Shown here: piece after piece, positions 1-64,000 of the stretch
Position numbering within the stretch: position 1 is the stretch's first letter
How the letters are laid out: each line of letters opens with the position of its first letter
Assembly: GCF_023277115.1 (NCBI RefSeq)
Contig: NZ_JALQCS010000001.1
Location: 800,001 to 864,000, forward strand
Direction: 5' to 3'
Origin: Acidithiobacillus acidisediminis
GTDB lineage: Bacteria; Pseudomonadota; Gammaproteobacteria; Acidithiobacillales; Acidithiobacillaceae
Length of the DNA stretch: 64,000 bases
The notes under the pieces: model-generated
Told to the model about the DNA's origin: nothing
The model's database searches: none
The model's input: the letters and a program-made list of their open reading frames with translations, nothing else
Program-made: the position numbers and the translations under genes

Positions 1-1
1 G

Positions 2-244
2 GTCCTGGCGACGATTGAACAGGAAGAGATAGGTCATGTTGCTGTAGGGTCTTATTGGTTTCGCTGGCTCTGTCAGGCCCGCGGCCTGGATCCGGACTCG
101 TACTTCTTTACGCTACTCGATCTCCATTATCGCGGGCGACCGGGGGGCGAATTTGCGGAAGCGGCGCGCCTTGCCGCCGGGTTTTCGCCCCTGGAATTGG
201 ATCGCTTACGGCAACGCGCGCAGGGGGCGGCGCTGCATGGCTGA
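2..244 (+). CDS. DUF455 family ferritin-like protein, C-terminal part (5' end outside window)
   Basis: An open frame enters from the left edge and stops at 242-244, giving about 80 residues. It contains TIEQEEIGHVAVG followed by WFRWLC and GLDP, the pattern of the C-terminal part of DUF455 proteins, a ferritin-like helical family whose Glu and His residues in E-E-x-x-H arrangements suggest a diiron site. The biochemical role of the family is not established. The last 8 bases overlap the start of tsaD, so the two are probably co-transcribed and translationally coupled. The N-terminal part cannot be judged from this window. Confidence 0.7.
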   Translation, partial: VLATIEQEEIGHVAVGSYWFRWLCQARGLDPDSYFFTLLDLHYRGRPGGEFAEAARLAAGFSPLELDRLRQRAQGAALHG

Positions 245-1238
245 ATTGATCCTCGGGGTAGAAAGCTCCTGCGACGAGACCGGATTGGCTTTGTACGAGA
301 AAGGTGTCGGGTTGCGTGCCGAAGTCCTGTTCAGTCAGACGGAAATCCATGCGCCCTATGGTGGAGTCGTGCCCGAGCTTGCGGCACGGGATCATGTGCG
401 ACGCTTACCCATGCTTTGGGAGGAATTACAAAGGCGCAGCGGATTGCATTGCGCCGATGCGGTAGCCGTCACTGCGGGTCCTGGGCTCATTGGTGCGTTG
501 TTGGTTGGCGTGAGCTTTGCCCGTGCCTTGGCCTATGCCTGGCAAGTGCCACTGATCCCCGTCCATCACTTGGAAGGACATCTCCTTGCCCCCCTTCTTG
601 AAGGAGAACTTCCCCTTCCCGCCGTGGCGTTGCTTGTCTCTGGTGGGCACAGCCAATTCATTGCCATCCATGCCCTGGGAGAGTACGAACTGCTTGGCGA
701 TACATTGGACGATGCGGCTGGCGAGGCATTTGACAAGGCCGCCAAGATCCTTGGTTTGCCTTATCCTGGTGGACCGGCCTTGGCCGCCCTTGCTGAGCAG
801 GGCGACCCGTGCCGTTTCTCTCTGCCGCGGCCCATGCTCGACCGACCCGGCCTGGGTTTGAGTTTCAGCGGTCTGAAAACGGCCTTTCGTTTACAAGTTG
901 AGCGCCTAGAGGCAGGCGACGCACAAGGGCGTGCCGATCTCGCCGCGAGCTTTCAGCAGGCCATTGTCGATACCCTACTGGAAAAGTGTCGAAGGGCGCT
1001 GCGGCAAACAGGCTTTTCGCAGCTCATCGTGGCGGGCGGAGTGAGTGCCAACCGCCTGCTTCGGCAACGTTTGCAGGAAGGTGTCGGGGGACAAGCGCAG
1101 GTTCATTTTCCCAGCTTGCGTCATGCTACGGATAACGCGGCGATGATCGCGCTTGCCGGTGCCATGCGTCTGCCAAAGGCAATGCCGGCCCTGCTACCCT
1201 GCCGAACACGCGCGCGTTGGCCGTTGGAGGAGTTATGA
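237..1238 (+). CDS. tsaD: tRNA N6-adenosine threonylcarbamoyltransferase TsaD
   Basis: 333 residues, close to the family length of about 337. TsaD transfers the threonylcarbamoyl group from TC-AMP to A37 of ANN-decoding tRNAs, acting with TsaB and TsaE in the cytoplasm. The N-terminus carries the ASKHA-type motif ILGVESSCDET, followed by the metal-binding HxxxH motif in HHLEGH, then VSGGHSQ and VAGGVSANRLLR near the C-terminus. The ATG at 237 is chosen because it begins the conserved MAELILGVESS start. A longer frame back to 153 would run through the DUF455 gene. The 3' end overlaps the TPR gene by 4 bases (ATGA). Confidence 0.96.
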   Translation: MAELILGVESSCDETGLALYEKGVGLRAEVLFSQTEIHAPYGGVVPELAARDHVRRLPMLWEELQRRSGLHCADAVAVTAGPGLIGALLVGVSFARALAYAWQVPLIPVHHLEGHLLAPLLEGELPLPAVALLVSGGHSQFIAIHALGEYELLGDTLDDAAGEAFDKAAKILGLPYPGGPALAALAEQGDPCRFSLPRPMLDRPGLGLSFSGLKTAFRLQVERLEAGDAQGRADLAASFQQAIVDTLLEKCRRALRQTGFSQLIVAGGVSANRLLRQRLQEGVGGQAQVHFPSLRHATDNAAMIALAGAMRLPKAMPALLPCRTRARWPLEEL

Positions 1239-1774
1239 AAACCGTCCAAGAACCGCCTTTTTCCCTGGATGAGCAAATTCTGGAGGAAGCAGAACGCAAT
1301 GCGGATTTTGCCGAGGGGCTCGATTGGCAGCAAACAGGCCATTTTTCTGAAGCGGTCCAGTCCTTTCGCAAGGCATTGGACGCCCGGAATGATCTGCCCT
1401 TGTATTGGACCTTCTACGCTTGGGCCTTGGCAGAGTCGGGCGATGTTCATGGGGCGATTGCGGCCTGCCGCAAGGCTATCGCCCTCGACCCTGAATGGGG
1501 TGTCGCGTGGAATGATCTGGGGGAATATCTCATGGAAAGCGGGCGCGTCGAGGATGCGCTGTTTCCAATTCGCAAGGCCCTGCGCAGCAAGCATTTCGAT
1601 CGGCAGCACCTGGCCCATATGAATCTCGCGCGCTATTACCTACACCATGGGCAATTGCGCCGCGCGCGGCAGGCTGCGGAAGAGGCGCATCGGCTCTTGC
1701 CGATTTTCCATCCTGCCAAAGAGTTGGCCGAGTGGATTCGCGAGCGCCAAGAGGCCTGGGGCATCGACGACTGA
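1235..1774 (+). CDS. TPR-repeat protein
   Basis: 179 residues. The middle carries at least three tetratricopeptide-like helical hairpins: a segment around AEGLDWQQTGHFSEAVQSF, one with YWTFYAWALAESGDVHGAI and a following AWNDLGEYLMESGRVEDAL, with the usual W/L, G, Y, A, P spacing. No signal peptide or membrane segment is visible, so it is probably a cytoplasmic protein-interaction adaptor. The partner is unknown. The ATG at 1235 has GGAGGA just upstream and overlaps the tsaD stop as ATGA, which makes it preferable to the TTG at 1217. Confidence 0.75.
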   Translation: MKTVQEPPFSLDEQILEEAERNADFAEGLDWQQTGHFSEAVQSFRKALDARNDLPLYWTFYAWALAESGDVHGAIAACRKAIALDPEWGVAWNDLGEYLMESGRVEDALFPIRKALRSKHFDRQHLAHMNLARYYLHHGQLRRARQAAEEAHRLLPIFHPAKELAEWIRERQEAWGIDD

Positions 1775-1775
1775 G

Positions 1776-1806
1776 TTGAGCCGGAGCGGGCTCCTTCCGC
1801 TATACT
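1776..1806 (+). promoter_or_regulatory. Possible sigma-70 promoter of speE
   Basis: TATACT at 1801-1806 is a near-consensus -10 box in the gap between the TPR gene and speE. The best -35 candidate is TTGAGC at 1776-1781 with a long 19-bp spacer. The GAGCC/GGCTC inverted repeat lies in the spacer. The weak spacing keeps confidence low. Confidence 0.3.
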
Positions 1807-1839
1807 TGCCTTGCCCCTTTCCTGATGATGAGGACGTTC

Positions 1840-2685
1840 ATGAGCACCGAACTCTGGTATACCGAGCGCTATGAAGAACATGGCGCAGCCCTAAGCCTGA
1901 AGATCAGCGAAGTGCTGCATCGCGAGCAAAGTCCCTATCAGACCATCGAAATCTTTGAGACGGAGCACTTTGGTACCTTAATGACGCTGGATGGTTTGGT
2001 CATGCTCACAGACCGTGACAACTTTCTCTATCACGAGATGATGACCCATCCCGCCTTGTTCATGCACCCGGACCCCAAGCGCGTGCTCATCATTGGTGGT
2101 GGCGATTGCGGTACCCTGCGCGAAGTCCTGCGCCATCCGGAAGTGGAAGCCGCTGAGCAGGTAGAGCTGGATGAGCGCGTGACTCGTGTGGCCGAGCGAT
2201 TTTTTCCGCTGCTGTGTGAGCGGAATGACGATCCCCGTGCACGTTTTCATTTTCAGGATGGGATCGCTTGGGTCAAGAATGCAAAGCCCGGCAGTTATGA
2301 TGTGATCATTGTCGACTCCACTGACCCCGTGGGCCCTGCCGCCGGTTTGTTTGGTGCGGAATTTTACGCGACATGCCACGCCGCTTTGGCGGACAAAGGG
2401 GTGCTCGTGGCGCAGTCGGAGTCGCCTTTGCTGCATGCCGATCTAATTTGCGGCTGTCAGCGAAGAATGCATGCCGCGGGCTTTGACTCGGTAGATACCC
2501 TCTTCTTCCCGCAGTTTGCGTATCCTTCCGGCTGGTGGAGTGCCACCCTGGCACGTAAGGGGATCGAGCGCGACGCCTTCCGCCGCAAGGATGCCGAACA
2601 GATGGCTGGCTTGCAGTACTATCATGCCGACATGCAGGCGGCGGCAATGGTTGCGCCAGCGTTTTTGCATTCAGTCGAGAAATGA
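1840..2685 (+). CDS. speE: Polyamine aminopropyltransferase (spermidine synthase)
   Basis: 281 residues, typical for bacterial SpeE. The enzyme transfers an aminopropyl group from decarboxylated SAM to putrescine, giving spermidine. Visible signatures are the N-terminal LWYTER segment, the nucleotide-binding loop VLIIGGGDCGTLREVLRH, the acidic VELDE, and the catalytic-region DSTDPVGPA. Usual SpeE has GGGDGG, so the Cys and Thr in GGGDCGT are slight variations. The ATG at 1840 follows GAGGAC and starts the conserved region. The upstream in-frame ATGs at 1825 and 1828 lack good spacing. No decarboxylase gene (speD) is nearby in the window. Confidence 0.93.
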   Translation: MSTELWYTERYEEHGAALSLKISEVLHREQSPYQTIEIFETEHFGTLMTLDGLVMLTDRDNFLYHEMMTHPALFMHPDPKRVLIIGGGDCGTLREVLRHPEVEAAEQVELDERVTRVAERFFPLLCERNDDPRARFHFQDGIAWVKNAKPGSYDVIIVDSTDPVGPAAGLFGAEFYATCHAALADKGVLVAQSESPLLHADLICGCQRRMHAAGFDSVDTLFFPQFAYPSGWWSATLARKGIERDAFRRKDAEQMAGLQYYHADMQAAAMVAPAFLHSVEK

Positions 2686-3129
2686 CAATGCCCCCTTTGA
2701 GGGAAGGCGTGTCTGTTACCTTTTCGGCAATTTTCAAAAAGTGGTTGAGCTCTTTGGAGATCCAGAGATGGCATTCAGCCTAGGTCATGGCTGTTCAGGC
2801 TGCGACAGCCAGTGTCTGCCCTGCCGGTATCGGCCACATTCGGCCGTTCAAGATTCTTCCATATCAAGCTGTTGGACGGCAGGACTGCAGCGGGAAACAG
2901 TCGTTACCCTTAAGGTTGGTTGGCGTCAGCATCGTGTCCTTGTTTTCATACATACATATAGAGACGGAGGAATGATAAAGCGATGAAGAATCATCTGGTT
3001 AGTATCTGTTATCGCAGGTCTCTATATTAAAGACTGTCCGGACCCATCGGTCTCTATATTTACTGTTATGCGTCTCAAATATAAACACCGCGTCAGGTCG
3101 GCCACCTGAGAAAACATCGGAGAAAACGA
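2686..3129. other. Intergenic left flank of the accessory islet, with GTCTCTATA repeats
   Basis: No convincing gene is seen in these 444 bases. The 9-mer GTCTCTATA occurs twice in direct orientation (3018-3026 and 3050-3058, 32 bp apart, extended to the 12-mer GGTCTCTATATT) and once inverted at 2957-2965. These sit just upstream of the DUF2158 gene and could be an operator or the remains of an insertion boundary. A 15-codon frame at 2983-3030 is too short and too poorly supported by its ribosome site to call. Confidence 0.5.
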
Positions 3130-3324
3130 ATGGAGAAATTCAAATCGGGCGATATAGTCAAACTCAAGTCTGGCGGCCCGAATATGACCGTCAGCAACTA
3201 CGTGGGAATAGCAGCGGGGCGAGAATCTAAAACGGTCCAATGCAAGTGGTTTGCGGGGGCAAAATCGGAATCATCAAACTTTTACGAAGACATGCTGGTT
3301 CCAGTTGAGGAAGAAAAGAAGTGA
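3130..3324 (+). CDS. DUF2158 (YodC-like) small protein
   Basis: 64 residues. It follows the DUF2158 pattern: GDIVKLKSGGPNMTV near the N-terminus, then V-Q-C-K-W-F, then F and L near the C-terminus. The family is small and widespread, often on mobile DNA and integron cassettes. Its function is unknown. The stop overlaps the next ATG by 4 bases, so the two genes form a coupled pair. It is the first gene of the AT-rich islet. Confidence 0.75.
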   Translation: MEKFKSGDIVKLKSGGPNMTVSNYVGIAAGRESKTVQCKWFAGAKSESSNFYEDMLVPVEEEKK

Positions 3325-3590
3325 GTTTCTCCGCTTTGGAAGTGGCCATATGGATGAAGGAAACCGTAGAAAAGGACGGTTTCCTTTATCAAGATGTCGC
3401 TGCCAGCGAGATTGCATCTCGATTTGGAGATTCATTCACGTATATCAACGACAACGGGAACCTGGCAATCGACCAAGCCGTGCTAAAAGAATTCAAAAAG
3501 CAAACGGGAGACAGCGCAATTTGGGAGCGGGGCCAACGTCTTTGGCGTAAGCGCGAAAGCTACGACTTACCCGGTCGTCAACAGCCTTAG
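3321..3590 (+). CDS. Small uncharacterised islet protein (resembles DUF6953)
   Basis: 89 residues, overlapping the DUF2158 gene by 4 bases. The sequence has an ALEVAIWM start, a DGFLYQ segment, a YINDNGNLAID segment and a C-terminal tryptophan-rich part (AIWERGQRLWRKRE). From memory this resembles the small cassette-borne family DUF6953, but that assignment is uncertain. No membrane segment or enzyme motif is visible. It is likely co-expressed with the DUF2158 gene. A role in the TIR/caspase system is not indicated by the sequence. Confidence 0.55.
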   Translation: MSFSALEVAIWMKETVEKDGFLYQDVAASEIASRFGDSFTYINDNGNLAIDQAVLKEFKKQTGDSAIWERGQRLWRKRESYDLPGRQQP

Positions 3591-3643
3591 GGAAATTGTG
3601 GGCGATATGCATAACTCAAAGTTAGATCAAAAAGGAGATGGCT

Positions 3644-4060
3644 GTGCCTCAATTGAAAACATATAAACTGTTCATTAGTCATTCATGGGCATACGGTGAT
3701 GCGTATGACAAACTGGTCAAATTTTTCAATGAGTATCCAAACTTCCATTGGGTTGACTACTCTGTTCCGAAGAACGACCCAATTCATAATGCTCCGAACG
3801 ATAAAGCGCTTTACCAGGCGATAAAAAATCAAATGCAAGTTGTAAATTGTGTCGTAATGCTCGCAGGCGTGTACAGTACCCATTCGAAATGGATCAATAA
3901 AGAGATTGAGATAGCAAAGAATGTATTTTCAAAGCCACTGATCGCCGTCGAGCCGTGGGCATCTGAAAAAACCTCAAAAATCGTCAAAGATAATGCTGAC
4001 GCAATAGTAAAATGGCAAAGCTCTTCAATTGTCGCCGCTATTCGTAATTACTCTATTTAG
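3644..4060 (+). CDS. TIR-like (DUF1863/ThsB-type) signalling protein
   Basis: About 138 residues forming a single TIR-like domain of the DUF1863 type found in Thoeris ThsB proteins. It has KLFISHSWAYGDAY at the first strand, and VVMLAGVYSTHSKWINKEIEIA where TIR NADases keep the S-x-W-x-x-x-E motif. The likely catalytic glutamate is E89 and the tryptophan W85, numbered from the ATG at 3638. ThsB proteins sense phage and convert NAD+ into a cyclic ADP-ribose signal. That activity is inferred here. GGAG abuts the ATG at 3638 with no spacer, whereas the GTG at 3644 lies 6 bases after AAGGAG, so 3644 is preferred. The caspase-like gene starts 7 bases after the stop. Base composition is clearly AT-richer than the flanks, consistent with acquisition. 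Confidence 0.82.
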   Translation: MPQLKTYKLFISHSWAYGDAYDKLVKFFNEYPNFHWVDYSVPKNDPIHNAPNDKALYQAIKNQMQVVNCVVMLAGVYSTHSKWINKEIEIAKNVFSKPLIAVEPWASEKTSKIVKDNADAIVKWQSSSIVAAIRNYSI

Positions 4061-4067
4061 GTGAGTT

Positions 4068-5021
4068 ATGAGAAAGGCTCTGGTTGTCGGGATTGATCAC
4101 TACGAAAATGTCAGTCAATTGCATGGATGCGTTAACGACGCTTTCGCGGTTAAAAATGTGCTTGAAAGACATGGCGATGGTTCACCGAATTTCGGCGTCA
4201 ATACAATAGTTGCATCTGGCGCAGCATCGAAGATTGAAAGAAGGCAGCTTAAGGATGTGGTAATTGAGCTTTTTAAAGATGATGCAGATATAGCATTATT
4301 CTACTTCTCGGGGCATGGGTATATTGAGTCAACAGGAGGCTACTTAATTACGTCAGAGTGTTCTGATGGCGATGATGGTTTTTCCATGGATGAATTGCTT
4401 ACTATAGCGAACGGATCAAGAGCAAAAAACAAAATTATAATTTTAGATTGCTGTCATTCTGGAGTTGCTGGCAATCCGTCAAGCACAGAAGACAAGTCCT
4501 TTCTGAGTGAAGGAGTAACAATTCTCACCGCTTCTGCCAAAGATCAATATTCAATAGAGTCTGGTGGCTCTGGAGTATTTACCATGCTCTTAGTCGACGC
4601 CTTAAATGGAAGCGCCGCAAATCTTGTGGGAGATATTACCCCGGGAAGCGTTTACGCGCACATTGACCAATCTCTTGGGCCTTGGGAGCAGCGCCCTATA
4701 TTTAAAACTAATGTAAAACGCTTCATATCCTTGAGAGAGGTTCAGCCTCCGATAGCGCTTGATGAGCTCAGGAAAATTAATCAACTCTTCCCAGATCAAA
4801 CTTATAGCTTTCCTTTAAATCCCAGTTTTGAGCCAACGTCAGATAGTTGTGATGATGACAATATGGAAATATTTGCAATCCTCCAAAAGTACAATCGGAT
4901 TAATCTGGTTAAGCCTATTGACGAAGAACATATGTACTATGCCGCTATGAATTCAACTGGCTGTAGGCTCACAGTTCTCGGCGCGCATTATTGGAATTTG
5001 GTGCAAAAGAAATTGATCTGA
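4068..5021 (+). CDS. Caspase-like (peptidase C14) protease, probable Thoeris effector
   Basis: 317 residues. The N-terminal two thirds (about 1-230) is a caspase/metacaspase fold. ALVVGIDHYENV begins the p20-like region, the catalytic His83 lies in FYFSGHG and the catalytic Cys129 in IIILDCCHSG, with LTASAKDQYS after it and FTMLLVDAL in the p10-like part. Residues of about 235-317 match no family I recognise and could sense the signal. TIR plus caspase gene pairs have been described as type IV Thoeris, in which a TIR-made cyclic ADP-ribose activates the protease and the infected cell dies. Function here is inferred from that architecture. GGTGAG precedes the ATG, and the 7-bp gap to the TIR gene indicates one transcript. 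Confidence 0.85.
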   Translation: MRKALVVGIDHYENVSQLHGCVNDAFAVKNVLERHGDGSPNFGVNTIVASGAASKIERRQLKDVVIELFKDDADIALFYFSGHGYIESTGGYLITSECSDGDDGFSMDELLTIANGSRAKNKIIILDCCHSGVAGNPSSTEDKSFLSEGVTILTASAKDQYSIESGGSGVFTMLLVDALNGSAANLVGDITPGSVYAHIDQSLGPWEQRPIFKTNVKRFISLREVQPPIALDELRKINQLFPDQTYSFPLNPSFEPTSDSCDDDNMEIFAILQKYNRINLVKPIDEEHMYYAAMNSTGCRLTVLGAHYWNLVQKKLI

Positions 5022-5027
5022 CAATGT

Positions 5028-5083
5028 CATAAACGTGGACCCCAAAAAGTTACGCTCCGCTCCGCGTTTTGGGTCCATTTATG
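5028..5083. repeat. Imperfect inverted repeat downstream of the caspase-like gene
   Basis: Seven bases after the stop codon lie CATAAA, TGGACCC and AAAA, mirrored after a 19-base loop by TTTT, GGGTCCA and TTTATG, with one- and two-base bulges. It could fold into a stable hairpin and end the islet transcript, although no long T run follows. A remnant of an insertion-sequence end is an alternative. The remaining bases to 5382 hold no gene that I can support. Confidence 0.55.
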
Positions 5084-5382
5084 GCTGGCTTTGAACGGCG
5101 GCTGTTGGGTCTGGAACCGACAGCGTGTCACGTAAAAGCAAATGGCAGCTTGGGGTCGGTAGCGGCCACTCAGTCTGCTAGGGCGAAGCCAAGCGTCGGA
5201 GTCGATCATCCGTTCTGTGAAAAATGCGCTTGATCCTATAGCTGGTCCAACAATAGTTAACAACATTCCGGGTCTTCATAATGGCTGATGACGTTAAAGT
5301 CCGTTGAGCCAACCATTGTTCGCAGTTACGGAACGATCGGGTAATGAAGGCGTCTGAGCATGACCAAATCGCGGCAGTCTGG
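5084..5382. other. Non-coding right flank of the accessory islet
   Basis: About 300 bases between the hairpin and the stop of the flavoprotein gene. No open frame here has codon usage or similarity that I can defend, and no tRNA or clear insertion end is visible. It probably represents decayed flanking DNA. Confidence 0.4.
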
Positions 5383-6507
5383 TTACGAGAGAGCAGGCTG
5401 AACCGCCAATAACGCGGCCTCTACGGCGCCTGCGAGGTATCCTGGGGTACTGGGCGAACACTCGCTGGCGAGGGCCAAGAGGCGGTGTTGCCAGAGTCCG
5501 GTATCTACCATCATAGGGGCCGGATTGGGGTGTTCTCCGGATGCGCTCCTATCTGTGCTGGTGGCCGTGAAGGTTTCCTGAGCCCAGTCCTGATAGAGCT
5601 CCTGGAGAGGGCTTTGGGCCTTCGCTCCAAAAAGGCGTGCGAGTTGAGCGCGACAAAGGGCGCGGAGTTCTGACTCTGACAGGGCGGCGCGTGTCGCGGC
5701 CGGTAGGGCAAAAAAGCCAAAGAGCGCGGCAGGTCCATCGGGGATGCTGGCGTCATGGATCTCATTGAGGGGGCCGACGGCGCTGCGTGCCTCCCCTGAG
5801 AGGCCCTGGGCACGCCAGAAGGGTTCGGCGTATACCGCGAAATATTTGGCATGGGGTGCCATCCAGGTCTCGGTCTGATGCCAGGTAGCCTGCAAAGCGG
5901 GAGGCAAGTCGGGTTGAAACTGTAGGGTGTCTGCGATCAGTCGCGGGGGTATGGCGAGCAGGACCTGGTCCACCTCGGCGATGACGACGCTTGCGCCTCT
6001 GGCGTCCAGCGCTTCCAAGCGAATCTTGGCATGACGACTATCCAGGGTCAGGCGCGAGATGGGGGTGCGCAGTTGCAGGCGATCGGTGCCAATACGCGCC
6101 TGCAGGGCTTCGGTCAGAGCCGCCATGCCCCCCAGCAGGCGCATGGACTCGGGCACCTGGGGCATATTGGGAAAGCGCTGCGCCGGTGCCGTACTGGAGC
6201 GTTCCAATAGGAGGTCTCCGCTGGCGTACTGGGGGTATGCCTGCAGCCCCAATGCCTGCACCAATTGCGCAAGCTGGGGCTGAAATTCGGGCCAAAACCA
6301 TGAAGGTCCCAGGTCCAAACGGTTAGCCGGCTGGGCTTGCGGATGTTCCCGTGTGGGAGATAAAACCTCGGGCGAGAGAATGCGCCCGCCGATGCGATCG
6401 CGGGCCTCGAACAGTCGCCAATCCTTGCGACCTTGTTGGTCCAACTGCCAGGCGGCGACGAGGCCGCTAAGGCCCGCGCCAATAATCGCAATCTTTGCAT
6501 CACCCAT
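5383..6507 (-). CDS. FAD-dependent amine oxidase-like protein
   Basis: 374 residues. The N-terminus has the Rossmann FAD motif IAIIGAGLSGLVAAW, an acidic residue ending strand two (LFEARDRIGGRI) and the Arg-Ile-Gly-Gly-Arg signature of the amine oxidase/phytoene desaturase superfamily. The C-terminal PGYLAGAVEAALLA matches the FAD-binding end of monoamine oxidases. The substrate cannot be told. The ATG at 6507 is used because the Rossmann strand follows directly. It overlaps the upstream cupin gene by 8 bases, which implies translational coupling. No signal peptide is visible. Confidence 0.8.
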   Translation of the reverse strand: MGDAKIAIIGAGLSGLVAAWQLDQQGRKDWRLFEARDRIGGRILSPEVLSPTREHPQAQPANRLDLGPSWFWPEFQPQLAQLVQALGLQAYPQYASGDLLLERSSTAPAQRFPNMPQVPESMRLLGGMAALTEALQARIGTDRLQLRTPISRLTLDSRHAKIRLEALDARGASVVIAEVDQVLLAIPPRLIADTLQFQPDLPPALQATWHQTETWMAPHAKYFAVYAEPFWRAQGLSGEARSAVGPLNEIHDASIPDGPAALFGFFALPAATRAALSESELRALCRAQLARLFGAKAQSPLQELYQDWAQETFTATSTDRSASGEHPNPAPMMVDTGLWQHRLLALASECSPSTPGYLAGAVEAALLAVQPALS

Positions 6508-7174
6508 GGACGGGGGCTTCCCCAACGGGTAGGGCACCGACCTTGACATAGCAGCGCGCGCCGTCGCTTCCGGCGCGTAGGCCGGGATAGTGACCGGCAG
6601 GAAGTCGCATCCAGCTTCCCTGGCGGTAGCAGCTCTCGCCTTCCGTCAGCGTGCCGTGCAGCAGCAGCCATTCGGCGCCGGGTATGGGGTCGGGAAACAA
6701 CACCGCACCGGCCTCCAACTCTTGCACGCTGACCTGCTCGCCCGCGCTGGCGAAGAGGGGGCAGACACGGCGATTCGTGCCCGCGCGCCAGTGTTCCGCT
6801 TGGCGGGTATTGATGCGCACGGGCTGGGTCTCGGTTGCGGGCATCTGCCGCAGTTTGACGAAGAGCAAGGCCCCATCCAGACTGCTCGGCTGGTGGGCGG
6901 AGCCCGGGGGATTGCGCAGATACCAGCCAGCCCCGTAGTCCTGCCCGGCCTCTGATAACGTTCCCTCCAAGACTAGGATCTCTTCGCCCAGGGGATGCTG
7001 GTGCGGCGGAAACGTTGATTGGGGCGCATAGCGCACCAGGCTCGTGGCCCGCGCCTGCTCGGCGCCGATGCGATCTAGCATCACGCGCTCTACTCCGGCC
7101 TGGGGCGAGGGCTGCCAGACATGCTGATCGGGGGTCACCGTGACCCGTTGGTGGAAGTCGGCACGGATGCGCAT
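6500..7174 (-). CDS. Double-cupin (ChrR-like) protein
   Basis: 224 residues with two cupin halves. The first carries FPPHQHPLGEEILVLEG, the classic HxH...E metal-binding cupin motif, followed by G-x-W and H in PPGSAHQP. The second half (FPDPIPGAEWLLLHG) has lost the histidines. It resembles the ChrR/anti-ECF cupin domain, but no zinc-binding anti-sigma domain and no sigma factor gene lie alongside, so an enzymatic or sensing role is open. The ATG at 7174 has AGGAG upstream. The gene leads a two-gene operon with the flavoprotein. Confidence 0.75.
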   Translation of the reverse strand: MRIRADFHQRVTVTPDQHVWQPSPQAGVERVMLDRIGAEQARATSLVRYAPQSTFPPHQHPLGEEILVLEGTLSEAGQDYGAGWYLRNPPGSAHQPSSLDGALLFVKLRQMPATETQPVRINTRQAEHWRAGTNRRVCPLFASAGEQVSVQELEAGAVLFPDPIPGAEWLLLHGTLTEGESCYRQGSWMRLPAGHYPGLRAGSDGARCYVKVGALPVGEAPVHG

Positions 7175-7317
7175 CGCGGGCTCCTGCAGGATCTTGAGAG
7201 ACTGCAGGGTACAAAAGGCCAGCGTGGGAGCGCAATGCTCGACACCCGGCGTTGGGCCGGTAGGATCGTTGCTCGACGGAAGGGCGGATGAAAAGCCGCC
7301 AGGGAGAAGGACAGATC

Positions 7318-7668
7318 GTGCCGCAATTTCAACGGTATTTAGGAATTGACTACTCTGGTGCCAGTACCCCCGAGGCGGCGTTGCCGGGCCTGAGGGTCTA
7401 TGAGGCGGTGGGTAACGCGCCGGCCTGGGAGCGCCTACCCGTGGGGGCAGGCCGGTACTGGTCCCGGCGCGGCCTTGCGGTATTTTTGGAACAGTATTTA
7501 CGCGCGGAGATCCCCAGCGTGGTGGGGATAGATCATGCCTTTTCTTTTCCCCGACGCTACTTTGTGGCGCAGGGGCTGACAGGGGACTGGGCGGAGTTTT
7601 TGCAAGACTTCCACGGCGTATGGCCCAGCGATCTGCCGGGGGTCCGGGTAGAGACCCTGCGGCGTGGT
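7318..7668 (+). pseudogene. DUF429-like (RNase H-fold) gene, 5' fragment cut by IS66
   Basis: 117 codons up to the insertion point. The start YLGIDYSGAS and the later GIDHAFSFPRRYF resemble the acidic first-strand and active-site regions of DUF429, predicted RNase H-like nucleases of unknown role. The GTG at 7318 has GAGAAGGA upstream and is preferred over the ATG at 7288. The frame continues in register at 10185 once the IS66 element and one copy of the 8-bp duplication are removed, restoring a protein of 256 residues. The gene is therefore freshly interrupted rather than decayed. Family assignment is moderate. Confidence 0.75.
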
Positions 7669-7752
7669 GTAAGCGATCTCTGACCGGCGTTCTTCCCTTC
7701 TGAGCAGGCATTGCCCAGCATGGCGCCATCGTTCTTGTAAAGGATTGGCGTC

Positions 7753-8082
7753 ATGGAAAACACCCCAGAAGATAGCGGCAAGGTTCAGGCCCGGACGGAG
7801 GTCTGGCAGCAACGGATGCAGGAATACGAGGCTTGTGGCCTTTCTGCCCGACAGTTCTGCGCAGAACACGGACTGTCCCTGCCGCAGTTTTATTATTGGC
7901 GGCGTCGCCTGCGCCTGGAGAGCGGTGGCGTGGTAGCTCCCGGGGATGATGGGGAGGCGATGGCTCCTGCCTTCGTGGAATTGGGCCTGGGTGCTGTGCC
8001 ACCATCTGCAGCGCGGGCGCTGCCCCTGGAGATTCGCCTCGACCTGGGGGGTGGCTGCGTCCTCTCGATTCGGCGAGGCTGA
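7753..8082 (+). CDS. tnpA: IS66 accessory protein TnpA
   Basis: 109 residues. The region WQQRMQEYEACGLSARQFCAEHG followed by LPQFYYWRRRLR is the helix-turn-helix-like signature of the first IS66 gene, thought to help transposition by binding DNA. The stop lies 3 bases before the tnpB start. The copy at 34212-34541 encodes the same protein. Confidence 0.92.
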   Translation: MENTPEDSGKVQARTEVWQQRMQEYEACGLSARQFCAEHGLSLPQFYYWRRRLRLESGGVVAPGDDGEAMAPAFVELGLGAVPPSAARALPLEIRLDLGGGCVLSIRRG

Positions 8083-8085
8083 GGG

Positions 8086-8439
8086 ATGTTCTTTCCGGAA
8101 GGACGCATCCGGGTCTTTCTTTGCCGGGTGCCGGTGGACATGCGTAAGTCCTTCGACGGGCTCTCGGCCTTGGTGCATCCGACCTTCGCCCAGGATCCCC
8201 TGTCCGGGCATTGCTTCGTCTTCGTGAATCGCAGGGCGACCCAGATGAAGGTGCTGTATTGGGATCGAACGGGATACTGTCTCTGGGCCAAGCGCCTGGA
8301 GCGGGGTGGCTTTTGGTCGTGGCGGCATCCCCCCAAAGCGGAGATCGACTGGACCGGTCTCAAACTCCTGTTGGAGGGCATCGATGGCGTCCAAAAAAGG
8401 CGCCGTTATCGGCACCAAAACGGAGAAAAATTCTCCTGA
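8086..8439 (+). CDS. tnpB: IS66 accessory protein TnpB
   Basis: 117 residues, the usual size of the IS66 Orf2 protein. It contains VDMRKSFDGLSALV, FVFVNRRATQMKVLYWD and GYCLWAKRLERG, the diagnostic blocks of this family. It is needed for IS66 transposition but its biochemical role is unclear. It lies between tnpA and the transposase gene, with short gaps. Confidence 0.95.
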   Translation: MFFPEGRIRVFLCRVPVDMRKSFDGLSALVHPTFAQDPLSGHCFVFVNRRATQMKVLYWDRTGYCLWAKRLERGGFWSWRHPPKAEIDWTGLKLLLEGIDGVQKRRRYRHQNGEKFS

Positions 8440-8489
8440 AACCCGCTGAAATGCTTGCGATATTAAGCAGTTAGTGTTATGATTCTGCT

Positions 8490-10085
8490 ATGGATTTGGC
8501 AGAATCTCCCACCCCCAGAAACTACCCCGAAGCCCTCGCTGCCTGGCAGCTGCAGGTCGAGATCAATGCCACCATCCACAAGAAATTTGAAGCCCAAATC
8601 CAAGGGCTCCAAAGCCAGCTCGATTGGTTCCGCCAGCAGTTCTTCGGCCAGAAGAGCGAACGGCGCGTCCCTCCGCCTCCGGTCGAGCAGCTGAGTCTCG
8701 GTCAGGAGTTTTCTCCGGCGGAAGTCGCACCTGCGCCTCTTCGTATCGTCGCCGCCCATACTCGCGCCGCGCCCAAACGGCCGGAAGATCGGGCCGAAAG
8801 CCTGCCCTTCTTCGATGAGAGCCGGGTACCTACCGAAACCATCACCCTCCCGGCTCCCGAGATCGCAGGCCTCGATCCCGACGCCTGCGAGATCATCGAT
8901 ACCAAGGTCAGCTACCGCCTGGCCCAGCGGCCAGGCAGCTATGTCGTCCTCAAATACGAGCGGCCGGTGGTCAAGCTCCGGGAATCGGAGACCCTGCACA
9001 CCGCCCCGGCTCCCATGGGGGTTCTGGACGGCAGCCGGGCCGATGTCAGCCTGCTGGCGGGAATCCTGACGGATAAGTTCCTGTACCACTTGCCGCTCTA
9101 TCGGCAGCATCAGCGGATGGTGGCCCAAGGCCTGCGGGTCAGTCGCTCTTGGCTCACCGATCTCGTGCAACGGTCCATTCTGCTCCTGTCCCCCATCTAT
9201 ACGGCCCAGTTTGAGAGCATTCGCCAGTCTCGCGTGCTGACTATGGACGAGACCCCCATCAAGGCGGGACGCCGGGAAAAGGGCAAGATGCACCAAGGGT
9301 ACTTCTGGCCGGTCTTTGGCGATGCCCAGGAGATCTGCTTTCCCTATGCCGAAAGCCGGGGCACCATCCACATCCGGGAGCTCTTGGGCCCCTTGGCGCC
9401 GGGTACGGTGCTCCTGAGCGATGGCTATGCCGCTTATGCCCGCTTCCAGAAAGAAAACGCGGGGCTGATCCATGCCCAGTGCTGGGCCCACAGCCGACGG
9501 GAGTTCGTGCGTGCCGAGGCCCACGCCCCGGAAAGGGTGGCCGAGGCCCTGGAGCAGATCCGGGCGTTCTATCGCGTCGAAGATGAGATTCGCAGCCAAG
9601 GATTGAGCGGTGCGGACAAGCGGCACTATCGCTATACCCATAGCCGCCCCCGGGTCGCCCAGTTCTTCACTTGGGTCGAACAGCAGCTGACGGATACGGC
9701 CTTGCTACCCAGCAATCCCTTCACCAAGGCCCTCGCCTACGTCCACAGTCGCAAGGGGCCGCTGCAGGTCTTTCTGGAAGAACCTGACGTGCCCATCGAC
9801 ACCAACCACATCGAGTGCCAGATCCGACCCATTCCCTTGGGGAGAAAAAACTGGCTCTTCTGCTGGACTGAACTTGGTGCAGAGCATCTCGGTATCATCC
9901 AGAGTCTGCTCAGTACCTGCCGCCTGCAGGGGATCGATCCCTACGATTATCTCGTAGACGTCCTGCAGCGGGTCGGTCAGCATCCGGCCAAGGACGTGGC
10001 CCAACTCACCCCTCGTCTGTGGAAAGAGCACTTTGCCCAGGCACCCCTGCGCTCCGATCTGCACCGCTTCCAGCAACACCGCTGA
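8490..10085 (+). CDS. tnpC: IS66 transposase TnpC
   Basis: 531 residues, full length for the IS66 DDE transposase. An N-terminal coiled-coil-like region is followed by a helix-turn-helix/zinc-finger-type segment and the catalytic core. Probable catalytic acids lie in LTMDETPIKAG (D), LLSDGYAAY (D) and TNHIECQIRP (E), and GRKNWLF is the conserved block after the glutamate. No frameshift or stop interrupts it, so the element should be autonomous. The ATG at 8490 opens the conserved N-terminal region. Confidence 0.95.
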   Translation: MDLAESPTPRNYPEALAAWQLQVEINATIHKKFEAQIQGLQSQLDWFRQQFFGQKSERRVPPPPVEQLSLGQEFSPAEVAPAPLRIVAAHTRAAPKRPEDRAESLPFFDESRVPTETITLPAPEIAGLDPDACEIIDTKVSYRLAQRPGSYVVLKYERPVVKLRESETLHTAPAPMGVLDGSRADVSLLAGILTDKFLYHLPLYRQHQRMVAQGLRVSRSWLTDLVQRSILLLSPIYTAQFESIRQSRVLTMDETPIKAGRREKGKMHQGYFWPVFGDAQEICFPYAESRGTIHIRELLGPLAPGTVLLSDGYAAYARFQKENAGLIHAQCWAHSRREFVRAEAHAPERVAEALEQIRAFYRVEDEIRSQGLSGADKRHYRYTHSRPRVAQFFTWVEQQLTDTALLPSNPFTKALAYVHSRKGPLQVFLEEPDVPIDTNHIECQIRPIPLGRKNWLFCWTELGAEHLGIIQSLLSTCRLQGIDPYDYLVDVLQRVGQHPAKDVAQLTPRLWKEHFAQAPLRSDLHRFQQHR

Positions 10086-10184
10086 TTCCACCGCCCACCT
10101 CAATCCCGACCAGGCAATAAGCCATCCTGCCTCATGCCAATGGAGGGGGGAAGAACGCCGCTGAGAGACCGGTTACGGCGTGGT

Positions 10185-10604
10185 GCCGCTGGACAATTGC
10201 GCGTCGGTAACGCCCGCTGGCGCCGTCACTGCGAGCTGCGTGCTCGCGCGAAGTCGGTTTTTCATTTTGATGTGCCGGGTTCCGTGGCCAAGTCCACCCA
10301 TGCCGGCCTGCCTTGGCTGGCGCAGTTGCGCACGGTGCTGGGTGCGACTGTGCATTGGTGGCCCTTTGATGGTTGGACGCCACCGCCGGCAACCCATGTG
10401 GTAGCAGAATGCTACCCTTCCCTGTGGAGTGGCCGTTATTCGCGCGAGGGACGCAGCCCGGATCAGCAGGATGCGTATGCCGTGGCGGAGTCCCTGCGTT
10501 TATTTGATCAGCAAGGCGATTTGGCGGACTACTTCCACCCCGTCCTCAGCCCAGAGGAAGCGCAAGATGCCCCCTTCGAGGGTTGGATTTTAGGGGTGCG
10601 CTGA
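10185..10604 (+). pseudogene. DUF429-like gene, 3' fragment after IS66
   Basis: 139 codons and a stop that complete the gene begun at 7318. KSVFHFDVPGSVAKSTHAG and HVVAECYPSLW belong to the C-terminal half of the same family. An ATG inside the right end of the IS66 element (10134) opens a frame that runs through the IS end and stays in register with this fragment, so a 156-residue hybrid starting MPMEGGRTPLRDRLR is possible, but no good ribosome site precedes it. Confidence 0.7.
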
Positions 10605-10634
10605 GCCGTAGGTTAGTCCGCTTACGTTGGGGGG

Positions 10635-10835
10635 CTAGAGGTCGTGCGCACCGCTATACTCGTAGCGGGTTGCTCCCGAGGGAGACTCGGCGCTTTCGGG
10701 TAGGAGCTTACGCAGTTCTGCCCCTGCCGCACCGACGATTTTGGCGTTCTTGTCGAGTTCTGCAGCAACTTCGCGCGCTTCGTCCATGCGCATTTCCAAG
10801 ACGGTGCTCTCGGCATCTTCGCTTACGATCTTCAT
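10635..10835 (-). CDS. Small protein of unknown function
   Basis: 66 residues beginning MKIVSEDAESTVLEMRMDEA with a charged helical stretch (DEAREVAAELDKN) and a polar C-terminus. The ATG at 10835 has a strong GAGGAGG ribosome site, which supports it as a real gene. It is the second gene of a pair with the reading frame at 10846-11040, separated by 10 bases. I recognise no family. Two small consecutive genes might suggest a toxin-antitoxin pair, but nothing in the sequence demonstrates that. Confidence 0.6.
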   Translation of the reverse strand: MKIVSEDAESTVLEMRMDEAREVAAELDKNAKIVGAAGAELRKLLPESAESPSGATRYEYSGAHDL

Positions 10836-10845
10836 CTTCCCCTCC

Positions 10846-11040
10846 TCAATCAAATACGCCTTTGGGTTGTTGGAAATGGTCATCAATACGGTAATCCTGC
10901 TCGCCCAGAAGGTATGCCATATCCAGCGGCACCGAAGAAAAGTTCTCGGCATGTTTGATGATCGGTTCCACAATCTTGTTCAGATCTTTCTTCTGGAATT
11001 CAATACGAATGGTCTCTTTTGGAGAATCCACCAGTTTCAT
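10846..11040 (-). CDS. Small protein of unknown function
   Basis: 64 residues, MKLVDSPKETIRIEFQKKDL at the N-terminus and a mixed charged/hydrophobic body, with no membrane segment or known motif. Its stop overlaps the ribosome site of the next small gene, so the two are probably expressed together. TATACT-like bases occur upstream near 11073-11080 as a possible promoter. Function unknown. Confidence 0.6.
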   Translation of the reverse strand: MKLVDSPKETIRIEFQKKDLNKIVEPIIKHAENFSSVPLDMAYLLGEQDYRIDDHFQQPKGVFD

Positions 11041-11107
11041 TATTCACCCTCCAATTTGCCTAATCTACTTTAAGTATAGTTCAATTTTCGGGTACTGATG
11101 ACGCGTG

Positions 11108-11701
11108 CTACATGCGCGTATCGAGCCGCTGATTCCACAAGGTAATCGCCGGACTGGTATGTTCCCAGCCTAGACGGGAAATACTCGCTGCATCCAGATG
11201 CAAATGGTCTCCAAAATCCAGACCCAGGCCCAGCCAGCAGCAGGCCAGCGCGCGCAGGATATGCCCATGGGCAAAGCAGAGGATGTGCTCGTGGCCAGCA
11301 GTTCTCCAATCGTGCAGAACCTGCTGGCAACGGGCTTGAATCTGTTCCCGACTTTCTCCCTCGGGGGCGCCACAGCGGAAGATGGTCCATTGGGGATCTT
11401 CCTGATGGATTTCTGGCGTGGTCTTGCCCTCGTAACGACCATAGCGCCACTCGTGCAGACCGTCGTGGATTTGGGGCGCGAATCCGGCCAGGACGGCGGT
11501 GTGATGGGCGCGACGCAGCGGGCTGGAATAGATGCCGTCAAAATGGTGTTTGCCACGCTCAAAATATTGCCACAGGGCCTTGGCTTCTTCCCGCCCCTGA
11601 GCGGTGAGGTCGATATCGGTAATGGAGGTGTGCCGCCCGGAGGCGGCCCACTCGGTCGTGCCGTGGCGCACGAGGGTAATGGATTGTATCTGCTGTGCCA
11701 T
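11108..11701 (-). CDS. Histidine phosphatase (phosphoglycerate mutase-like) family protein
   Basis: 197 residues. The N-terminal TLVRHGTTEW holds the phospho-accepting histidine of the RHG motif. Partner residues follow in YSSPLRRAHHTA, in HEWRYGRYEG (the Glu region) and in CFAHGHILRAL, the second catalytic histidine. Family members range from phosphoglycerate mutases to alpha-ribazole phosphatase and sugar phosphatases. Substrate specificity cannot be assigned here. The ATG overlaps the cfa stop by one base (TGATG), so it is translated from the cfa transcript. Confidence 0.88.
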   Translation of the reverse strand: MAQQIQSITLVRHGTTEWAASGRHTSITDIDLTAQGREEAKALWQYFERGKHHFDGIYSSPLRRAHHTAVLAGFAPQIHDGLHEWRYGRYEGKTTPEIHQEDPQWTIFRCGAPEGESREQIQARCQQVLHDWRTAGHEHILCFAHGHILRALACCWLGLGLDFGDHLHLDAASISRLGWEHTSPAITLWNQRLDTRM

Positions 11702-12957
11702 CAGACCTCCCCCCAGTCGGGTTCGGCTAAACGGAATGGATCGTTGTCAACGTACTGATACCGCCGTTCCCAGGGGCGGGGGGTCAGCTCCTCGCCGCTC
11801 TGCTTGACCGCCAGCACTTGGTGCAGCGCTGACCAGTTGCGCCAGAAGCCGTAGGCGCAGCCCGCCATATAGATGGCCCAGATGCGATAGGTCTTGTCGC
11901 TGACCAGGGTCAGGGCCTCAGCCTTGCGCGCTTCAAGACGACGTACCCAATGGATCAGGGTCTGGGCATAGTGCGGGCGCAGGTTCTCCACATCCAGGAC
12001 TTCCAGATTGGCTCCAGCCATGTCCCGCACCACGCGCCAGAGATGGGGAATCTCCCCATCGGGGAAGACGTATTTGTCGATGAAATCGCTGCCCGAGTGA
12101 TGATCTCCATCGTCGTCTTTGGATGCAGCGGTGATGCCATGATTCATGACCCAACCCCCCTCCTTCAGCACGCGCTGGATGACATCGAAATACTCCGGCA
12201 GCTTGGCCCGCCCCACATGCTCGAACATGCCAACGGAGCTGACCTTGTCGAAATGCTCCCGCTCGGGAATGTCGCGATAATCCTGCAGGCGAATCTCCAC
12301 CTTGTCGGCCAGACCCTCGCGCTCCATGCGTGCCTGAGCAAAGGCGAACTGTTCTTCACTCAGGGTCACGCCCACGCCCTGGATGCCGTAATGCCGGGCC
12401 GCCCAGCTCAACAGCCCGCCCCAGCCGCAGCCGATGTCGAGGAGCTTTTCGCCCGGCCGCAGATGGAGCTTGCGGCAGATGTGGTCGAGCTTTTGCTCCT
12501 GGGCCGTGTCGATGTCTTCTTCTCCCGTCTTGAAGTAGCCGCAGGAATAGACCAAGTTGCGATCCAGCCAGAGTTGGTAAAAATCATTGGAGACGTCGTA
12601 GTGGTAGTGGATCGCCTCTTTGTCTTTGTTCTTGCTGTGCAGGGCCTTGCGGATGATCCCGGTCTTGGAACTTTTTTTACTGGGAAAGGCGTTACTGAGA
12701 CCTTCGGCGACCGCCAGGATGTCTTGGTAACGTCCCTCGATATCGATGTCGCCCTCTACATAGCCCTCGCCCAGCACGTCCAGGGCGCTCCCCATAAGCA
12801 GGCTGGTCACCACCTTGGCCGACTTGAGATGCATGGTGACGATGGGGTTGTCAGCGAAGTCATAGGCGTGGCCATCCCAAAAAACAAGCCGCAGGGGGAG
12901 TTCATGTCCGCCCAGGCCTTTTTTGACGTGATCGAGAAAGTTCTTGCGTAAATCCAC
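11701..12957 (-). CDS. cfa: Cyclopropane-fatty-acyl-phospholipid synthase
   Basis: 418 residues. The enzyme adds a methylene bridge from SAM to double bonds of membrane phospholipid acyl chains, a modification associated with acid and stress tolerance. The central HYDVSNDFYQLWLD and YSCGYF blocks and the SAM-binding loop KLLDIGCGWGGLLSWAA are diagnostic, followed by SVGMFEHVG. It starts with GTG at 12957, preceded by AGGAGAG. It is co-transcribed with the histidine phosphatase gene. Confidence 0.95.
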   Translation of the reverse strand: MDLRKNFLDHVKKGLGGHELPLRLVFWDGHAYDFADNPIVTMHLKSAKVVTSLLMGSALDVLGEGYVEGDIDIEGRYQDILAVAEGLSNAFPSKKSSKTGIIRKALHSKNKDKEAIHYHYDVSNDFYQLWLDRNLVYSCGYFKTGEEDIDTAQEQKLDHICRKLHLRPGEKLLDIGCGWGGLLSWAARHYGIQGVGVTLSEEQFAFAQARMEREGLADKVEIRLQDYRDIPEREHFDKVSSVGMFEHVGRAKLPEYFDVIQRVLKEGGWVMNHGITAASKDDDGDHHSGSDFIDKYVFPDGEIPHLWRVVRDMAGANLEVLDVENLRPHYAQTLIHWVRRLEARKAEALTLVSDKTYRIWAIYMAGCAYGFWRNWSALHQVLAVKQSGEELTPRPWERRYQYVDNDPFRLAEPDWGEV

Positions 12958-13012
12958 TCAACTCTCCTTTTTTGAATCCGTGAAGCCAGTGTGTTGTCTG
13001 CGTCCTTTCAGT

Positions 13013-13438
13013 TTAGTTCTTGTCCTGATGGGATGGGATGGGATGGGATGGGATGGGGCCGCGTGCCAGTATCTGCCGAGCGGCTTCGCGCACGGCATGT
13101 GTGGGATGATCCCTCAGACGTTTCAGGGCTTGTTGCCGATCGCTGTCGTCGGGGAGATGGGCCAGGGCCTCCACCACCGCCAGACCCTGCACCACATCCA
13201 CCGCGGACTGCAGTGCGCATTCCGCCAGAGGCAGGGCAGCGGCCGGGTTGTGCTGGTTCTGCAGGCTCAGGATGGCCCCCATGCGAACCTCGGGATGGGG
13301 ATTGCGCAAGGCCCAGACCAAGCGGTCGAAATAGGGCGTATTGCGCTCCCATGCCTCAATGTCGCGGCCACAGGCCGGACAGCGCACGCTGCCGATGGGG
13401 ATCTCGGCATAGCAGAGGGGGCAATAGTGGTGATTCAC
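13013..13438 (-). CDS. Zinc-ribbon plus HEAT-repeat protein of the fluoride operon
   Basis: 141 residues. The N-terminus has two CxxC pairs (YCPLCYAE and RCPACGRD) forming a zinc ribbon. The body carries HEAT/Armadillo-like helices (HPEVRMGAILSLQ and HAVREAARQIL). The GTG at 13438 overlaps the DUF190 stop as GTGA and is preferred to the TTG at 13450. The last codons run into six tandem GATGG pentamers, so the C-terminus reads PIPSHPIPSH and any change in repeat number would shift the frame. Function unknown. Position suggests expression under the fluoride riboswitch. Confidence 0.7.
   Translation of the reverse strand: MNHHYCPLCYAEIPIGSVRCPACGRDIEAWERNTPYFDRLVWALRNPHPEVRMGAILSLQNQHNPAAALPLAECALQSAVDVVQGLAVVEALAHLPDDSDRQQALKRLRDHPTHAVREAARQILARGPIPSHPIPSHQDKN
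13027..13056. repeat. Six tandem GATGG pentanucleotide repeats
   Basis: Six perfect copies of GATGG in a row, at the 3' end of the zinc-ribbon/HEAT gene. Five-base units shift the frame when copies are gained or lost by slippage. Confidence 0.97.
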
Positions 13439-13752
13439 GGACAACCGCAATCCGCTTCCCAGCGTAGGATGTGATTGACAGGCACCAATTCCTGCAGATG
13501 GGGCATGACGGCGTCCACGGTCTCGGGCTCGTCAAAGAACTCCAGCACCAGGGGCAGATGGACATTCAGGCGCAAGATGTCATCTGCGTGCACTGTGCCC
13601 TTGCTACCAAAGCCCGCAATGCCACGGAAGGCCGTTACCCCATGCACCTTGTATTGGTCATGGAGCATACGGAAGATTTCTTCCATCAAATTATGCCCGT
13701 CGTGTTTATCCCCTTCCTTGATATAAATCCGTACCACCGATACCGTCGTCAT
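13435..13752 (-). CDS. DUF190 family protein
   Basis: 105 residues. VVRIYIKEGDKHDG at the start, GVTAFRGIAGFGSKG in the middle and the later LPLVLEFFDEPE are the DUF190 blocks. The fold is GlnB/ferredoxin-like, and the family is commonly encoded next to crcB/fluC, so a role in fluoride sensing or tolerance is inferred. It follows crcB by 21 bases and overlaps the next gene, all on one transcript. Confidence 0.88.
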   Translation of the reverse strand: MTTVSVVRIYIKEGDKHDGHNLMEEIFRMLHDQYKVHGVTAFRGIAGFGSKGTVHADDILRLNVHLPLVLEFFDEPETVDAVMPHLQELVPVNHILRWEADCGCP

Positions 13753-13773
13753 GTTTCACCTCACAAAAATGGT

Positions 13774-14151
13774 TCAGATACTGCGCGAAATCCAACCCCC
13801 GGCAAATGTCGCTGCCACACACAGAAACAACGATGCGAACATGTAGATCAGTGCTTTTGCTGATTCCCCATTTTCAAAGAGCACCAAGGTCTCCAGAGAA
13901 AAGGTAGAGAAGGTGGTGTACGCCCCCAAGCCCCCCGTCAGCATGCCGGTGCGTAGTTCCGGGTTAATGGAGATGCGCTCCAGGGTCTCGAAGAACAGAA
14001 ATCCCATAATAAAACAGCCCATCACGTTGATGCTCAGGGTGGCCCAGGGAAAATCGCGGCCAAAGACGGACTGGACGAGAAGGGTTTGGCCATAGCGTGC
14101 CCAGGCACCAAGAACGGCAAAAATCGCTATGAATCCGAAGGTGGCGTACAT
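13774..14151 (-). CDS. crcB: Fluoride channel CrcB/FluC
   Basis: 125 residues with four hydrophobic helices, the size of a Fluc subunit. Fluc channels are dual-topology dimers that let fluoride leave the cytoplasm. This matters at acid pH, where HF enters cells. Diagnostic motifs are GAWARYG near the N-terminus, FPWATLSINVMGCFIMG (N for the fluoride path) and GGLGAYTTFSTFSLE, with the Phe and TFST residues that line the pore. It is downstream of a fluoride riboswitch and followed by DUF190, so the operon assignment is firm. Confidence 0.95.
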   Translation of the reverse strand: MYATFGFIAIFAVLGAWARYGQTLLVQSVFGRDFPWATLSINVMGCFIMGFLFFETLERISINPELRTGMLTGGLGAYTTFSTFSLETLVLFENGESAKALIYMFASLFLCVAATFAGGWISRSI

Positions 14152-14169
14152 GATAAGAAGTCTCCTGCT

Positions 14170-14592
14170 TCAAATATAGAAAACACTCGCAAAGATAACG
14201 ATCAGCAGCATCCCAATATAGCCCAAATAGACATTCAGAGAGCCATTCTGTAGTACCAAACCAATACGATCGCTGAGGAATTGCACAATACGTACTGCAG
14301 GGCGAAAGAGCCAAGGACCAAAAACCGGTACCTCGCTGTCATTGAAATGCAGTTCGCGGACAAAATACTCGCGCCCGCTATGGGATCGCTCCAGGCGATT
14401 TTCCGGTCGGTAGACAAAGGGGCAAGAGACCCGCAGGGCGTTGGTGACGGCCAAGGAAGTCACGGCATTTTCCGCAGGAATCTGGCGCAGCCCGCGGCCC
14501 CAGACCGGCACCCGCCGCCGTTTAATCATGGTCGCCAAGGCAATGGCAGCCGTCAGGGCCCGGGACACCTGCAATACGATGTTTTTGACCAT
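14170..14592 (-). CDS. HyfB/NuoL-like C-terminal fragment protein in the fluoride operon
   Basis: 140 residues with one N-terminal helix (IVLQVSRALTAAIALATMI) and one C-terminal helix (LNVYLGYIGMLLIVIFASV). The section VPVWGRGLRQIPAENAVTS...FVYRPENRLERSHSGREYF resembles the C-terminal tail of hydrogenase-4 component B/NuoL-type antiporter subunits, lacking the fourteen-helix core. It is therefore a truncated or detached domain. It begins at ATG 14592 with GGGGGAGG close upstream and sits between the fluoride riboswitch and crcB. Whether it is functional is unknown, but the intact frame and position suggest expression with crcB. Confidence 0.65.
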   Translation of the reverse strand: MVKNIVLQVSRALTAAIALATMIKRRRVPVWGRGLRQIPAENAVTSLAVTNALRVSCPFVYRPENRLERSHSGREYFVRELHFNDSEVPVFGPWLFRPAVRIVQFLSDRIGLVLQNGSLNVYLGYIGMLLIVIFASVFYI

Positions 14593-14626
14593 ACCTCCCC
14601 CCTGCTTTCGCAAAACAATCTACCTG

Positions 14627-14697
14627 CCCCGCCAGCGCGGGGGTGGGTAGAAGTCATTAGCCACAAGGGGCGGTTCCAGGCGGACTTCATCGCCTTT
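14627..14697 (-). promoter_or_regulatory. Fluoride riboswitch (crcB motif)
   Basis: Read on the minus strand, the aptamer at about 14697-14645 begins AGGCGATGAAGTCCGCC and ends GCTAATGACTTCTACC. GAAGTC pairs with GACTTC (P1), GGCG with CGCC, and the conserved GATG and TAATGA bases are present, which matches the fluoride riboswitch consensus. A CCCCGC/GCGGGG hairpin (14627-14642) follows and may be the expression platform. It lies upstream of the HyfB-like gene, crcB, DUF190 and the HEAT gene, so fluoride should switch the whole unit on. Confidence 0.9.
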
Positions 14698-14839
14698 TTT
14701 TAGGCTAGGAGAGCGCGGCGTTTGTGTCAACGGAAATCTTGCGAAATTTACGGCGCCGCAGCACCGCACCCAGGGAGTGCATCAAACATCAGGGAGTTAG
14801 CAATCTATATGCTTTGCTTATGATTCGTTCCGTATGGAA

Positions 14840-16099
14840 TCAAAAGGCCCAGTGTCCAGAAACAAAAAATGCCGACTGCAAGAATAGCGCTACTGCGCTG
14901 AAGCCTAGCGCGACATAACCGGCCTGCCGACGCCAAAGCAGCAATCGTCCGGCCAGGAGGAAGAGCGGAAGATTGAGATACAAGAGCCGGTACGAAGAAA
15001 CTGGACCCTGCGACGCACCCTGAAACCACAGGTAGGCAATGACCAGCACCAGCGTCAGCCATGCCCAGGCCCACTCGCGGCGCCAGAGGAACAACAGCAA
15101 CGCCAGCAGATTGATGGCCAAGGTGATGGCATTCAGCAGAAAATACACAGAGCGCGCCGGGTTCAGCACCGTGACCTGTCCGGCCAGGGCCTGCCACATT
15201 GGGGTGTAATCCGCTCCCCAAAAGGGGTAGAGCTGGAGGATATGCAGCAGCTTTTGGCCGGGGGACAATTCGCCCAGGTAGGATGCATGTCCATGGATGA
15301 AGGCCAGGGGCGCATGCAGCGCCAGATATTGATAGACGATGAAGGCCAGTAGGCCGCTACAGGCCAGGATGCCCAGCAACAACGATTCGCCAAGGCCGCG
15401 CCAGTGTCGATCTCGCCAACGTTCCACGGCCAGCAGTAGCCACAGGGCAAAGGCAAAAAAAGCCATCAAGGGGCCGCTGGCGCTCCCGATCCCCAGCCAG
15501 AAAGCGCTTTTGCCCTGCTCGCCGCGTCGCCAATGGATGAGGGCGAGCAAAGCGAGGGCATTCATGAGACTCGTAGGGTAGTCACTGGCGAAGAAAAACG
15601 CCGCCGGATACAGCGCGTAGGCCCAGCTTGCCCAATCCGCGCCTACCGGCCCCAGGGCCTCGCGTGCGAAGCGATGGAAAAGAAAGAGGGAAAGAATTCC
15701 CGTCGCAGCAGCGAGCAAAATCCCCAGGGGCGCCAAGGGCAGGGGAAAAATCTGACCCAGCGTAGCCAGGAGAAAGGGATAGAGTGGGAAAAAGACAATA
15801 TTTTGTCCGACGGGGGAGTGTGCCTGGTAACTGTAGCCGTGACGGGCGATATCCAGATACCATTTGGCATCCCAGTTGACTAAGCTCGCGCCCAAGGGAC
15901 CTGGCACAAGATCGAGCCCACGGCTAAAAAAATAGTAGCCGCAAAAGATGCCAAACCAGATCACCAGCGCCGCCAGCAAAGCGCGTCGCAAGACCGGGCT
16001 GATCCCTTCTGTTGCCGCAAAGCGCGGGCTTTTTTTCACCACCAGGTTATTTGACTGGGCCAATGTCCGAGCCTGTCTCCCCAAAAGGACCGCTGGCAT
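14840..16099 (-). CDS. PIG-V-like membrane glycosyltransferase (mannosyltransferase family)
   Basis: About 419 residues, strongly hydrophobic with ten or so membrane helices. The loop after the first helix contains VNWDAKWYLDIARHGY, the acidic catalytic-loop signature of PIG-V/GT-C type mannosyltransferases, followed by FFPLYPFLL. It probably transfers a sugar from a polyprenyl-phosphate donor on the outer face of the inner membrane; the acceptor is unknown. The ATG at 16099 is tentative, since no strong ribosome site is visible, and a GTG about 60 bases further in is possible. It diverges from the methyltransferase gene. Confidence 0.72.
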   Translation of the reverse strand: MPAVLLGRQARTLAQSNNLVVKKSPRFAATEGISPVLRRALLAALVIWFGIFCGYYFFSRGLDLVPGPLGASLVNWDAKWYLDIARHGYSYQAHSPVGQNIVFFPLYPFLLATLGQIFPLPLAPLGILLAAATGILSLFLFHRFAREALGPVGADWASWAYALYPAAFFFASDYPTSLMNALALLALIHWRRGEQGKSAFWLGIGSASGPLMAFFAFALWLLLAVERWRDRHWRGLGESLLLGILACSGLLAFIVYQYLALHAPLAFIHGHASYLGELSPGQKLLHILQLYPFWGADYTPMWQALAGQVTVLNPARSVYFLLNAITLAINLLALLLFLWRREWAWAWLTLVLVIAYLWFQGASQGPVSSYRLLYLNLPLFLLAGRLLLWRRQAGYVALGFSAVALFLQSAFFVSGHWAF

Positions 16100-16198
16100 G
16101 GTAGCGCTGGCAGTGAGGCGGGACAATTGCCCATGCGCTACGCTATGTATATCCGCCCGCCTGGGGTAGGTGAAGGAAATGCCACGAGGGGTACACCA

Positions 16199-16816
16199 AT
16201 GCAAAGTAAATCCCATTGGGAAGAGGTTTATAGCCACAAGGCCGATACCGCCATGAGCTGGTTTCAGCCGCATGCAGAGACCTCACTGTGCCTGGTCGAG
16301 CAGTTGTCGTTGGCGCCGGTAGACCCCATCATCGACGTGGGGGGTGGCGCCTCGCACCTGGTTGATGAGCTTTTGCTGCGGAGCTATGAGGATGTTAGCG
16401 TCCTGGATATTTCTGCGACGGCGCTGGCGATTGCGCGTAAGCGGCTTGGCGAAGACGCCAAACGCGTGCATTGGCTAGCCGGTGACATTCTGCAGGTGGA
16501 ACTGCCGCCGCAGCATTTTGCACTCTGGCACGACCGCGCGGTGTTCCACTTTCTCACTGATCAGCAAGATCGCCAGCGCTATGTGCAGCGCTTGCTACAG
16601 GCCTTGCGTCCGGATGGTCGAGCCATCATCGCAACTTTTGCCGATGATGGTCCCACCCAGTGTAGCGGCCTGCCGGTTATGCGTTACAACGCCGATCAGC
16701 TTGCCGCCGAACTCGGTCCGCAGTTTCACCTACTGCAGCACGAGCGGCAAACCCACATCACCCCTGCCGGCAAGGAACAGCGCTTTCTCTTCGCCGTTTT
16801 TCAGCGGCTAGAGTAG
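16199..16816 (+). CDS. Class I SAM-dependent methyltransferase
   Basis: 205 residues. Motif I is IIDVGGGASHLVDELL, motif II/III includes SVLDISATALAIARKRL, and the post-motif WHDRAVFHFLTD is characteristic of a methyltransferase-12-like subfamily. The C-terminal half has ATFADDGPTQCSGLPVMRY. The substrate is not identifiable. GAGGGG lies 8 bases before the ATG at 16199. It is transcribed away from the glycosyltransferase gene. Confidence 0.85.
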   Translation: MQSKSHWEEVYSHKADTAMSWFQPHAETSLCLVEQLSLAPVDPIIDVGGGASHLVDELLLRSYEDVSVLDISATALAIARKRLGEDAKRVHWLAGDILQVELPPQHFALWHDRAVFHFLTDQQDRQRYVQRLLQALRPDGRAIIATFADDGPTQCSGLPVMRYNADQLAAELGPQFHLLQHERQTHITPAGKEQRFLFAVFQRLE

Positions 16817-16841
16817 AGTAATAGCGGCAGACTCAGCCACT

Positions 16842-16998
16842 CCCCAAAAACAGCGGGAACCGTAACCAGCCCAAACCCAGCAAGAGGATGCCCGCGGCGG
16901 CGTGGATGCGCAGCACTGGGCCATGCCAGAGTGCCAGGCTGCGTTGCTCGTGGGGATGGCGTCAAAGATTGGGTAAGTAGTACGCGAAGGACAGGGCG
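16842..16998 (-). pseudogene. Duplicated 3' end of nuoN (157-bp direct repeat)
   Basis: These 157 bases match 17847-18003, the end of nuoN, without gaps and with 7 mismatches (about 95.5 percent identity by my count). The copy lacks the rest of the gene, so it is a dead tail fragment. It lies on the far side of the toxin-antitoxin pair, which places that pair between two direct repeats. Confidence 0.9.
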
Positions 16999-17027
16999 TC
17001 TACGTGTTGTTGCCGGACGCCCTGTAA

Positions 17028-17045
17028 TGTACACTTTGATGTACA
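17028..17045. promoter_or_regulatory. Probable antitoxin operator
   Basis: TGTACA, six bases, then TGTACA again; each half is itself a palindrome, and a further AGTACA lies at 17063-17068 just before the antitoxin ATG. Spaced palindromes directly upstream of a toxin-antitoxin operon are the usual autoregulatory site. Binding is inferred. Confidence 0.6.
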
Positions 17046-17071
17046 TAATTTAATCTGACGGGAGTACATTC

Positions 17072-17293
17072 ATGCCTGAAACCACCTTTACCGAATTACG
17101 CAACCACGCCAAGGCCTGGTTCGATCTGGTCGAGGCCGGGCAGACTGTGCGCGTGTTGCGCAATGGCAAGCCTATTGCCGAAATTCACCCCATCCCGGCG
17201 CAACTGCCCTCCTGGAAGCAGCGTCCGGCGCGCCCGCTGGCCATCGGCGGCAGGGAGATCAGCCGGCTCATCCTTGACGAGCGCGGAGACTGA
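17072..17293 (+). CDS. Phd/YefM-type antitoxin
   Basis: 73 residues. TELRNHAKAWFDLVEAG followed by VRVLRNGKPIAEIHP is the Phd/YefM DNA-binding N-terminal domain, which also represses its own promoter. The C-terminal 30 residues are basic and probably wrap the toxin. The stop overlaps the toxin start by one base (TGATG), the usual tight coupling. GGGAG precedes the ATG. Confidence 0.88.
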   Translation: MPETTFTELRNHAKAWFDLVEAGQTVRVLRNGKPIAEIHPIPAQLPSWKQRPARPLAIGGREISRLILDERGD

Positions 17294-17706
17294 TGCGCGT
17301 CTATTTCGACTCATCGGCCTTAGCCAAGCGCTACATCGACGAAACTGGCACCGCTGACGTTCTGGCGTGGTGCGAACGGGCCAGTGAGCTGGCGCTGTCG
17401 ATCATCGCGGTACCTGAACTGATCTCGGCCTTCTGTCGCCTGCAGCGGGAAGGACGCTTGACGGACGCGCAATACCAGGAAATCAAGCGCGCCCTGATGC
17501 TCGACATCGCCGATGCGCTGATCTGCGATACCACGCCCCAGGTCATCCAGCACGCCGTCAAGGCTTTGGAAAAGCACACGCTGCGCGGTATGGACGCCAT
17601 CCACCTGGGCGCTGCCCTCGCCTGCACTGCCGAAGTGTTCATCTCGGCCGATGTCGGCCAATGCCGTGCCGCCGAGGTCTTCGGTCTGCGAGTGGTGCCG
17701 TTGTGA
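17293..17706 (+). CDS. vapC: PIN-domain toxin (VapC-like)
   Basis: 137 residues forming one PIN domain. The acidic residues that bind magnesium in this RNase family are visible as D6 (YFDSSAL), E42 (VPELIS), D101 (GMDAIHL) and D120 (SADVGQC). VapC toxins cleave tRNA or rRNA sites and slow translation when the antitoxin is lost; the target here is unknown. It is paired with a Phd-type antitoxin. The module sits between a 157-bp duplicate of the nuoN tail and nuoN itself, so it was probably acquired by insertion. Confidence 0.9.
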   Translation: MRVYFDSSALAKRYIDETGTADVLAWCERASELALSIIAVPELISAFCRLQREGRLTDAQYQEIKRALMLDIADALICDTTPQVIQHAVKALEKHTLRGMDAIHLGAALACTAEVFISADVGQCRAAEVFGLRVVPL

Positions 17707-17840
17707 GGCGCAAATCGCGCCACCACCTCGCCTTCGCTACCTTGTGTCTGGAGGGCGGCCCATCCCTGCCCGAGCAATTACGCGGGTTCTCCCGAAGGCG
17801 TTCCCACGAATAGGGAAGCTGCGGCGCGGGTACCGCCTCC

Positions 17841-19175
17841 CTATCCCCCCAAAAACAGCGGGAATAGTAACCAGCCCAAACCCAGCAAGAGGATGCCCGC
17901 GGCGGCGTAGATGCGCAGCACTGGGCCATGCCAGAGCGCCAGGCTGCGTTGCTCGTGGGGATGGCGCCAAAGGTTGGGCAAGTAGTACGCGAAGGACAGG
18001 GCGCTACCGAGAATCAGCAAAATGGCCAGGCCCCAGAGCTGGGCATGAATATCCGCGATCAGCACGCCCAGCTTGACAAAAAATCCCAGGGTAGGTGGCA
18101 TCCCCGCCAAGGAGAGCAAACTGATAGCGAGCAGTGTTGCAGCCAAAGGGGCCTGCTGCCGTAGGTGCCGCCAAGGGACCTCGTCCATGTCCTCGGGTAG
18201 GCTGAGTAGCGGACCAAAGACGCCGAGATGCATCAGACCGTAGACCAGGGCATAGAGGGTGGCGATGATCAGGCCGAGGGGACCGGCGGCGAGGGCGGCG
18301 AGAAAATAGCCGGCATGTGAAACGGCGGAATAGCCCAGCATGCGGCGGAAGGAGCGCGTGTGCCAGGCGAGCAGGTTGCCGATAACAATGCTGAGCACGG
18401 CGAGGGCAAGATAGGGCAACAACCAAGTTCCGGAAACGCCGGCGAGATTGATCAGCACACCCATGATGGCCACTTTGCCTACCGCGCCGAGATAGAGCAG
18501 GCTCGGCACCGGCGCACCAGAATAGATATCTGCCACCCAGGCATGGAAAGGCGCGACACCCAGCTCGAAACCCAGGGCCGCCAGAAGCAGGATGATTCCG
18601 AGACGAGCGGCGAAGGTGCCATCCAGGGGCCCCAGGGGAGGATTCAGGGCCAGGTCCCCATTACCGAGATAGATCAAGGCAATGCCCAGGGCGAAAAGCG
18701 CCGAGGCCAGTGCTGCCAGGAGGGCATATTTCATCGCCGCCTCCAGGCTGCGGCGGGACGAGCCCGGCCAGGCAAGGAGTGCAAAGAAGGGCAGCACCTG
18801 CAACTCCAGACCGATAAAAAGCCCGATGAGCTCATCGCTTCCGACCAGCAGCAGGGCGCCGAGGAGCACGCTCAGGCACAGTCCGGTGAAGGCTCCGGGC
18901 ATACGTCGCAGTAAGGGATGCCGTGCCAGCAAGAGGAGTACCGCTGCGCTGGCGAGACCCAGATAGGCACCGAGAATGCTCGCACTGCTGTCCCAGTAGA
19001 ATCCTTCGCCCAAATCCAGGTGGCCATGCAGTACCAGGGCCGTAGCGGCGAGACTGGCGAGCACTCCCCAGTACGGTGCCCAGCGACCCAGGCGGGGTGT
19101 AACGTCAAAGAAAAAGGCGAGTAAAGCCGCGCCGGCAACGGCGATGGGAGCCCAGAGGGTAGCTTCAATGACCAT
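17841..19175 (-). CDS. nuoN: NADH-quinone oxidoreductase subunit N
   Basis: 444 residues, an antiporter-like membrane subunit with about fourteen helices. Diagnostic stretches include GLELQVLPFFALL, the TM5-like EAAMKYALLAALASALFALG with a conserved Lys (the essential Glu pattern is partly shifted), and APFHAWVADIYSGAPVP. It pumps protons in the complex I membrane arm. The ATG at 19175 has GGAGGG upstream and overlaps nuoM by 11 bases. It is the last gene of the operon, and its final 157 bases are duplicated at 16842-16998. Confidence 0.95.
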   Translation of the reverse strand: MVIEATLWAPIAVAGAALLAFFFDVTPRLGRWAPYWGVLASLAATALVLHGHLDLGEGFYWDSSASILGAYLGLASAAVLLLLARHPLLRRMPGAFTGLCLSVLLGALLLVGSDELIGLFIGLELQVLPFFALLAWPGSSRRSLEAAMKYALLAALASALFALGIALIYLGNGDLALNPPLGPLDGTFAARLGIILLLAALGFELGVAPFHAWVADIYSGAPVPSLLYLGAVGKVAIMGVLINLAGVSGTWLLPYLALAVLSIVIGNLLAWHTRSFRRMLGYSAVSHAGYFLAALAAGPLGLIIATLYALVYGLMHLGVFGPLLSLPEDMDEVPWRHLRQQAPLAATLLAISLLSLAGMPPTLGFFVKLGVLIADIHAQLWGLAILLILGSALSFAYYLPNLWRHPHEQRSLALWHGPVLRIYAAAGILLLGLGWLLFPLFLGG

Positions 19176-20610
19176 GCAGCCCTCCAAGAATCAAGGAACT
19201 ATGCACCGGCAACAGTTGCGTGAAATCGGCGAGGAGGCTTTGACTTCCGAGGCCGATATAGAGGCTTGCCGCTGCCAGGAGCAAAAAGATCCACAGCTCC
19301 CGCCGGCTGAGATCGGCGATCTGGCTGGGTAGACGCGGGTTGAGTTGTCCCAGCATGCTGCGCTCATAGGCACGCAGAAAGACGACCAGGTTGATGATCA
19401 TGCCCAGGGTGGCGATGCCTGCCCAGAGCGGTAGGACCTGGAAACTGCCAAGCAAGGTAAGGAATTCACCGGGGAAGTTCCCCAGACCGGGCAGCCCCAG
19501 GGCCATAAGGAAGAACACCAGGAGCCAGGCGCCAAAGCGTGGCGTGCGTCGAAACAGGCCGCCCAGGCCTTCCCAGTTGCTGCTCAGGCCGCGGGATTCG
19601 AGGACCGCCAGCCCAGCGAAGAGTCCGCCCGCCAGGGCGGCGTGGGCGATACTGAGGATCAGCGCCCCACTCCAGGCCTGTGTCTGCAGCGCAAAGATGC
19701 CCAGCGCCACGAGATTCATGTGACTGACACTGCTGTAGGCCACGGTCTCCCGCAGCTCGCTGGTACTGAGGGCAAGAAAGGCCGCATAGAGGGTACCAAC
19801 GGCAGCGAGAATGATCCCCGCCGGACTGAAGAGCAGGGCGCCTTGCGGCAGCAAGGGAACCGCCCAATGGCAGAGCCCATACACGCCCGCCAGCACGGTC
19901 GCCCCAGAGAGAAAAAGTGCCGCAGCAGGGGCGCTCTGGGTGTACGCCCCCCGCGCCCAACCATGCAAGGGAAAGAGGGGCAATTTTACCCCGAGTCCCG
20001 CCAGCATGCCGAGGAAAAGCAGGACCTGGGTTGCGCCCGGCAGATCCGTTCCACTCAAATGGATCCAGGAAAAGTCGTAGATGCCCGAATGGCTCCCCTG
20101 GGCGAGATAAATGGGAAGGACGGCGAGGAGCAAAAACAAGGAGGCGGTGATGGTATAGAGCAGAAAGGTGAGCGCGGCACGCCAGTCTTTTGCGCCACTG
20201 CGCAGGATCAGCCACGCAGCGGCGAGGGCAACGATTTCGTAAAAGATGTAGAAGGCGAGGAAGTTATTGGCAAAGAAGGTCCCCATCAGGGCGCCCTGAA
20301 GCACCGCCAGAATGCGCGCCAGATGCAGGTATTCGCCGTGTCGCCACTGTACCGCCAGGGCGACGGGCAGGAGCAAGGCTACGGTCAGGGCAAAGAGATC
20401 GGCCAGGGGGTTGCTCTGTAGCTGCCAGAGGGCACCGAGCAGAGGGAGATGCAGTGTCGTCACGGCGGAGGAGTCGCCCGCGAGCAACGGGATACAGAGC
20501 AGGATCTCCGCTAGTGCCCCAGCCACGCTGAGGGCAGCCGCCGAGCGCTGCGCCAGGCTTAGCCACAGGGCAATGGCCCAAGGGAGCAGGATCAGCAGTG
20601 AGACGATCAT
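19165..20610 (-). CDS. nuoM: NADH-quinone oxidoreductase subunit M
   Basis: 481 residues, the second antiporter-like subunit. Landmarks are FYIFYEIVALAAAWLILR (the TM5 glutamate), KLPLFPLHGWARGAYTQSAP (lysine/histidine channel) and AVAYSSVSHMN-type helix TVAYSSVSHMNLVALG. It forms one of the proton half-channels of complex I. The ATG at 20610 overlaps the nuoL stop as ATGA. Frames extending further upstream run through nuoL and are rejected. Confidence 0.96.
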   Translation of the reverse strand: MIVSLLILLPWAIALWLSLAQRSAAALSVAGALAEILLCIPLLAGDSSAVTTLHLPLLGALWQLQSNPLADLFALTVALLLPVALAVQWRHGEYLHLARILAVLQGALMGTFFANNFLAFYIFYEIVALAAAWLILRSGAKDWRAALTFLLYTITASLFLLLAVLPIYLAQGSHSGIYDFSWIHLSGTDLPGATQVLLFLGMLAGLGVKLPLFPLHGWARGAYTQSAPAAALFLSGATVLAGVYGLCHWAVPLLPQGALLFSPAGIILAAVGTLYAAFLALSTSELRETVAYSSVSHMNLVALGIFALQTQAWSGALILSIAHAALAGGLFAGLAVLESRGLSSNWEGLGGLFRRTPRFGAWLLVFFLMALGLPGLGNFPGEFLTLLGSFQVLPLWAGIATLGMIINLVVFLRAYERSMLGQLNPRLPSQIADLSRRELWIFLLLAAASLYIGLGSQSLLADFTQLLPVHSSLILGGLHGH

Positions 20611-22472
20611 AACGGCCAGGTCCAGAGCAGCAGGAGCAGCAGGAAAAGCCCGGCAATCATGCTCACCGCATAGCGGCTTGCCAGACCATTTTCGCCGCGG
20701 GCGAAGGCGCTGGCAGAGAGGCGCAGACCATCTCGCAGGCCGCCTTGGGCAAGACCCTGCACCGCAAGATTCTCTACGCCGCGGCGCAGTAAACGCCCGA
20801 GGGCGTAGAAAGGGGCCGGGAAGAGTCGCAAGACCGCGCCATCGATGCCCCAACCCGTGGCCAGAAAACGCCAGCGGCTGAGTCCACGCCCGGCGCGCTC
20901 ACGGCGCGCGGCCCAGTAGCCGAGGGCAATGCCCAGGAAGGTAGCAAGGGCGCCAACGATGGTGAGAAGCATGCCTTCCAGGCCCAGAGGACGGGGGGGC
21001 AGCCCCAATTCTGGGGCCAGCCAGTGGACCCAGAGGTGCGGTCCCGGCCACCCCGGCGGGAACTGTAGCCAGCCGATACCGATGCTTGCCGCCGCAAGAA
21101 TGGCGAGAGGAATCTTCATCCCCCAGCGCATCTGATAGGGCTCCTCCAATTCCGAGGGCTTGCCCTCAAATACTAGAAAATACAGGCGAAAGGCGTAGCC
21201 GGCGGTCAAGACAGCGCCAGCCAGCGCCAGGGCGTAGGGTAGGCCACCACCTGCTACCAGGTAGCTGGCGTTGATGATGGCGTCCTTGCTGTAAAAGGCG
21301 GCGGAGACCAAGGGTACCGCCGCCAGGGCGAAAATGCCGGCAAGGAAGGTCCAGCGTAGGAAGGGCTGGCGATACTTCAGGCCGCCCATGTGGCGAATGT
21401 CATGGTCCTCGGCATAGATCAGAATGATCGCGCCCGAGCCCATGAAGAGCAGCGCCTTGAAACAGCCATGGACAAGCAGGTGAAAGAGCCCCAGGCTCGG
21501 TGCGCCAATGCCCACGCCCAAAAACATGTACCCGAGTTGACTGATGGTGGAATAGGCGAGGACCCGCTTGACGTCTACCTGCGCCAGACCACAGGAGGCA
21601 GCGAAAAAGGCTGTCCAGGCGCCCAGTATGGCAATCGCCTCGAGCATGCCGGGCACCGCAGCAAAGAGGCCCTGCAAGCGGATGCAGAGATAGACGCCAG
21701 CGGTCACCATCGTCGCCGCATGGATCAGGGCGGAAACGGTACTCGGGCCGGCCATCGAGTCCGGCAACCAGATATGAAAAGGGAACTGCGCGGATTTTGC
21801 GTAGGCGCCAATCAGGATCAGGATGCTGGCCGCCAGCAGCAGGGCTGGCGCGGGATGCGCATGCAGCAGCGGCAGAAGTTTCGTGATCGTCAGGGTGTGA
21901 TACTGGGCATAGAGCAGAAAAATTCCGAGCAGTAAGGTCGTATCCCCAATGCGGGTGACGACGAAGGCCTTGCGTCCTGCCCAGGCGTTTTCTGCCTCCC
22001 GATACCAATGCGCAATCAAGGCATAGGAGCATAGCCCCACGGTTTCCCAACCGAGGTACAGCAGGAGCAGATTATTGGCCATGGTGAGGATCAGCATGCC
22101 GGAGACGAACAGATTCAAATAGAAGTAATAGCGCCGTTCGCCATAATCATTGTGCAAATATTGCTGAGAAAACAAATGGATGAGAAATCCGACGAAGCTG
22201 GCGATGGACACCATGACCAGGCTGACATCATCAAGGCGCAGGGTGATGTCGACGTGGAGATCCCCTACCGCCATCCAGGTCCAGAGTCGATCGAGCAGGG
22301 CTGGTTGGGTGCCGGGCCCAAGCCAGATGGCCAGCACGACGAGAGAAGAGAGGAACGGCATCGTTGCCGCCAGGCGGCCGCACCAACGCGGCCCAAGCTG
22401 CTCGCCAAGGAGAGCATTGATGAGGGCGCCCAGCAGGGGAAAGCCAGGGATGAGGAAGAGCCAGTCAGTCAT
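20607..22472 (-). CDS. nuoL: NADH-quinone oxidoreductase subunit L
   Basis: 621 residues, the distal antiporter subunit, including the C-terminal extension that runs along the membrane arm. It contains LLLLYLGWETVGLCSYALI, KSAQFPFHIWLPDSMAGPSTVSAL (channel lysine and histidine), and VKRVLAYSTISQLGYMFLG. The ATG at 22472 opens MTDWLFLIPGFPLLG, and the gene overlaps nuoK by 8 bases and nuoM by 4. Confidence 0.97.
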   Translation of the reverse strand: MTDWLFLIPGFPLLGALINALLGEQLGPRWCGRLAATMPFLSSLVVLAIWLGPGTQPALLDRLWTWMAVGDLHVDITLRLDDVSLVMVSIASFVGFLIHLFSQQYLHNDYGERRYYFYLNLFVSGMLILTMANNLLLLYLGWETVGLCSYALIAHWYREAENAWAGRKAFVVTRIGDTTLLLGIFLLYAQYHTLTITKLLPLLHAHPAPALLLAASILILIGAYAKSAQFPFHIWLPDSMAGPSTVSALIHAATMVTAGVYLCIRLQGLFAAVPGMLEAIAILGAWTAFFAASCGLAQVDVKRVLAYSTISQLGYMFLGVGIGAPSLGLFHLLVHGCFKALLFMGSGAIILIYAEDHDIRHMGGLKYRQPFLRWTFLAGIFALAAVPLVSAAFYSKDAIINASYLVAGGGLPYALALAGAVLTAGYAFRLYFLVFEGKPSELEEPYQMRWGMKIPLAILAAASIGIGWLQFPPGWPGPHLWVHWLAPELGLPPRPLGLEGMLLTIVGALATFLGIALGYWAARRERAGRGLSRWRFLATGWGIDGAVLRLFPAPFYALGRLLRRGVENLAVQGLAQGGLRDGLRLSASAFARGENGLASRYAVSMIAGLFLLLLLLWTWPL

Positions 22473-22779
22473 GCTTCTCCTCCCGCTCGCGAAGCAGGCG
22501 CAAACCATCCACATTCAGGGTGCCAAGTTCGCGGCGGACCCGGAGCAGCAGGGCGAGACTCGGCGCCAGAGCGGCTCCACTCAGGGCCATGATGAAGAGC
22601 GCCAGCACCTGCCCGCTGATGGCATGCCAGCGCGCTCCACCGGCCAGGGCTACCAATAGGGCGGCATTGAACAGAAGCTCGGCGCCGAGCAACCAGAAGA
22701 CCAGACTTCGGCGCAGCAGGATCAGCGCCAGACCGACAAAGAAGAGCAGGGCAGCAGCAACCAGGGCGATCTCAATCAT
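22465..22779 (-). CDS. nuoK: NADH-quinone oxidoreductase subunit K
   Basis: 104 residues with three helices, the normal NuoK size. It keeps the membrane glutamate in LLGAELLFNAALLV and a second acidic/polar position in the last helix region. The ATG at 22779 (MIEIALVAAALLFF) overlaps the nuoJ stop by 8 bases. The gene sits between J and L as in other bacterial complex I operons. Confidence 0.95.
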   Translation of the reverse strand: MIEIALVAAALLFFVGLALILLRRSLVFWLLGAELLFNAALLVALAGGARWHAISGQVLALFIMALSGAALAPSLALLLRVRRELGTLNVDGLRLLREREEKHD

Positions 22780-23266
22780 GGTCCTTTTCTCCGGCATGCA
22801 GGACCAAGACGGCGCCAATGACGGCAAAAAGCAGCACGGCTACGGCCTCACTCCACCACAGGTTGGGGCCAAAGAGGGCACGCCCCAGTAGCACGGGACC
22901 CAGAGCGTGCACCACGGCAGTGATGGGCTGCTGTTCCCAGATCAGGGCCGCGAGGGCGAGCACAAAGACCAGAATCAGCAGCGCTCCCAGTGGCCAACCG
23001 GCGCGCCAGCTCTGGCGCACTGCGGCGGCACGAGACTCGGGGCCGAGGAGCATGAGGGTAAAGAGAAAGAGGACGAGAATGGCGCCGAGATAGAGCAGGA
23101 TCTCCATGGCCGCCAGAAAGGGCGCGCCGAGCAGATAAAAGAGGATGGCCAGGACGCCCAGGGCGGCAGCCACCGCAATCACGCCGTGCATGGCATCGCG
23201 CAGCAGCAGCACCCCCAGCAGCAGGGCCGCCAGCAGGGCGAGCAGCAAGAATCCGAGAAAGATCAT
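22772..23266 (-). CDS. nuoJ: NADH-quinone oxidoreductase subunit J
   Basis: 164 residues with about five helices, including ILLYLGAILVLFLFTLML (the conserved pi-bulge TM3 of NuoJ) and the typical GVLAILFYLLGAPFLAAMEI before it. The ATG at 23266 overlaps the nuoI stop as ATGA. It couples quinone-site conformational changes to the membrane arm. Confidence 0.95.
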   Translation of the reverse strand: MIFLGFLLLALLAALLLGVLLLRDAMHGVIAVAAALGVLAILFYLLGAPFLAAMEILLYLGAILVLFLFTLMLLGPESRAAAVRQSWRAGWPLGALLILVFVLALAALIWEQQPITAVVHALGPVLLGRALFGPNLWWSEAVAVLLFAVIGAVLVLHAGEKDHD

Positions 23267-23766
23267 GGCAGGTTACTCCGCGGATCGCAGTGCTCCGGAG
23301 CTGGCAAGGCCTGAATCTGTACCCCCGCATGATCATAATAGCGATAGTGTGGATCTTTGCCGGGACCATCGATGAGCAGGGCTTCTTTGTGATAGACAAA
23401 ATCGCCGCGCTCCCCCTTGGCGAAGGCAAATTCCGGTGAGAGCTGAATGGCGACGGTGGGGCAGGCCTCTTCACAGAGCCCGCAGTAGATGCAGCGCGCA
23501 AAGTTGATGCGAAAGGCCGTGGCAAAGCGCCGCCCGTCGGGGCGGTCGCCCCCTTCCAACTCGATGCAATGGGTAGGGCAGACGGCAGAGCAAAGCTCGC
23601 AGGCGACACAACGTTCCTCTCCGTCTGGATCGCGGGTGAGTATTGGACGACCACGCCAGCGTGGTGCGAGGGTGGGCTTCTGCTCTGGGTAGGAGAGGGT
23701 GTCGCGGCGCGGAACTTGGCGCAAGGTTGTCCAGAAGCTGGCCAGGAGCGCACGCCACAGTCTCAT
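23263..23766 (-). CDS. nuoI: NADH-quinone oxidoreductase subunit I
   Basis: 167 residues with two 4Fe-4S motifs: CVACELCSAVCP and CIYCGLCEEACP. They carry clusters N6a and N6b on the way to the quinone site. HKEALLIDGPGKDPHYR is a family signature near the C-terminus. The gene overlaps nuoH and nuoJ by 4 bases each. The ATG at 23766 opens the family N-terminus. Confidence 0.97.
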   Translation of the reverse strand: MRLWRALLASFWTTLRQVPRRDTLSYPEQKPTLAPRWRGRPILTRDPDGEERCVACELCSAVCPTHCIELEGGDRPDGRRFATAFRINFARCIYCGLCEEACPTVAIQLSPEFAFAKGERGDFVYHKEALLIDGPGKDPHYRYYDHAGVQIQALPAPEHCDPRSNLP

Positions 23767-24722
23767 AAGGTCCCCCAGAAAGCCGCGGCAATGGCTGTCA
23801 GGAGCAGATTGAGAATGGCGAGCGGCAATAGGGCATTCCAGCCCCAGTGCAGCAACTGGTCATAGCGTGGCCGCGGCAGACTGGCGCGCAACCAGAAAAA
23901 AAGCCCAATGACGAATCCGGTCTTGATCAACATCCATAGCCAACCCGGTAACCACGGCCCGCTCCAGGCGCCGAGATAAAGCAGACTGATCAGGGCGGCA
24001 ATCAGCACCAGACCAAGATATTCCCCAAGGAAGAAATAGCCGAAGCGCATGCCGCCATATTCGGTATGGTAACCCGCTACCAACTCGCTCTCGGCCTCGG
24101 CGAGGTCAAAGGGCAGACGTTGCGTCTCGGCGATGCCAGCAATGAAAAAGATGAGAAAGCCCAGGGGTTGATAAACGATCAGGGGGACAGGTTCGCCTGC
24201 TATACCCAGCCCTTGTAGCGACAGACTGCCGGCGAGCAGTACCAGAGCCAACAGGGCCAAGCCCAAGGGCAACTCGTAGCTGATCAGCTGCGCTACGGCG
24301 CGGATAGCCCCGTACAGGGCGAACTTGTTGTTTGACGACCAGCCGCCCAGGAATACACCGTACACATGCAAGGAGCTCAGCGCGAGAATGAGCAAGAGCC
24401 CAATCTCCCAAGTGCCCGCCCAGGAGATGCCGGGGGCCAGGGGCAGCACCGCGAATCCGGCCAGAGCACTGAAGGCGACCAACACCGGCGCGACGCGGTA
24501 GAGGAAGCTGCTGGCAAAGGGCGGCACGAAATCTTCCTTGCAGAGCAGCTTCAGCGCATCGGCCAAGGCTTGACCGACCCCGAGCGGACCCAGGCGATTG
24601 GGCCCGAGACGGTTCTGCAGCAATCCCAGCACCCGCCGTTCAGCAAAGACGAGAAAACCGGCGATGCCGAGCAAGACCAGCAGCGTGGCAGCCATGGCGA
24701 TGAGCTGGGCGACGAACAGCAT
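23763..24722 (-). CDS. nuoH: NADH-quinone oxidoreductase subunit H
   Basis: 319 residues, with eight membrane helices. FAERRVLGLLQNRLGPNRLGP is the conserved N-terminal loop, GWSSNNKFALYGAIRA the charged loop near the quinone chamber, and FDLAEAESELVAGYHTEYGG the glutamate-rich loop that links quinone reduction to proton pumping. It overlaps nuoG by one base and nuoI by four. Confidence 0.97.
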   Translation of the reverse strand: MLFVAQLIAMAATLLVLLGIAGFLVFAERRVLGLLQNRLGPNRLGPLGVGQALADALKLLCKEDFVPPFASSFLYRVAPVLVAFSALAGFAVLPLAPGISWAGTWEIGLLLILALSSLHVYGVFLGGWSSNNKFALYGAIRAVAQLISYELPLGLALLALVLLAGSLSLQGLGIAGEPVPLIVYQPLGFLIFFIAGIAETQRLPFDLAEAESELVAGYHTEYGGMRFGYFFLGEYLGLVLIAALISLLYLGAWSGPWLPGWLWMLIKTGFVIGLFFWLRASLPRPRYDQLLHWGWNALLPLAILNLLLTAIAAAFWGTL

Positions 24723-26998
24723 CAGTCACCCCACTCTGGGTTGACGCCATCTCCCGGGCGGAGCCCGAGAAATGCCAGATCCTGCTGGCCGATGGCGAGG
24801 ACTTCCTTCGCCATGCCTGGGAGTTCCTGCAGTGCCAGGGTCCGCGTTGCCCCGTCGGCGGCGCACAAGCGCAGCTCTCGGGCTAGCGTCTGGCCTGGCG
24901 CGATCCAGGCGGCAGGGGCCGGTGCCAGGCTGTGCAATTCGCGTGCACCTGCGGCCAAGGTTTCCTCGCTGTAATGGCTGAAGCGGGCAATGCTCCAGCC
25001 CTGGTCCGTGGCGCGCGGGGGGGGTGCCGAATGCAGGCGAAAACGGGCACGCAGCTCCTCGGGCAGGAAAACACCGGCGGCTCCAGGTTCGGGCTCCTCG
25101 CGCAGCAGAAAGTCGCGATAAAAGTGCAATCGTTCCTGCCAGCGCTCGTGCAATTCCAGGCGCTCTGCCAGGGCAGAACAAAGTAGCAAGGGGGTCGGTA
25201 AAGGGTCCGGGTGCAAGGCGCCGCCAGCAGCCAGGGGGAAAGGTCCCAGTTCAGGACGCCAGCGACGTTCCTCCCGCGCTGGCGTGTAGGCCTGAGCAAA
25301 GGCCTGCAGACGCCCCTCGCCATTGTAGAGCAGGCCAGAACGCTCACTCAGGGCAGCGCAGGGCAGGGCCAGCCAGGCGTCTTCCCAGGACTGGCTGCGG
25401 CGCTGATCGATCAGGCTGACATCGATCTCCCGGCGTGCGCGCCACCATGGGCCGTCCAGCTCCTGTGGGTCCTGGGCCAGCGCCAAGAGATGGTCAACCT
25501 GATCGTTTGCCAGTGCGGCGCGCAGGCGGGTGGCGTGCCCATCGACGGCATAAAAAGATGCACCGGGAAGGTTGGCCTGCCGGTACACCGGGAGAATGCC
25601 GCTGCCATCGGGCCAGCCCTGAATTTCCCGGCGCAGGAGATGGAGGAGCTCGGGTCCTACCGCTTCGGTATCGATGAGGAGGAGAAAAGGGCGACGATGT
25701 CCCTTGCCCAGCCACGCCCAGGCCGCATCCAGGAGAGCGGCTGGCGGCAGGAGGCGATCTTCCCGCGCCAATGGGGTCAAGGGGCTCGGTAGACTGTGCA
25801 GCAGGGTGATCTGCGCGCCCCGCCGCTGCGCTTCCCGCAGGAAGAGAGGGAGTGTCGGCGCCACCCGCTCGACCGCGCCGATGACCAGGATCTTCTCATA
25901 GTTCGGGATCTGGGCCGGTGACGGGGGCCGCGGTAAGGCCAGGATCTCCCGCGCCTTGGCTTCTTCCCAAGGGTCGAGAAAGGCAGCAAAGGGGGCATCG
26001 CAAACCCGAGCCAGGGCGAAGAGCGCAAGGTTGCTGTCGAGATCCTCGCGGGCCGAGCCCAAAAAGGCGGTGCGTCCCTCGGCCAGTCGTGCGGCAAGGC
26101 GATCAAGGGCATCGTCGATGCCTTGCGCGCGCCCCGCCGCGTGGGGATGACGTGGACGGTCCTCAGCGGCGACATAGCGAAAGCCATAGCGTCCGCGATC
26201 ACAGAGAAAGTAGGGATTGATATCGGCATGGGCACGTTGGCGAATCCGCCGCAAACGACCGCGGGCTGCGCCGGGCTGGGTGTTGCAACCGAGACTGCAG
26301 TGTGGGCAGATGCCCTTGCTCTCGTCCAGATCCCAGGGGCGCAGGTATTGCAGATGATAGACCTTGTCGGTAAAAACGCCGGTGGGACAGACCTCGGCCA
26401 GATTGCCGGCAAGGGGACTTTCGAGCGGGCCATCCTCCAGGCGGCCAAAGAAAACCCGATCCCGCGACCCAAAGACGCCGAAATCCTCACCCCCGGCCAG
26501 ATCCTGATAAAAACGCACACAGCGGTAACAGGTGATGCAGCGGTTCATCTCCTGGCGAATCAGGGGGCCGAGTTCTTGGCTCTGATAGCGGCGCTTGGGC
26601 GGCTCGTAGGCGCGGTAAGCATGGCCAGCGGCCACCGTCATGTTTTGCAGATGACACTGCCCGCCCTCGTCGCAGATGGGACAATCATGGGGATGGTTGC
26701 GCATCAGCAACTCACTGATGAGCTGATGCTCGTGCGCCACATCGGCCTCGGCCCGTACCAGCTGTAGATCGCGGCTGGCGGGCAGGAGGCAGGCCATCAT
26801 CAGCCGTGGCGGATGCTTGCCATCATGAGGATAGACTTTGACCCCACACTGACGGCAGGCACCCAGACTGCCCATCGCCGAGTGAAAGCAGAAATAGGGG
26901 ATGGGGCTCTCTTCCTGGTTGGCCAGGATGGCCTCGAGGACATTCTGCCCCCGCAGGAAAGGGATGGCCTCGCCGTCGAGGTAAAAGACCTCAGCCAT
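24722..26998 (-). CDS. nuoG: NADH-quinone oxidoreductase subunit G
   Basis: 758 residues. N-terminal 2Fe-2S cluster motif C-x11-C-x2-C in CFHSAMGSLGACRQCG, then HPHDCPICDEGGQC for cluster N5 (with its histidine), CITCYRCVRF for N4, and CPHCSLGC for the additional N7-type cluster, so N7 cysteines appear present. The C-terminal half resembles the molybdopterin oxidoreductase fold, which in NuoG has lost the cofactor. It overlaps nuoF by 8 bases. Confidence 0.96.
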   Translation of the reverse strand: MAEVFYLDGEAIPFLRGQNVLEAILANQEESPIPYFCFHSAMGSLGACRQCGVKVYPHDGKHPPRLMMACLLPASRDLQLVRAEADVAHEHQLISELLMRNHPHDCPICDEGGQCHLQNMTVAAGHAYRAYEPPKRRYQSQELGPLIRQEMNRCITCYRCVRFYQDLAGGEDFGVFGSRDRVFFGRLEDGPLESPLAGNLAEVCPTGVFTDKVYHLQYLRPWDLDESKGICPHCSLGCNTQPGAARGRLRRIRQRAHADINPYFLCDRGRYGFRYVAAEDRPRHPHAAGRAQGIDDALDRLAARLAEGRTAFLGSAREDLDSNLALFALARVCDAPFAAFLDPWEEAKAREILALPRPPSPAQIPNYEKILVIGAVERVAPTLPLFLREAQRRGAQITLLHSLPSPLTPLAREDRLLPPAALLDAAWAWLGKGHRRPFLLLIDTEAVGPELLHLLRREIQGWPDGSGILPVYRQANLPGASFYAVDGHATRLRAALANDQVDHLLALAQDPQELDGPWWRARREIDVSLIDQRRSQSWEDAWLALPCAALSERSGLLYNGEGRLQAFAQAYTPAREERRWRPELGPFPLAAGGALHPDPLPTPLLLCSALAERLELHERWQERLHFYRDFLLREEPEPGAAGVFLPEELRARFRLHSAPPPRATDQGWSIARFSHYSEETLAAGARELHSLAPAPAAWIAPGQTLARELRLCAADGATRTLALQELPGMAKEVLAIGQQDLAFLGLRPGDGVNPEWGD

Positions 26999-28253
26999 GC
27001 TGCACCGTATACGGGCAGTGACCCTGGGTTACGTGGGCAGCGATCTCGTCGTGAAAGATGACCATGCCCGACAGCAGCGGCATGAGGGCGCCGGGGGCCA
27101 GGGCACAGAAACTGTTGGGAGCGATCTCCTTGCCCAAGCTGTCGATTTTGTCGAGATCCTGCATTTTCCCTTCGCCTCGTTCTATCCTTTCCAATAACCA
27201 TAGTAGATACGGCAGACCTTCGCGGCAGGGGGTGCAAAATCCGCAGGATTCTCGGGCATAGAAGCGGGTCGTGGCGATGAGAAAGTCCAAGGGGCAATGC
27301 TGATTATCGAGGACGATGCAGCCGCCGGTACCCAGACGCGAGCCAATCTTCGCCATGGCATCGAAGTGCATGGGGGTAGCAAAATCCTTGGGCAGGACGA
27401 AGGGGGTGGAAGCGCCGCCCGGCAGCACTGCACGAATTTCCCGCCCCGCTAGGGGGCCTCCAGCATGTTCATAGAGGAGTTCGTGCATAGGCGTCCCCAT
27501 GGGCAACTCAAAGACCCCAGGCCGCTGCACTGGCCCGCAGACGCTGTAGAGCTTACTGCCGACTCCACCATTCACACCCCAAGCGCGATAGGTATCGAGC
27601 CCCTCGCGCAGAATGCCGGGAATTTGGGCAAAACTTTCGGCATTGTTCACCGTGGTGGGTTGCTGCCAGAGCCCCTTTTGCGAGATATGGGGCGGCTTTT
27701 TGCGGGGATTGGGACGACGGCCCTCGATGGCGTTGAGAATGGCGGAGTCTTCGCCGCAGATATAGCGCCCCAGGGATAAATGAATATCGAGTTGCAATCG
27801 GCCTGCGGGTAGGTCCAATAGCCCAGCTGCATCTGCTGCCCGTAGGGCACGGGCGAAGACCTCCGCCCCAGCGGCATATTCGCCGCGAATGAAGAGGAAG
27901 GCCTCCTGCACGCCCAGGGCATGGGCGGCGATGAGCATGCCTTCGAGAATCTGCTGCGGAGCACCGAAGAGCAAAGCCCGGTCCTTGAAGCTGCCCGGTT
28001 CGGTCTCGTCGAGATTGCAGACCAGGTAGCGCGGTTCCGGGGCATCCAGACCGCGCAGTCGCCATTTTACCCCGGTCGGGAAGCCCGCCCCGCCGCAGCC
28101 CCGCAGGCCAGATTTTTCCACCAAGGCAATCAGGTCTTCTGGCGTCATCGCCAGCGCCTTTCGCAGCCCCTCATATCCGCCTACGGCACGGTAGGCGGCG
28201 AGGTCTGCGGGATTGTCGTGGTCGAAGAGACAACTGAGGGGTTGGGCGCTCAT
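26991..28253 (-). CDS. nuoF: NADH-quinone oxidoreductase subunit F
   Basis: 420 residues. It binds NADH and FMN through GLRGCGGAGFPTGVKW and the glycine-rich ICGEDSAILNAIEGRR; ESCGFCTPCREG holds three cysteines of the N3 cluster with the fourth near the C-terminus (NSFCALAPGA). Electrons enter the complex here. The ATG at 28253 overlaps the nuoE stop by 4 bases. Confidence 0.97.
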   Translation of the reverse strand: MSAQPLSCLFDHDNPADLAAYRAVGGYEGLRKALAMTPEDLIALVEKSGLRGCGGAGFPTGVKWRLRGLDAPEPRYLVCNLDETEPGSFKDRALLFGAPQQILEGMLIAAHALGVQEAFLFIRGEYAAGAEVFARALRAADAAGLLDLPAGRLQLDIHLSLGRYICGEDSAILNAIEGRRPNPRKKPPHISQKGLWQQPTTVNNAESFAQIPGILREGLDTYRAWGVNGGVGSKLYSVCGPVQRPGVFELPMGTPMHELLYEHAGGPLAGREIRAVLPGGASTPFVLPKDFATPMHFDAMAKIGSRLGTGGCIVLDNQHCPLDFLIATTRFYARESCGFCTPCREGLPYLLWLLERIERGEGKMQDLDKIDSLGKEIAPNSFCALAPGALMPLLSGMVIFHDEIAAHVTQGHCPYTVQHG

Positions 28254-28750
28254 GTCTCTTGCTCCCAGTCCGCCAAACGCTGGCGCAGGACATCGGCAGC
28301 GAGAGGCGCAACGATTTCCTTGCCATCGAGGAAGGCCGCCGGCGCCCGATCACAGAGTCCCAGGCAGACATGGGGAAGAACGCTGTAGTGCCCATTACTT
28401 TGGCCCAGGGTCACGCCGCTCTGCACTGCGGCGGCGGCGAGCAGTTCTGGCGCGCCAGCGAGGTGGCAGGCAACGCTGTCGCAGATGCGCAGCACATGAC
28501 GTCCCGGATTTTCCCGCAAGACCAGCGGATAAAAGGTGCAGAGTTCCTCTACTCGCACCGCACTGATCCCACAGAGGGAGGCCACCAGATGCAGGCGTGG
28601 ATCATCGATCCAGCCGTACTCCGCTTGCAGGATACGTAAGAGGTCGCAGACCGCCGCCTCGGGATGGCTACCGGCATGCTGCACCACGGCTTGGAGTTGG
28701 TCCAGCAGTTCTGGGGGTACCGTCTCAGCGGTCGAGGTCGGCGAGGACAT
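28250..28750 (-). CDS. nuoE: NADH-quinone oxidoreductase subunit E
   Basis: 166 residues with a thioredoxin-like 2Fe-2S domain. The four cysteines appear as CTFYPL preceding CDSVACHLAG, then HVCLGLCDRAPA, matching cluster N1a spacing. The ATG at 28750 is used; a TTG at 28774 would lengthen it slightly. It overlaps nuoCD by 26 bases, the longest overlap in the operon. Confidence 0.95.
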   Translation of the reverse strand: MSSPTSTAETVPPELLDQLQAVVQHAGSHPEAAVCDLLRILQAEYGWIDDPRLHLVASLCGISAVRVEELCTFYPLVLRENPGRHVLRICDSVACHLAGAPELLAAAAVQSGVTLGQSNGHYSVLPHVCLGLCDRAPAAFLDGKEIVAPLAADVLRQRLADWEQET

Positions 28751-30413
28751 AGTCGAGGGATCCAATTGACGCAATGAAATCAGGAATGTTTAAGCCACAG
28801 CCGAGTTCGGTGATCATCTGCACATGGGCAAAGGAGCCGGTGCGAATGCGCAGACGCTGGGGCCGTGCGCTGCCGTCGCTACAGACCAAGTAGCCGAGCA
28901 TGCCGCGCGCCGATTCTCCAAGCCCCAGCGCTACCCCTGGCGGCGGACCAAATTCTGCCGCCATCTGCTCGAAGTGGTGAATCAGGGTCTCGATGTCGCG
29001 CAAGGTCCGCTGCTTCGGCATCAGAACCTCCGCTGCATCGTGCGCCAGTACTGCCCCGCCGGGCATCTGCGCACAGAGTTGACGCAGGATGCCGATACTT
29101 TCGCGAATCTCCTGCAGGTGCAGCCAAGTGCGGCTCCAGGCGTCGCCTTCCGTCGTTGTCGGCACGGCGAACTGCAACTGGGGATAGAGTCCATAGGGCT
29201 CCACCTTACGCAGGTCCCAGGCCATGCCAGTACTGCGCAGCACGATGCTCGTTGCACCCCAGCGTTCCGCCATGGCGGCACTGACCTGGCCGACGCCGCG
29301 GGTACGGGCACGAAAGATGGCATTGTCGACACTCAGGGATTCCGTATCGCGCAAGCCCCTTTCGACCTTACCCAATACTGCGCGCAGACGCTCCTGCCAG
29401 CCTTCCGGCAGATCGTCTGCCACCCCGCCGATACGAAAGAACTGCGGGTGCAGGCGCCCACCGGTAAAGTCCTCGATCAGATCGAGGAGCAGGGAACGGT
29501 CGCGGAAGGCGTAGAAGGCCGGGCCCATGGTGCCGAGGTCGTTACCATAGCTGCCCAACCAGACCAAGTGCGATTCGATGCGGCAGATTTCCGCCAGGAG
29601 GGTGCGGATACCCTCAGCCCGTTCCGGCACCTCAATGCCCGCCAGGGCCTCCACAGCGCGCAGATAGGGCCATTCGCCGAGTACCCCACCGAGATAGTCG
29701 ACGCGATCGGTGTAGGGGATGAAATTGTGATAGCTGTGCCCTTCGGCAATCTTTTCCACCCCGCGGTGATGATAGCCAATGTCCGGATCGACACGGAGCA
29801 CGCGCTCACCGCGCAAGCGCAGACGATAACGGAGGATGCCGTGGGTACCCGGATGATGGGGGCCGACATTGAGCAGCATCTCGCCCTCGCCTGGCGCATC
29901 TTCAGGACTGTAGACCGCCAGTTTTTCCTGCAAACAACCGCGCTCGAAGCGCAACGGCGGTCGCTCGGTCGCGCGGATGGGCTCGTTCTTGCGCAGGGGA
30001 TGCCCTTGCCAGTCGGGGCTGAGGAGGATGCGACGCAAATCCGGATGGCCAGCGAAGCGGATACCGAAGAGGTCATAGACCTCGCGTTCGTACCAGTTGG
30101 CGGCGGGATAGATTTCCGTGCAACTGGGTGCCTCGCTCTGCCCCGGCGCCAAGGGTACCCGCAGGCGTAGCCAATCGCCGGGCTGCAGGCTGTGCAAGTG
30201 ATAGAGCAAGGTAAATTGTGCGGTACCGTCCCGCTCTTCCTCCCGCGCCGTCAAATCAAAGAGCAGGCACATGGGTGGATCCTGCTCTTCGCGCAGATAG
30301 CGCAGCGCTGGCAAGATCTGTAGCTCTGGTAGCAAGAAATCTGGCAGATTGTCGCGGGCATCACTGGCTGGCTGCGCAGCAAAACGGCGTTGCAGAGTCT
30401 CGGCGAGCAGCAT
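28725..30413 (-). CDS. nuoCD: Fused NADH-quinone oxidoreductase subunits C and D
   Basis: 562 residues. The N-terminal ~170 residues are NuoC (30 kDa subunit) with EIYPAANWYEREVYDLFGI and LRRILLSPDWQGHPLRKNEP. The rest is NuoD (49 kDa), with NVGPHHPGTHGILRY, GYHHRGVEKIAEG and the C-terminal LDYVLADLDR. Such a fusion also exists in enteric bacteria. The quinone pocket is formed by NuoD and NuoB. The ATG at 30413 overlaps the nuoB stop by one base (TGATG). Confidence 0.97.
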   Translation of the reverse strand: MLLAETLQRRFAAQPASDARDNLPDFLLPELQILPALRYLREEQDPPMCLLFDLTAREEERDGTAQFTLLYHLHSLQPGDWLRLRVPLAPGQSEAPSCTEIYPAANWYEREVYDLFGIRFAGHPDLRRILLSPDWQGHPLRKNEPIRATERPPLRFERGCLQEKLAVYSPEDAPGEGEMLLNVGPHHPGTHGILRYRLRLRGERVLRVDPDIGYHHRGVEKIAEGHSYHNFIPYTDRVDYLGGVLGEWPYLRAVEALAGIEVPERAEGIRTLLAEICRIESHLVWLGSYGNDLGTMGPAFYAFRDRSLLLDLIEDFTGGRLHPQFFRIGGVADDLPEGWQERLRAVLGKVERGLRDTESLSVDNAIFRARTRGVGQVSAAMAERWGATSIVLRSTGMAWDLRKVEPYGLYPQLQFAVPTTTEGDAWSRTWLHLQEIRESIGILRQLCAQMPGGAVLAHDAAEVLMPKQRTLRDIETLIHHFEQMAAEFGPPPGVALGLGESARGMLGYLVCSDGSARPQRLRIRTGSFAHVQMITELGCGLNIPDFIASIGSLDYVLADLDR

Positions 30414-30898
30414 CAGCTCTCCTGCGCCAAGACCCGCGCGGGGCGCTGGCGGATCTTGCGTTGCAGAAGGAGCAGGCCGTCCATCAAGGCCTCCGGCCGC
30501 GGTGGGCAGCCCGGCACATAGACATCGACCGGGAGGATCTGATCGAGCCCCTGGACCACACTGTATACGTCGTACATGCCGCCGGAGTTGGAGCAGGACC
30601 CCATGGAGATTACCCATTTGGGTTCCAGCATCTGCTCGTAGATTTCAATGATCATCGGCGCCATCTTGGCGAAGACCGTTCCCGAGCAGATCAGCACATC
30701 GGCTTGACGCGGCGAGCTGCGCAGCACCTCGGCACCAAAACGGGCGAGATCGTGACGCGGGGTAAGCGCCGCGACCATCTCGATAAAGCAGCAGGAGGTG
30801 CCGAAGTTGAGGGGCCACAGGGAGCCGGCGCGGCTCCAGGCAATGATCTCATCCAGGCGGCCAGCAAAAAAGGACAGTGGCCCGCGTTTCATGTCCAT
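30413..30898 (-). CDS. nuoB: NADH-quinone oxidoreductase subunit B
   Basis: 161 residues from the ATG at 30898 (MDMKRG), with GGGGGG upstream. [24 protein letters not shown] and [15 protein letters not shown] hold the ligands of the terminal N2 cluster that reduces quinone; the adjacent cysteine pair is the N2 signature. Start choice is uncertain: in-frame ATGs exist at 30892 and 30919. It overlaps nuoA by 10 bases. Confidence 0.96.
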
Positions 30899-31248
30899 CG
30901 TAATCCCCCCATGGCCCATTCATAGAGCCAGCCAAGGGCGAGGATGATCAGGAAGGCAATCCCGCCCCACAGGGCGGCCGGAGGGAGCCCGTGAAAGGCG
31001 ACGGCCCAGGCATACAGGAATGCCCCTTCGAGTTCGAAGACCAGGAAGGAGACCGCGAGGAGATAAAACCGTATGGGGGTAGCCGGGTGGGTCGCTGTGG
31101 TCTCGCCCAGACCACTTTCAAAAGGCACGTCTTTATTCCGGTTGGGGTGGCGTCCACCCAAGTAGCCTGACACCGCTAGCAGGGCCAACAGCAAGCCCAG
31201 GGCGAGCAGGGCAAAGACGGCAACCGCAGCGGCATTGGTCAGGGGCAT
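30889..31248 (-). CDS. nuoA: NADH-quinone oxidoreductase subunit A
   Basis: 119 residues with three helices. PFESGLGE after the first helix and [23 protein letters not shown] are the family blocks, the latter including the conserved acidic residues. GGAGGG lies 5 bases before the ATG at 31248. It is the first gene of the operon, read toward nuoN. A TATACT box lies about 30 bases upstream of the start region, but no convincing -35 accompanies it. Confidence 0.95.
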
Positions 31249-31362
31249 TCGGCCCTCCAGAACTTTTCGTTGCCCAAAGTATAGTCGAGGAATTGCCAGT
31301 GGTAGTGGACTATGCTGAAAGAGTAGGTGGGATGAGGGGGAGCAATCCCCAAGGAGAGGCGG

Positions 31363-31668
31363 ATGGCACTCTGGGACGAAGCACCGGTGCAGGAGAGGAT
31401 TCTCGATTTTCTTGATGCACAGCAATTGCTCGCCAGCTTTACCAGCATGGGGGGGGTGGCACTACGCGAAGGTGCCCATTGCCAATGTCAGCTGGTGGAG
31501 GCGGGGAAGGAGGAGAATATCCTCAGCTGTCTGGTGGATTTCGAGGAAGAGCTCGGCTTTGGCGCTGCGGAGCGCCAGCGCCTGCGCCAGCAAGGGGAAT
31601 TGCACGTGCTTTTGGGGACGAATGGCGAAGTGCGCGATGCCTGGCTCTGTCGCGGTAATAGCTGCTGA
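31363..31668 (+). CDS. Hypothetical protein divergent from nuoA
   Basis: 101 residues beginning MALWDEAPVQERILDFLDAQ with a strong GGAGAGGCGG ribosome site. It has a central acidic, glutamate-rich section (LVDFEEELGFG) and a basic stretch, with no membrane segment or known motif. The stop is directly adjacent to the end of the broken TMEM175 gene. Function unknown. Confidence 0.6.
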   Translation: MALWDEAPVQERILDFLDAQQLLASFTSMGGVALREGAHCQCQLVEAGKEENILSCLVDFEEELGFGAAERQRLRQQGELHVLLGTNGEVRDAWLCRGNSC

Positions 31669-32117
31669 CTAAGCGTCTTCGGATTCGTCTTGCAGGGCGC
31701 GTTCGATGCGTCGGTCCGGTACCAGCCACAACAAGGCTACGGCCACATAGGCGGCCAAGGCCGGCCAGGCATGGCCCAACGCCGCCGCAATGATGCCCAG
31801 TAAGTACAGGGCTGGCGACATTTTCCCTTTCCAGTCGGAGCCGAGGGCGCGGCGCAGCTTTGAGTCCGTTCCCTGGAAAGCGATGATCCGCGACTGTAGT
31901 AGCCAGTAGGCGAGGGCTGCTGCCAGCAGGACCAAGCCATAGAGCAGCGCTGGCAGGGCAGCAAAGTGGTTTTCCCCCAGCCACGCGGTGACGAAGGGGA
32001 ACAGGGACAACCAGAACAACAGATGCAAATTCGCCCAGAGAATTCCTCCATTGACCGTGGGGCAGAGATGCAGCAGGTGGTGATGATTGTTCCAGTAGAT
32101 GCCGATGTAGACAAAGC
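31669..32117 (-). pseudogene. TMEM175-like potassium channel gene, 3' fragment cut by IS66
   Basis: About 146 codons beyond the duplicated site encode the C-terminal part of a TMEM175-like (DUF1211) membrane protein: helices around LHLLFWLSLFPFVTAWLG, ALLYGLVLLAAALAYWLL and a last pair after SDWKGKMSPALYLLG. Removing the IS66 element joins this in register with 34626-34778, giving 197 residues. Bacterial TMEM175 proteins are potassium-leak channels. The ATG inside the IS end at 32160 could start a hybrid in the same frame. Confidence 0.85.
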
Positions 32118-32208
32118 GTAACCGGTCTCTCAGCGGCGTTCTTCCCCCCTCCATTGGCATGAGGCAGGATGGCTTATTGCCTGGTCGGGATTGAGGTGGG
32201 CGGTGGAA

Positions 32209-33804
32209 TCAGCGGTGTTGCTGGAAGCGGTGCAGATCGGAGCGCAGGGGTGCCTGGGCAAAGTGCTCTTTCCACAGACGAGGGGTGAGTTGGGCCACGT
32301 CCTTGGCCGGATGCTGACCGACCCGCTGCAGGACGTCTACGAGATAATCGTAGGGATCGATCCCCTGCAGGCGGCAGGTACTGAGCAGACTCTGGATGAT
32401 ACCGAGATGCTCTGCACCAAGTTCAGTCCAGCAGAAGAGCCAGTTTTTTCTCCCCAAGGGAATGGGTCGGATCTGGCACTCGATGTGGTTGGTGTCGATG
32501 GGCACGTCAGGTTCTTCCAGAAAGACCTGCAGCGGCCCCTTGCGACTGTGGACGTAGGCGAGGGCCTTGGTGAAGGGATTGCTGGGTAGCAAGGCCGTAT
32601 CCGTCAGCTGCTGTTCGACCCAAGTGAAGAACTGGGCGACCCGGGGGCGGCTATGGGTATAGCGATAGTGCCGCTTGTCCGCACCGCTCAATCCTTGGCT
32701 GCGAATCTCATCTTCGACGCGATAGAACGCCCGGATCTGCTCCAGGGCCTCGGCCACCCTTTCCGGGGCGTGGGCCTCGGCACGCACGAACTCCCGTCGG
32801 CTGTGGGCCCAGCACTGGGCATGGATCAGCCCCGCGTTTTCTTTCTGGAAGCGGGCATAAGCGGCATAGCCATCGCTCAGGAGCACCGTACCCGGCGCCA
32901 AGGGGCCCAAGAGCTCCCGGATGTGGATGGTGCCCCGGCTTTCGGCATAGGGAAAGCAGATCTCCTGGGCATCGCCAAAGACCGGCCAGAAGTACCCTTG
33001 GTGCATCTTGCCCTTTTCCCGGCGTCCCGCCTTGATGGGGGTCTCGTCCATAGTCAGCACGCGAGACTGGCGAATGCTCTCAAACTGGGCCGTATAGATG
33101 GGGGACAGGAGCAGAATGGACCGTTGCACGAGATCGGTGAGCCAAGAGCGACTGACCCGCAGGCCTTGGGCCACCATCCGCTGATGCTGCCGATAGAGCG
33201 GCAAGTGGTACAGGAACTTATCCGTCAGGATTCCCGCCAGCAGGCTGACATCGGCCCGGCTGCCGTCCAGAACCCCCATGGGAGCCGGGGCGGTGTGCAG
33301 GGTCTCCGATTCCCGGAGCTTGACCACCGGCCGCTCGTATTTGAGGACGACATAGCTGCCTGGCCGCTGGGCCAGGCGGTAGCTGACCTTGGTATCGATG
33401 ATCTCGCAGGCGTCGGGATCGAGGCCTGCGATCTCGGGAGCCGGGAGGGTGATGGTTTCGGTAGGTACCCGGCTCTCATCGAAGAAGGGCAGGCTTTCGG
33501 CCCGATCTTCCGGCCGTTTGGGCGCGGCGCGAGTATGGGCGGCGACGATACGAAGAGGCGCAGGTGCGACTTCCGCCGGAGAAAACTCCTGACCGAGACT
33601 CAGCTGCTCGACCGGAGGCGGAGGGACGCGCCGTTCGCTCTTCTGGCCGAAGAACTGCTGGCGGAACCAATCGAGCTGGCTTTGGAGCCCTTGGATTTGG
33701 GCTTCAAATTTCTTGTGGATGGTGGCATTGATCTCGACCTGCAGCTGCCAGGCAGCGAGGGCTTCGGGGTAGTTTCTGGGGGTGGGAGATTCTGCCAAAT
33801 CCAT
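32209..33804 (-). CDS. tnpC: IS66 transposase TnpC (copy 2)
   Basis: 531 residues, the same protein as at 8490-10085, including the DDE acids in LTMDETPIKAG, LLSDGYAAY and TNHIECQIRP. It appears intact, so this copy should be able to transpose. Confidence 0.95.
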   Translation of the reverse strand: MDLAESPTPRNYPEALAAWQLQVEINATIHKKFEAQIQGLQSQLDWFRQQFFGQKSERRVPPPPVEQLSLGQEFSPAEVAPAPLRIVAAHTRAAPKRPEDRAESLPFFDESRVPTETITLPAPEIAGLDPDACEIIDTKVSYRLAQRPGSYVVLKYERPVVKLRESETLHTAPAPMGVLDGSRADVSLLAGILTDKFLYHLPLYRQHQRMVAQGLRVSRSWLTDLVQRSILLLSPIYTAQFESIRQSRVLTMDETPIKAGRREKGKMHQGYFWPVFGDAQEICFPYAESRGTIHIRELLGPLAPGTVLLSDGYAAYARFQKENAGLIHAQCWAHSRREFVRAEAHAPERVAEALEQIRAFYRVEDEIRSQGLSGADKRHYRYTHSRPRVAQFFTWVEQQLTDTALLPSNPFTKALAYVHSRKGPLQVFLEEPDVPIDTNHIECQIRPIPLGRKNWLFCWTELGAEHLGIIQSLLSTCRLQGIDPYDYLVDVLQRVGQHPAKDVAQLTPRLWKEHFAQAPLRSDLHRFQQHR

Positions 33805-33854
33805 AGCAGAATCATAACACTAACTGCTTAATATCGCAAGCATTTCAGCGGGTT

Positions 33855-34208
33855 TCAGGAGAATTTTTCTCCGTTTTGGTGCCGATAACGGCGCCTTTTT
33901 TGGACGCCATCGATGCCCTCCAACAGGAGTTTGAGACCGGTCCAGTCGATCTCCGCTTTGGGGGGATGCCGCCACGACCAAAAGCCACCCCGCTCCAGGC
34001 GCTTGGCCCAGAGACAGTATCCCGTTCGATCCCAATACAGCACCTTCATCTGGGTCGCCCTGCGATTCACGAAGACGAAGCAATGCCCGGACAGGGGATC
34101 CTGGGCGAAGGTCGGATGCACCAAGGCCGAGAGCCCGTCGAAGGACTTACGCATGTCCACCGGCACCCGGCAAAGAAAGACCCGGATGCGTCCTTCCGGA
34201 AAGAACAT
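33855..34208 (-). CDS. tnpB: IS66 accessory protein TnpB (copy 2)
   Basis: 117 residues, identical to the protein encoded at 8086-8439, with VDMRKSFDGLSALV and FVFVNRRATQMKVLYWD. Confidence 0.95.
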   Translation of the reverse strand: MFFPEGRIRVFLCRVPVDMRKSFDGLSALVHPTFAQDPLSGHCFVFVNRRATQMKVLYWDRTGYCLWAKRLERGGFWSWRHPPKAEIDWTGLKLLLEGIDGVQKRRRYRHQNGEKFS

Positions 34209-34211
34209 CCC

Positions 34212-34541
34212 TCAGCCTCGCCGAATCGAGAGGACGCAGCCACCCCCCAGGTCGAGGCGAATCTCCAGGGGCAGCGCCCGCGCTGCAGATGGTGGCACAG
34301 CACCCAGGCCCAATTCCACGAAGGCAGGAGCCATCGCCTCCCCATCATCCCCGGGAGCTACCACGCCACCGCTCTCCAGGCGCAGGCGACGCCGCCAATA
34401 ATAAAACTGCGGCAGGGACAGTCCGTGTTCTGCGCAGAACTGTCGGGCAGAAAGGCCACAAGCCTCGTATTCCTGCATCCGTTGCTGCCAGACCTCCGTC
34501 CGGGCCTGAACCTTGCCGCTATCTTCTGGGGTGTTTTCCAT
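34212..34541 (-). CDS. tnpA: IS66 accessory protein TnpA (copy 2)
   Basis: 109 residues, the same protein as at 7753-8082, with the ARQFCAEHG and LPQFYYWRRRLR blocks of the DNA-binding region. Confidence 0.92.
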   Translation of the reverse strand: MENTPEDSGKVQARTEVWQQRMQEYEACGLSARQFCAEHGLSLPQFYYWRRRLRLESGGVVAPGDDGEAMAPAFVELGLGAVPPSAARALPLEIRLDLGGGCVLSIRRG

Positions 34542-34633
34542 GACGCCAATCCTTTACAAGAACGATGGCGCCATGCTGGGCAATGCCTGCTCAGAAGGGA
34601 AGAACGCCGGTCAGAGATCGCTTACGACAAAGC

Positions 34634-34778
34634 TGAGAATATAACTGACAAAAACCGGTGCTACGGGTAGGAGGGCATGGAAGGAGGGATTTTCCGGCGG
34701 ATGCAGGTCCAGGACCATGATCGTGATGATGATGGCAATGACGGCGTCGCTGAATGCCTCGAGACGAGTTCTACCCAT
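34634..34778 (-). pseudogene. TMEM175-like potassium channel gene, 5' fragment
   Basis: The ATG at 34778 opens MGRTRLEAFSDAVIAIIITI, the hallmark of TMEM175 proteins: the RxxxFSD motif at the start of helix 1 followed by the isoleucine-rich pore segment. The frame reaches VSYILSFV, where IS66 copy 2 begins, and continues in register at 32109 (VYIGIYWNNHHHLLH). This restores 197 residues in total. The broken gene is otherwise undamaged, so the insertion is recent. Confidence 0.88.
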
Positions 34779-34818
34779 GACGTGTTTGTTCGTGCGCTCG
34801 TTGCGAAGGGGTTAGGAA

Positions 34819-35268
34819 TTAGCGGTATAGGCTGGCCTGACCCGGACGCTGTCGGGTTTGGCTCGGGCGCGAGCCCTTGGCTGCCGCCTGGCGCACGACT
34901 TCGTCTGGATCATCCAACAAACCCTGCCGCTGCTCTGCACTGAGCAGGGGATTGCGTGCCACCGCATAGCGGACATTGGGATCACGGTCCCGACAGAAGG
35001 CATCGAGCTGTTCCGGCGTCAGGTCCGGGCGTTTGGCAATGCACAAACGAATCACGTAGTCGCCATCCTGGGCGAGCTGAGCAACTTCACCAGGACGCAG
35101 ATCCTGGCGCCGGGCAAAGTAGCAGCGGGTTTGCATCCACTGCTCTTGGGCCAAGGCTTCCCGATACGACTCCGGGATCTCTGGTGCCAAGGCCCAGCGC
35201 AGCCGCTCCTTGAGGTCGAGGCTGCGCCAGGCTGGGTACTGCAGACAGTTTTCGTGCTCGCCCGGCAT
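34819..35268 (-). CDS. Leucine-rich-repeat-variant/HEAT-like repeat protein
   Basis: 149 residues. Repeats of about 24 residues of the form A-R-R-Q-D-L-R-P-G-E-V, A-K-R-P-D-L-T-P-E-Q-L, and A-R-N-P-L-L-S-A-E-Q-R follow one another, each preceded by a D-x-D/V-R-x-A/C motif. This alternating pattern resembles the LRV and HEAT superhelical families used for protein contacts. No iron-sulfur cysteine cluster is obvious. It lies 3 bases before a lipoprotein gene on the same strand. Confidence 0.6.
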   Translation of the reverse strand: MPGEHENCLQYPAWRSLDLKERLRWALAPEIPESYREALAQEQWMQTRCYFARRQDLRPGEVAQLAQDGDYVIRLCIAKRPDLTPEQLDAFCRDRDPNVRYAVARNPLLSAEQRQGLLDDPDEVVRQAAAKGSRPSQTRQRPGQASLYR

Positions 35269-35271
35269 CCG

Positions 35272-35622
35272 TTACTGCGGGGAGCAGGTGTAACCCGGTG
35301 GGCAACTGGGGGGTGGGGTGTTTTGGGAACAGTTATATCCCGGTGGACAGTTGGCCGGCTGCTGCTGGTTCTTGGACACCGCATAGCCGGCCAAGCCACC
35401 GAGACCCGCACCGATGGCGGCGCCACTCAGAGGGCTGCCGCTCTGATTGCCGATCACGGCCCCGGCCACGGCACCCAAGGCAGCCCCTGCGGCGGTATCG
35501 GTCGTGGTTCGGCTGCCACCGAGGGGGCTGCTGTTGTAGCCATAGGGGCTACTACCATAGGGGCTGTTGGCGCAGCCTGCGAGCAGCAGCGTGGTAAGCG
35601 CAATACCGAATATTTTCTTCAT
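35272..35622 (-). CDS. Glycine-zipper lipoprotein
   Basis: 116 residues. The N-terminus MKKIFGIALTTLLLAGCAN is a lipoprotein signal with lipobox LLAGC, so Cys should be acylated and the protein anchored in the outer or inner membrane. The middle part AAGAALGAVAGAVIGNQSG and AAIGAGLGGLAGYAVSKN are glycine zippers, as in the OmpA-like/YMGG family. The C-terminus has two CPPGYxC repeats. The ATG at 35622 starts the signal. Function unknown. Confidence 0.8.
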   Translation of the reverse strand: MKKIFGIALTTLLLAGCANSPYGSSPYGYNSSPLGGSRTTTDTAAGAALGAVAGAVIGNQSGSPLSGAAIGAGLGGLAGYAVSKNQQQPANCPPGYNCSQNTPPPSCPPGYTCSPQ

Positions 35623-35755
35623 GCTGTTTTTCCTCTTTTTCCTCGACAGTGGCAGACGGAAAGCGGCAAAGCAGGAAACATGCCCATATTCCCCTATCTG
35701 TCCGAACAACATCTTAGGGACCGTCCACTGACGCGAGCGTCGGGAAGCGGCGACA

Positions 35756-36586
35756 TCAGCCCGCCGACGCCGCCATCCGTTTGCGGTACTGACTCAGATC
35801 CTTGGCGTTGCGGATCGGCACGTCCAGCAGGGCCGACAAGTTGCGCAGGATGCCATTGACGACCTTGCCTTCCCAGATACTGTCGAAATGGATCTGGGTA
35901 TCCAGCCAGCGCTCCAGCCAACCCGGGTCGGGCAGGTGACTCTGCACGCTATCCTGGGGATACATCTCCTTGTTGACGTGCAGGTTGGTGGGATGCAGGG
36001 CCTTCGCCGTTTTGGTGTTGGCCATCAGTACGCCGATCTTGGCAAAGGCGAGGCGGGCAGAGTCACCCAGCCGTTCCACGGCGCGCCGCATGTATTTCAA
36101 ATAGATACCAGCGTGGCGAGCCTCGTCCTTGGACAGGGTCTCGTAGATGAATTTGATCACCGGTTCCTCGTGCCACTCTGCCGCCGCCTTGTACCAGTGG
36201 GTCAGGCGAATTTCGCCGCAGAAATGCAGCATGAGGGTTTCCATGGCGGGTGCGGGGTCGAACTCGAAGCGCACCTGATGCAATTCCTCTTCCGTTGGCA
36301 GATATTCGGGTGCGAAGCGTCGCAGGTACTCCATCAGCACCAAGGCGTGCTTTTGCTCTTCATAGAACCAGATGGACATGAAGGCGGAAAAATCCGAGTC
36401 ATCGCGATTGTCGCGCAGGAACATCTCCGTGGCAGGTAGGGCTGACCACTCGGTAATGGCATTCATCTTGATGGTTTGCAGGTGCTCGGGTGCGACCTTG
36501 CTGGCGTCGAACTGATCCCAGGGGATGTCCTTCTCCATGTTCCAGCGGGCGGCCTCCAGGGCACGGAACAACTCCGGGTATAGCAT
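35756..36586 (-). CDS. Ferritin-like diiron protein (acyl-ACP desaturase-like)
   Basis: 276 residues of helical character. EEQKHALVLMEYL and KDEARHAGIYLKY carry two E/D-x-x-H motifs; with E upstream in NAITEWSALP this gives a ligand set for a diiron centre like those of acyl-ACP desaturases and related ferritin-like oxidases. Substrate not assignable. It follows the ftsZ terminator on the same strand but is separated by an untranslated stretch with its own start region, so it is probably a separate transcription unit. Confidence 0.72.
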   Translation of the reverse strand: MLYPELFRALEAARWNMEKDIPWDQFDASKVAPEHLQTIKMNAITEWSALPATEMFLRDNRDDSDFSAFMSIWFYEEQKHALVLMEYLRRFAPEYLPTEEELHQVRFEFDPAPAMETLMLHFCGEIRLTHWYKAAAEWHEEPVIKFIYETLSKDEARHAGIYLKYMRRAVERLGDSARLAFAKIGVLMANTKTAKALHPTNLHVNKEMYPQDSVQSHLPDPGWLERWLDTQIHFDSIWEGKVVNGILRNLSALLDVPIRNAKDLSQYRKRMAASAG

Positions 36587-36687
36587 GATACTGGCCTCTC
36601 GAAAATCTTCCCTGTCAAACAGGAGTATTTCTCATTCTACGGCAAAGTACCGATAAGAAAATACCCTTTGGTGACAACGCTACTGAC

Positions 36688-36711
36688 AAAAAGCCCCGCG
36701 GCAGGCGGGGC
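36688..36711 (-). terminator. Rho-independent terminator after ftsZ
   Basis: On the minus strand GCCCCGC, a short loop and GCGGGGC are followed by TTTTT. It lies about 30 bases beyond the ftsZ stop and marks the end of the division cluster. Confidence 0.9.
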
Positions 36712-36742
36712 AAGGTGTCAGTAGAGGGCTGATGCCTGGGTC

Positions 36743-37912
36743 TTAATCTGCTTGTCGGCGCAGAAACGCGGGAATATCGAGATCGTTGTAATCGGTCACC
36801 GGACGGCTGACAGGTCGGCTGTCCTGTGTCGCCATGCCTCGAGTGGCTTGCTGCCGCAGGGCGGCCGGTCGATCCAGCTGGCGCCAGTCGACGGCATTGG
36901 CTGGCGTCGTGACCTCTGGGCGCAAGCGGTTGTTTTCTACCGCCAGTCGTACCGGTTCCCGTTGCAGACCGGTGGCAACCACTGTAACCCGCATTTCCCC
37001 CTCGAGGCTTTCATCGATGACCGTGCCTACCTTGACGTTCGCGTCGTCCGAGGCATAGCTGCGGATTAGTTCGCCCACTTCTTCAAACTCGCCCAGGGAG
37101 AGATCGTTGCCGGCGGTGATGTTGACCAGAATCCCGCGCGCGCCGGAGAGATTGATGTCATCCAGCAGCGGACTGCTGGCAGCACGATTAGCGGCGTCGC
37201 GTGCGCGGCTCTCGCCGCGGGCGGCGGCCGTACCCATCATCGCCAGGCCCATGCCCGACATCACGGTGCGCACATCGGCAAAGTCCAGATTCATCAGGCC
37301 GGGACGGGTGATGAGCTCGGAGATGCCCTGCACCGCGCCCATGAGGACGTTGTCGGCAGCCATATAGGCATCACGTAGGCTGATCTGCTTGCCGAGTACC
37401 GCGAGCAGTTTCTCATTGGGGATGATGACCAGAGAGTCGACGTGCTGGGCCAGCTCGTCGATGCCGGAGAGGGCATATTGCTGCCGCTTCTTGCCTTCAA
37501 AATTGAAGGGCTTGGTGACGACGCCAACGGTCAGGATGTCCATGTCGCGGGCGATGGATGCGACCACCGGTGCCGCACCGGTGCCAGTACCGCCACCCAT
37601 GCCAGTCGTAATGAAGAGCATGTCGGTATTTTCGAGCACGGCGCGGATCTCGTCGCGGCACTCTTCCGCCGCTTTGCGCCCGATCTCTGGGTTGGCACCG
37701 GCGCCGAGGCCGCGGGTCAGTTCATTGCCGAGTTGCAGTGTGCGCTGCGCCTTGGAGTTGCGCAGGGCCTGGGCATCGGTGTTGGCGCTGATGAATTCCA
37801 CGCCATCCAGACCGGTCGCTGCCATATTGTTGATCGCATTACCGCCACCGCCACCCACGCCGATGACCTTGATGACGGCACCATCCTGCTCCATTTCGTT
37901 CAGTTCAAACAT
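36743..37912 (-). CDS. ftsZ: Cell division protein FtsZ
   Basis: 389 residues. Tubulin-like GTPase that forms the division ring. VIGVGGGGGNAINNM and the tubulin signature MGGGTGTGAAP bind GTP; PLLDDINLSGARGILVNI leads to the T7-type region. The conserved C-terminal peptide DLDIPAFLRRQAD recruits FtsA and other tethers. The ATG at 37912 with GAGAGGAA upstream is chosen; longer frames read through the intergenic region. It follows ftsA by 37 bases and ends the cluster. Confidence 0.98.
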   Translation of the reverse strand: MFELNEMEQDGAVIKVIGVGGGGGNAINNMAATGLDGVEFISANTDAQALRNSKAQRTLQLGNELTRGLGAGANPEIGRKAAEECRDEIRAVLENTDMLFITTGMGGGTGTGAAPVVASIARDMDILTVGVVTKPFNFEGKKRQQYALSGIDELAQHVDSLVIIPNEKLLAVLGKQISLRDAYMAADNVLMGAVQGISELITRPGLMNLDFADVRTVMSGMGLAMMGTAAARGESRARDAANRAASSPLLDDINLSGARGILVNITAGNDLSLGEFEEVGELIRSYASDDANVKVGTVIDESLEGEMRVTVVATGLQREPVRLAVENNRLRPEVTTPANAVDWRQLDRPAALRQQATRGMATQDSRPVSRPVTDYNDLDIPAFLRRQAD

Positions 37913-37949
37913 TGTCGATTCCTCTCGCTCAATTAGGGGTGGGGGTGGT

Positions 37950-39230
37950 TCAGCCGAAGCTGGTCTGAACCCAGTTGCGCAATTTGCCAAAAACGCTGCC
38001 CATGGCGGCGGCACGGTGTCCATCATCGCGCACGGTGCTGGTGGCGGCCGCGGGCTGCTGCACTGGCTCTGCCTGACCGGCCAAACCATTGTGCAGCCCG
38101 TACATTACCAGACCAACACCCGTGGCATGCCACGGGGCACGGACCACGGTTTCCATGCCGGCCAAGTGCATCGGCTCACCGGTGCGTACGGGAAGATGCA
38201 GGATTTCTTCGGCCAGCTCTGCCATGCCTTGCAGACGGCTGGACCCCCCGGTGAGCACGACCCCGGCGGCGACGAGATCCTCGAAGCCGGTACGGCGCAG
38301 CTCTGCCTGGATGAGCTCAAAGAGCTCGCGCACGCGTGGCTCGATGATGTCGTTGAGGACGCGGCGGGAAATCGTCCGCGGCGGGCGCGCACCGACACTC
38401 GGCACGGGAATGTCGTCATCCTGCTCGATCAGGTCGCCCAAGGCGCAGCCATAGAGCTTCTTGATCTGTTCCGCTTCGACGGGGGGCGTGCGCAGGCCCA
38501 GGGCGATGTCGTTGGTGATCTGGTCGCCGGCAATGGGAATCACCGCGGTATGACGCACCGCGCCATCACGGAAAATGGCGATATCGGTGGTGCCACCGCC
38601 GATGTCCACCAGGCACACCCCCAATTCCTTTTCGTCGCTGGTCAGGACGGCGTCTGCCGAAGCCAACTGCTCAAGGACCAGACCCTGTACCTGCAGCCCG
38701 CAGCGCTCGACGCACTTAGCGATGTTCTGGGTCGCGCTGATGGACCCGGTAACAATATGGACCTGGGCCTCCAGGCGCACGCCGGACATGCCAATGGGCT
38801 CCCGCACCCCTTCCTGACTGTCGATGGTGAATTCCTGCGGGAGGACATGGACTACACTTTGATCCTGGGGGATGACGATGGCGCGTGCCGCATCCATGAC
38901 GCGACCGAGGTCATCATTACTGACCTCTTTGTTCTTGATGGCGACGATGCCATGGCTGTTGTAACCGCGGATGTGGCCCCCGGCGATACCGACTACCGCG
39001 CCGCGAATCTGCACCCCAGCCATCAGTTCGGCCTCCTGTACGGCGCGATTGATGGCCTGGACGGTCGACTCGATGTCCACCACCACGCCTTTTTTCAGAC
39101 CCCGGGACGGATGCTGCCCCACACCAATGATTTCCGCCTCTCCCGTAGAACGCGCCTGCGCCACGATGCAGGCGACCTTGGAGGTACCAATATCCAGACC
39201 GACGATGAGTTCCTGACTGCCGCGTTTCAT
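37950..39230 (-). CDS. ftsA: Cell division protein FtsA
   Basis: 426 residues. Actin-like ATPase that anchors FtsZ to the membrane. VGLDIGTSKVACIV and LVDIGGGTTDIAIF are the nucleotide-binding loops, and VVLTGGSSRLQGM the third. The C-terminal VFGKLRNWVQTSFG is the amphipathic membrane-binding helix. The ATG at 39230 overlaps the ftsQ stop by 4 bases. Confidence 0.97.
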   Translation of the reverse strand: MKRGSQELIVGLDIGTSKVACIVAQARSTGEAEIIGVGQHPSRGLKKGVVVDIESTVQAINRAVQEAELMAGVQIRGAVVGIAGGHIRGYNSHGIVAIKNKEVSNDDLGRVMDAARAIVIPQDQSVVHVLPQEFTIDSQEGVREPIGMSGVRLEAQVHIVTGSISATQNIAKCVERCGLQVQGLVLEQLASADAVLTSDEKELGVCLVDIGGGTTDIAIFRDGAVRHTAVIPIAGDQITNDIALGLRTPPVEAEQIKKLYGCALGDLIEQDDDIPVPSVGARPPRTISRRVLNDIIEPRVRELFELIQAELRRTGFEDLVAAGVVLTGGSSRLQGMAELAEEILHLPVRTGEPMHLAGMETVVRAPWHATGVGLVMYGLHNGLAGQAEPVQQPAAATSTVRDDGHRAAAMGSVFGKLRNWVQTSFG

Positions 39231-40093
39231 TTTCTTTCACTCCTTGGGGCTGCTGGCCCCTCACTGACACTCGTAGAAGCCGCCTCGGGCAAGGCGACCG
39301 CGAAACCGTTGTTGTAGCGCAGATCTATGCTGGCGCCGGGCACCAGGTATTGCTGGATCTCTGGGGCGACTGCGACCCAGCGTTGCACATCCGCCATTAC
39401 CTCCTGGCGACCGAGGACGAGGCGCACGCCATTACTCAGGATGCAGCGCCAACCGCCGCGTTGATCCAGCTCCAGGGCGCGCACCTGGAGTCCGAGGGGC
39501 GTCAGGGCCTGATCTAGCTTCTGCCGTTCCTGCAGCATCTGTAACCCGTCTTCGGCAGGGCCGAAGAGCGCCGGAAGCTGCTGGGGCACGTCGCTGGGCG
39601 GCACCGAATAGACCTTGCCATCCTGGCCCAGGATCTGACCCGCACCCCCCAGCCAACGCGCCATGGGATGCACACTTTGCAGGTCGATCTCCAGTCGATC
39701 TGGCCAGACCCGCCGCACATCGGCATTGGCGACCCAGGGCACGGTATGCAGGGCATGGCGCAGGTCGCGCAGATTGACCCAGAGAAAGCCCTGACCCAAA
39801 AACGGGGCGATGGCGCGATTGACGCGATAGACGGGGATATGGGGTGAAAGTCCCTCGATGCGGATACTGCTGATGGGCATGAGGGATGGCTGGCGGACGA
39901 AATGCCACAGTTGCCAAGCACCGATCCCGCAGGCGAGGAAGCCCACCGCCCAGAACGTGTTGCGCATGGCCTTGCGCCAGGGAAAGGGTTGACGGGCGGG
40001 CGCAGGGGCCTTGACGGGCTCTTCCCGCACTCCACCATCGCTGGCCGATGGCCTGCGCTGAATTCCTTGCAGATCCCGAATGGCGCTTACCAT
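39227..40093 (-). CDS. ftsQ: Cell division protein FtsQ
   Basis: 288 residues. A cytoplasmic N-terminus of about 45 residues is followed by one membrane helix (MRNTFWAVGFLACGIGAWQLW) and a periplasmic POTRA domain starting MPISSIRIEGLSPHIPV, then the FtsQ beta domain. It bridges early and late divisome proteins. It lies between ddl and ftsA and overlaps the latter by 4 bases. Confidence 0.94.
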   Translation of the reverse strand: MVSAIRDLQGIQRRPSASDGGVREEPVKAPAPARQPFPWRKAMRNTFWAVGFLACGIGAWQLWHFVRQPSLMPISSIRIEGLSPHIPVYRVNRAIAPFLGQGFLWVNLRDLRHALHTVPWVANADVRRVWPDRLEIDLQSVHPMARWLGGAGQILGQDGKVYSVPPSDVPQQLPALFGPAEDGLQMLQERQKLDQALTPLGLQVRALELDQRGGWRCILSNGVRLVLGRQEVMADVQRWVAVAPEIQQYLVPGASIDLRYNNGFAVALPEAASTSVSEGPAAPRSERK

Positions 40094-40096
40094 GCT

Positions 40097-41014
40097 CTAT
40101 TCCCCCTCCGTGCTGGCGAGGATGCGCCGGCACAATTCCGCAAAATCCCAGCCCATGGTCTGCGCCGCCATCGGTACCAGACTGTGGCTGGTCATGCCGG
40201 GCACACTGTTGACCTCGAGCAGTGCTGGCCGTCCGCTGTCATCCACGAGAAAGTCCACGCGTCCCCAGCCCTGGCCGCCGATTTCGGCAAAGGCGCGCAG
40301 GGCGAGACTCTGCAGTTGTGCATCGAGTGCATCACCCAACCCGGAAGGCAGGAGATAACGGGTGTCATCGGCCTGATATTTGGCGTGGTAGTCATAGAAA
40401 GTGCCCGTGACCTGGATGACGATGGGCGGCAAGGCCTGTCCGTGGACGATACCGACGGTGACCTCCTGACCGAGTATGGCGGCTTCAATAAGAATTTCCG
40501 TGTCGAAGGCGAACGCCCCTCCCAGGGCCCGTTCCAAGTCGTGGGTGTTGTTTGCGCGGCTGACGCCGATGCTCGAGCCGCCACGATTGGGCTTGACGAA
40601 GAGGGGCCAACCCCAGGATTCCAATTCCTCGGGTATCGGCTCGTCGCCACGCAGCAGGACTCCGCGGGTGGTAGGTAAACTGGCGCTTTGCCACAGGCGC
40701 TTGCAGCGCCACTTGTCCATGGACAGGGCACTGGCAAGCACACCACTCCCGGTGTAGGGAATCCCCAGATTCTCGAGATTGGCTTGCAGATGGCCGTCCT
40801 CGCCAAAGGCGCCATGACAGACGTTGAAAACCCGGCCGACGTGCTGGTCGCGCAATTGCTCGGCGAGGTGCCGCGGCTCGACATCGATGCCGCAGGCGTC
40901 GACGCCCATGCCTTGGAGGGCGCGGAGAACCGCGGCGCCGCTCTGCAAGGAGACCTCGCGCTCCGCCGAGGGACCGCCATACACCACGGCAACGCGCTGT
41001 GTTTCAGTCGTCAT
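40097..41014 (-). CDS. ddl: D-alanine--D-alanine ligase
   Basis: 305 residues, typical DdlB size. VVYGGPSAEREVSLQSG at the N-terminus, PLFVKPNRGGSSIGVSR in the ATP-grasp region and LLEVNSVPGMTSHSLVP at the C-terminus are the family signatures. It makes the D-Ala-D-Ala dipeptide used by MurF. The ATG at 41014 has GGGAGAAG upstream; the gene overlaps murB by 11 bases. Confidence 0.97.
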   Translation of the reverse strand: MTTETQRVAVVYGGPSAEREVSLQSGAAVLRALQGMGVDACGIDVEPRHLAEQLRDQHVGRVFNVCHGAFGEDGHLQANLENLGIPYTGSGVLASALSMDKWRCKRLWQSASLPTTRGVLLRGDEPIPEELESWGWPLFVKPNRGGSSIGVSRANNTHDLERALGGAFAFDTEILIEAAILGQEVTVGIVHGQALPPIVIQVTGTFYDYHAKYQADDTRYLLPSGLGDALDAQLQSLALRAFAEIGGQGWGRVDFLVDDSGRPALLEVNSVPGMTSHSLVPMAAQTMGWDFAELCRRILASTEGE

Positions 41015-41882
41015 GTTCTTCTCCCAAGACGCGCATTTCCGGCTGTAAAACAATGCCAAAGCGTTGGCGCACGGTCTCCTGAATTTCCATCACCAAGGCC
41101 TCTACCTCGCGCGAGCGGGCCTGCCCGCGATTGAGGATGAAGTTCGCGTGTTGGGTGCTGATCTCGGCATCGCCGATGCGTCTACCCTTGAGCCCCGCGG
41201 CCTCGATCAGCCGGGCGGCATGGTCGCCGGGGGGATTGCGAAAGACCGAACCGCAACTCGGCCAGGATAGGGGTTGGCTCGCCGCCCGCTGGTTCTGCCA
41301 GGCCCGCAGTTGCATCCGCAGTTGCTCCGGCTCGCCGGCGGGCAGGCGCAGGCCAGCGCGCAGGAAACAGGCATCGCCCTGGCCCTGCACGGAGCGATAC
41401 CCAATCCGAAACGCCGATGCCGGGCGCCGCTCCCGCTCGCCATTGGGATGCAGGAGTTCGACCCATTCCACCAAGGGCCAGGTCTCGCCTCCATGCGCTC
41501 CGGCATTCATGGCCAGACAGCCCCCCACAGTACCGGGAATTCCGGCCAGAAACTCCACCCCGGCGAGGCCATTTTTGGCAGCAAAATGGGCCAGCTTGAC
41601 TGCGGAAACGCCAGCCTCGACCACCAGCTCGCCAGCGGCGTCCAACTCCATCTGGTCCAGCCCGTGGGCAAGGCAGATGACGGTGCCGCGCAGCCCGCCA
41701 TCACGCAGTAAGACATTGCTGCCGAGGCCCAGCCAGGTGATCGGGGAACGGCCAAATTCGCGCAAGAAGCTGACCAGATCTGCCGCCGTGCCTGGGAGGT
41801 AGAAGCGCTCTGCAGGCCCGCCAATGCGCCAGCTGCTGTGGCGGGCGAGGGGCTCACCCAGGCGTAAGCGTCCGCCCATCAT
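41004..41882 (-). CDS. murB: UDP-N-acetylenolpyruvoylglucosamine reductase
   Basis: 292 residues. FAD-dependent reduction of enolpyruvyl-UDP-GlcNAc to UDP-MurNAc. [33 protein letters not shown] and the catalytic-region [23 protein letters not shown] are diagnostic, ending with a C-terminal region that makes this a type I MurB. The ATG at 41882 overlaps the murC stop as ATGA. Confidence 0.97.
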
Positions 41883-43276
41883 GACTGCGCCTCCGTCGCG
41901 AAAATCGCCTGCCATTGGCTGGCCAGCTGGGCAATGCTGCCGGCGCCCATGCAAAGGAGGACGGCGCTGGGCGGCAGATGCGCGAGGATCTGTTGTGGCT
42001 GCTGCAGCGCGTCCGGTAGATGCTGCACGTCGGCACCGCGCTCGCGCAGGGCAGTACAGAGCGCAGCACTGTCGGCGCCGGGGATGGCGGGTTCGCCAGC
42101 GGCATAGACGTCGAGGAGAAGGCTGCGGTCAGCTTGTGCCAGCACCTCGACGAAATCCCCGAAAAGATCCCGCGTGCGGGTGAAGCGATGAGGCTGAAAC
42201 AGTAGCACCAAGGGTCGCTGTGGCCAGATGCGGCGGGCGGCGGCGATGGTGGCGGCCAACTCCCGGGGATGATGCCCGTAGTCGTCGACGATACTCCAGC
42301 CGCGCCAGTCCCCGAGATACTCGAAGCGTCGCGCAACGCCACGAAAATCGGCCAGGGCCTGGGCAATGATTTCCTGGCTGATGCCCACCTTGCTGGCAAT
42401 GCCGATGGCCGCCAGGGCATTGAGGACGTTGTGCTCCCCCGGAATATTCAGCTGCAGGTCAAACCAGTGCACTCCCTGGCCCTCGACCCGGCGCCAGATT
42501 TCCACCTCGCTGCCCATGCCGCGATAGCGGATGTTTCGCGCCTGCAGGTCACTGTCGTCGTTCAGACCGTAGCCCAGCACCGGCGTGCGCAATTCTGGTA
42601 AGAGTCCGCGCACCATGGGCTCATCGGTACAGAGGACGGCCAGACCATAGAAGGGGAGACGCTGGAGAAACTGTAGGAACGCGGCGCGTAGCTGCCCCAT
42701 GGTGTTGCCGTACGTCTCCATGTGGTCGGCGTCGATGTTGGTGACCACTGCCATCACCGGAGAGAGATACAGAAAGGAGGCATCGGATTCGTCCGCCTCG
42801 GCGACAAGATATTCGCCACTGCCCAGAGCGGCGTGGGTACCGGCGCTTTTCAGCCGTCCGCCGATGACAAAGGTGGGATCCAGCCCGGCGGCCCCGAGGA
42901 TGCTCGCCACCAGGCTGGTCGTGGTGGTCTTGCCGTGGGTGCCAGCGATGGCGATGCCCTGCTTGAAGCGCATCAACTCCGCTAACATCTCAGCGCGGCG
43001 AATGACCGGAATGCGTAATTCGCGGGCCGCACGAATTTCGGGATTGTCCGCCGCAATCGCGGAGGATACGACCACGACGTCGGCACCCCGCACATTGGCG
43101 GCACCATGGCCGGTGAAAATGCTGGCGCCAAGGTCACTTAGGCGCAGGGTCGCCGGTCCCGGACGCAGGTCCGAACCAGAAACGGCATAGCCCAGGTTCA
43201 GCAAGACCTCGGCGATGCCGCGCATGCCAGCACCACCAATGCCTACCAGATGGATCTGTCGTACCCAGTTACGCAT
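41879..43276 (-). CDS. murC: UDP-N-acetylmuramate--L-alanine ligase
   Basis: 465 residues. Adds L-Ala to UDP-MurNAc. [18 protein letters not shown] starts the N-terminal domain, [12 protein letters not shown] is the ATP loop, and [17 protein letters not shown] the C-terminal ligase domain. The ATG at 43276 is preferred to the longer frame because it directly precedes [11 protein letters not shown]. It overlaps murG by 8 bases. Confidence 0.97.
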
Positions 43277-44342
43277 GCGTAGATCCTCCACAGGCAGCGG
43301 CAACTTCCACGGCCGCATTTACCCGAGCCTGGCGACGTGCCGCCTCTGCCCAGCGCAGGCGCAGTGCCGGATCCTGGAGCAGCGGGAGCATAATCTCGCG
43401 TAGTTGCTCCGCATCGAGCCCCTCCTGGCGCAGCATCCGTGCTGCCCCGGCATCTTCCAGAAAGCGGGCGTTGGCGGCCTGGTGATCGTCGACGGCAAAG
43501 GGGAAGGGAATGAGCAGGCTCCCCAAACCTGCGGCAGTCAATTCGGCAACCGTGGCGGCACCGGCACGGCAGACCGCCAAATCGGCCCAGGCCAACGCCT
43601 CTGCCATCGCGTCGATGAAGGGATCCACCCGCGCTGTGAGGCCGGCAGCGGCATAGGCTGCCCGCGTCTTGTCCAGATGTGCCGCGCCGCTCTGATGCCA
43701 GATTTCTGGGCGTAGGTCGACGGGCAGGGCCGCCAGTGCGGCACAGCAGAGTTCGTTCAGGACCTGGGCCCCCTGGCTTCCCCCCATGATCAAGAGCCGC
43801 GGCCGTCCCTGGCGTTGGGCAAAGCGCAGCTTCGGCTCGGCCAGCTCTGCGATTTCTGCGCGCACAGGATTCCCCACCCAGCGCGCCTTGCGCAGCCCAG
43901 TGTCGGGGAAGCCGGCGAAGACCTCGGCGGCAAGGGGAGCAAGCAGGCGGTTGGCCAAGCCAGGGATAGCATTTTGTTCGTGCAGGCAAAGACGTTTGCC
44001 CAGCGTCCAGGCGGCAATCCCGGCGGGTGCCGAGACATAGCCACCCATGCCCAGGACCGCCTCGGCCCCACAGCGGCGCAGAATTTGCCGCGCTTGGACG
44101 ACGGCACGGCCAAGGCGCCAGGGAGCAGTCAGCCAGCGCCGCCAGCCCTTGCCGCGCAAGCCTTGCATCTGCAGTTGGTGCAGTGGATAGCCTGCCGCCG
44201 GTACCAGGCGTTGCTCCAGCCCCTGCGCAGTACCGATCCAGTCGACGGTTACCCCTTGCGCACGCAGCTGACCCGCGACGGCGAGGGCGGGGAAAATATG
44301 CCCGCCCGTGCCGCCGGCAGCGATCAGTACGCCCTTAGCCAT
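43269..44342 (-). CDS. murG: UDP-N-acetylglucosamine--lipid I GlcNAc transferase MurG
   Basis: 357 residues, GT-B fold. [18 protein letters not shown] is the first glycine-rich loop, [14 protein letters not shown] the second, and [31 protein letters not shown] the sugar-nucleotide site. It converts lipid I to lipid II at the inner face of the membrane. The ATG at 44342 overlaps the ftsW stop by 8 bases. Confidence 0.97.
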
Positions 44343-45504
44343 GGGCCACCTCAACCGTGGCTTTCGCCTTCTTGGCCAAGGGCGGGTAACGCCGACTCAC
44401 GGCCAGGACCACGCCCAACGTGGCACAGAGGAAGACCAAGGCGCTACCGCCGTAGCTGATCAATGGCAGGGCAAAGCCCTTGGTGGGCAAAGCGCCGAGA
44501 TTGACCCCCATGGACATCACTGCCTCGCCGCCAAACCAGATCAGGGTGCCGTAACAGAACAGGGCATAGAAAGCATCTCCAGCCGCTGCCGCACGCCGGC
44601 CAATGCGGTAGATGCGCCAGCTCGCGAGTGCATAGAGAAGGATCAAGGCCCACACGCCAATCATTCCCAGTTCCTCGCCAATCACCGCCAGGATGAAGTC
44701 GGTATAGGATTCGGGCAGGTAGAAGTATTTCATGATGCCGTTGCCGAGCCCGACACCAAAAATGCCCCCACGACCGAAGGCGATCAGGGATTGCACCAGT
44801 TGGAAGCCGGTGCCGTAGGGGTCTGCCCAAGGGTCGGAAAAGGAGGTGATGCGCGCCAGACGATAGGGCGCGGATACCGCCAGGACCCCCAGGGCTGAAC
44901 CCGCGACAATGCCGGCAAAAAGGACGTAGCGTATGGGCAGGCCGCCGAGGAAGAGCAGGGTGCCGGTGATCGCCACGACCATGAAGAAGGAGCCGAAATC
45001 CGGTTGCAGGAGGAGCAGGAGCCCGAGGACAAAGAGCAGGATGAAGATGGGCCAGAGCCCTTCTTTGAAATTGCCGAGTAGCTCGCCTTTGCGCACCACA
45101 TAGCGCGCCATGAACAGGAGCAGGGCAAATTTCAGGAGTTCCGAGGGCTGGAGGCGGACGATGAGAAAGTTGATCCAGCGATGGGAACCATTCACCGCAA
45201 CGCCGATCACCGGTAGAAAGACGACCAGCAAGGCAACCAGGGAAATCCCCATGAGGGGGAAGGTCATGCGTTCCCAAAACTCCAGCTCTACCCGACTAAA
45301 ATAGTACAGGACCCCGAGCCCGAGCACGGCGTACAGCACCTGCCGCTCGGCAAAGAACAGCGGGTTGCCGGTTTCCTGCTGGGCAACGGGGGCGCTGGCG
45401 GAATAGACCATGACCAGGCCAAAGCAGACCAGAATGATGAGAATCCACCACAGCATCTTGTCGGCCGGGCCACTTTCCGCGAGCCACCAGCTGGGCTTAT
45501 GCAT
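44335..45504 (-). CDS. ftsW: Peptidoglycan glycosyltransferase FtsW
   Basis: 389 residues, ten membrane helices of the SEDS family. It polymerises lipid II during septation together with FtsI. ATG at 45504 follows GGAGGTGA. Landmarks are FGSFFMVVAITGTLLFLGG, GNGIMKYFYLPESYTDFI (the SEDS loop around the catalytic Asp-containing region) and LPLISYGGSALVF near the C-terminus. It overlaps murD and murG by 8 bases each. Confidence 0.96.
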   Translation of the reverse strand: MHKPSWWLAESGPADKMLWWILIILVCFGLVMVYSASAPVAQQETGNPLFFAERQVLYAVLGLGVLYYFSRVELEFWERMTFPLMGISLVALLVVFLPVIGVAVNGSHRWINFLIVRLQPSELLKFALLLFMARYVVRKGELLGNFKEGLWPIFILLFVLGLLLLLQPDFGSFFMVVAITGTLLFLGGLPIRYVLFAGIVAGSALGVLAVSAPYRLARITSFSDPWADPYGTGFQLVQSLIAFGRGGIFGVGLGNGIMKYFYLPESYTDFILAVIGEELGMIGVWALILLYALASWRIYRIGRRAAAAGDAFYALFCYGTLIWFGGEAVMSMGVNLGALPTKGFALPLISYGGSALVFLCATLGVVLAVSRRYPPLAKKAKATVEVAHG

Positions 45505-46855
45505 GCTCACCTCCAGCGAGGGCGTGGACGGCGGCGGCAAATTGCCGACCCCGGTCCTGATAATCCTGAAACATATCGAGGCTGGCGCACGCAGGCGAGA
45601 GGAGGACGCGATCGCCTGCCTGGGCGAGGGCGGCGGCTTGACGCACACACTCTGCCATCCCGGCCCCTCCCGTCCGTCGCAGCGGCAATACCCCTGTCAG
45701 GATCTGTGTCAGATCCTTTTCCGCCTTGCCAAGCAGTACGGCGCCGCGCTGTCCCACACAGGCCTTGGCCAGGGGGCGCAAATCTGCGCCCTTGGCGTCC
45801 CCGCCCAGAATCAGGACGAGGGGGGGCGGAAGTGCCTCGATGGCGCGCAGGCTCGCGCCCAGATTGGTGCCCTTGGAGTCATCGTAGTAATCCACGCCCC
45901 CCACTTTGGCGATCCACTGCAGGCGATGGGGGAGGCCGGCAAAGTCGCGCAACGCCTGCTGGATGTCGGAGCGCGGGATGGCCAGGGCATCGGCAAGGAG
46001 GGCTGCGGCCAAAGCATTTTCCTGATTGTGGCGGCCAGCAATGCGCAGTTCCGTGCAAGAAAGAAGGGCCTGGCCATCGATCCGTAATTGGCCATCGACG
46101 ATCTCGCCCGCCGCCGCTGGGCCGAAACGACGTACCGACAAATCGGGTGAGAGCGTGGCGGGAAGCTGCTGCAACTCTGCATCCTCACTCGGTAGAACCA
46201 GGATGTCTCCAGCTCCCATCCGCTGCGCGATACGCCATTTCGCGCCCACATAACGGGCAAAATCGCCGTGCCAGTCCAGATGATCCGGACTGATGTTGAG
46301 GATAGCGGCGGCGCGGGGACGCAAACTCTCGCAGTATTCCAACTGGAAGCTGGATAGCTCCAGCACGTAAAGTTCCGGCTCTGCGGCACCCGGTTCCGGT
46401 AAAAGATCCAGGGCGGGCGTGCCGAGGTTGCCCCCCACGGCGACGCGCAGACCCGCGGCCTGCGCCATCTCGCCGACCAGGGTGGTGACGGTACTCTTGC
46501 CATTGCTGCCGGTGATGGCGATCACGGGCGCCCGGGCGCTTTGGGCAAACAGTTCGATGTCCCCCCACAGCGGAATGCCAGCGCGCCGTGCGGCAGCCAG
46601 GGCGGGCAGCTGCGGCGACAGGCCAGGACTGCAGAGAACCTGCGCATAGGGCAGGAAGGCGTCTTCCGGCCAGGTACCAAAGTGGCAGTCGACCTGGGGA
46701 TAGCGTTGCTGCCATTCCTGCGGGTCCAGCTGCGCGCGGGTGTCCCAGAGACTGCAACTTGCGCCGCTAGCCAGGGCAAAGCGCAGCAGGGTTTCGCCGG
46801 TCTTTCCCGCTCCGGCTATGGCCACCTTGCGTCCTCGCCAGTTGTTCATCGTCAT
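45497..46855 (-). CDS. murD: UDP-N-acetylmuramoylalanine--D-glutamate ligase
   Basis: 452 residues. Adds D-Glu. N-terminal Rossmann-like [19 protein letters not shown] loop [17 protein letters not shown], then [10 protein letters not shown] and the C-terminal [21 protein letters not shown]. The ATG at 46855 overlaps the mraY stop as ATGA; frames extending further upstream run through mraY and are not used. Confidence 0.97.
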
Positions 46856-47934
46856 CGGATCTTCAGGCTCGACAGGCCGATCAGTACGAGAATCACGGTG
46901 ATGATCCAGAAACGCACGGCGACGCGCGGCTCCGGCCAGCCCTTTTTCTCGTAATGGTGGTGCAGGGGGGCCATGCGGAAGACCCGTTTTCCCGTAAGAC
47001 GAAAGGAAGTGACCTGGATCATTACCGAGAGGGTTTCGACGACGAAGACCCCGCCCATGATCACCAGAACTAGCTCCTGGCGGGCAACGATGGCGATGAT
47101 GGCCAGGGCCGCGCCAAGGGCCAAGGCACCGGTGTCGCCCATGAAGACTTCCGCCGGATAGGTGTTGAACCACAGAAAGCCGAGTCCAGCGCCAACCAGT
47201 GCGCCGCAGAAGATGAGCAGTTGTCCTGCGCCCGGCACGAAGGGCAGCTCGAGATAGTGGGCAAAGACCGCATTGCCGGCGACATAACTGAAGATCCCCA
47301 AAGCGCCGGCGACCATCACCGTTGGCACAATCGCCAAGCCATCGAGGCCATCGGTCAGATTGACGGCGTTGGAGGTGCCGACGATAACGAAATAACTGAA
47401 AACGACGAAACCGACGCCGAGCGGGATGAGTAAATGGGGCACGAAGGGGATGATCAGGCTGTGCGGCGTGCTTCCCTCGCCCCAAAGATACAGCGCAATG
47501 GCGGCAGCGCCAGCGAACAAGGACTGCAGCCCATATTTACCCCGCGCCGAGAGGCCTTTGGTGTTTTTGCGCCGCAGCTTCCGCCAGTCATCAATGAAGC
47601 CAATCGCACCGAAGGCCAGGGTCGTCAGCATAGCAATCCAGACCATCGGATTGCGCAGATCCGACCAGAGCAGGGTGGTCAGGAGTACCACCAGGAGGAT
47701 CAAGGCCCCACCCATGGTGGGCGTTCCTTGCTTGCTGAGATGCGTTTCCGGACCATCGCTGCGCACCATCTGGCCAATCTTGTATCGGCGCAGCCGCGCA
47801 ATGACGATGGGGCCAAGCCCGAGAGAGAGAATCAGGGCGGTCAAGATACTCAGAACCCCGCGCAGGGTCAGATAGGAAAAGACGTGAAAACCGTGGTAGA
47901 CGCCCTGCAGTTGAAGGAGGAGGTAGTAGAGCAT
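46852..47934 (-). CDS. mraY: Phospho-N-acetylmuramoyl-pentapeptide-transferase
   Basis: 360 residues, ten membrane helices. Makes lipid I from UDP-MurNAc-pentapeptide and undecaprenyl phosphate. [30 protein letters not shown] and the acidic [11 protein letters not shown] loop supply magnesium and active-site residues; [17 protein letters not shown] is the terminal signature. The stop of murF and this ATG abut directly. Confidence 0.98.
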
Positions 47935-49284
47935 CTAGCTGGCCTCCGTGCGTAGGGCGGCGATCACCCGTTCCATATGCGCCGCTCGCGAACCCTTGAC
48001 CAGCACGGTGGCATCTGGCGCCAGGACCAGTCGCAGCGCAGCAAGCAGGCTGTCGAGGTCGGCGAAATGGGCAGCACCGCTGCCAAAGGCCTCGACGGCC
48101 GCAGCGCTCAACGGGCCGATGGCAAAGAGTCCATCTATCTGCAATTCGCGCAGGCGTTTGCCGGCCTGCGCATGATAGGCACGCGCCTCTGGCCCCAACT
48201 CGCCCATATCGCCCAGGACCAGAAAACGGCGTCCTGGCTGCTGGGCTAAGACCTGTAAGGCGGCCTCTAGGCTGGCAGGGTTGGCGTTGTAGCTGTCGTC
48301 GAGCAGTCGACTGTCCGTTGTGCCTGCTACCCATTGCAGGCGTCCGGGAACGCCACGCAATTGGGCGACGCTGCGCACGATGGCGGCAATGGGTATCTCC
48401 AGGGCCAGGGCCGCAGTTACCGCGGCGAGGACATTGGCGCCGTTGTGGCGCCCTGGAAGGGGAATCTGCAAGTCAAAGCTACCCTGCGGCGCACGTACCT
48501 CCATCTCTCCGCCCTGGGCGTTACCGCGCCACTGACCGCGTACCCGCGCTGGCTGATCCGCCAGGCTGAAGCGCCAGACCTCTCCCGGTGCCCGTTCGGC
48601 CCAGCTATCGCAGAAGACGTCATCGCCATTCAGTACCGCGATGCCTTGCGGGCCCAGACCCTCGAGAATTTCTCCTTTGGCCGCGGCGATGGCCTCTACG
48701 GAGCCGAGGTTTTCCAGATGCGCGGTGCCGGCATTGTTGATGATCACCAGATCTGGTGCAGCCATGCGGCTGAGTACACGAATCTCGCCAGCATGATTCA
48801 TTCCCATTTCGATCACGGCAAAGCGATCATCGCCGCTGAGGCGCGCCAGGGTCAGGGGAACGCCGATGTGGTTGTTGAGGTTGCCCCGGGTGGCAAGCAC
48901 CCGTCCACTCTCCTGCAGAATGGCCGCAAGGATTTCTTTGACCGTGGTCTTGCCGCAGGAGCCCGTAACCCCAATCACCTTGGCTGGACAACGCTGCCGC
49001 CAAGCCGCGGCTAGGGTTTGCAAGGCCTGCAGGGTGTCAGGCACCAAGACCCCGGGGCCGGATACTGGCCGACTGACGAGGAATGCCGCCGCACCGTTGC
49101 TGCGCGCCTCCTCGATAAAATCATGCGCATCGAAGTGAGGACCAGAAAGAGCAACGAAGAGTGCCGCCTTCTGCTCGGCCCGGCTGTCGCTACTGATGCC
49201 GCGTATGTGGGTGCCCGCAGCGCTTCCCGGCAGGACCTTTCCGCCACAAATCTGGGCAATCTCCCGTAAGCTGAGCTCAATCAT
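47935..49284 (-). CDS. murF: UDP-N-acetylmuramoyl-tripeptide--D-alanyl-D-alanine ligase
   Basis: 449 residues. Adds D-Ala-D-Ala to the tripeptide. ISSDSRAEQKAALFVAL in the N-domain, GVTGSCGKTTVKEIL at the ATP site and LDDSYNANPASLEAAL in the C-domain. GSCGKTT has a Cys where most family members have Asn or Ser. The ATG at 49284 overlaps murE as ATGA. Confidence 0.97.
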   Translation of the reverse strand: MIELSLREIAQICGGKVLPGSAAGTHIRGISSDSRAEQKAALFVALSGPHFDAHDFIEEARSNGAAAFLVSRPVSGPGVLVPDTLQALQTLAAAWRQRCPAKVIGVTGSCGKTTVKEILAAILQESGRVLATRGNLNNHIGVPLTLARLSGDDRFAVIEMGMNHAGEIRVLSRMAAPDLVIINNAGTAHLENLGSVEAIAAAKGEILEGLGPQGIAVLNGDDVFCDSWAERAPGEVWRFSLADQPARVRGQWRGNAQGGEMEVRAPQGSFDLQIPLPGRHNGANVLAAVTAALALEIPIAAIVRSVAQLRGVPGRLQWVAGTTDSRLLDDSYNANPASLEAALQVLAQQPGRRFLVLGDMGELGPEARAYHAQAGKRLRELQIDGLFAIGPLSAAAVEAFGSGAAHFADLDSLLAALRLVLAPDATVLVKGSRAAHMERVIAALRTEAS

Positions 49285-50723
49285 TGGCGCAGGACCTCCT
49301 CGGCACAAGCGGCGTCAGAAAAGACCTGCCGTTGCCCGCCGCTGTCTTGATATTGCTCATGTCCCTTGCCGGCGATGAGTACCCAATCGCCGCTTCCTGC
49401 CTCATTGATTGCTCGGGCGATTGCCCGACCCCGATCATGTTCCAGTTCAGCCCCGCCAGTGGGGATGCCAGCCAGGATCTCGGCGGTAATCTGTGCGGGA
49501 TCCTCGGTACGTGGATTGTCGTCGGTGACGATCACGCGATCCGCTAGCCGCGCGGCAATGGCCCCCATCTGTGGGCGCTTTTCGCGATCGCGCTCGCCAC
49601 CACAGCCAAAGACAACGGTGATCTTGCCCTTGGCTACCGCACGTACATCCTGCAGGACCCGTTCCAAAGCATCCGGGGTGTGGGCGTAATCGATCATGAC
49701 CCGTGCCTTGTTCGGTATGGCAGGCAGGCACTGATAGCGGCCTTGGGGCAAATCGAGCGCCGCAATCTGCTCATCCGCCACGTCCCAACCCAGGGCAGTC
49801 GCCGTCGCCAGGGCGGCAAGAAGGTTGTAGACATTGCTGCGTCCCAGCAGAGGGCTGCGCACGCGGCGCTTGCCCTGCGGGGTCTGCAGTTCCAGCAGGG
49901 TGCCGCTGGCACCGGGATGGACTTCCTGCACGCGGATATCACCGCTCCCGAAACCATAACAGATGATCTGCACCGTGGGTGCGATCTGCTGCCGCAGCTC
50001 GGCGCTGAACGGGTCGTCGGCATTGAGGGCGGCAAATTGCAGTTCTGGCGTATGGAAGAGCCGTGCCTTGGCCGCAGCATAGCTGGCCATGTCGCCATGA
50101 AAATCGAGATGATCCTGGGTGAGATTGGTGAATACGGCGCCTTGGAAGGGAATGGCTGCCACGCGCTCCAGGGCGAGGGCATGGGACGAGACCTCCATGG
50201 CGACGACGGATGCCTGGGCCGCGCGCATTTCGGCAAGGATACGCCACAGTTCTACCGCCTCCGGAGTCGTATTGGGCAGGGGCTGGAGGGAATCCACGCT
50301 GCCATGCCCCAAGGTGCCGATGATCTGGGCAGATTGTGGGGCAAGCTGGGCGATCAGCCGGGTGACACTGCTCTTGCCATTGGTGCCGGTCACGCCAATG
50401 AGCAGCGGTGCCTCCTGCTGATCCCAGCCATGATGGCGACGTAATGCGCGCCCGAGCAAGGCGCGCGCATCGGGGCGGAACCAGACTGGGCCGGTCGCGC
50501 TTTCTGCGAATCCCTCTCGCACCGATTCGAGCACCGCCGCCACGGCACCCGCCTGCCAGGCCGCCGGCAAAAAATGCTCAGCCGAGCCGTGGCGGGTAGC
50601 GAGAGCAAAAAAGAGACCGCCGCTCTGCAGGCGGCGGCTATCACTGTCGATCGCGCTGATGGCGATGTCCCGCGCGGGATGCAGTTCTGGTAGAAGGATG
50701 TCGAGTCGCTCAGTGTCGCGCAT
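49281..50723 (-). CDS. murE: UDP-N-acetylmuramoyl-tripeptide synthetase (meso-DAP-adding)
   Basis: 480 residues. Adds meso-diaminopimelate to UDP-MurNAc-L-Ala-D-Glu. ISAIDSDSRRLQSGGLFFAL, GVTGTNGKSSVTRLIAQ and MEVSSHALALERV are present, and TDDNPRTEDP contains the DNPR motif that selects meso-DAP over lysine. Start at the ATG at 50723, with the gene overlapping ftsI by 14 bases. Confidence 0.97.
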   Translation of the reverse strand: MRDTERLDILLPELHPARDIAISAIDSDSRRLQSGGLFFALATRHGSAEHFLPAAWQAGAVAAVLESVREGFAESATGPVWFRPDARALLGRALRRHHGWDQQEAPLLIGVTGTNGKSSVTRLIAQLAPQSAQIIGTLGHGSVDSLQPLPNTTPEAVELWRILAEMRAAQASVVAMEVSSHALALERVAAIPFQGAVFTNLTQDHLDFHGDMASYAAAKARLFHTPELQFAALNADDPFSAELRQQIAPTVQIICYGFGSGDIRVQEVHPGASGTLLELQTPQGKRRVRSPLLGRSNVYNLLAALATATALGWDVADEQIAALDLPQGRYQCLPAIPNKARVMIDYAHTPDALERVLQDVRAVAKGKITVVFGCGGERDREKRPQMGAIAARLADRVIVTDDNPRTEDPAQITAEILAGIPTGGAELEHDRGRAIARAINEAGSGDWVLIAGKGHEQYQDSGGQRQVFSDAACAEEVLRQ

Positions 50724-52458
50724 CGCCAGCCCCCTCTGCCCAAAGCTGCCGCTCGACTGCGCTGCGCGGTCGCACCTGCTGCGCATCCTGCGATTGTGGC
50801 GTGATCTTCGCGTTGCGCAAGGCCACCGCCATGGTGCTGCGAAACACGGGCGCTGCCACGACACCGCCGTAGCGCCAGCCCCGGGTGGGATCACGTACCG
50901 TCACGGCCATGACGAAGCGCGGGTCCTGCGCCGGAGCAAAGCCGACGAAACTGGTATTGACCTGGTGGCGGTGGAAGCCACCCTTGCCATTCGCCATGGC
51001 GGCGGTCCCGGTCTTGCCGGCCACGCGATAGCCGGGGATGGCGGCGAGGAATCCGGTACCCTGGGGGCCCACCACTCCCGCCAGCCAATCGCGCAGTCGT
51101 GCTGCCGTTGCAGGGCTCATGGCGCGGCGCTGTTCCCCCTCTTGCCCGAGCACGAGGTGCGGGCCGACGTAGATGCCACGGTTCGCGATGGCCGCGTAGG
51201 CCGCTGCCAATTGCAGGGTGTTGACCGAGATCCCATAGCCATAGGCAATGGCCGCATGGGAGGCAGGCCCCCATTCCTGATAAGCGGGCAGGCGACCGGC
51301 GCTCTCGCCGGGCAGGCCCAGGCCGCTCGCTGCACCGAAGCCAGCGCGCTGCAGCTCGTCGTAGAGATCCTTTGCGGGGGTGCGCAGGGCGATCTTGGCG
51401 GCGCCAATGTTACTGGAGTATTTGAGAATCTGCGCGATATCGAGCTCGCCATGGCGGGCATCATCCTGGATGCAGTAACCGGCGACGCGAAAGCAGTTGG
51501 TGTCGACGTCGAAGTGGCTGTTGGGCTGGATGCTACCGCTATCCAGGGCGGCGGCCACGGCAAAGGGTTTCATGACCGAGCCGGGTTCAAAGATATGGGT
51601 AATTGCGCGATCGCTGGCGCCAGAAGGATTATAGTGCTCGCGCTCATTGGGGTTGCTGGCGGGATAGCTGACCATGGCGAGGATGGCGCCGGTCTTGGCG
51701 TCGAGTAGGACGGCAGATCCGGAGCTGGCGGCAAAGCGTTGTACCGCTGCGGCGAGGGCTGTGTAGCTTGCGTATTGCAGGCGCTGATCGATGGTCAAGG
51801 TCAGGCTTTGTCCCCTATGACCGTCCGCCTCCCCAGCGCTGGCGAGGAGATGACCATGATTGTCGCGAAGAATCTCCCGCGTGCCCGCATGGCTATGCAG
51901 CGCGGCATCGTAGGCCATCTCCAGCCCCTCGCTGCCGGCGCCATCGAGATTGGTGAAGCCCAGGAGCGGCCCGGTGATTTCGCCCATGGGGTAATAGCGA
52001 CGATATTCCGGTAACTCATGGACCCCGGGAATTCCGAGGGCCAGCGCGCGTTCCGCCCGCTCGGGATCGACTTGGCGCAGTAGGTAGGCGAAGGCCGTGC
52101 CACTGTGCTGCAGGCGTTCCCGAATCTCCGCTACCGAGATCCCAAGCGCCGCAGCGAGCTCCGGCCAATGCGTTTCTTCCTTGGCAAAGATCCTCGGATC
52201 AACCCAAACGGTGCTGCTGCGCACGGAAACTGCCAAGACCTGGCCGTTGCGGTCGAGAATCTCCCCTCGTGCTGGGGCGGGTATCGGTACATTCCGTTGA
52301 TACCGTTGTTGGCCTTGGCTGCGCAAAAAACCACTGTGCTCGACCTGGGTTTGCCAAGTCTGGTACAGGATGCCGCAAAAGCCCGCCCCGAGCAGCCCGA
52401 GCAAGAGGCGCGGACGCCAACGGGGCAGGGGAGGGGTGGGCGCGATTCCAGCAGTCAT
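50710..52458 (-). CDS. ftsI: Peptidoglycan transpeptidase FtsI (PBP3)
   Basis: 582 residues. One N-terminal membrane helix (LLLGLLGAGFCGILYQTW) leads to the periplasmic transpeptidase. The active serine lies in EPGSVMKPF, the second motif in YSSNIG and the third in GKTGTAA, giving the SxxK, SxN and KTG set. It crosslinks septal peptidoglycan alongside FtsW. Overlaps ftsL by 4 bases. Confidence 0.96.
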   Translation of the reverse strand: MTAGIAPTPPLPRWRPRLLLGLLGAGFCGILYQTWQTQVEHSGFLRSQGQQRYQRNVPIPAPARGEILDRNGQVLAVSVRSSTVWVDPRIFAKEETHWPELAAALGISVAEIRERLQHSGTAFAYLLRQVDPERAERALALGIPGVHELPEYRRYYPMGEITGPLLGFTNLDGAGSEGLEMAYDAALHSHAGTREILRDNHGHLLASAGEADGHRGQSLTLTIDQRLQYASYTALAAAVQRFAASSGSAVLLDAKTGAILAMVSYPASNPNEREHYNPSGASDRAITHIFEPGSVMKPFAVAAALDSGSIQPNSHFDVDTNCFRVAGYCIQDDARHGELDIAQILKYSSNIGAAKIALRTPAKDLYDELQRAGFGAASGLGLPGESAGRLPAYQEWGPASHAAIAYGYGISVNTLQLAAAYAAIANRGIYVGPHLVLGQEGEQRRAMSPATAARLRDWLAGVVGPQGTGFLAAIPGYRVAGKTGTAAMANGKGGFHRHQVNTSFVGFAPAQDPRFVMAVTVRDPTRGWRYGGVVAAPVFRSTMAVALRNAKITPQSQDAQQVRPRSAVERQLWAEGAGDARH

Positions 52459-52718
52459 TGCGCCTTCACCATGACGATCTGACTGTTTTTGGGCGCCTCC
52501 AAGCCGAGCTTCTGGTGGGCGATATCGCCAACGCGCGCATCGGAGGCGAGGGTTGCCTGCTCGAGTTGCAATTGTCCCCAGCGATTGTTGAGGGTGAAGA
52601 TGTGATTTTGCTGAGCTTGCAGATGAATGAATTGCGCCCGGCTGTTTTCCCGCGCAGCGACGATACCGAAGAGCGTGAGGGTGATCAGAACGACGAGGAT
52701 GATGGTGCTACGACGCAT
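52455..52718 (-). CDS. ftsL: Cell division protein FtsL
   Basis: 87 residues. One membrane helix (STIILVVLITLTLFGIVAA) is followed by a coiled-coil-like periplasmic stretch with glutamines and charged residues. The family is poorly conserved, so the call rests mainly on size, topology and position between rsmH and ftsI. The ATG at 52718 opens the helix and overlaps rsmH by 11 bases. Confidence 0.85.
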   Translation of the reverse strand: MRRSTIILVVLITLTLFGIVAARENSRAQFIHLQAQQNHIFTLNNRWGQLQLEQATLASDARVGDIAHQKLGLEAPKNSQIVMVKAQ

Positions 52719-53658
52719 AGCGAAACTCCGGGTTTTTACTCGCGGCGCGCAGTACGGCAGAACGAGCCCGCGGATTGCGAGCAATTTCCGCGGCATCGGC
52801 ACGGATTGCCGAACTGATCTCGATCCAGGGCGCGGCGGGGATCTCGTGGGAGCGCAAGGGCACACGGGGGTCGGGGCGCTGCTCCTGAGCACGAAAAAAG
52901 CGCTTTACCAGACGGTCTTCGAGGGAGTGAAAGCTGATGATGGCCAGCCGCCCGCCGGGACGCAGTGCCGCTAGGGCCTGGGGCAGGAAGCGTTGCAGCT
53001 GCCCCAGTTCGTCGTTGATGTGGATGCGGATGGCTTGAAAGCTACGGGTTGCCGGGTGAATTCCCTTGCCCGCGGGGAGCAGACTGCCTAGGAGTTCGGC
53101 CAGCTCACTGGTACGGAGCAGGGGCTTGTCCTGCCGCTGGGCAATGATCGAGCGGGCGATCCGGGTAGCCGCGCGCTCTTCGCCGTAGTCCTGAAGTACA
53201 CGACGCAGCTCTGCAAACTCCACCTGTGCCAACCACTCGGCGGCGGAGGCGCCCTGCTCAGGATCCATGCGCATGTCCAGCGGGCCATCGCGCAGAAAGC
53301 TGAAGCCGCGTTCGGCATCATCCAGTTGCGGCGAAGACACCCCCAGATCGGCCAGGATGCCATCGACGCGGCCGAGCCAGCCGCGCTCGCTCATCACCGA
53401 CTCCAGGGCATCGAAGGAGGCTTGTACCAGATCGACCCGCGGATCGGCGTCGAAGCGTTGGTGCAGGGCGGCGATGGCCTCAGGATCGCGGTCGAAGATA
53501 CACAGACGGTCTTCGAGCTGAAGCCGCTCCAGGAGCAAAGAACTGTGCCCGCCGCGTCCACCGGTGGCGTCCACCAGACGCCGTGGTCCGCTGCCCCCCA
53601 AGGCCGGCACCAGTGCCTCGATGGCATCTGTCGCCAACACCGCTTGGTGTGCATTCAT
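52708..53658 (-). CDS. rsmH: 16S rRNA (cytosine-1402-N4)-methyltransferase
   Basis: 316 residues. Methylates C1402 of 16S rRNA. LVDATGGRGGHSSLLLE is the SAM loop, GILADLGVSSPQLDDAERGFSF and PLDMRMD follow, and LAIISFHSLEDRLVKRFF is the C-terminal signature. ATG at 53658 overlaps the mraZ stop as ATGA. Confidence 0.97.
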   Translation of the reverse strand: MNAHQAVLATDAIEALVPALGGSGPRRLVDATGGRGGHSSLLLERLQLEDRLCIFDRDPEAIAALHQRFDADPRVDLVQASFDALESVMSERGWLGRVDGILADLGVSSPQLDDAERGFSFLRDGPLDMRMDPEQGASAAEWLAQVEFAELRRVLQDYGEERAATRIARSIIAQRQDKPLLRTSELAELLGSLLPAGKGIHPATRSFQAIRIHINDELGQLQRFLPQALAALRPGGRLAIISFHSLEDRLVKRFFRAQEQRPDPRVPLRSHEIPAAPWIEISSAIRADAAEIARNPRARSAVLRAASKNPEFRYAS

Positions 53659-54107
53659 AGGCGCAGGTCTCCGAGGCTGGCGAGCAGATCCCCCTCGCTG
53701 AGCAGGCTCTCCTGTTGATCCCAGAGGGCCGCGTCCCAAATCTCGAATTTGCCGATTTGTCCAACCAGCACGACATCGCGCTCGATGCGCGCGTACTGCC
53801 GCAAATTGGCAGACAACAGGACGCGGGATTGGTTGTCGAGACGGAGCTCTTCGGAATGGCCAATGAACACGCGCTGGAAGCGACGGGTACTGGCTTGGCT
53901 GCTCGGCATGCTGGATACCTGCCGCTCGACCTCTTCCCAGTGCGGCAGCGGGTATGCCCAAAGACAACGCTCGCTCTCTTCGCTGGTGGGGTTGATGGTG
54001 AGCACCAGTTGCCCGTCACAAAGGGCGTTGAGTTGGTCGCGAAAGCGCGCCGGCACGCTGAGGCGCCCCTTACTGTCAAGATTGTGACGATGCGTGCCGC
54101 GAAACAT
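53655..54107 (-). CDS. mraZ: Transcriptional regulator MraZ
   Basis: 150 residues. Two SpoVT/AbrB-like halves: MFRGTHRHNLDSKGRLSVPARFRD at the start and a second RLDNQSRVLLSANLRQYA. MraZ forms rings and represses the division cluster that it leads by binding tandem TGGG boxes. The ATG at 54107 matches the usual first residues. Three such boxes lie directly upstream. Confidence 0.96.
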   Translation of the reverse strand: MFRGTHRHNLDSKGRLSVPARFRDQLNALCDGQLVLTINPTSEESERCLWAYPLPHWEEVERQVSSMPSSQASTRRFQRVFIGHSEELRLDNQSRVLLSANLRQYARIERDVVLVGQIGKFEIWDAALWDQQESLLSEGDLLASLGDLRL

Positions 54108-54130
54108 GTCTGGGTGGCTCTCCGTTGTTT

Positions 54131-54155
54131 ACCACTTTGCCCCACTTCTTCCCAC
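54131..54155 (-). promoter_or_regulatory. MraZ operator: three boxes at 10-bp spacing
   Basis: On the minus strand GTGGG, GTGGG and GTGGT occur with 5-base gaps (54151-54155, 54141-54145, 54131-54135), a 10-base period. This is the published style of the MraZ-binding region, repeats spaced one helix turn apart. They cover the expected transcription start, fitting repression of mraZ. Confidence 0.85.
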
Positions 54156-54161
54156 AACGGT

Positions 54162-54190
54162 AGATTATGGCGCCACCTTTTTTCTGTCAA
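54162..54190 (-). promoter_or_regulatory. Strong sigma-70 promoter of mraZ
   Basis: On the minus strand -35 TTGACA (54190-54185) and -10 TAATCT (54167-54162) with exactly 17 bases between them. This should drive the whole mraZ-ftsZ cluster. Confidence 0.85.
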
Positions 54191-54194
54191 GGTA

Positions 54195-54210
54195 AAATAT
54201 CTCGATATTT
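54195..54210. promoter_or_regulatory. Palindrome upstream of the mraZ promoter
   Basis: AAATATC, two bases, GATATTT, a perfect 7-bp inverted repeat just beyond the -35 box. It may bind an additional regulator. Nothing in the sequence tells which. Confidence 0.45.
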
Positions 54211-54330
54211 CGGTAGCTTAGGCTGTGCCGAGAGAGTTCTCGTGAGTTTTCTGAGAAAAAGCGTGCAAGCAGATAAATAACAAGGAATTTTTAGAGAGAC
54301 AGGAGCCGCATAGGGGCCTGGTGGGGGAAA

Positions 54331-54676
54331 GTGGAGTGAGCCGGTAAGCCGGGTTCTGTCGTGGACGACCATTCCTCTAGGCCACCCCTTACGGAGTGGC
54401 TCCAGCAACCTACCCGCGCACGCTGCGGGCCACAGCATGGTGCGCCTATTTGGTCTTGCTCCGGGCGGGGTTTACCCTGCCACTCCCGTTACCGGGAGCG
54501 CGGTGCGCTCTTACCGCACCTTTTCACCCTTACCGGCGTTTGCACGCTTGGGCGGTATGTTTTCTGTGGCACTTTCCGTAGGCTCACGCCTCCCGGCCGT
54601 TAGCCGGCGCCTTGCCCTGTGGAGCCCGGACTTTCCTCCCCGGATTGCTCCGCGGCGGTCGTCTGGCTCACTCCAG
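54331..54676 (-). ncRNA. rnpB: RNase P RNA, bacterial class A
   Basis: Read on the minus strand the RNA begins about GGAGTGAGCCAGACGACC and ends GGCTTACCGGCTCACTCC, which pair as helix P1. GGGGAGGAAAGTCCGGGCTCC is the CR-I core with the following CAGGGCAAGG, and GTGAGCCTACGGAAAGTGCCACAGAAA is the CR-IV/V core. It is the catalytic RNA that matures tRNA 5' ends. Open frames through it are spurious. Ends are approximate. Confidence 0.95.
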
Positions 54677-54681
54677 GGCGC

Positions 54682-54709
54682 ACTATACGCACTTTGCGTC
54701 CGCACACAA
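54682..54709 (-). promoter_or_regulatory. rnpB promoter
   Basis: On the minus strand -35 TTGTGT (54709-54704) and -10 TATAGT (54687-54682) with a 16-base spacer, five bases before the presumed RNA start. Confidence 0.6.
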
Positions 54710-54760
54710 CTCAATGCGCGCACTATACTAGGAGAGAAGCGAGATAGAGGAGGAAATACG

Positions 54761-55027
54761 ATGATCAATGATGGATTTCTCGATGAGGCGCGGGAGCTCC
54801 CTTCGGTTGCTCCGATGGAGCGTGTGGTGGCGTGGTCGGTATTTCGCAGCCGGGACGCGGCGCGACAGCTGCTCGAGCATGTGCATCTGGCGCCGGGCCA
54901 GGTCTTGGTCGGTGGCCATGGCAAAGATAGCGTCGCCGCCTATTGGTGGGTGGGGGTGCAGGTACAGAATCTGGAGGCCTGGGGCCATAGTGCGTCCGTG
55001 AATAAACACGGACGGATGGGGGACTAA
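54761..55027 (+). CDS. Hypothetical protein next to rnpB
   Basis: 88 residues starting MINDGFLDEARELPSVAPME after a strong GAGGAGG site. The middle contains LLEHVHLAPGQVLVGGHGKDSVAAYWWVG. No family is recognised. TATACT at 54724-54729 may be its -10 box. It is divergent from rnpB and convergent with the fadD-like gene. Confidence 0.6.
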   Translation: MINDGFLDEARELPSVAPMERVVAWSVFRSRDAARQLLEHVHLAPGQVLVGGHGKDSVAAYWWVGVQVQNLEAWGHSASVNKHGRMGD

Positions 55028-55051
55028 GACGGGGGGTTGTGCGGGCCGGGC

Positions 55052-56761
55052 CTAACAGCGCAGCTCGGCCAGTTCGCTGGCAAATTGTTCCGCCACCCTG
55101 CGCCTTTTTACTTTCAGGGTTGGCGTGAGGGTGCCGGTAGCCTCGCTCAGTGGGGCGGGAAGGATGGCAAAGCGCCGCACCTGTTCAAAGCTGGGGAGGC
55201 CAGCGAGGGCTTGATCCATGGCTTGGCGAAGTGCTCTTTCCAGGCTACGCTGCTCGGGATTTTCCCCCAGCAGCGACTGCACGATTTCTGGATTGGGGTA
55301 GAGCAGGGCGACAAGGTAGGGAAGATGATCGCCGAAGACCACCGCCTGAGCGATTAAAGGCTGGCTGCAGAGGCGCATCTCGATCTTTTGCGGGGCAATG
55401 TTTTCCCCCGCACTGTTGACGATCAGTTCCTTCTTGCGCTCCGTGATGTGCAGGTAGCCATCGGCATCGAGCTCGCCCATGTCACCGGTGTATAGCCAGC
55501 CATCGATCAGCGCCTCTCGTGTTGCCGCATCGTTGTTCCAGTAGCCGCGCATGATGGAGGGGCCGCGTACAAGGATTTCCCCGTCTTGCGCGATACGCAG
55601 TTCCAGATTGGGCAACGGCTTGCCGACGCTGCCTGGGTGGATGGCGCTGAGGGGATTGGCCGCGATGACCGGGCTCGCTTCGGTCATGCCATATCCTTCG
55701 AGAATGGGTAGGCCCAAGTGCAGAAAAAATTGTGCGATCTTGGGGTCGAGGGCAGCACCACCAGAAACAAAGTACTGCAATCGTCCACCGAGTTTCTTGC
55801 GCATTTGCGCACGCAGCACGCGGCGGCTGAGGGCCGACTGCCAGGCGGCGGGTTCCTTCCCTTCGATTCCGATTCCGCGGCGGAGAAATTTTCCCAACCA
55901 GTCATGGCGTTCCTGCAGCGCCCGTAGCGCTCTTTCCTGCAGCACCTGAAAGATGCGCGGTACGGCAATCAGAAGATCGGGATGGATGGCATGCAGGTCA
56001 CGCAGTACGGTGTCCGGGCGCTCGGCATAGGCAATTTCCAGCCCCAAGAGATAGCCGGCAAAGTGGCCCGTGGCACGCTCGAAGACGTGGCTGAGGGGCA
56101 GGACGGAGAGCAGGCGCTGTCCTGCGCGCAGCGGCACGAGGTTCAGGAATCCCTCGATATTGCTGAGAAAATTTCCGTGACTCAGCATCACGCCCTTGGG
56201 CCAGCCCGTGGTGCCCGAGGTGTAGACGATACTGGCGAGGTCCTGGCGTTGGATTTCGTTCTGCTCGGCGGCCAACGCCACGGTACTGTCGCTGCCCAGT
56301 TCTTCGAGGGACGCCCAGCTCTGCAGATCACCCTCCGGGTATTGCAGAAACAGGTGCTCTCGATCTACGCCCCAGGATTGGGGATCCAAGCGATGGTACA
56401 TTTCGAGGTTTTGCAGCAGTACCAAGCTGGGGCTGCAGTCCCCCAGCACGTAGTGGATCTCGCGTGCGCCAAAGCTACTATAGAGGGGTACCGTAATGGC
56501 GCCGATGCTGAGAATGGCAAAGTCGAAACAGGCCCAGTCCACCGAGTTGGAAGCCATGAGCAAGACGCGGTCACCGCGGCGAATGCCCAGGCGCAGCATG
56601 GCACGGGCACGCCGACGCACCCTGTCGGCAAAATCTGTGGCGCGTAGGGGCAGAAACTTCTCCCCCGCCCGCGTCCAGGCAATGGGTCCGTCTGGGTTGC
56701 GCTGGCAGCGGGCGAAGAGACCGGCGGGCAGGCTCGCCAGACCGGCTACCGAAAGCCCCAT
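55052..56761 (-). CDS. fadD: Long-chain acyl-CoA synthetase (AMP-forming)
   Basis: 569 residues of the ANL adenylating superfamily. IVYTSGTTGWPKGVMLSHGN is the ATP/AMP motif, GYGMTEASPVI the acceptor motif and YTGDMGELDADGYLHITERKKELIVNSAGENIAP the mobile C-domain hinge. It activates fatty acids to acyl-CoA. FadD is a likely name, but a narrower specificity is possible. The ATG overlaps the sspA stop by one base. Confidence 0.88.
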   Translation of the reverse strand: MGLSVAGLASLPAGLFARCQRNPDGPIAWTRAGEKFLPLRATDFADRVRRRARAMLRLGIRRGDRVLLMASNSVDWACFDFAILSIGAITVPLYSSFGAREIHYVLGDCSPSLVLLQNLEMYHRLDPQSWGVDREHLFLQYPEGDLQSWASLEELGSDSTVALAAEQNEIQRQDLASIVYTSGTTGWPKGVMLSHGNFLSNIEGFLNLVPLRAGQRLLSVLPLSHVFERATGHFAGYLLGLEIAYAERPDTVLRDLHAIHPDLLIAVPRIFQVLQERALRALQERHDWLGKFLRRGIGIEGKEPAAWQSALSRRVLRAQMRKKLGGRLQYFVSGGAALDPKIAQFFLHLGLPILEGYGMTEASPVIAANPLSAIHPGSVGKPLPNLELRIAQDGEILVRGPSIMRGYWNNDAATREALIDGWLYTGDMGELDADGYLHITERKKELIVNSAGENIAPQKIEMRLCSQPLIAQAVVFGDHLPYLVALLYPNPEIVQSLLGENPEQRSLERALRQAMDQALAGLPSFEQVRRFAILPAPLSEATGTLTPTLKVKRRRVAEQFASELAELRC

Positions 56762-57381
56762 CAGCGCAGAGCTTTTTCGGCCGGGGTCAGACTGCGTTGG
56801 AAGCTCTCCAGGGCGAAGACCTGCGTCATGTAATCCTGGGTCGCCTTTGCCCCTTTCGGGATCTCGATGCCCAGGCTGGGCAGGCGCCAGAGGAGCGGTG
56901 CCAGAGCGCAGTCGGCAATGGAAAGTTCATCGCCGAACAGATATCGTTGCTGACTGAACAGGGTGCTGAGTTGCGCCAGGGAACGACGCAGGGAGTCCTT
57001 CGCCTGCTGCTGCTCTTCGGCGCTGTGACCGGGGCGGAAGAGCGGGTTAAACCAGTCGCGATCCATCTGGGTCAAGCCCACCCGCACGCGGGCGCGGGAG
57101 ATGGGATCAACGGGAATGAGGGGGGGGTGGGGGAAGCGTTCGTCGAGGTATTCGATGATCAGAAAGGACTCCATTACTGAGAGGTCACGATCTACCAGGG
57201 TGGGGACCTCGCCATAGGGATTCAATTCCAGCAGGTCGTCGGGCTTGTCGGCGAAATCAACGTCGACGACCTGGTATTCCATGGCCTTTTCTTCCAGCAC
57301 GAAACGCACGCGGTGCGCAAAGACGCAATCTTGCGCAGAATAGAGGGTCATCAGGGTCTTTTTGTTGCTCGGTGTTGCCAT
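56761..57381 (-). CDS. sspA: Stringent starvation protein A-like glutathione S-transferase fold protein
   Basis: 206 residues. N-terminal thioredoxin-like domain with LYSAQDCVFAHRVRFVLEEK, NPYGEVPTLVDRDLSVMESFLIIEYLDE, then a helical C-domain with YLFGDELSIADCALAPLLWRL. This is the SspA pattern, an RNA-polymerase-associated GST-fold protein without clear catalytic cysteine use. The ATG at 57381 is chosen; the longer frame runs into the promoter region. Co-transcribed with the fadD-like gene. Confidence 0.88.
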   Translation of the reverse strand: MATPSNKKTLMTLYSAQDCVFAHRVRFVLEEKAMEYQVVDVDFADKPDDLLELNPYGEVPTLVDRDLSVMESFLIIEYLDERFPHPPLIPVDPISRARVRVGLTQMDRDWFNPLFRPGHSAEEQQQAKDSLRRSLAQLSTLFSQQRYLFGDELSIADCALAPLLWRLPSLGIEIPKGAKATQDYMTQVFALESFQRSLTPAEKALR

Positions 57382-57524
57382 ACAAAGGATCCTCGGGAAC
57401 AGTAAAGTGGGGTGGAGTCGCCGCAATGATTCAGTAAACCGCAAGTGTATCAGAACTTGTGCGGGAATGGGCGGGGTCGGCAAGGCGAGCTTGGGGAGCG
57501 TGGAAATTGGGTGACCAGACGGCC

Positions 57525-60179
57525 ATGATGGCGGCCCCCTATCGATTCGACAGCAGCGTATTGCTCGATGCCCTGGATAGCCGACTGGAGGGGCTGACTG
57601 CGGAGGAAGCGGCAGTACGCTTGCAGCGATGGGGCGCCAATCGCTTGCCCACGCCGCCGCGACCCAGCTGGTTGGGCCAATTTTTGCGGCAGTTTCGTGA
57701 CCCTTTGATTTATGTCTTGCTGGCGGCCTTTCTGGTGACGTTGCTCCTTGGGCACTTGCTCGACGGCACGGTGATCTTTGCCGTGCTGTTCCTCAATGCC
57801 CTCATTGGCGCCCTGCAGGAAGGGAAGGCAGAAAATGCCTTGGCGGCAATCCGCAAGATTCTGCGCTTGCAAGCCACGGTGCGCCGCGATGGGGTGTGGC
57901 AGACCGTCGATGCGGAAGAACTGGTGCCGGGAGATATCCTGCGCCTGCGTTCGGGGGATCGCGTTCCTGCCGATCTGCGCATCCTCACGGCCCTGGGGTT
58001 GCGGGCCGACGAGTCCCTGCTCAGTGGCGAATCCCTGCCGAGCGATAAATCTCCCGCGATCATCGCCGGGGATGTCCCCCTCGCCGATCGTCACAATTTG
58101 TTGTATGCCGGTTCCTACCTGCAGGCAGGGCGGGCCGAGGCACTGGTTATTGCCACCGGCAGCGCCACGGAGATCGGCAGGATTCAGGGATTGTTACAGG
58201 GGGTGCCAAGCATCCAGACGCCGCTGACGCGGCAGATGCAACGCTTCAGCAAGGCTCTGGCGCTGCTGGTTCTGATTCTTTCGCTATGGATGGTGGGGTT
58301 TGGTCTAGCGCGCCAATCTCTGCCGCCATTCGAGCTGTTTCTGGCGGTCATCAGCTTCGCTGTTGCCATCATTCCAGAAGGGTTGCCAGCGATCCTCACG
58401 ATCACCCTCGCCATCGGCGTCGAGCGCATGGCGCGCCGCCGTGTCATCACCCGCCGCTTGAATGCCATCGAAACCCTGGGTTCGGTGTCCGTCATCTGTA
58501 CCGACAAGACCGGTACCCTGACCCGCAATGAGATGTTCGCCCGTGGTCTTCGTACCCTCGCTGCCTTTTATGAAGCGACCGGCGAGGGCTATGCACCGGT
58601 CGGGACTCTGGCTGGCGCGGAGGGCGAGGATGTCGCTCGCTATGCCGCCTTGGAGGTGCTGAGCCTAGCCAACGACAGCAGTTTACAGGAGCTGGATGGG
58701 GTCTGGCGCGTCGTGGGGGAACCCACCGAGGGCGCCTTGCGTGCCCTGGGCGCCAAGGCCGGATTTCCCGAACAGGGCTACCGGCGGCTGGGGGCTATCC
58801 CTTTCGAGTCCAGCCATAAGTTTATGGCCGTCCTGGTGCAATGCCCCCATGGGGAGCGCCGTGTCCTGCTCAAAGGGGCCCCGGATCGCGTGCTCGAACG
58901 CTGTTCACGGGTACTGCAGGCGGATGGCACAGAGCAAGCCATCGACCCCGTCTTTTGGCAAGGGCAGATGCAGCAAATGGGCAGCGCCGGATTGCGGGTG
59001 CTGGCCCTGGCGCACAGGGCAGCCTCTACTCAGGAACATCTGCGTCTCGAGGATTTGGGACAGGGGTTCACCCTGTTGGCATTGGTTGGGATGGTCGATC
59101 CGCCCCGCCCCGAGGCCATTAGCGCGATTGCCGAGTGCCGGCGCGCCGGCATTCAGGTGAAGATGATCACCGGCGATCATGCCGCTACGGCGCTGGCGAT
59201 TGGGCAGGAAATGGGGCTCTTTGCTGGGCAGGTGCCACAGGTACTGACGGGGAAAGAGATTGACCGCATTGCACCCGCCGACCTAGCGGCGGCGGTGCTG
59301 GCCACCCAGGTTTTTGCGCGTACCAGTCCAGAACACAAATTGCGCCTGGTCGAGGCCTTGCAGGCGCAAGGAGAGGTGGTAGCGATGACGGGCGACGGAG
59401 TCAACGATGCCCCTGCCCTCAAGCGCGCCGATGTCGGCATTGCCATGGGGGTGAAGGGAAGTGAGGCGGCCAAGGAGGCGGCGGATATCGTGCTGGCCGA
59501 TGACAATTTTGCCAGCATCGCGAGCGCCGTGGCGGAAGGTCGTGCGATTTACGACAACCTGCGCAAGGCGATCCTGTTCATTCTGCCCACCAATGGTGCC
59601 CAGGGCCTGGTCATGCTCCTTGTCGTCGTTGCTGGTCTACAGTTGCCACTCCTGCCGCTGCAGATCCTTTGGGTCAATCTGCTGATTGCCGTTACTTTGG
59701 CCCTGAGTCTCGCTTTTGAACCAGCGGAAGCTGGCATCATGGAACGCCCGCCGCGCAATCCCCAGGTGACTCTTCTCGATCGGCGCTTTTTTCTCCGTGT
59801 CATTCTCGTTTCCTTGAGCATTGCTGGTGCCAGTATGGCCACCTTCTATGAGGAAATCGCCCTGAGCTTGGGCACGGAGACGGCGCGCAGCATGGCGGTC
59901 ACCACCCTCGTTCTGTGCCAAGCTTTTTACCTGTTCAATGTTCGTCACCTGCGCAGTGGAGTTTCGGCGTGGCGCAGTCTGTTTCGTAATTCGGTCAGCT
60001 GGCTTGCCTTGCTGGTACTTCTGTTGCTGCAGCTCGGCTTCCTGTATTTACCGGTTTTGCAGCAGATCTTTCATAGCCACTCCCTGTCGCTCAGGCATTG
60101 GGGCATTGCTGTTCTGATTGCCGGCGGCGTCTTTCTGCTCATGGAGCTGGAGCAGTATTTCCTGGATAGGAGCGGCTAA
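57525..60179 (+). CDS. P-type cation-transporting ATPase (P2-like, ion uncertain)
   Basis: About 884 residues. Actuator domain with DESLLSGESLPSDKSP, TM4 with AIIPEGLPAIL, phosphorylation Asp327 in ICTDKTGTLTRNEM (counted from the ATG at 57525), and hinge MTGDGVNDAPALKRADVGIAMG. It resembles Ca-pump type P2 ATPases, but TM5 reads TNGAQG and TM6 NLLIAVTL, so the carboxylates that hold calcium in SERCA are missing. The ion is therefore open. No strong ribosome site supports a particular start; a longer GTG frame opens at 57459. Confidence 0.8.
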   Translation: MMAAPYRFDSSVLLDALDSRLEGLTAEEAAVRLQRWGANRLPTPPRPSWLGQFLRQFRDPLIYVLLAAFLVTLLLGHLLDGTVIFAVLFLNALIGALQEGKAENALAAIRKILRLQATVRRDGVWQTVDAEELVPGDILRLRSGDRVPADLRILTALGLRADESLLSGESLPSDKSPAIIAGDVPLADRHNLLYAGSYLQAGRAEALVIATGSATEIGRIQGLLQGVPSIQTPLTRQMQRFSKALALLVLILSLWMVGFGLARQSLPPFELFLAVISFAVAIIPEGLPAILTITLAIGVERMARRRVITRRLNAIETLGSVSVICTDKTGTLTRNEMFARGLRTLAAFYEATGEGYAPVGTLAGAEGEDVARYAALEVLSLANDSSLQELDGVWRVVGEPTEGALRALGAKAGFPEQGYRRLGAIPFESSHKFMAVLVQCPHGERRVLLKGAPDRVLERCSRVLQADGTEQAIDPVFWQGQMQQMGSAGLRVLALAHRAASTQEHLRLEDLGQGFTLLALVGMVDPPRPEAISAIAECRRAGIQVKMITGDHAATALAIGQEMGLFAGQVPQVLTGKEIDRIAPADLAAAVLATQVFARTSPEHKLRLVEALQAQGEVVAMTGDGVNDAPALKRADVGIAMGVKGSEAAKEAADIVLADDNFASIASAVAEGRAIYDNLRKAILFILPTNGAQGLVMLLVVVAGLQLPLLPLQILWVNLLIAVTLALSLAFEPAEAGIMERPPRNPQVTLLDRRFFLRVILVSLSIAGASMATFYEEIALSLGTETARSMAVTTLVLCQAFYLFNVRHLRSGVSAWRSLFRNSVSWLALLVLLLLQLGFLYLPVLQQIFHSHSLSLRHWGIAVLIAGGVFLLMELEQYFLDRSG

Positions 60180-60202
60180 TCATGAATGATTGTCAAAATG
60201 GA

Positions 60203-60231
60203 TTGCCCAGGCGCAGAGAGTAGCGTTACAC
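60203..60231 (+). promoter_or_regulatory. Possible promoter of lpxC
   Basis: TTGCCC (60203-60208) and TTACAC (60226-60231) separated by 17 bases lie in the 149-base gap before lpxC. The hexamers are weak matches. Confidence 0.4.
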
Positions 60232-60328
60232 TGGCGCGACAGAGAAAAGTTGTATCTTCGCAACACTCGTTGTATGGTTGGCCGTGGAGAAAGATGGGAG
60301 GGCGATCCGGGTGATCGCGGATACGGTA

Positions 60329-61246
60329 ATGATTCAACAGCGCACGCTAAAAAACATGATTTGGGGCACCGGCATTGGCTTGCACAGCGGCAAAAAGGTG
60401 TACCTTGGATTGCGTCCGGCGCCAGTGAATACCGGGATCGTCTTCCATCGCAGCGACCTGCTGGGAAACGCCTACATCAAGGCTGACCCGCTGCACGTGG
60501 TGGATACCCGGCTGTCCACCAACATTGGCGCAGGCGACCTGCGGGTGGGCACCATCGAACACCTGATGTCCGCCTTTGCCGGATTGGGGATCGATAATGT
60601 CTACGTCGATCTGGATGGGGCTGAAGTGCCGATCATGGACGGCAGTGCGGCCCCCTTCGTCTTTCTCATCCAGTGTGCTGGGGTGGAAGAACAAAACGCC
60701 CCCAAACGCTTCATTCGCATTACCAAGACCCTGGAAGCACGCGATGGTGATCGCTGGGTGCGCCTGGAGCCCTTCGATGGCTTCAAGGTGAGTTTTACCA
60801 TCGATTTCGACCATCCCGTGGTCCGCAATGGCGGCCAGGAAGTCAGCGTCGATTTCGCGCAAACCTCTTATCTGAAGGAAGTTTCTCGGGCGCGCACCTT
60901 TGGCTTCATGCGTGAGGTCGAGACCCTGCGCCGCATGGGCCTGGCCCTGGGAGGCAACCTGGACAATGCCATCGTGGTGGATGAGTATCGCGTCCTCAAT
61001 GAAGACGGCCTGCGCTATGCCAACGAATTCGTGCGCCACAAGGTGCTCGACTCAATTGGTGATCTGTACCTGCTCGGCCACCCCTTGCTCGGCCATTTCT
61101 CGGGACACAAGGCCGGCCATGCCCTGAACAATCAATTGCTGCGTTTATTGCTGCAGCGGGAAGATGCCTGGGAATACATTGACTACGCTTCGCCGGAGCG
61201 CACCCCCTTCTCCTTCGTGGATTCCTTGTCGGCAGTACCGGCCTGA
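60329..61246 (+). CDS. lpxC: UDP-3-O-acyl-N-acetylglucosamine deacetylase
   Basis: 305 residues from the ATG at 60329, the exact usual length. Commits UDP-GlcNAc-acyl to lipid A synthesis. MIQQRTLKN opens the protein, [18 protein letters not shown] holds a zinc histidine, [20 protein letters not shown] the other zinc ligands, and [14 protein letters not shown] follows. A GTG at 60311 has the better ribosome site (GGGAGGG) and would add 6 residues. The 3' end overlaps the opposite DUF721 gene by 64 bases. Confidence 0.96.
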
Positions 61247-61728
61247 TCGAGGGTTTCCACCAGACGCAGCAAGGCAGTTCCGAGCGCACCCTCGCTCGTA
61301 GCCGCCAGTTGCCGTAAGGCCAGCGGGGCTGGCCCCTCCACCCTGGTCGGCATAGGTTGTGGAGGAAGCTTGGCTTGCTTGGTCCAGGGCCGCACCGTCG
61401 CCTCGATCCGCTCCACCGGCTCTTCCGGAAAGCGGGCGCTCCAGCGCTGGCAGACCCGGCGTTGATTGCGGCGCAGCCACGCCAGCCAGACGCCGCTTTC
61501 CACCAACACCTGCAGCACGCCACCACGCCAGTCGATCAGCCAAGTGCGTTCCTGGGCTTCCAGGCTGAGCAGGGCGTTCCAATCCTGTTGTCGCTGCTGC
61601 AAGTCTTGTCCATGGCGAAACAGTGCTGCCAGGGCCGGGCCTACTTGATCGCGGGCGCGCCGTTTCGCCCGCGTCGGCTTCGTGCTACCCTCGGGCATAT
61701 TTTTTTGACTTAGAGTTTTGGCATTCAT
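61183..61728 (-). CDS. DUF721/DciA-like protein
   Basis: 181 residues. The section [37 protein letters not shown] matches DUF721 proteins; the DciA form loads the DnaB helicase in bacteria lacking DnaC. The body is rich in basic residues. It lies antisense between lpxC and secA, a position known for DUF721 genes near secA. The start is uncertain: ATG at 61728 is used, and 61743 or 61698 are possible. It overlaps the lpxC end by 64 bases and its start touches the secA ATG by 2 bases. Confidence 0.7.
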
Positions 61729-64000
61729 GCTGGGAACCATCATCCGTCATGTCGTGGGCAGTCGCAATGACCGCCTGATCAAAAAAGCTCGCAGTGTCGT
61801 TTCCCGGATCAATGGCCTGCAGGACCAGTATCGCGCCATGAGCGACGCGGAGTTGCAGGGTCAGACCGCACGGCTGCGCGAGCGGGTCGCGCAGGGGGAG
61901 TCCCTGGATGCGGTCCTGCCCGAGGCCTTTGCCACAGTGCGGGAGGCGGCAGGACGGGTGATGGGCATGCGCCATTACGACGTGCAGCTGATCGGTGGCT
62001 ACATGCTGCATGAGGGCAAGATTGCCGAGATGCGCACTGGCGAAGGCAAGACCCTGGTGGCCACCCTGCCGGCCTATCTCAACGCCCTTTCTGGTCAGGG
62101 GGTGCATGTGGTGACAGTCAACGACTATCTGGCCAGTCGCGATGCGGAATGGATGGGGCGGGTACACCGCTTTCTGGGGCTCTCGGTGGGAACCATCATT
62201 GCCAATCTTTCCCCCGAAGAACGGCGGGCCGCCTACGCCGCCGACATCACCTATGGCACCAACAACGAGTTTGGCTTCGATTATCTGCGCGATAACATGG
62301 CCTTTTCTCCGGCCGAGCGGGTGCAGCGCGGCCTGCATTACGCCATCATCGACGAAGTGGATTCCATTCTCATCGATGAGGCGCGTACACCCCTCATCAT
62401 TAGTGGGCCTACTGAGGAAAATACCGATCTCTATCGCCGCGTCGATACGCTCATTCCGCAGTTTGTGGCGGAGGAAGACTTCAGCATCGACGAAAAGGCC
62501 AAGCAGGTCCTGCTCACCGAGGAAGGAGTGGAGAAGGCCGAGCAGTTGATGATCGACAACGGCCTCCTGCGTGAGGGGAGCCTCTATGATGTGCAGAATG
62601 TCAGCCTGGTCCACCACCTCAACCAGGGCTTACGCGCCCATCACATCTACAAGCGAGAGACGGATTACATCGTGCGCGATGGCGAGGTCTGCATTGTCGA
62701 TGAGTTCACCGGACGGATGATGACCGGGCGGCGCTGGTCTGACGGCCTGCACCAGGCGGTGGAAGCCAAGGAAGGGGTGGAGATCCAGAACGAGAGCCAG
62801 ACCCTTGCTTCGATCACCTTCCAGAATTATTTCCGGATGTACGAAAAACTCTCGGGAATGACCGGTACCGCCGACACCGAGGCCTTTGAACTAAATCAGA
62901 TCTATGGGCTGGAAGTGGTCGTCATTCCCACCCATCGGCCCGTTCAGCGCCGCGATTTTGCGGATCAAATCTATCGCACGGCAGCGGAAAAATGGGATGC
63001 CATCATTGCCGACATTGCCGATTGTCAACAGCGCGGTCAGCCTGTTCTGGTGGGTACCACTTCCATTGAACACAATGAATACCTTTCGCATCGCTTGCAG
63101 CAGGAAAAGATCGCCCATTCCGTGCTCAATGCCAAGCAACATGAGCGGGAGGCGGAGATTATTGCCCAAGCGGGTGTGCCAGGCGCGGTGACCATTGCGA
63201 CCAACATGGCGGGTCGCGGCACCGACATCAAACTGGGTGGGAATGTCGAACACCAAATCGAGTTTCTCGAGGCCGATCCGAATCTTGCCGCTGAGGAAAA
63301 AGAAAGTCGCGCCCAGGCCCTGACGGATGGTTGGGCGGCACTACACGAGCAGGCCCTGGCCGCCGGCGGTCTGCACATCATTGGCACCGAGCGCCATGAG
63401 TCGCGCCGAGTAGACAACCAGCTGCGCGGTCGTTCCGGGCGTCAGGGCGACGTTGGCAGCAGTCGCTTTTACCTCTCCCTCGAGGATCCGCTGATGCGGA
63501 TTTTTGGTAGCGATCGCCTGGGTGGGCTGATGCAGAAACTGGGCATGAAGCCCGGTGAAGCCATCGAACATCCGTGGGTGAACAAATCCATCGAAAACGC
63601 CCAGCGCAAGGTCGAGGCACGCAATTTCGATATCCGTAAACAGCTCCTCGAATATGACGATGTCGCGAATGAGCAGCGCAAGATCATCTACGCCCAGCGC
63701 AACGCCTTCATGGACAGCGAAAATCTCCAAAACGAAGTGGAAAGCCTGCGGGAAGACGTTCTCGCGGCCCTGCTCGAGGATTATGCGCCCGCCGGAGTGA
63801 TGGAAGAGCAATGGGACCTCGAAGGTTTGGAAACCGCCTTGGAGCGGATCTTTGCCGAGAAATTTCCCGTGGGTGACTGGCTTGCCGCGGATCGCACGCT
63901 GAATCACGCGGGCCTGCAAGAGCGGATCCTGACGGATGTACACGCCCGCTGGCAAGAGCGAGAGGGCCTGATGGGCGAGGAGATGGCTCGCCACCTGGAA
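61727..64000 (+). CDS. secA: Protein translocase ATPase SecA (3' end outside window)
   Basis: 758 codons are open to the window edge; full SecA is about 900. It is the motor that pushes preproteins through Sec[20 protein letters not shown] is the Walker A site, [17 protein letters not shown] the Walker B/DEAD-like site, and [14 protein letters not shown] and [26 protein letters not shown] belong to the second nucleotide-binding fold. [34 protein letters not shown] is the long helical scaffold. The start ATG at 61727 opens [15 protein letters not shown]. Confidence 0.97.

Follow-up and report, generated by a model that had tools for sequence, protein, structure and literature searches.

A TIR-caspase gene pair in Acidithiobacillus acidisediminis, very probably a type IV Thoeris-kind defence operon gained by horizontal transfer

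An AT-rich islet in the genome of Acidithiobacillus acidisediminis carries two adjacent genes, one for a TIR protein and one for a caspase-like protease, a combination reminiscent of innate immunity in animals and plants, and the question is whether the two form a defence unit and, if so, of which kind. The islet lies in the window, which is the whole 64,000-nucleotide stretch analysed here (positions 800,001-864,000 of contig NZ_JALQCS010000001.1, assembly GCF_023277115.1), and a first-pass annotation made from the letters had proposed a type IV Thoeris-style unit. A role of TIR-caspase pairs in anti-phage signalling has been published (as reported in PMC12847820 and PMC13373217), and the present analysis indicates with high confidence that the pair (Table 1) is a two-gene TIR-caspase operon for defence that was acquired horizontally and is of the type IV Thoeris kind.

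Table 1. Features in and around the TIR-caspase gene pair, in coordinates of the window.
Feature	Coordinates	Strand	Size or content	Basis or predicted role
TIR gene (ThsB-like)	3644..4060	+	138 aa from GTG 3644 (140 aa from ATG 3638)	Predicted NADase/cyclase and phage sensor
Caspase-like protease gene	4068..5021	+	317 aa, dyad H83/C129	Predicted ThsA-type effector; PF00656, PADLOC, AlphaFold
C-terminal domain, winged-helix-like, family-wide	4734..5021	+	Protease residues 223-317	AlphaFold, fold matches
Two small overlapping genes, DUF2158 and DUF6953	3130..3590	+		PF09926 1.2e-16, PF22266 9.7e-26
~8 kb insertion	2686..10700		TIR-caspase pair, amine oxidase gene, IS66 element	
IS66 element	7753-10085		Within the ~8 kb insertion	

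The two open reading frames (3638-4060, 140 aa as first read, and 4068-5021) are both intact and lie 7 bp apart on the forward strand, exactly as annotated. The TIR protein belongs to the ThsB type, as it matches Pfam family PF08937 (ThsB_TIR; 6.5e-20, above the family cut-off) and the PADLOC ThsB model (3.4e-10), while a profile built from 30 related TIR proteins hits ThsB proteins of known structure (8fz9, the best TIR match, at 8.4e-10; 6lhy and 9b7d at 5e-4). Its true start is probably GTG 3644, because ATG 3638 immediately adjoins the GGAG of the ribosome-binding site and the closest TIR homologues (L001 and L013) begin at the codon equivalent to this third codon of the frame, in which case the catalytic residue first read as E89 becomes E87. 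In the profile alignment E89 (original numbering, kept below) lines up with E85, the WVRYEI-motif glutamate of ThsB that is needed to produce a cADPR isomer (PMC10022894), and E89 is identical in 77 of the 77 TIRs that adjoin a homologous caspase. W85, the other residue singled out by the first-pass annotation, is kept in the same TIR class only and not across all neighbouring TIRs; both residues are present as claimed, and the glutamate probably has to be renumbered.

The second gene encodes a protease matching the Pfam caspase family (PF00656, 6.5e-20) and the PADLOC caspase model (2.1e-20), so that the profile searches proposed for both proteins agree with the families first assigned to them. 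Its dyad residues H83 and C129 are invariant across 59 aligned homologues, and the AlphaFold model (mean pLDDT 93.4, pTM 0.89) has its best PDB fold matches among MALT1 and caspase structures (E values as low as 4.5e-13), which bears out the annotation of a caspase-like enzyme with intact catalytic residues. A sequence search of the PDB gave no relative of the full-length protease, the caspase domain alone matching metacaspases and MALT1, and for this reason the high-confidence model and the invariant residues offer immediate starting points for working out how the protease detects its signal.

The C-terminal ~80 residues of the protease had been described as matching no recognised family and as a possible distinct sensing domain. 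Pfam returned no family and nothing consistent for residues 223-317, and the structure prediction that had been recommended for this region gave, for these residues alone, a confident model (pLDDT 95.3) of winged-helix-like shape. Nearly all of its best fold matches in the PDB are winged helices of the MarR type, but these are weak (E 0.02-0.2, TM ~0.5), and the domain is accordingly called winged-helix-like and nothing more. The C-terminal ~80-95 residues are conserved in every full-length homologue, with F241, L250, E255, L272, P283, A292, A293, C299, L301, T302, G305 and Y308 invariant; a separate conserved domain is thus present as supposed, but it is family-wide, and the idea that it is a peculiarity of this copy is ruled out. 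When 399 genomes of the phylum were scanned blind with the profile of this domain, 7 (source genome counted) contained it, always fused to the TIR-linked caspase type, and a TIR gene adjoins the domain-bearing caspase in six of these seven, the contig of the remaining one ending there. More distant caspases that lack the domain were without a TIR neighbour in 5 of 5 cases inspected. Because the domain occurs fused to caspases beside TIR genes, and caspases devoid of it occur without TIR genes, it marks TIR-linked caspases.

The pairing itself is widespread. A homologue search restricted to one genome per species yielded 80 loci (44-83% identity, nearly all full length), with a TIR gene immediately beside the caspase in 76 (64 upstream, 12 downstream). 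The same arrangement is found in 15 of 16 loci on viral contigs and at inspected plasmid loci of Klebsiella, E. coli, Enterococcus, Shewanella, Thiolapillus and others, while the archaeal occurrence is one genome, Methanogenium (L006). These genomic, viral and plasmid loci together establish the TIR-caspase pairing as more than chance and as a real unit across many phyla.

Several homologous loci carry further genes or altered copies. Alphaproteobacterial and actinobacterial loci (L019, L020, L023-L029 and L035-L037) have a third gene (~92-102 aa, 'LAAIEHERWSHWQRYMHGK') just after the caspase; its product looks like a RyR-type ligand-binding domain, and a Pfam search with the L020 copy gave no match. 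An additional TIR gene that differs from the first (about 160 aa) stands beside the pair in L036, L037, L044, L077, L100, L129, L140 and L142. On the E. coli plasmid NZ_CP075724.1 (L136), estX and aadA1 are directly followed by a pair whose caspase is disrupted, in surroundings that look like an integron cassette array amid resistance genes, and some plasmids match caspase residues 1-127 only. In the two Pseudomonas loci L046 and L047, both of which were read out, the caspase is flanked by rsgA-like and motB-like genes, an interval that is likely an insertion hotspot; the TIR partner is missing from L047.

The TIR proteins paired with this caspase family fall into SHSW, FAIED/FISFD and PHRW types, which share 18-21% identity between classes. 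The complete plasmids of Thiolapillus and Shewanella encode caspases 73% identical next to TIRs of different classes that are 21% identical, L013 and L015 likewise share 79% of caspase and 18% of TIR residues, and the caspase tree requires 14 changes of TIR class (minimum 4, shuffled mean 25.4). These mismatches of identity and changes on the tree show that the caspase has been re-paired with different TIRs, the TIR partners of this family having been swapped, and the pair in the window seems to carry traces of exchange itself, its TIR being 85% and its caspase 61% identical to those of L013. The loci thereby form a large comparative set in which TIR partners vary and the effector retains a single kind of C-terminal domain. 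Since the partners have been exchanged, one caspase type may read the signals of several TIR classes, and a shared messenger would be the simplest reading. A broader proposal, plausible at somewhat less than an even chance, is that the caspase family with the winged-helix-like domain, a domain that turned up nowhere else in these scans, serves as a shared receiver for TIR sensors that can replace one another and have been swapped several times; this would imply that the messenger is shared or that the receivers are quickly re-tuned. In the first 49 sequences, residue 145 (in the loop that follows the catalytic cysteine) sorted the caspases almost perfectly by TIR class; it was rejected as a specificity determinant, as the held-out loci fail, with many FAIED-type partners having Leu, Val or Ala. 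Across those 49 sequences and the held-out loci, no caspase residue reliably tracks TIR class.

The genes, folds, catalytic residues, conserved pairing and mobile location are directly supported at this locus, and the published family suggests how they would work together. Upon phage infection, the TIR protein would convert NAD+ into a messenger of the cyclic ADP-ribose type, N7-cADPR being the messenger of type IV Thoeris (PMC12847820, citing Rousset et al. 2025), and this messenger would switch on the caspase-like protease, whose winged-helix-like domain may assist activation by messenger binding or oligomerisation. The active protease would then degrade cell proteins, stopping the production of phage while sacrificing the cell. 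With the same architecture, the TIR protein might make another ADPR-type signal for the caspase to read (a different cADPR isomer or an amino-acid conjugate), in keeping with the great dissimilarity and swapping of the TIR classes and with the use of other signals by Thoeris types other than IV, as reported in PMC12847820. This alternative is considered unlikely, as the effectors that go with different TIR classes remain well conserved, C-terminal domain included, and the lack of a caspase residue tracking these classes is more easily explained by one shared signal.

An acquired type IV Thoeris-kind operon is also consistent with the setting of the pair. The pair has a GC content of 41.6%, the lowest among 1384-bp stretches of the window (mean 60.9%, sd 4.0), so that the AT-rich islet noted by the first-pass annotation is genuine; the AT-rich part extends over 2990-5050 (43% GC). 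Two congeners have the counterpart of the window from 10.70 kb onward within 126-675 bp after speE, and because gene and segment nearly adjoin there, the ~8 kb between them are an insertion in this genome. The low GC content and this insertion both support horizontal acquisition. Among the 57 genomes examined, four, including the source genome, gave any caspase match, and a related TIR-caspase pair occurs in one genome besides the source, where it belongs to a different genus and is cut by a contig end. The DUF2158 and DUF6953 genes, 47 bp upstream of the TIR frame, are ruled out as system components by their absence from all 80 homologous loci and are best regarded as fellow passengers. A hairpin after the caspase gene (about 5031-5085) was dismissed as a significant or repeated element (RNA folding z = -1.2, single genomic copy), and a promoter scan gave fewer matches than in shuffled sequence. 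The nearby IS66 element and other cargo, together with the rarity of caspase matches among the relatives, would also suit a pair that is decayed or has no part in defence and travels on a mobile islet as cargo, for instance as a stress-response or addiction module; this is improbable, as both frames are intact, all invariant residues are present and the pair is conserved in many bacterial phyla, one archaeal genome, plasmids and viral contigs. Similarly improbable is direct contact, in which a phage-triggered TIR protein would bind and activate the caspase with NAD+ chemistry secondary, since the tight genetic pairing that would suit it is countered by the invariance of the catalytic glutamate in all neighbouring TIRs, by swaps between TIRs of ~20% identity, which speak against a co-evolved protein interface, and by the diffusible signal of the mechanism published in PMC12847820.

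The pair can be compared with several known systems. Type I Thoeris (ThsB TIR and ThsA SIR2-SLOG) likewise contains a TIR of the PF08937 type with a catalytic glutamate, but its effector is SIR2-SLOG, whereas the effector here is a caspase; the genome gave no match to SLOG/STALD (PF18185), and the control genomes gave none either. Type II Thoeris (ThsB TIR and TM-macro ThsA) also has a TIR signalling gene adjoining an effector gene, but that effector is the TM-macro ThsA and not a protease, and a search of the genome for macro-domain ThsA (PF20016), run without a positive control, gave no match. The EACC1-associated bacterial caspases (NCBIfam NF047832) share the caspase domain but pair with EACC1 instead of a TIR protein, and the present protease is excluded from this family because it scores 97.3 bits, below the curated cut-off of 140. 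Metacaspases and the MALT1 paracaspase share the caspase fold and dyad but possess Ig or other domains, whereas the protease here has a winged-helix-like C-terminal domain and resides in a bacterial TIR operon.

Type IV Thoeris is a TIR-caspase pair (Rousset et al. 2025 Science 387:510, as cited in PMC12847820 and PMC13373217), and the window contains the corresponding two-gene operon of adjacent, same-strand genes for a TIR protein with the catalytic glutamate and a caspase-fold protease with an intact His/Cys dyad. Gene content and order, catalytic residues, folds and the broad syntenic family all fit the published architecture, in favour of the original type IV assignment; the published system lacks the DUF2158 and DUF6953 neighbours seen here, and there is no visible architectural difference otherwise, the comparison having been made at the level of architecture. 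The pair adds a clean extra copy of the bacterial TIR-to-caspase death pathway, in an unrelated genus, to the examples of an already known system, and what is new lies in the family-level observations rather than in this copy.
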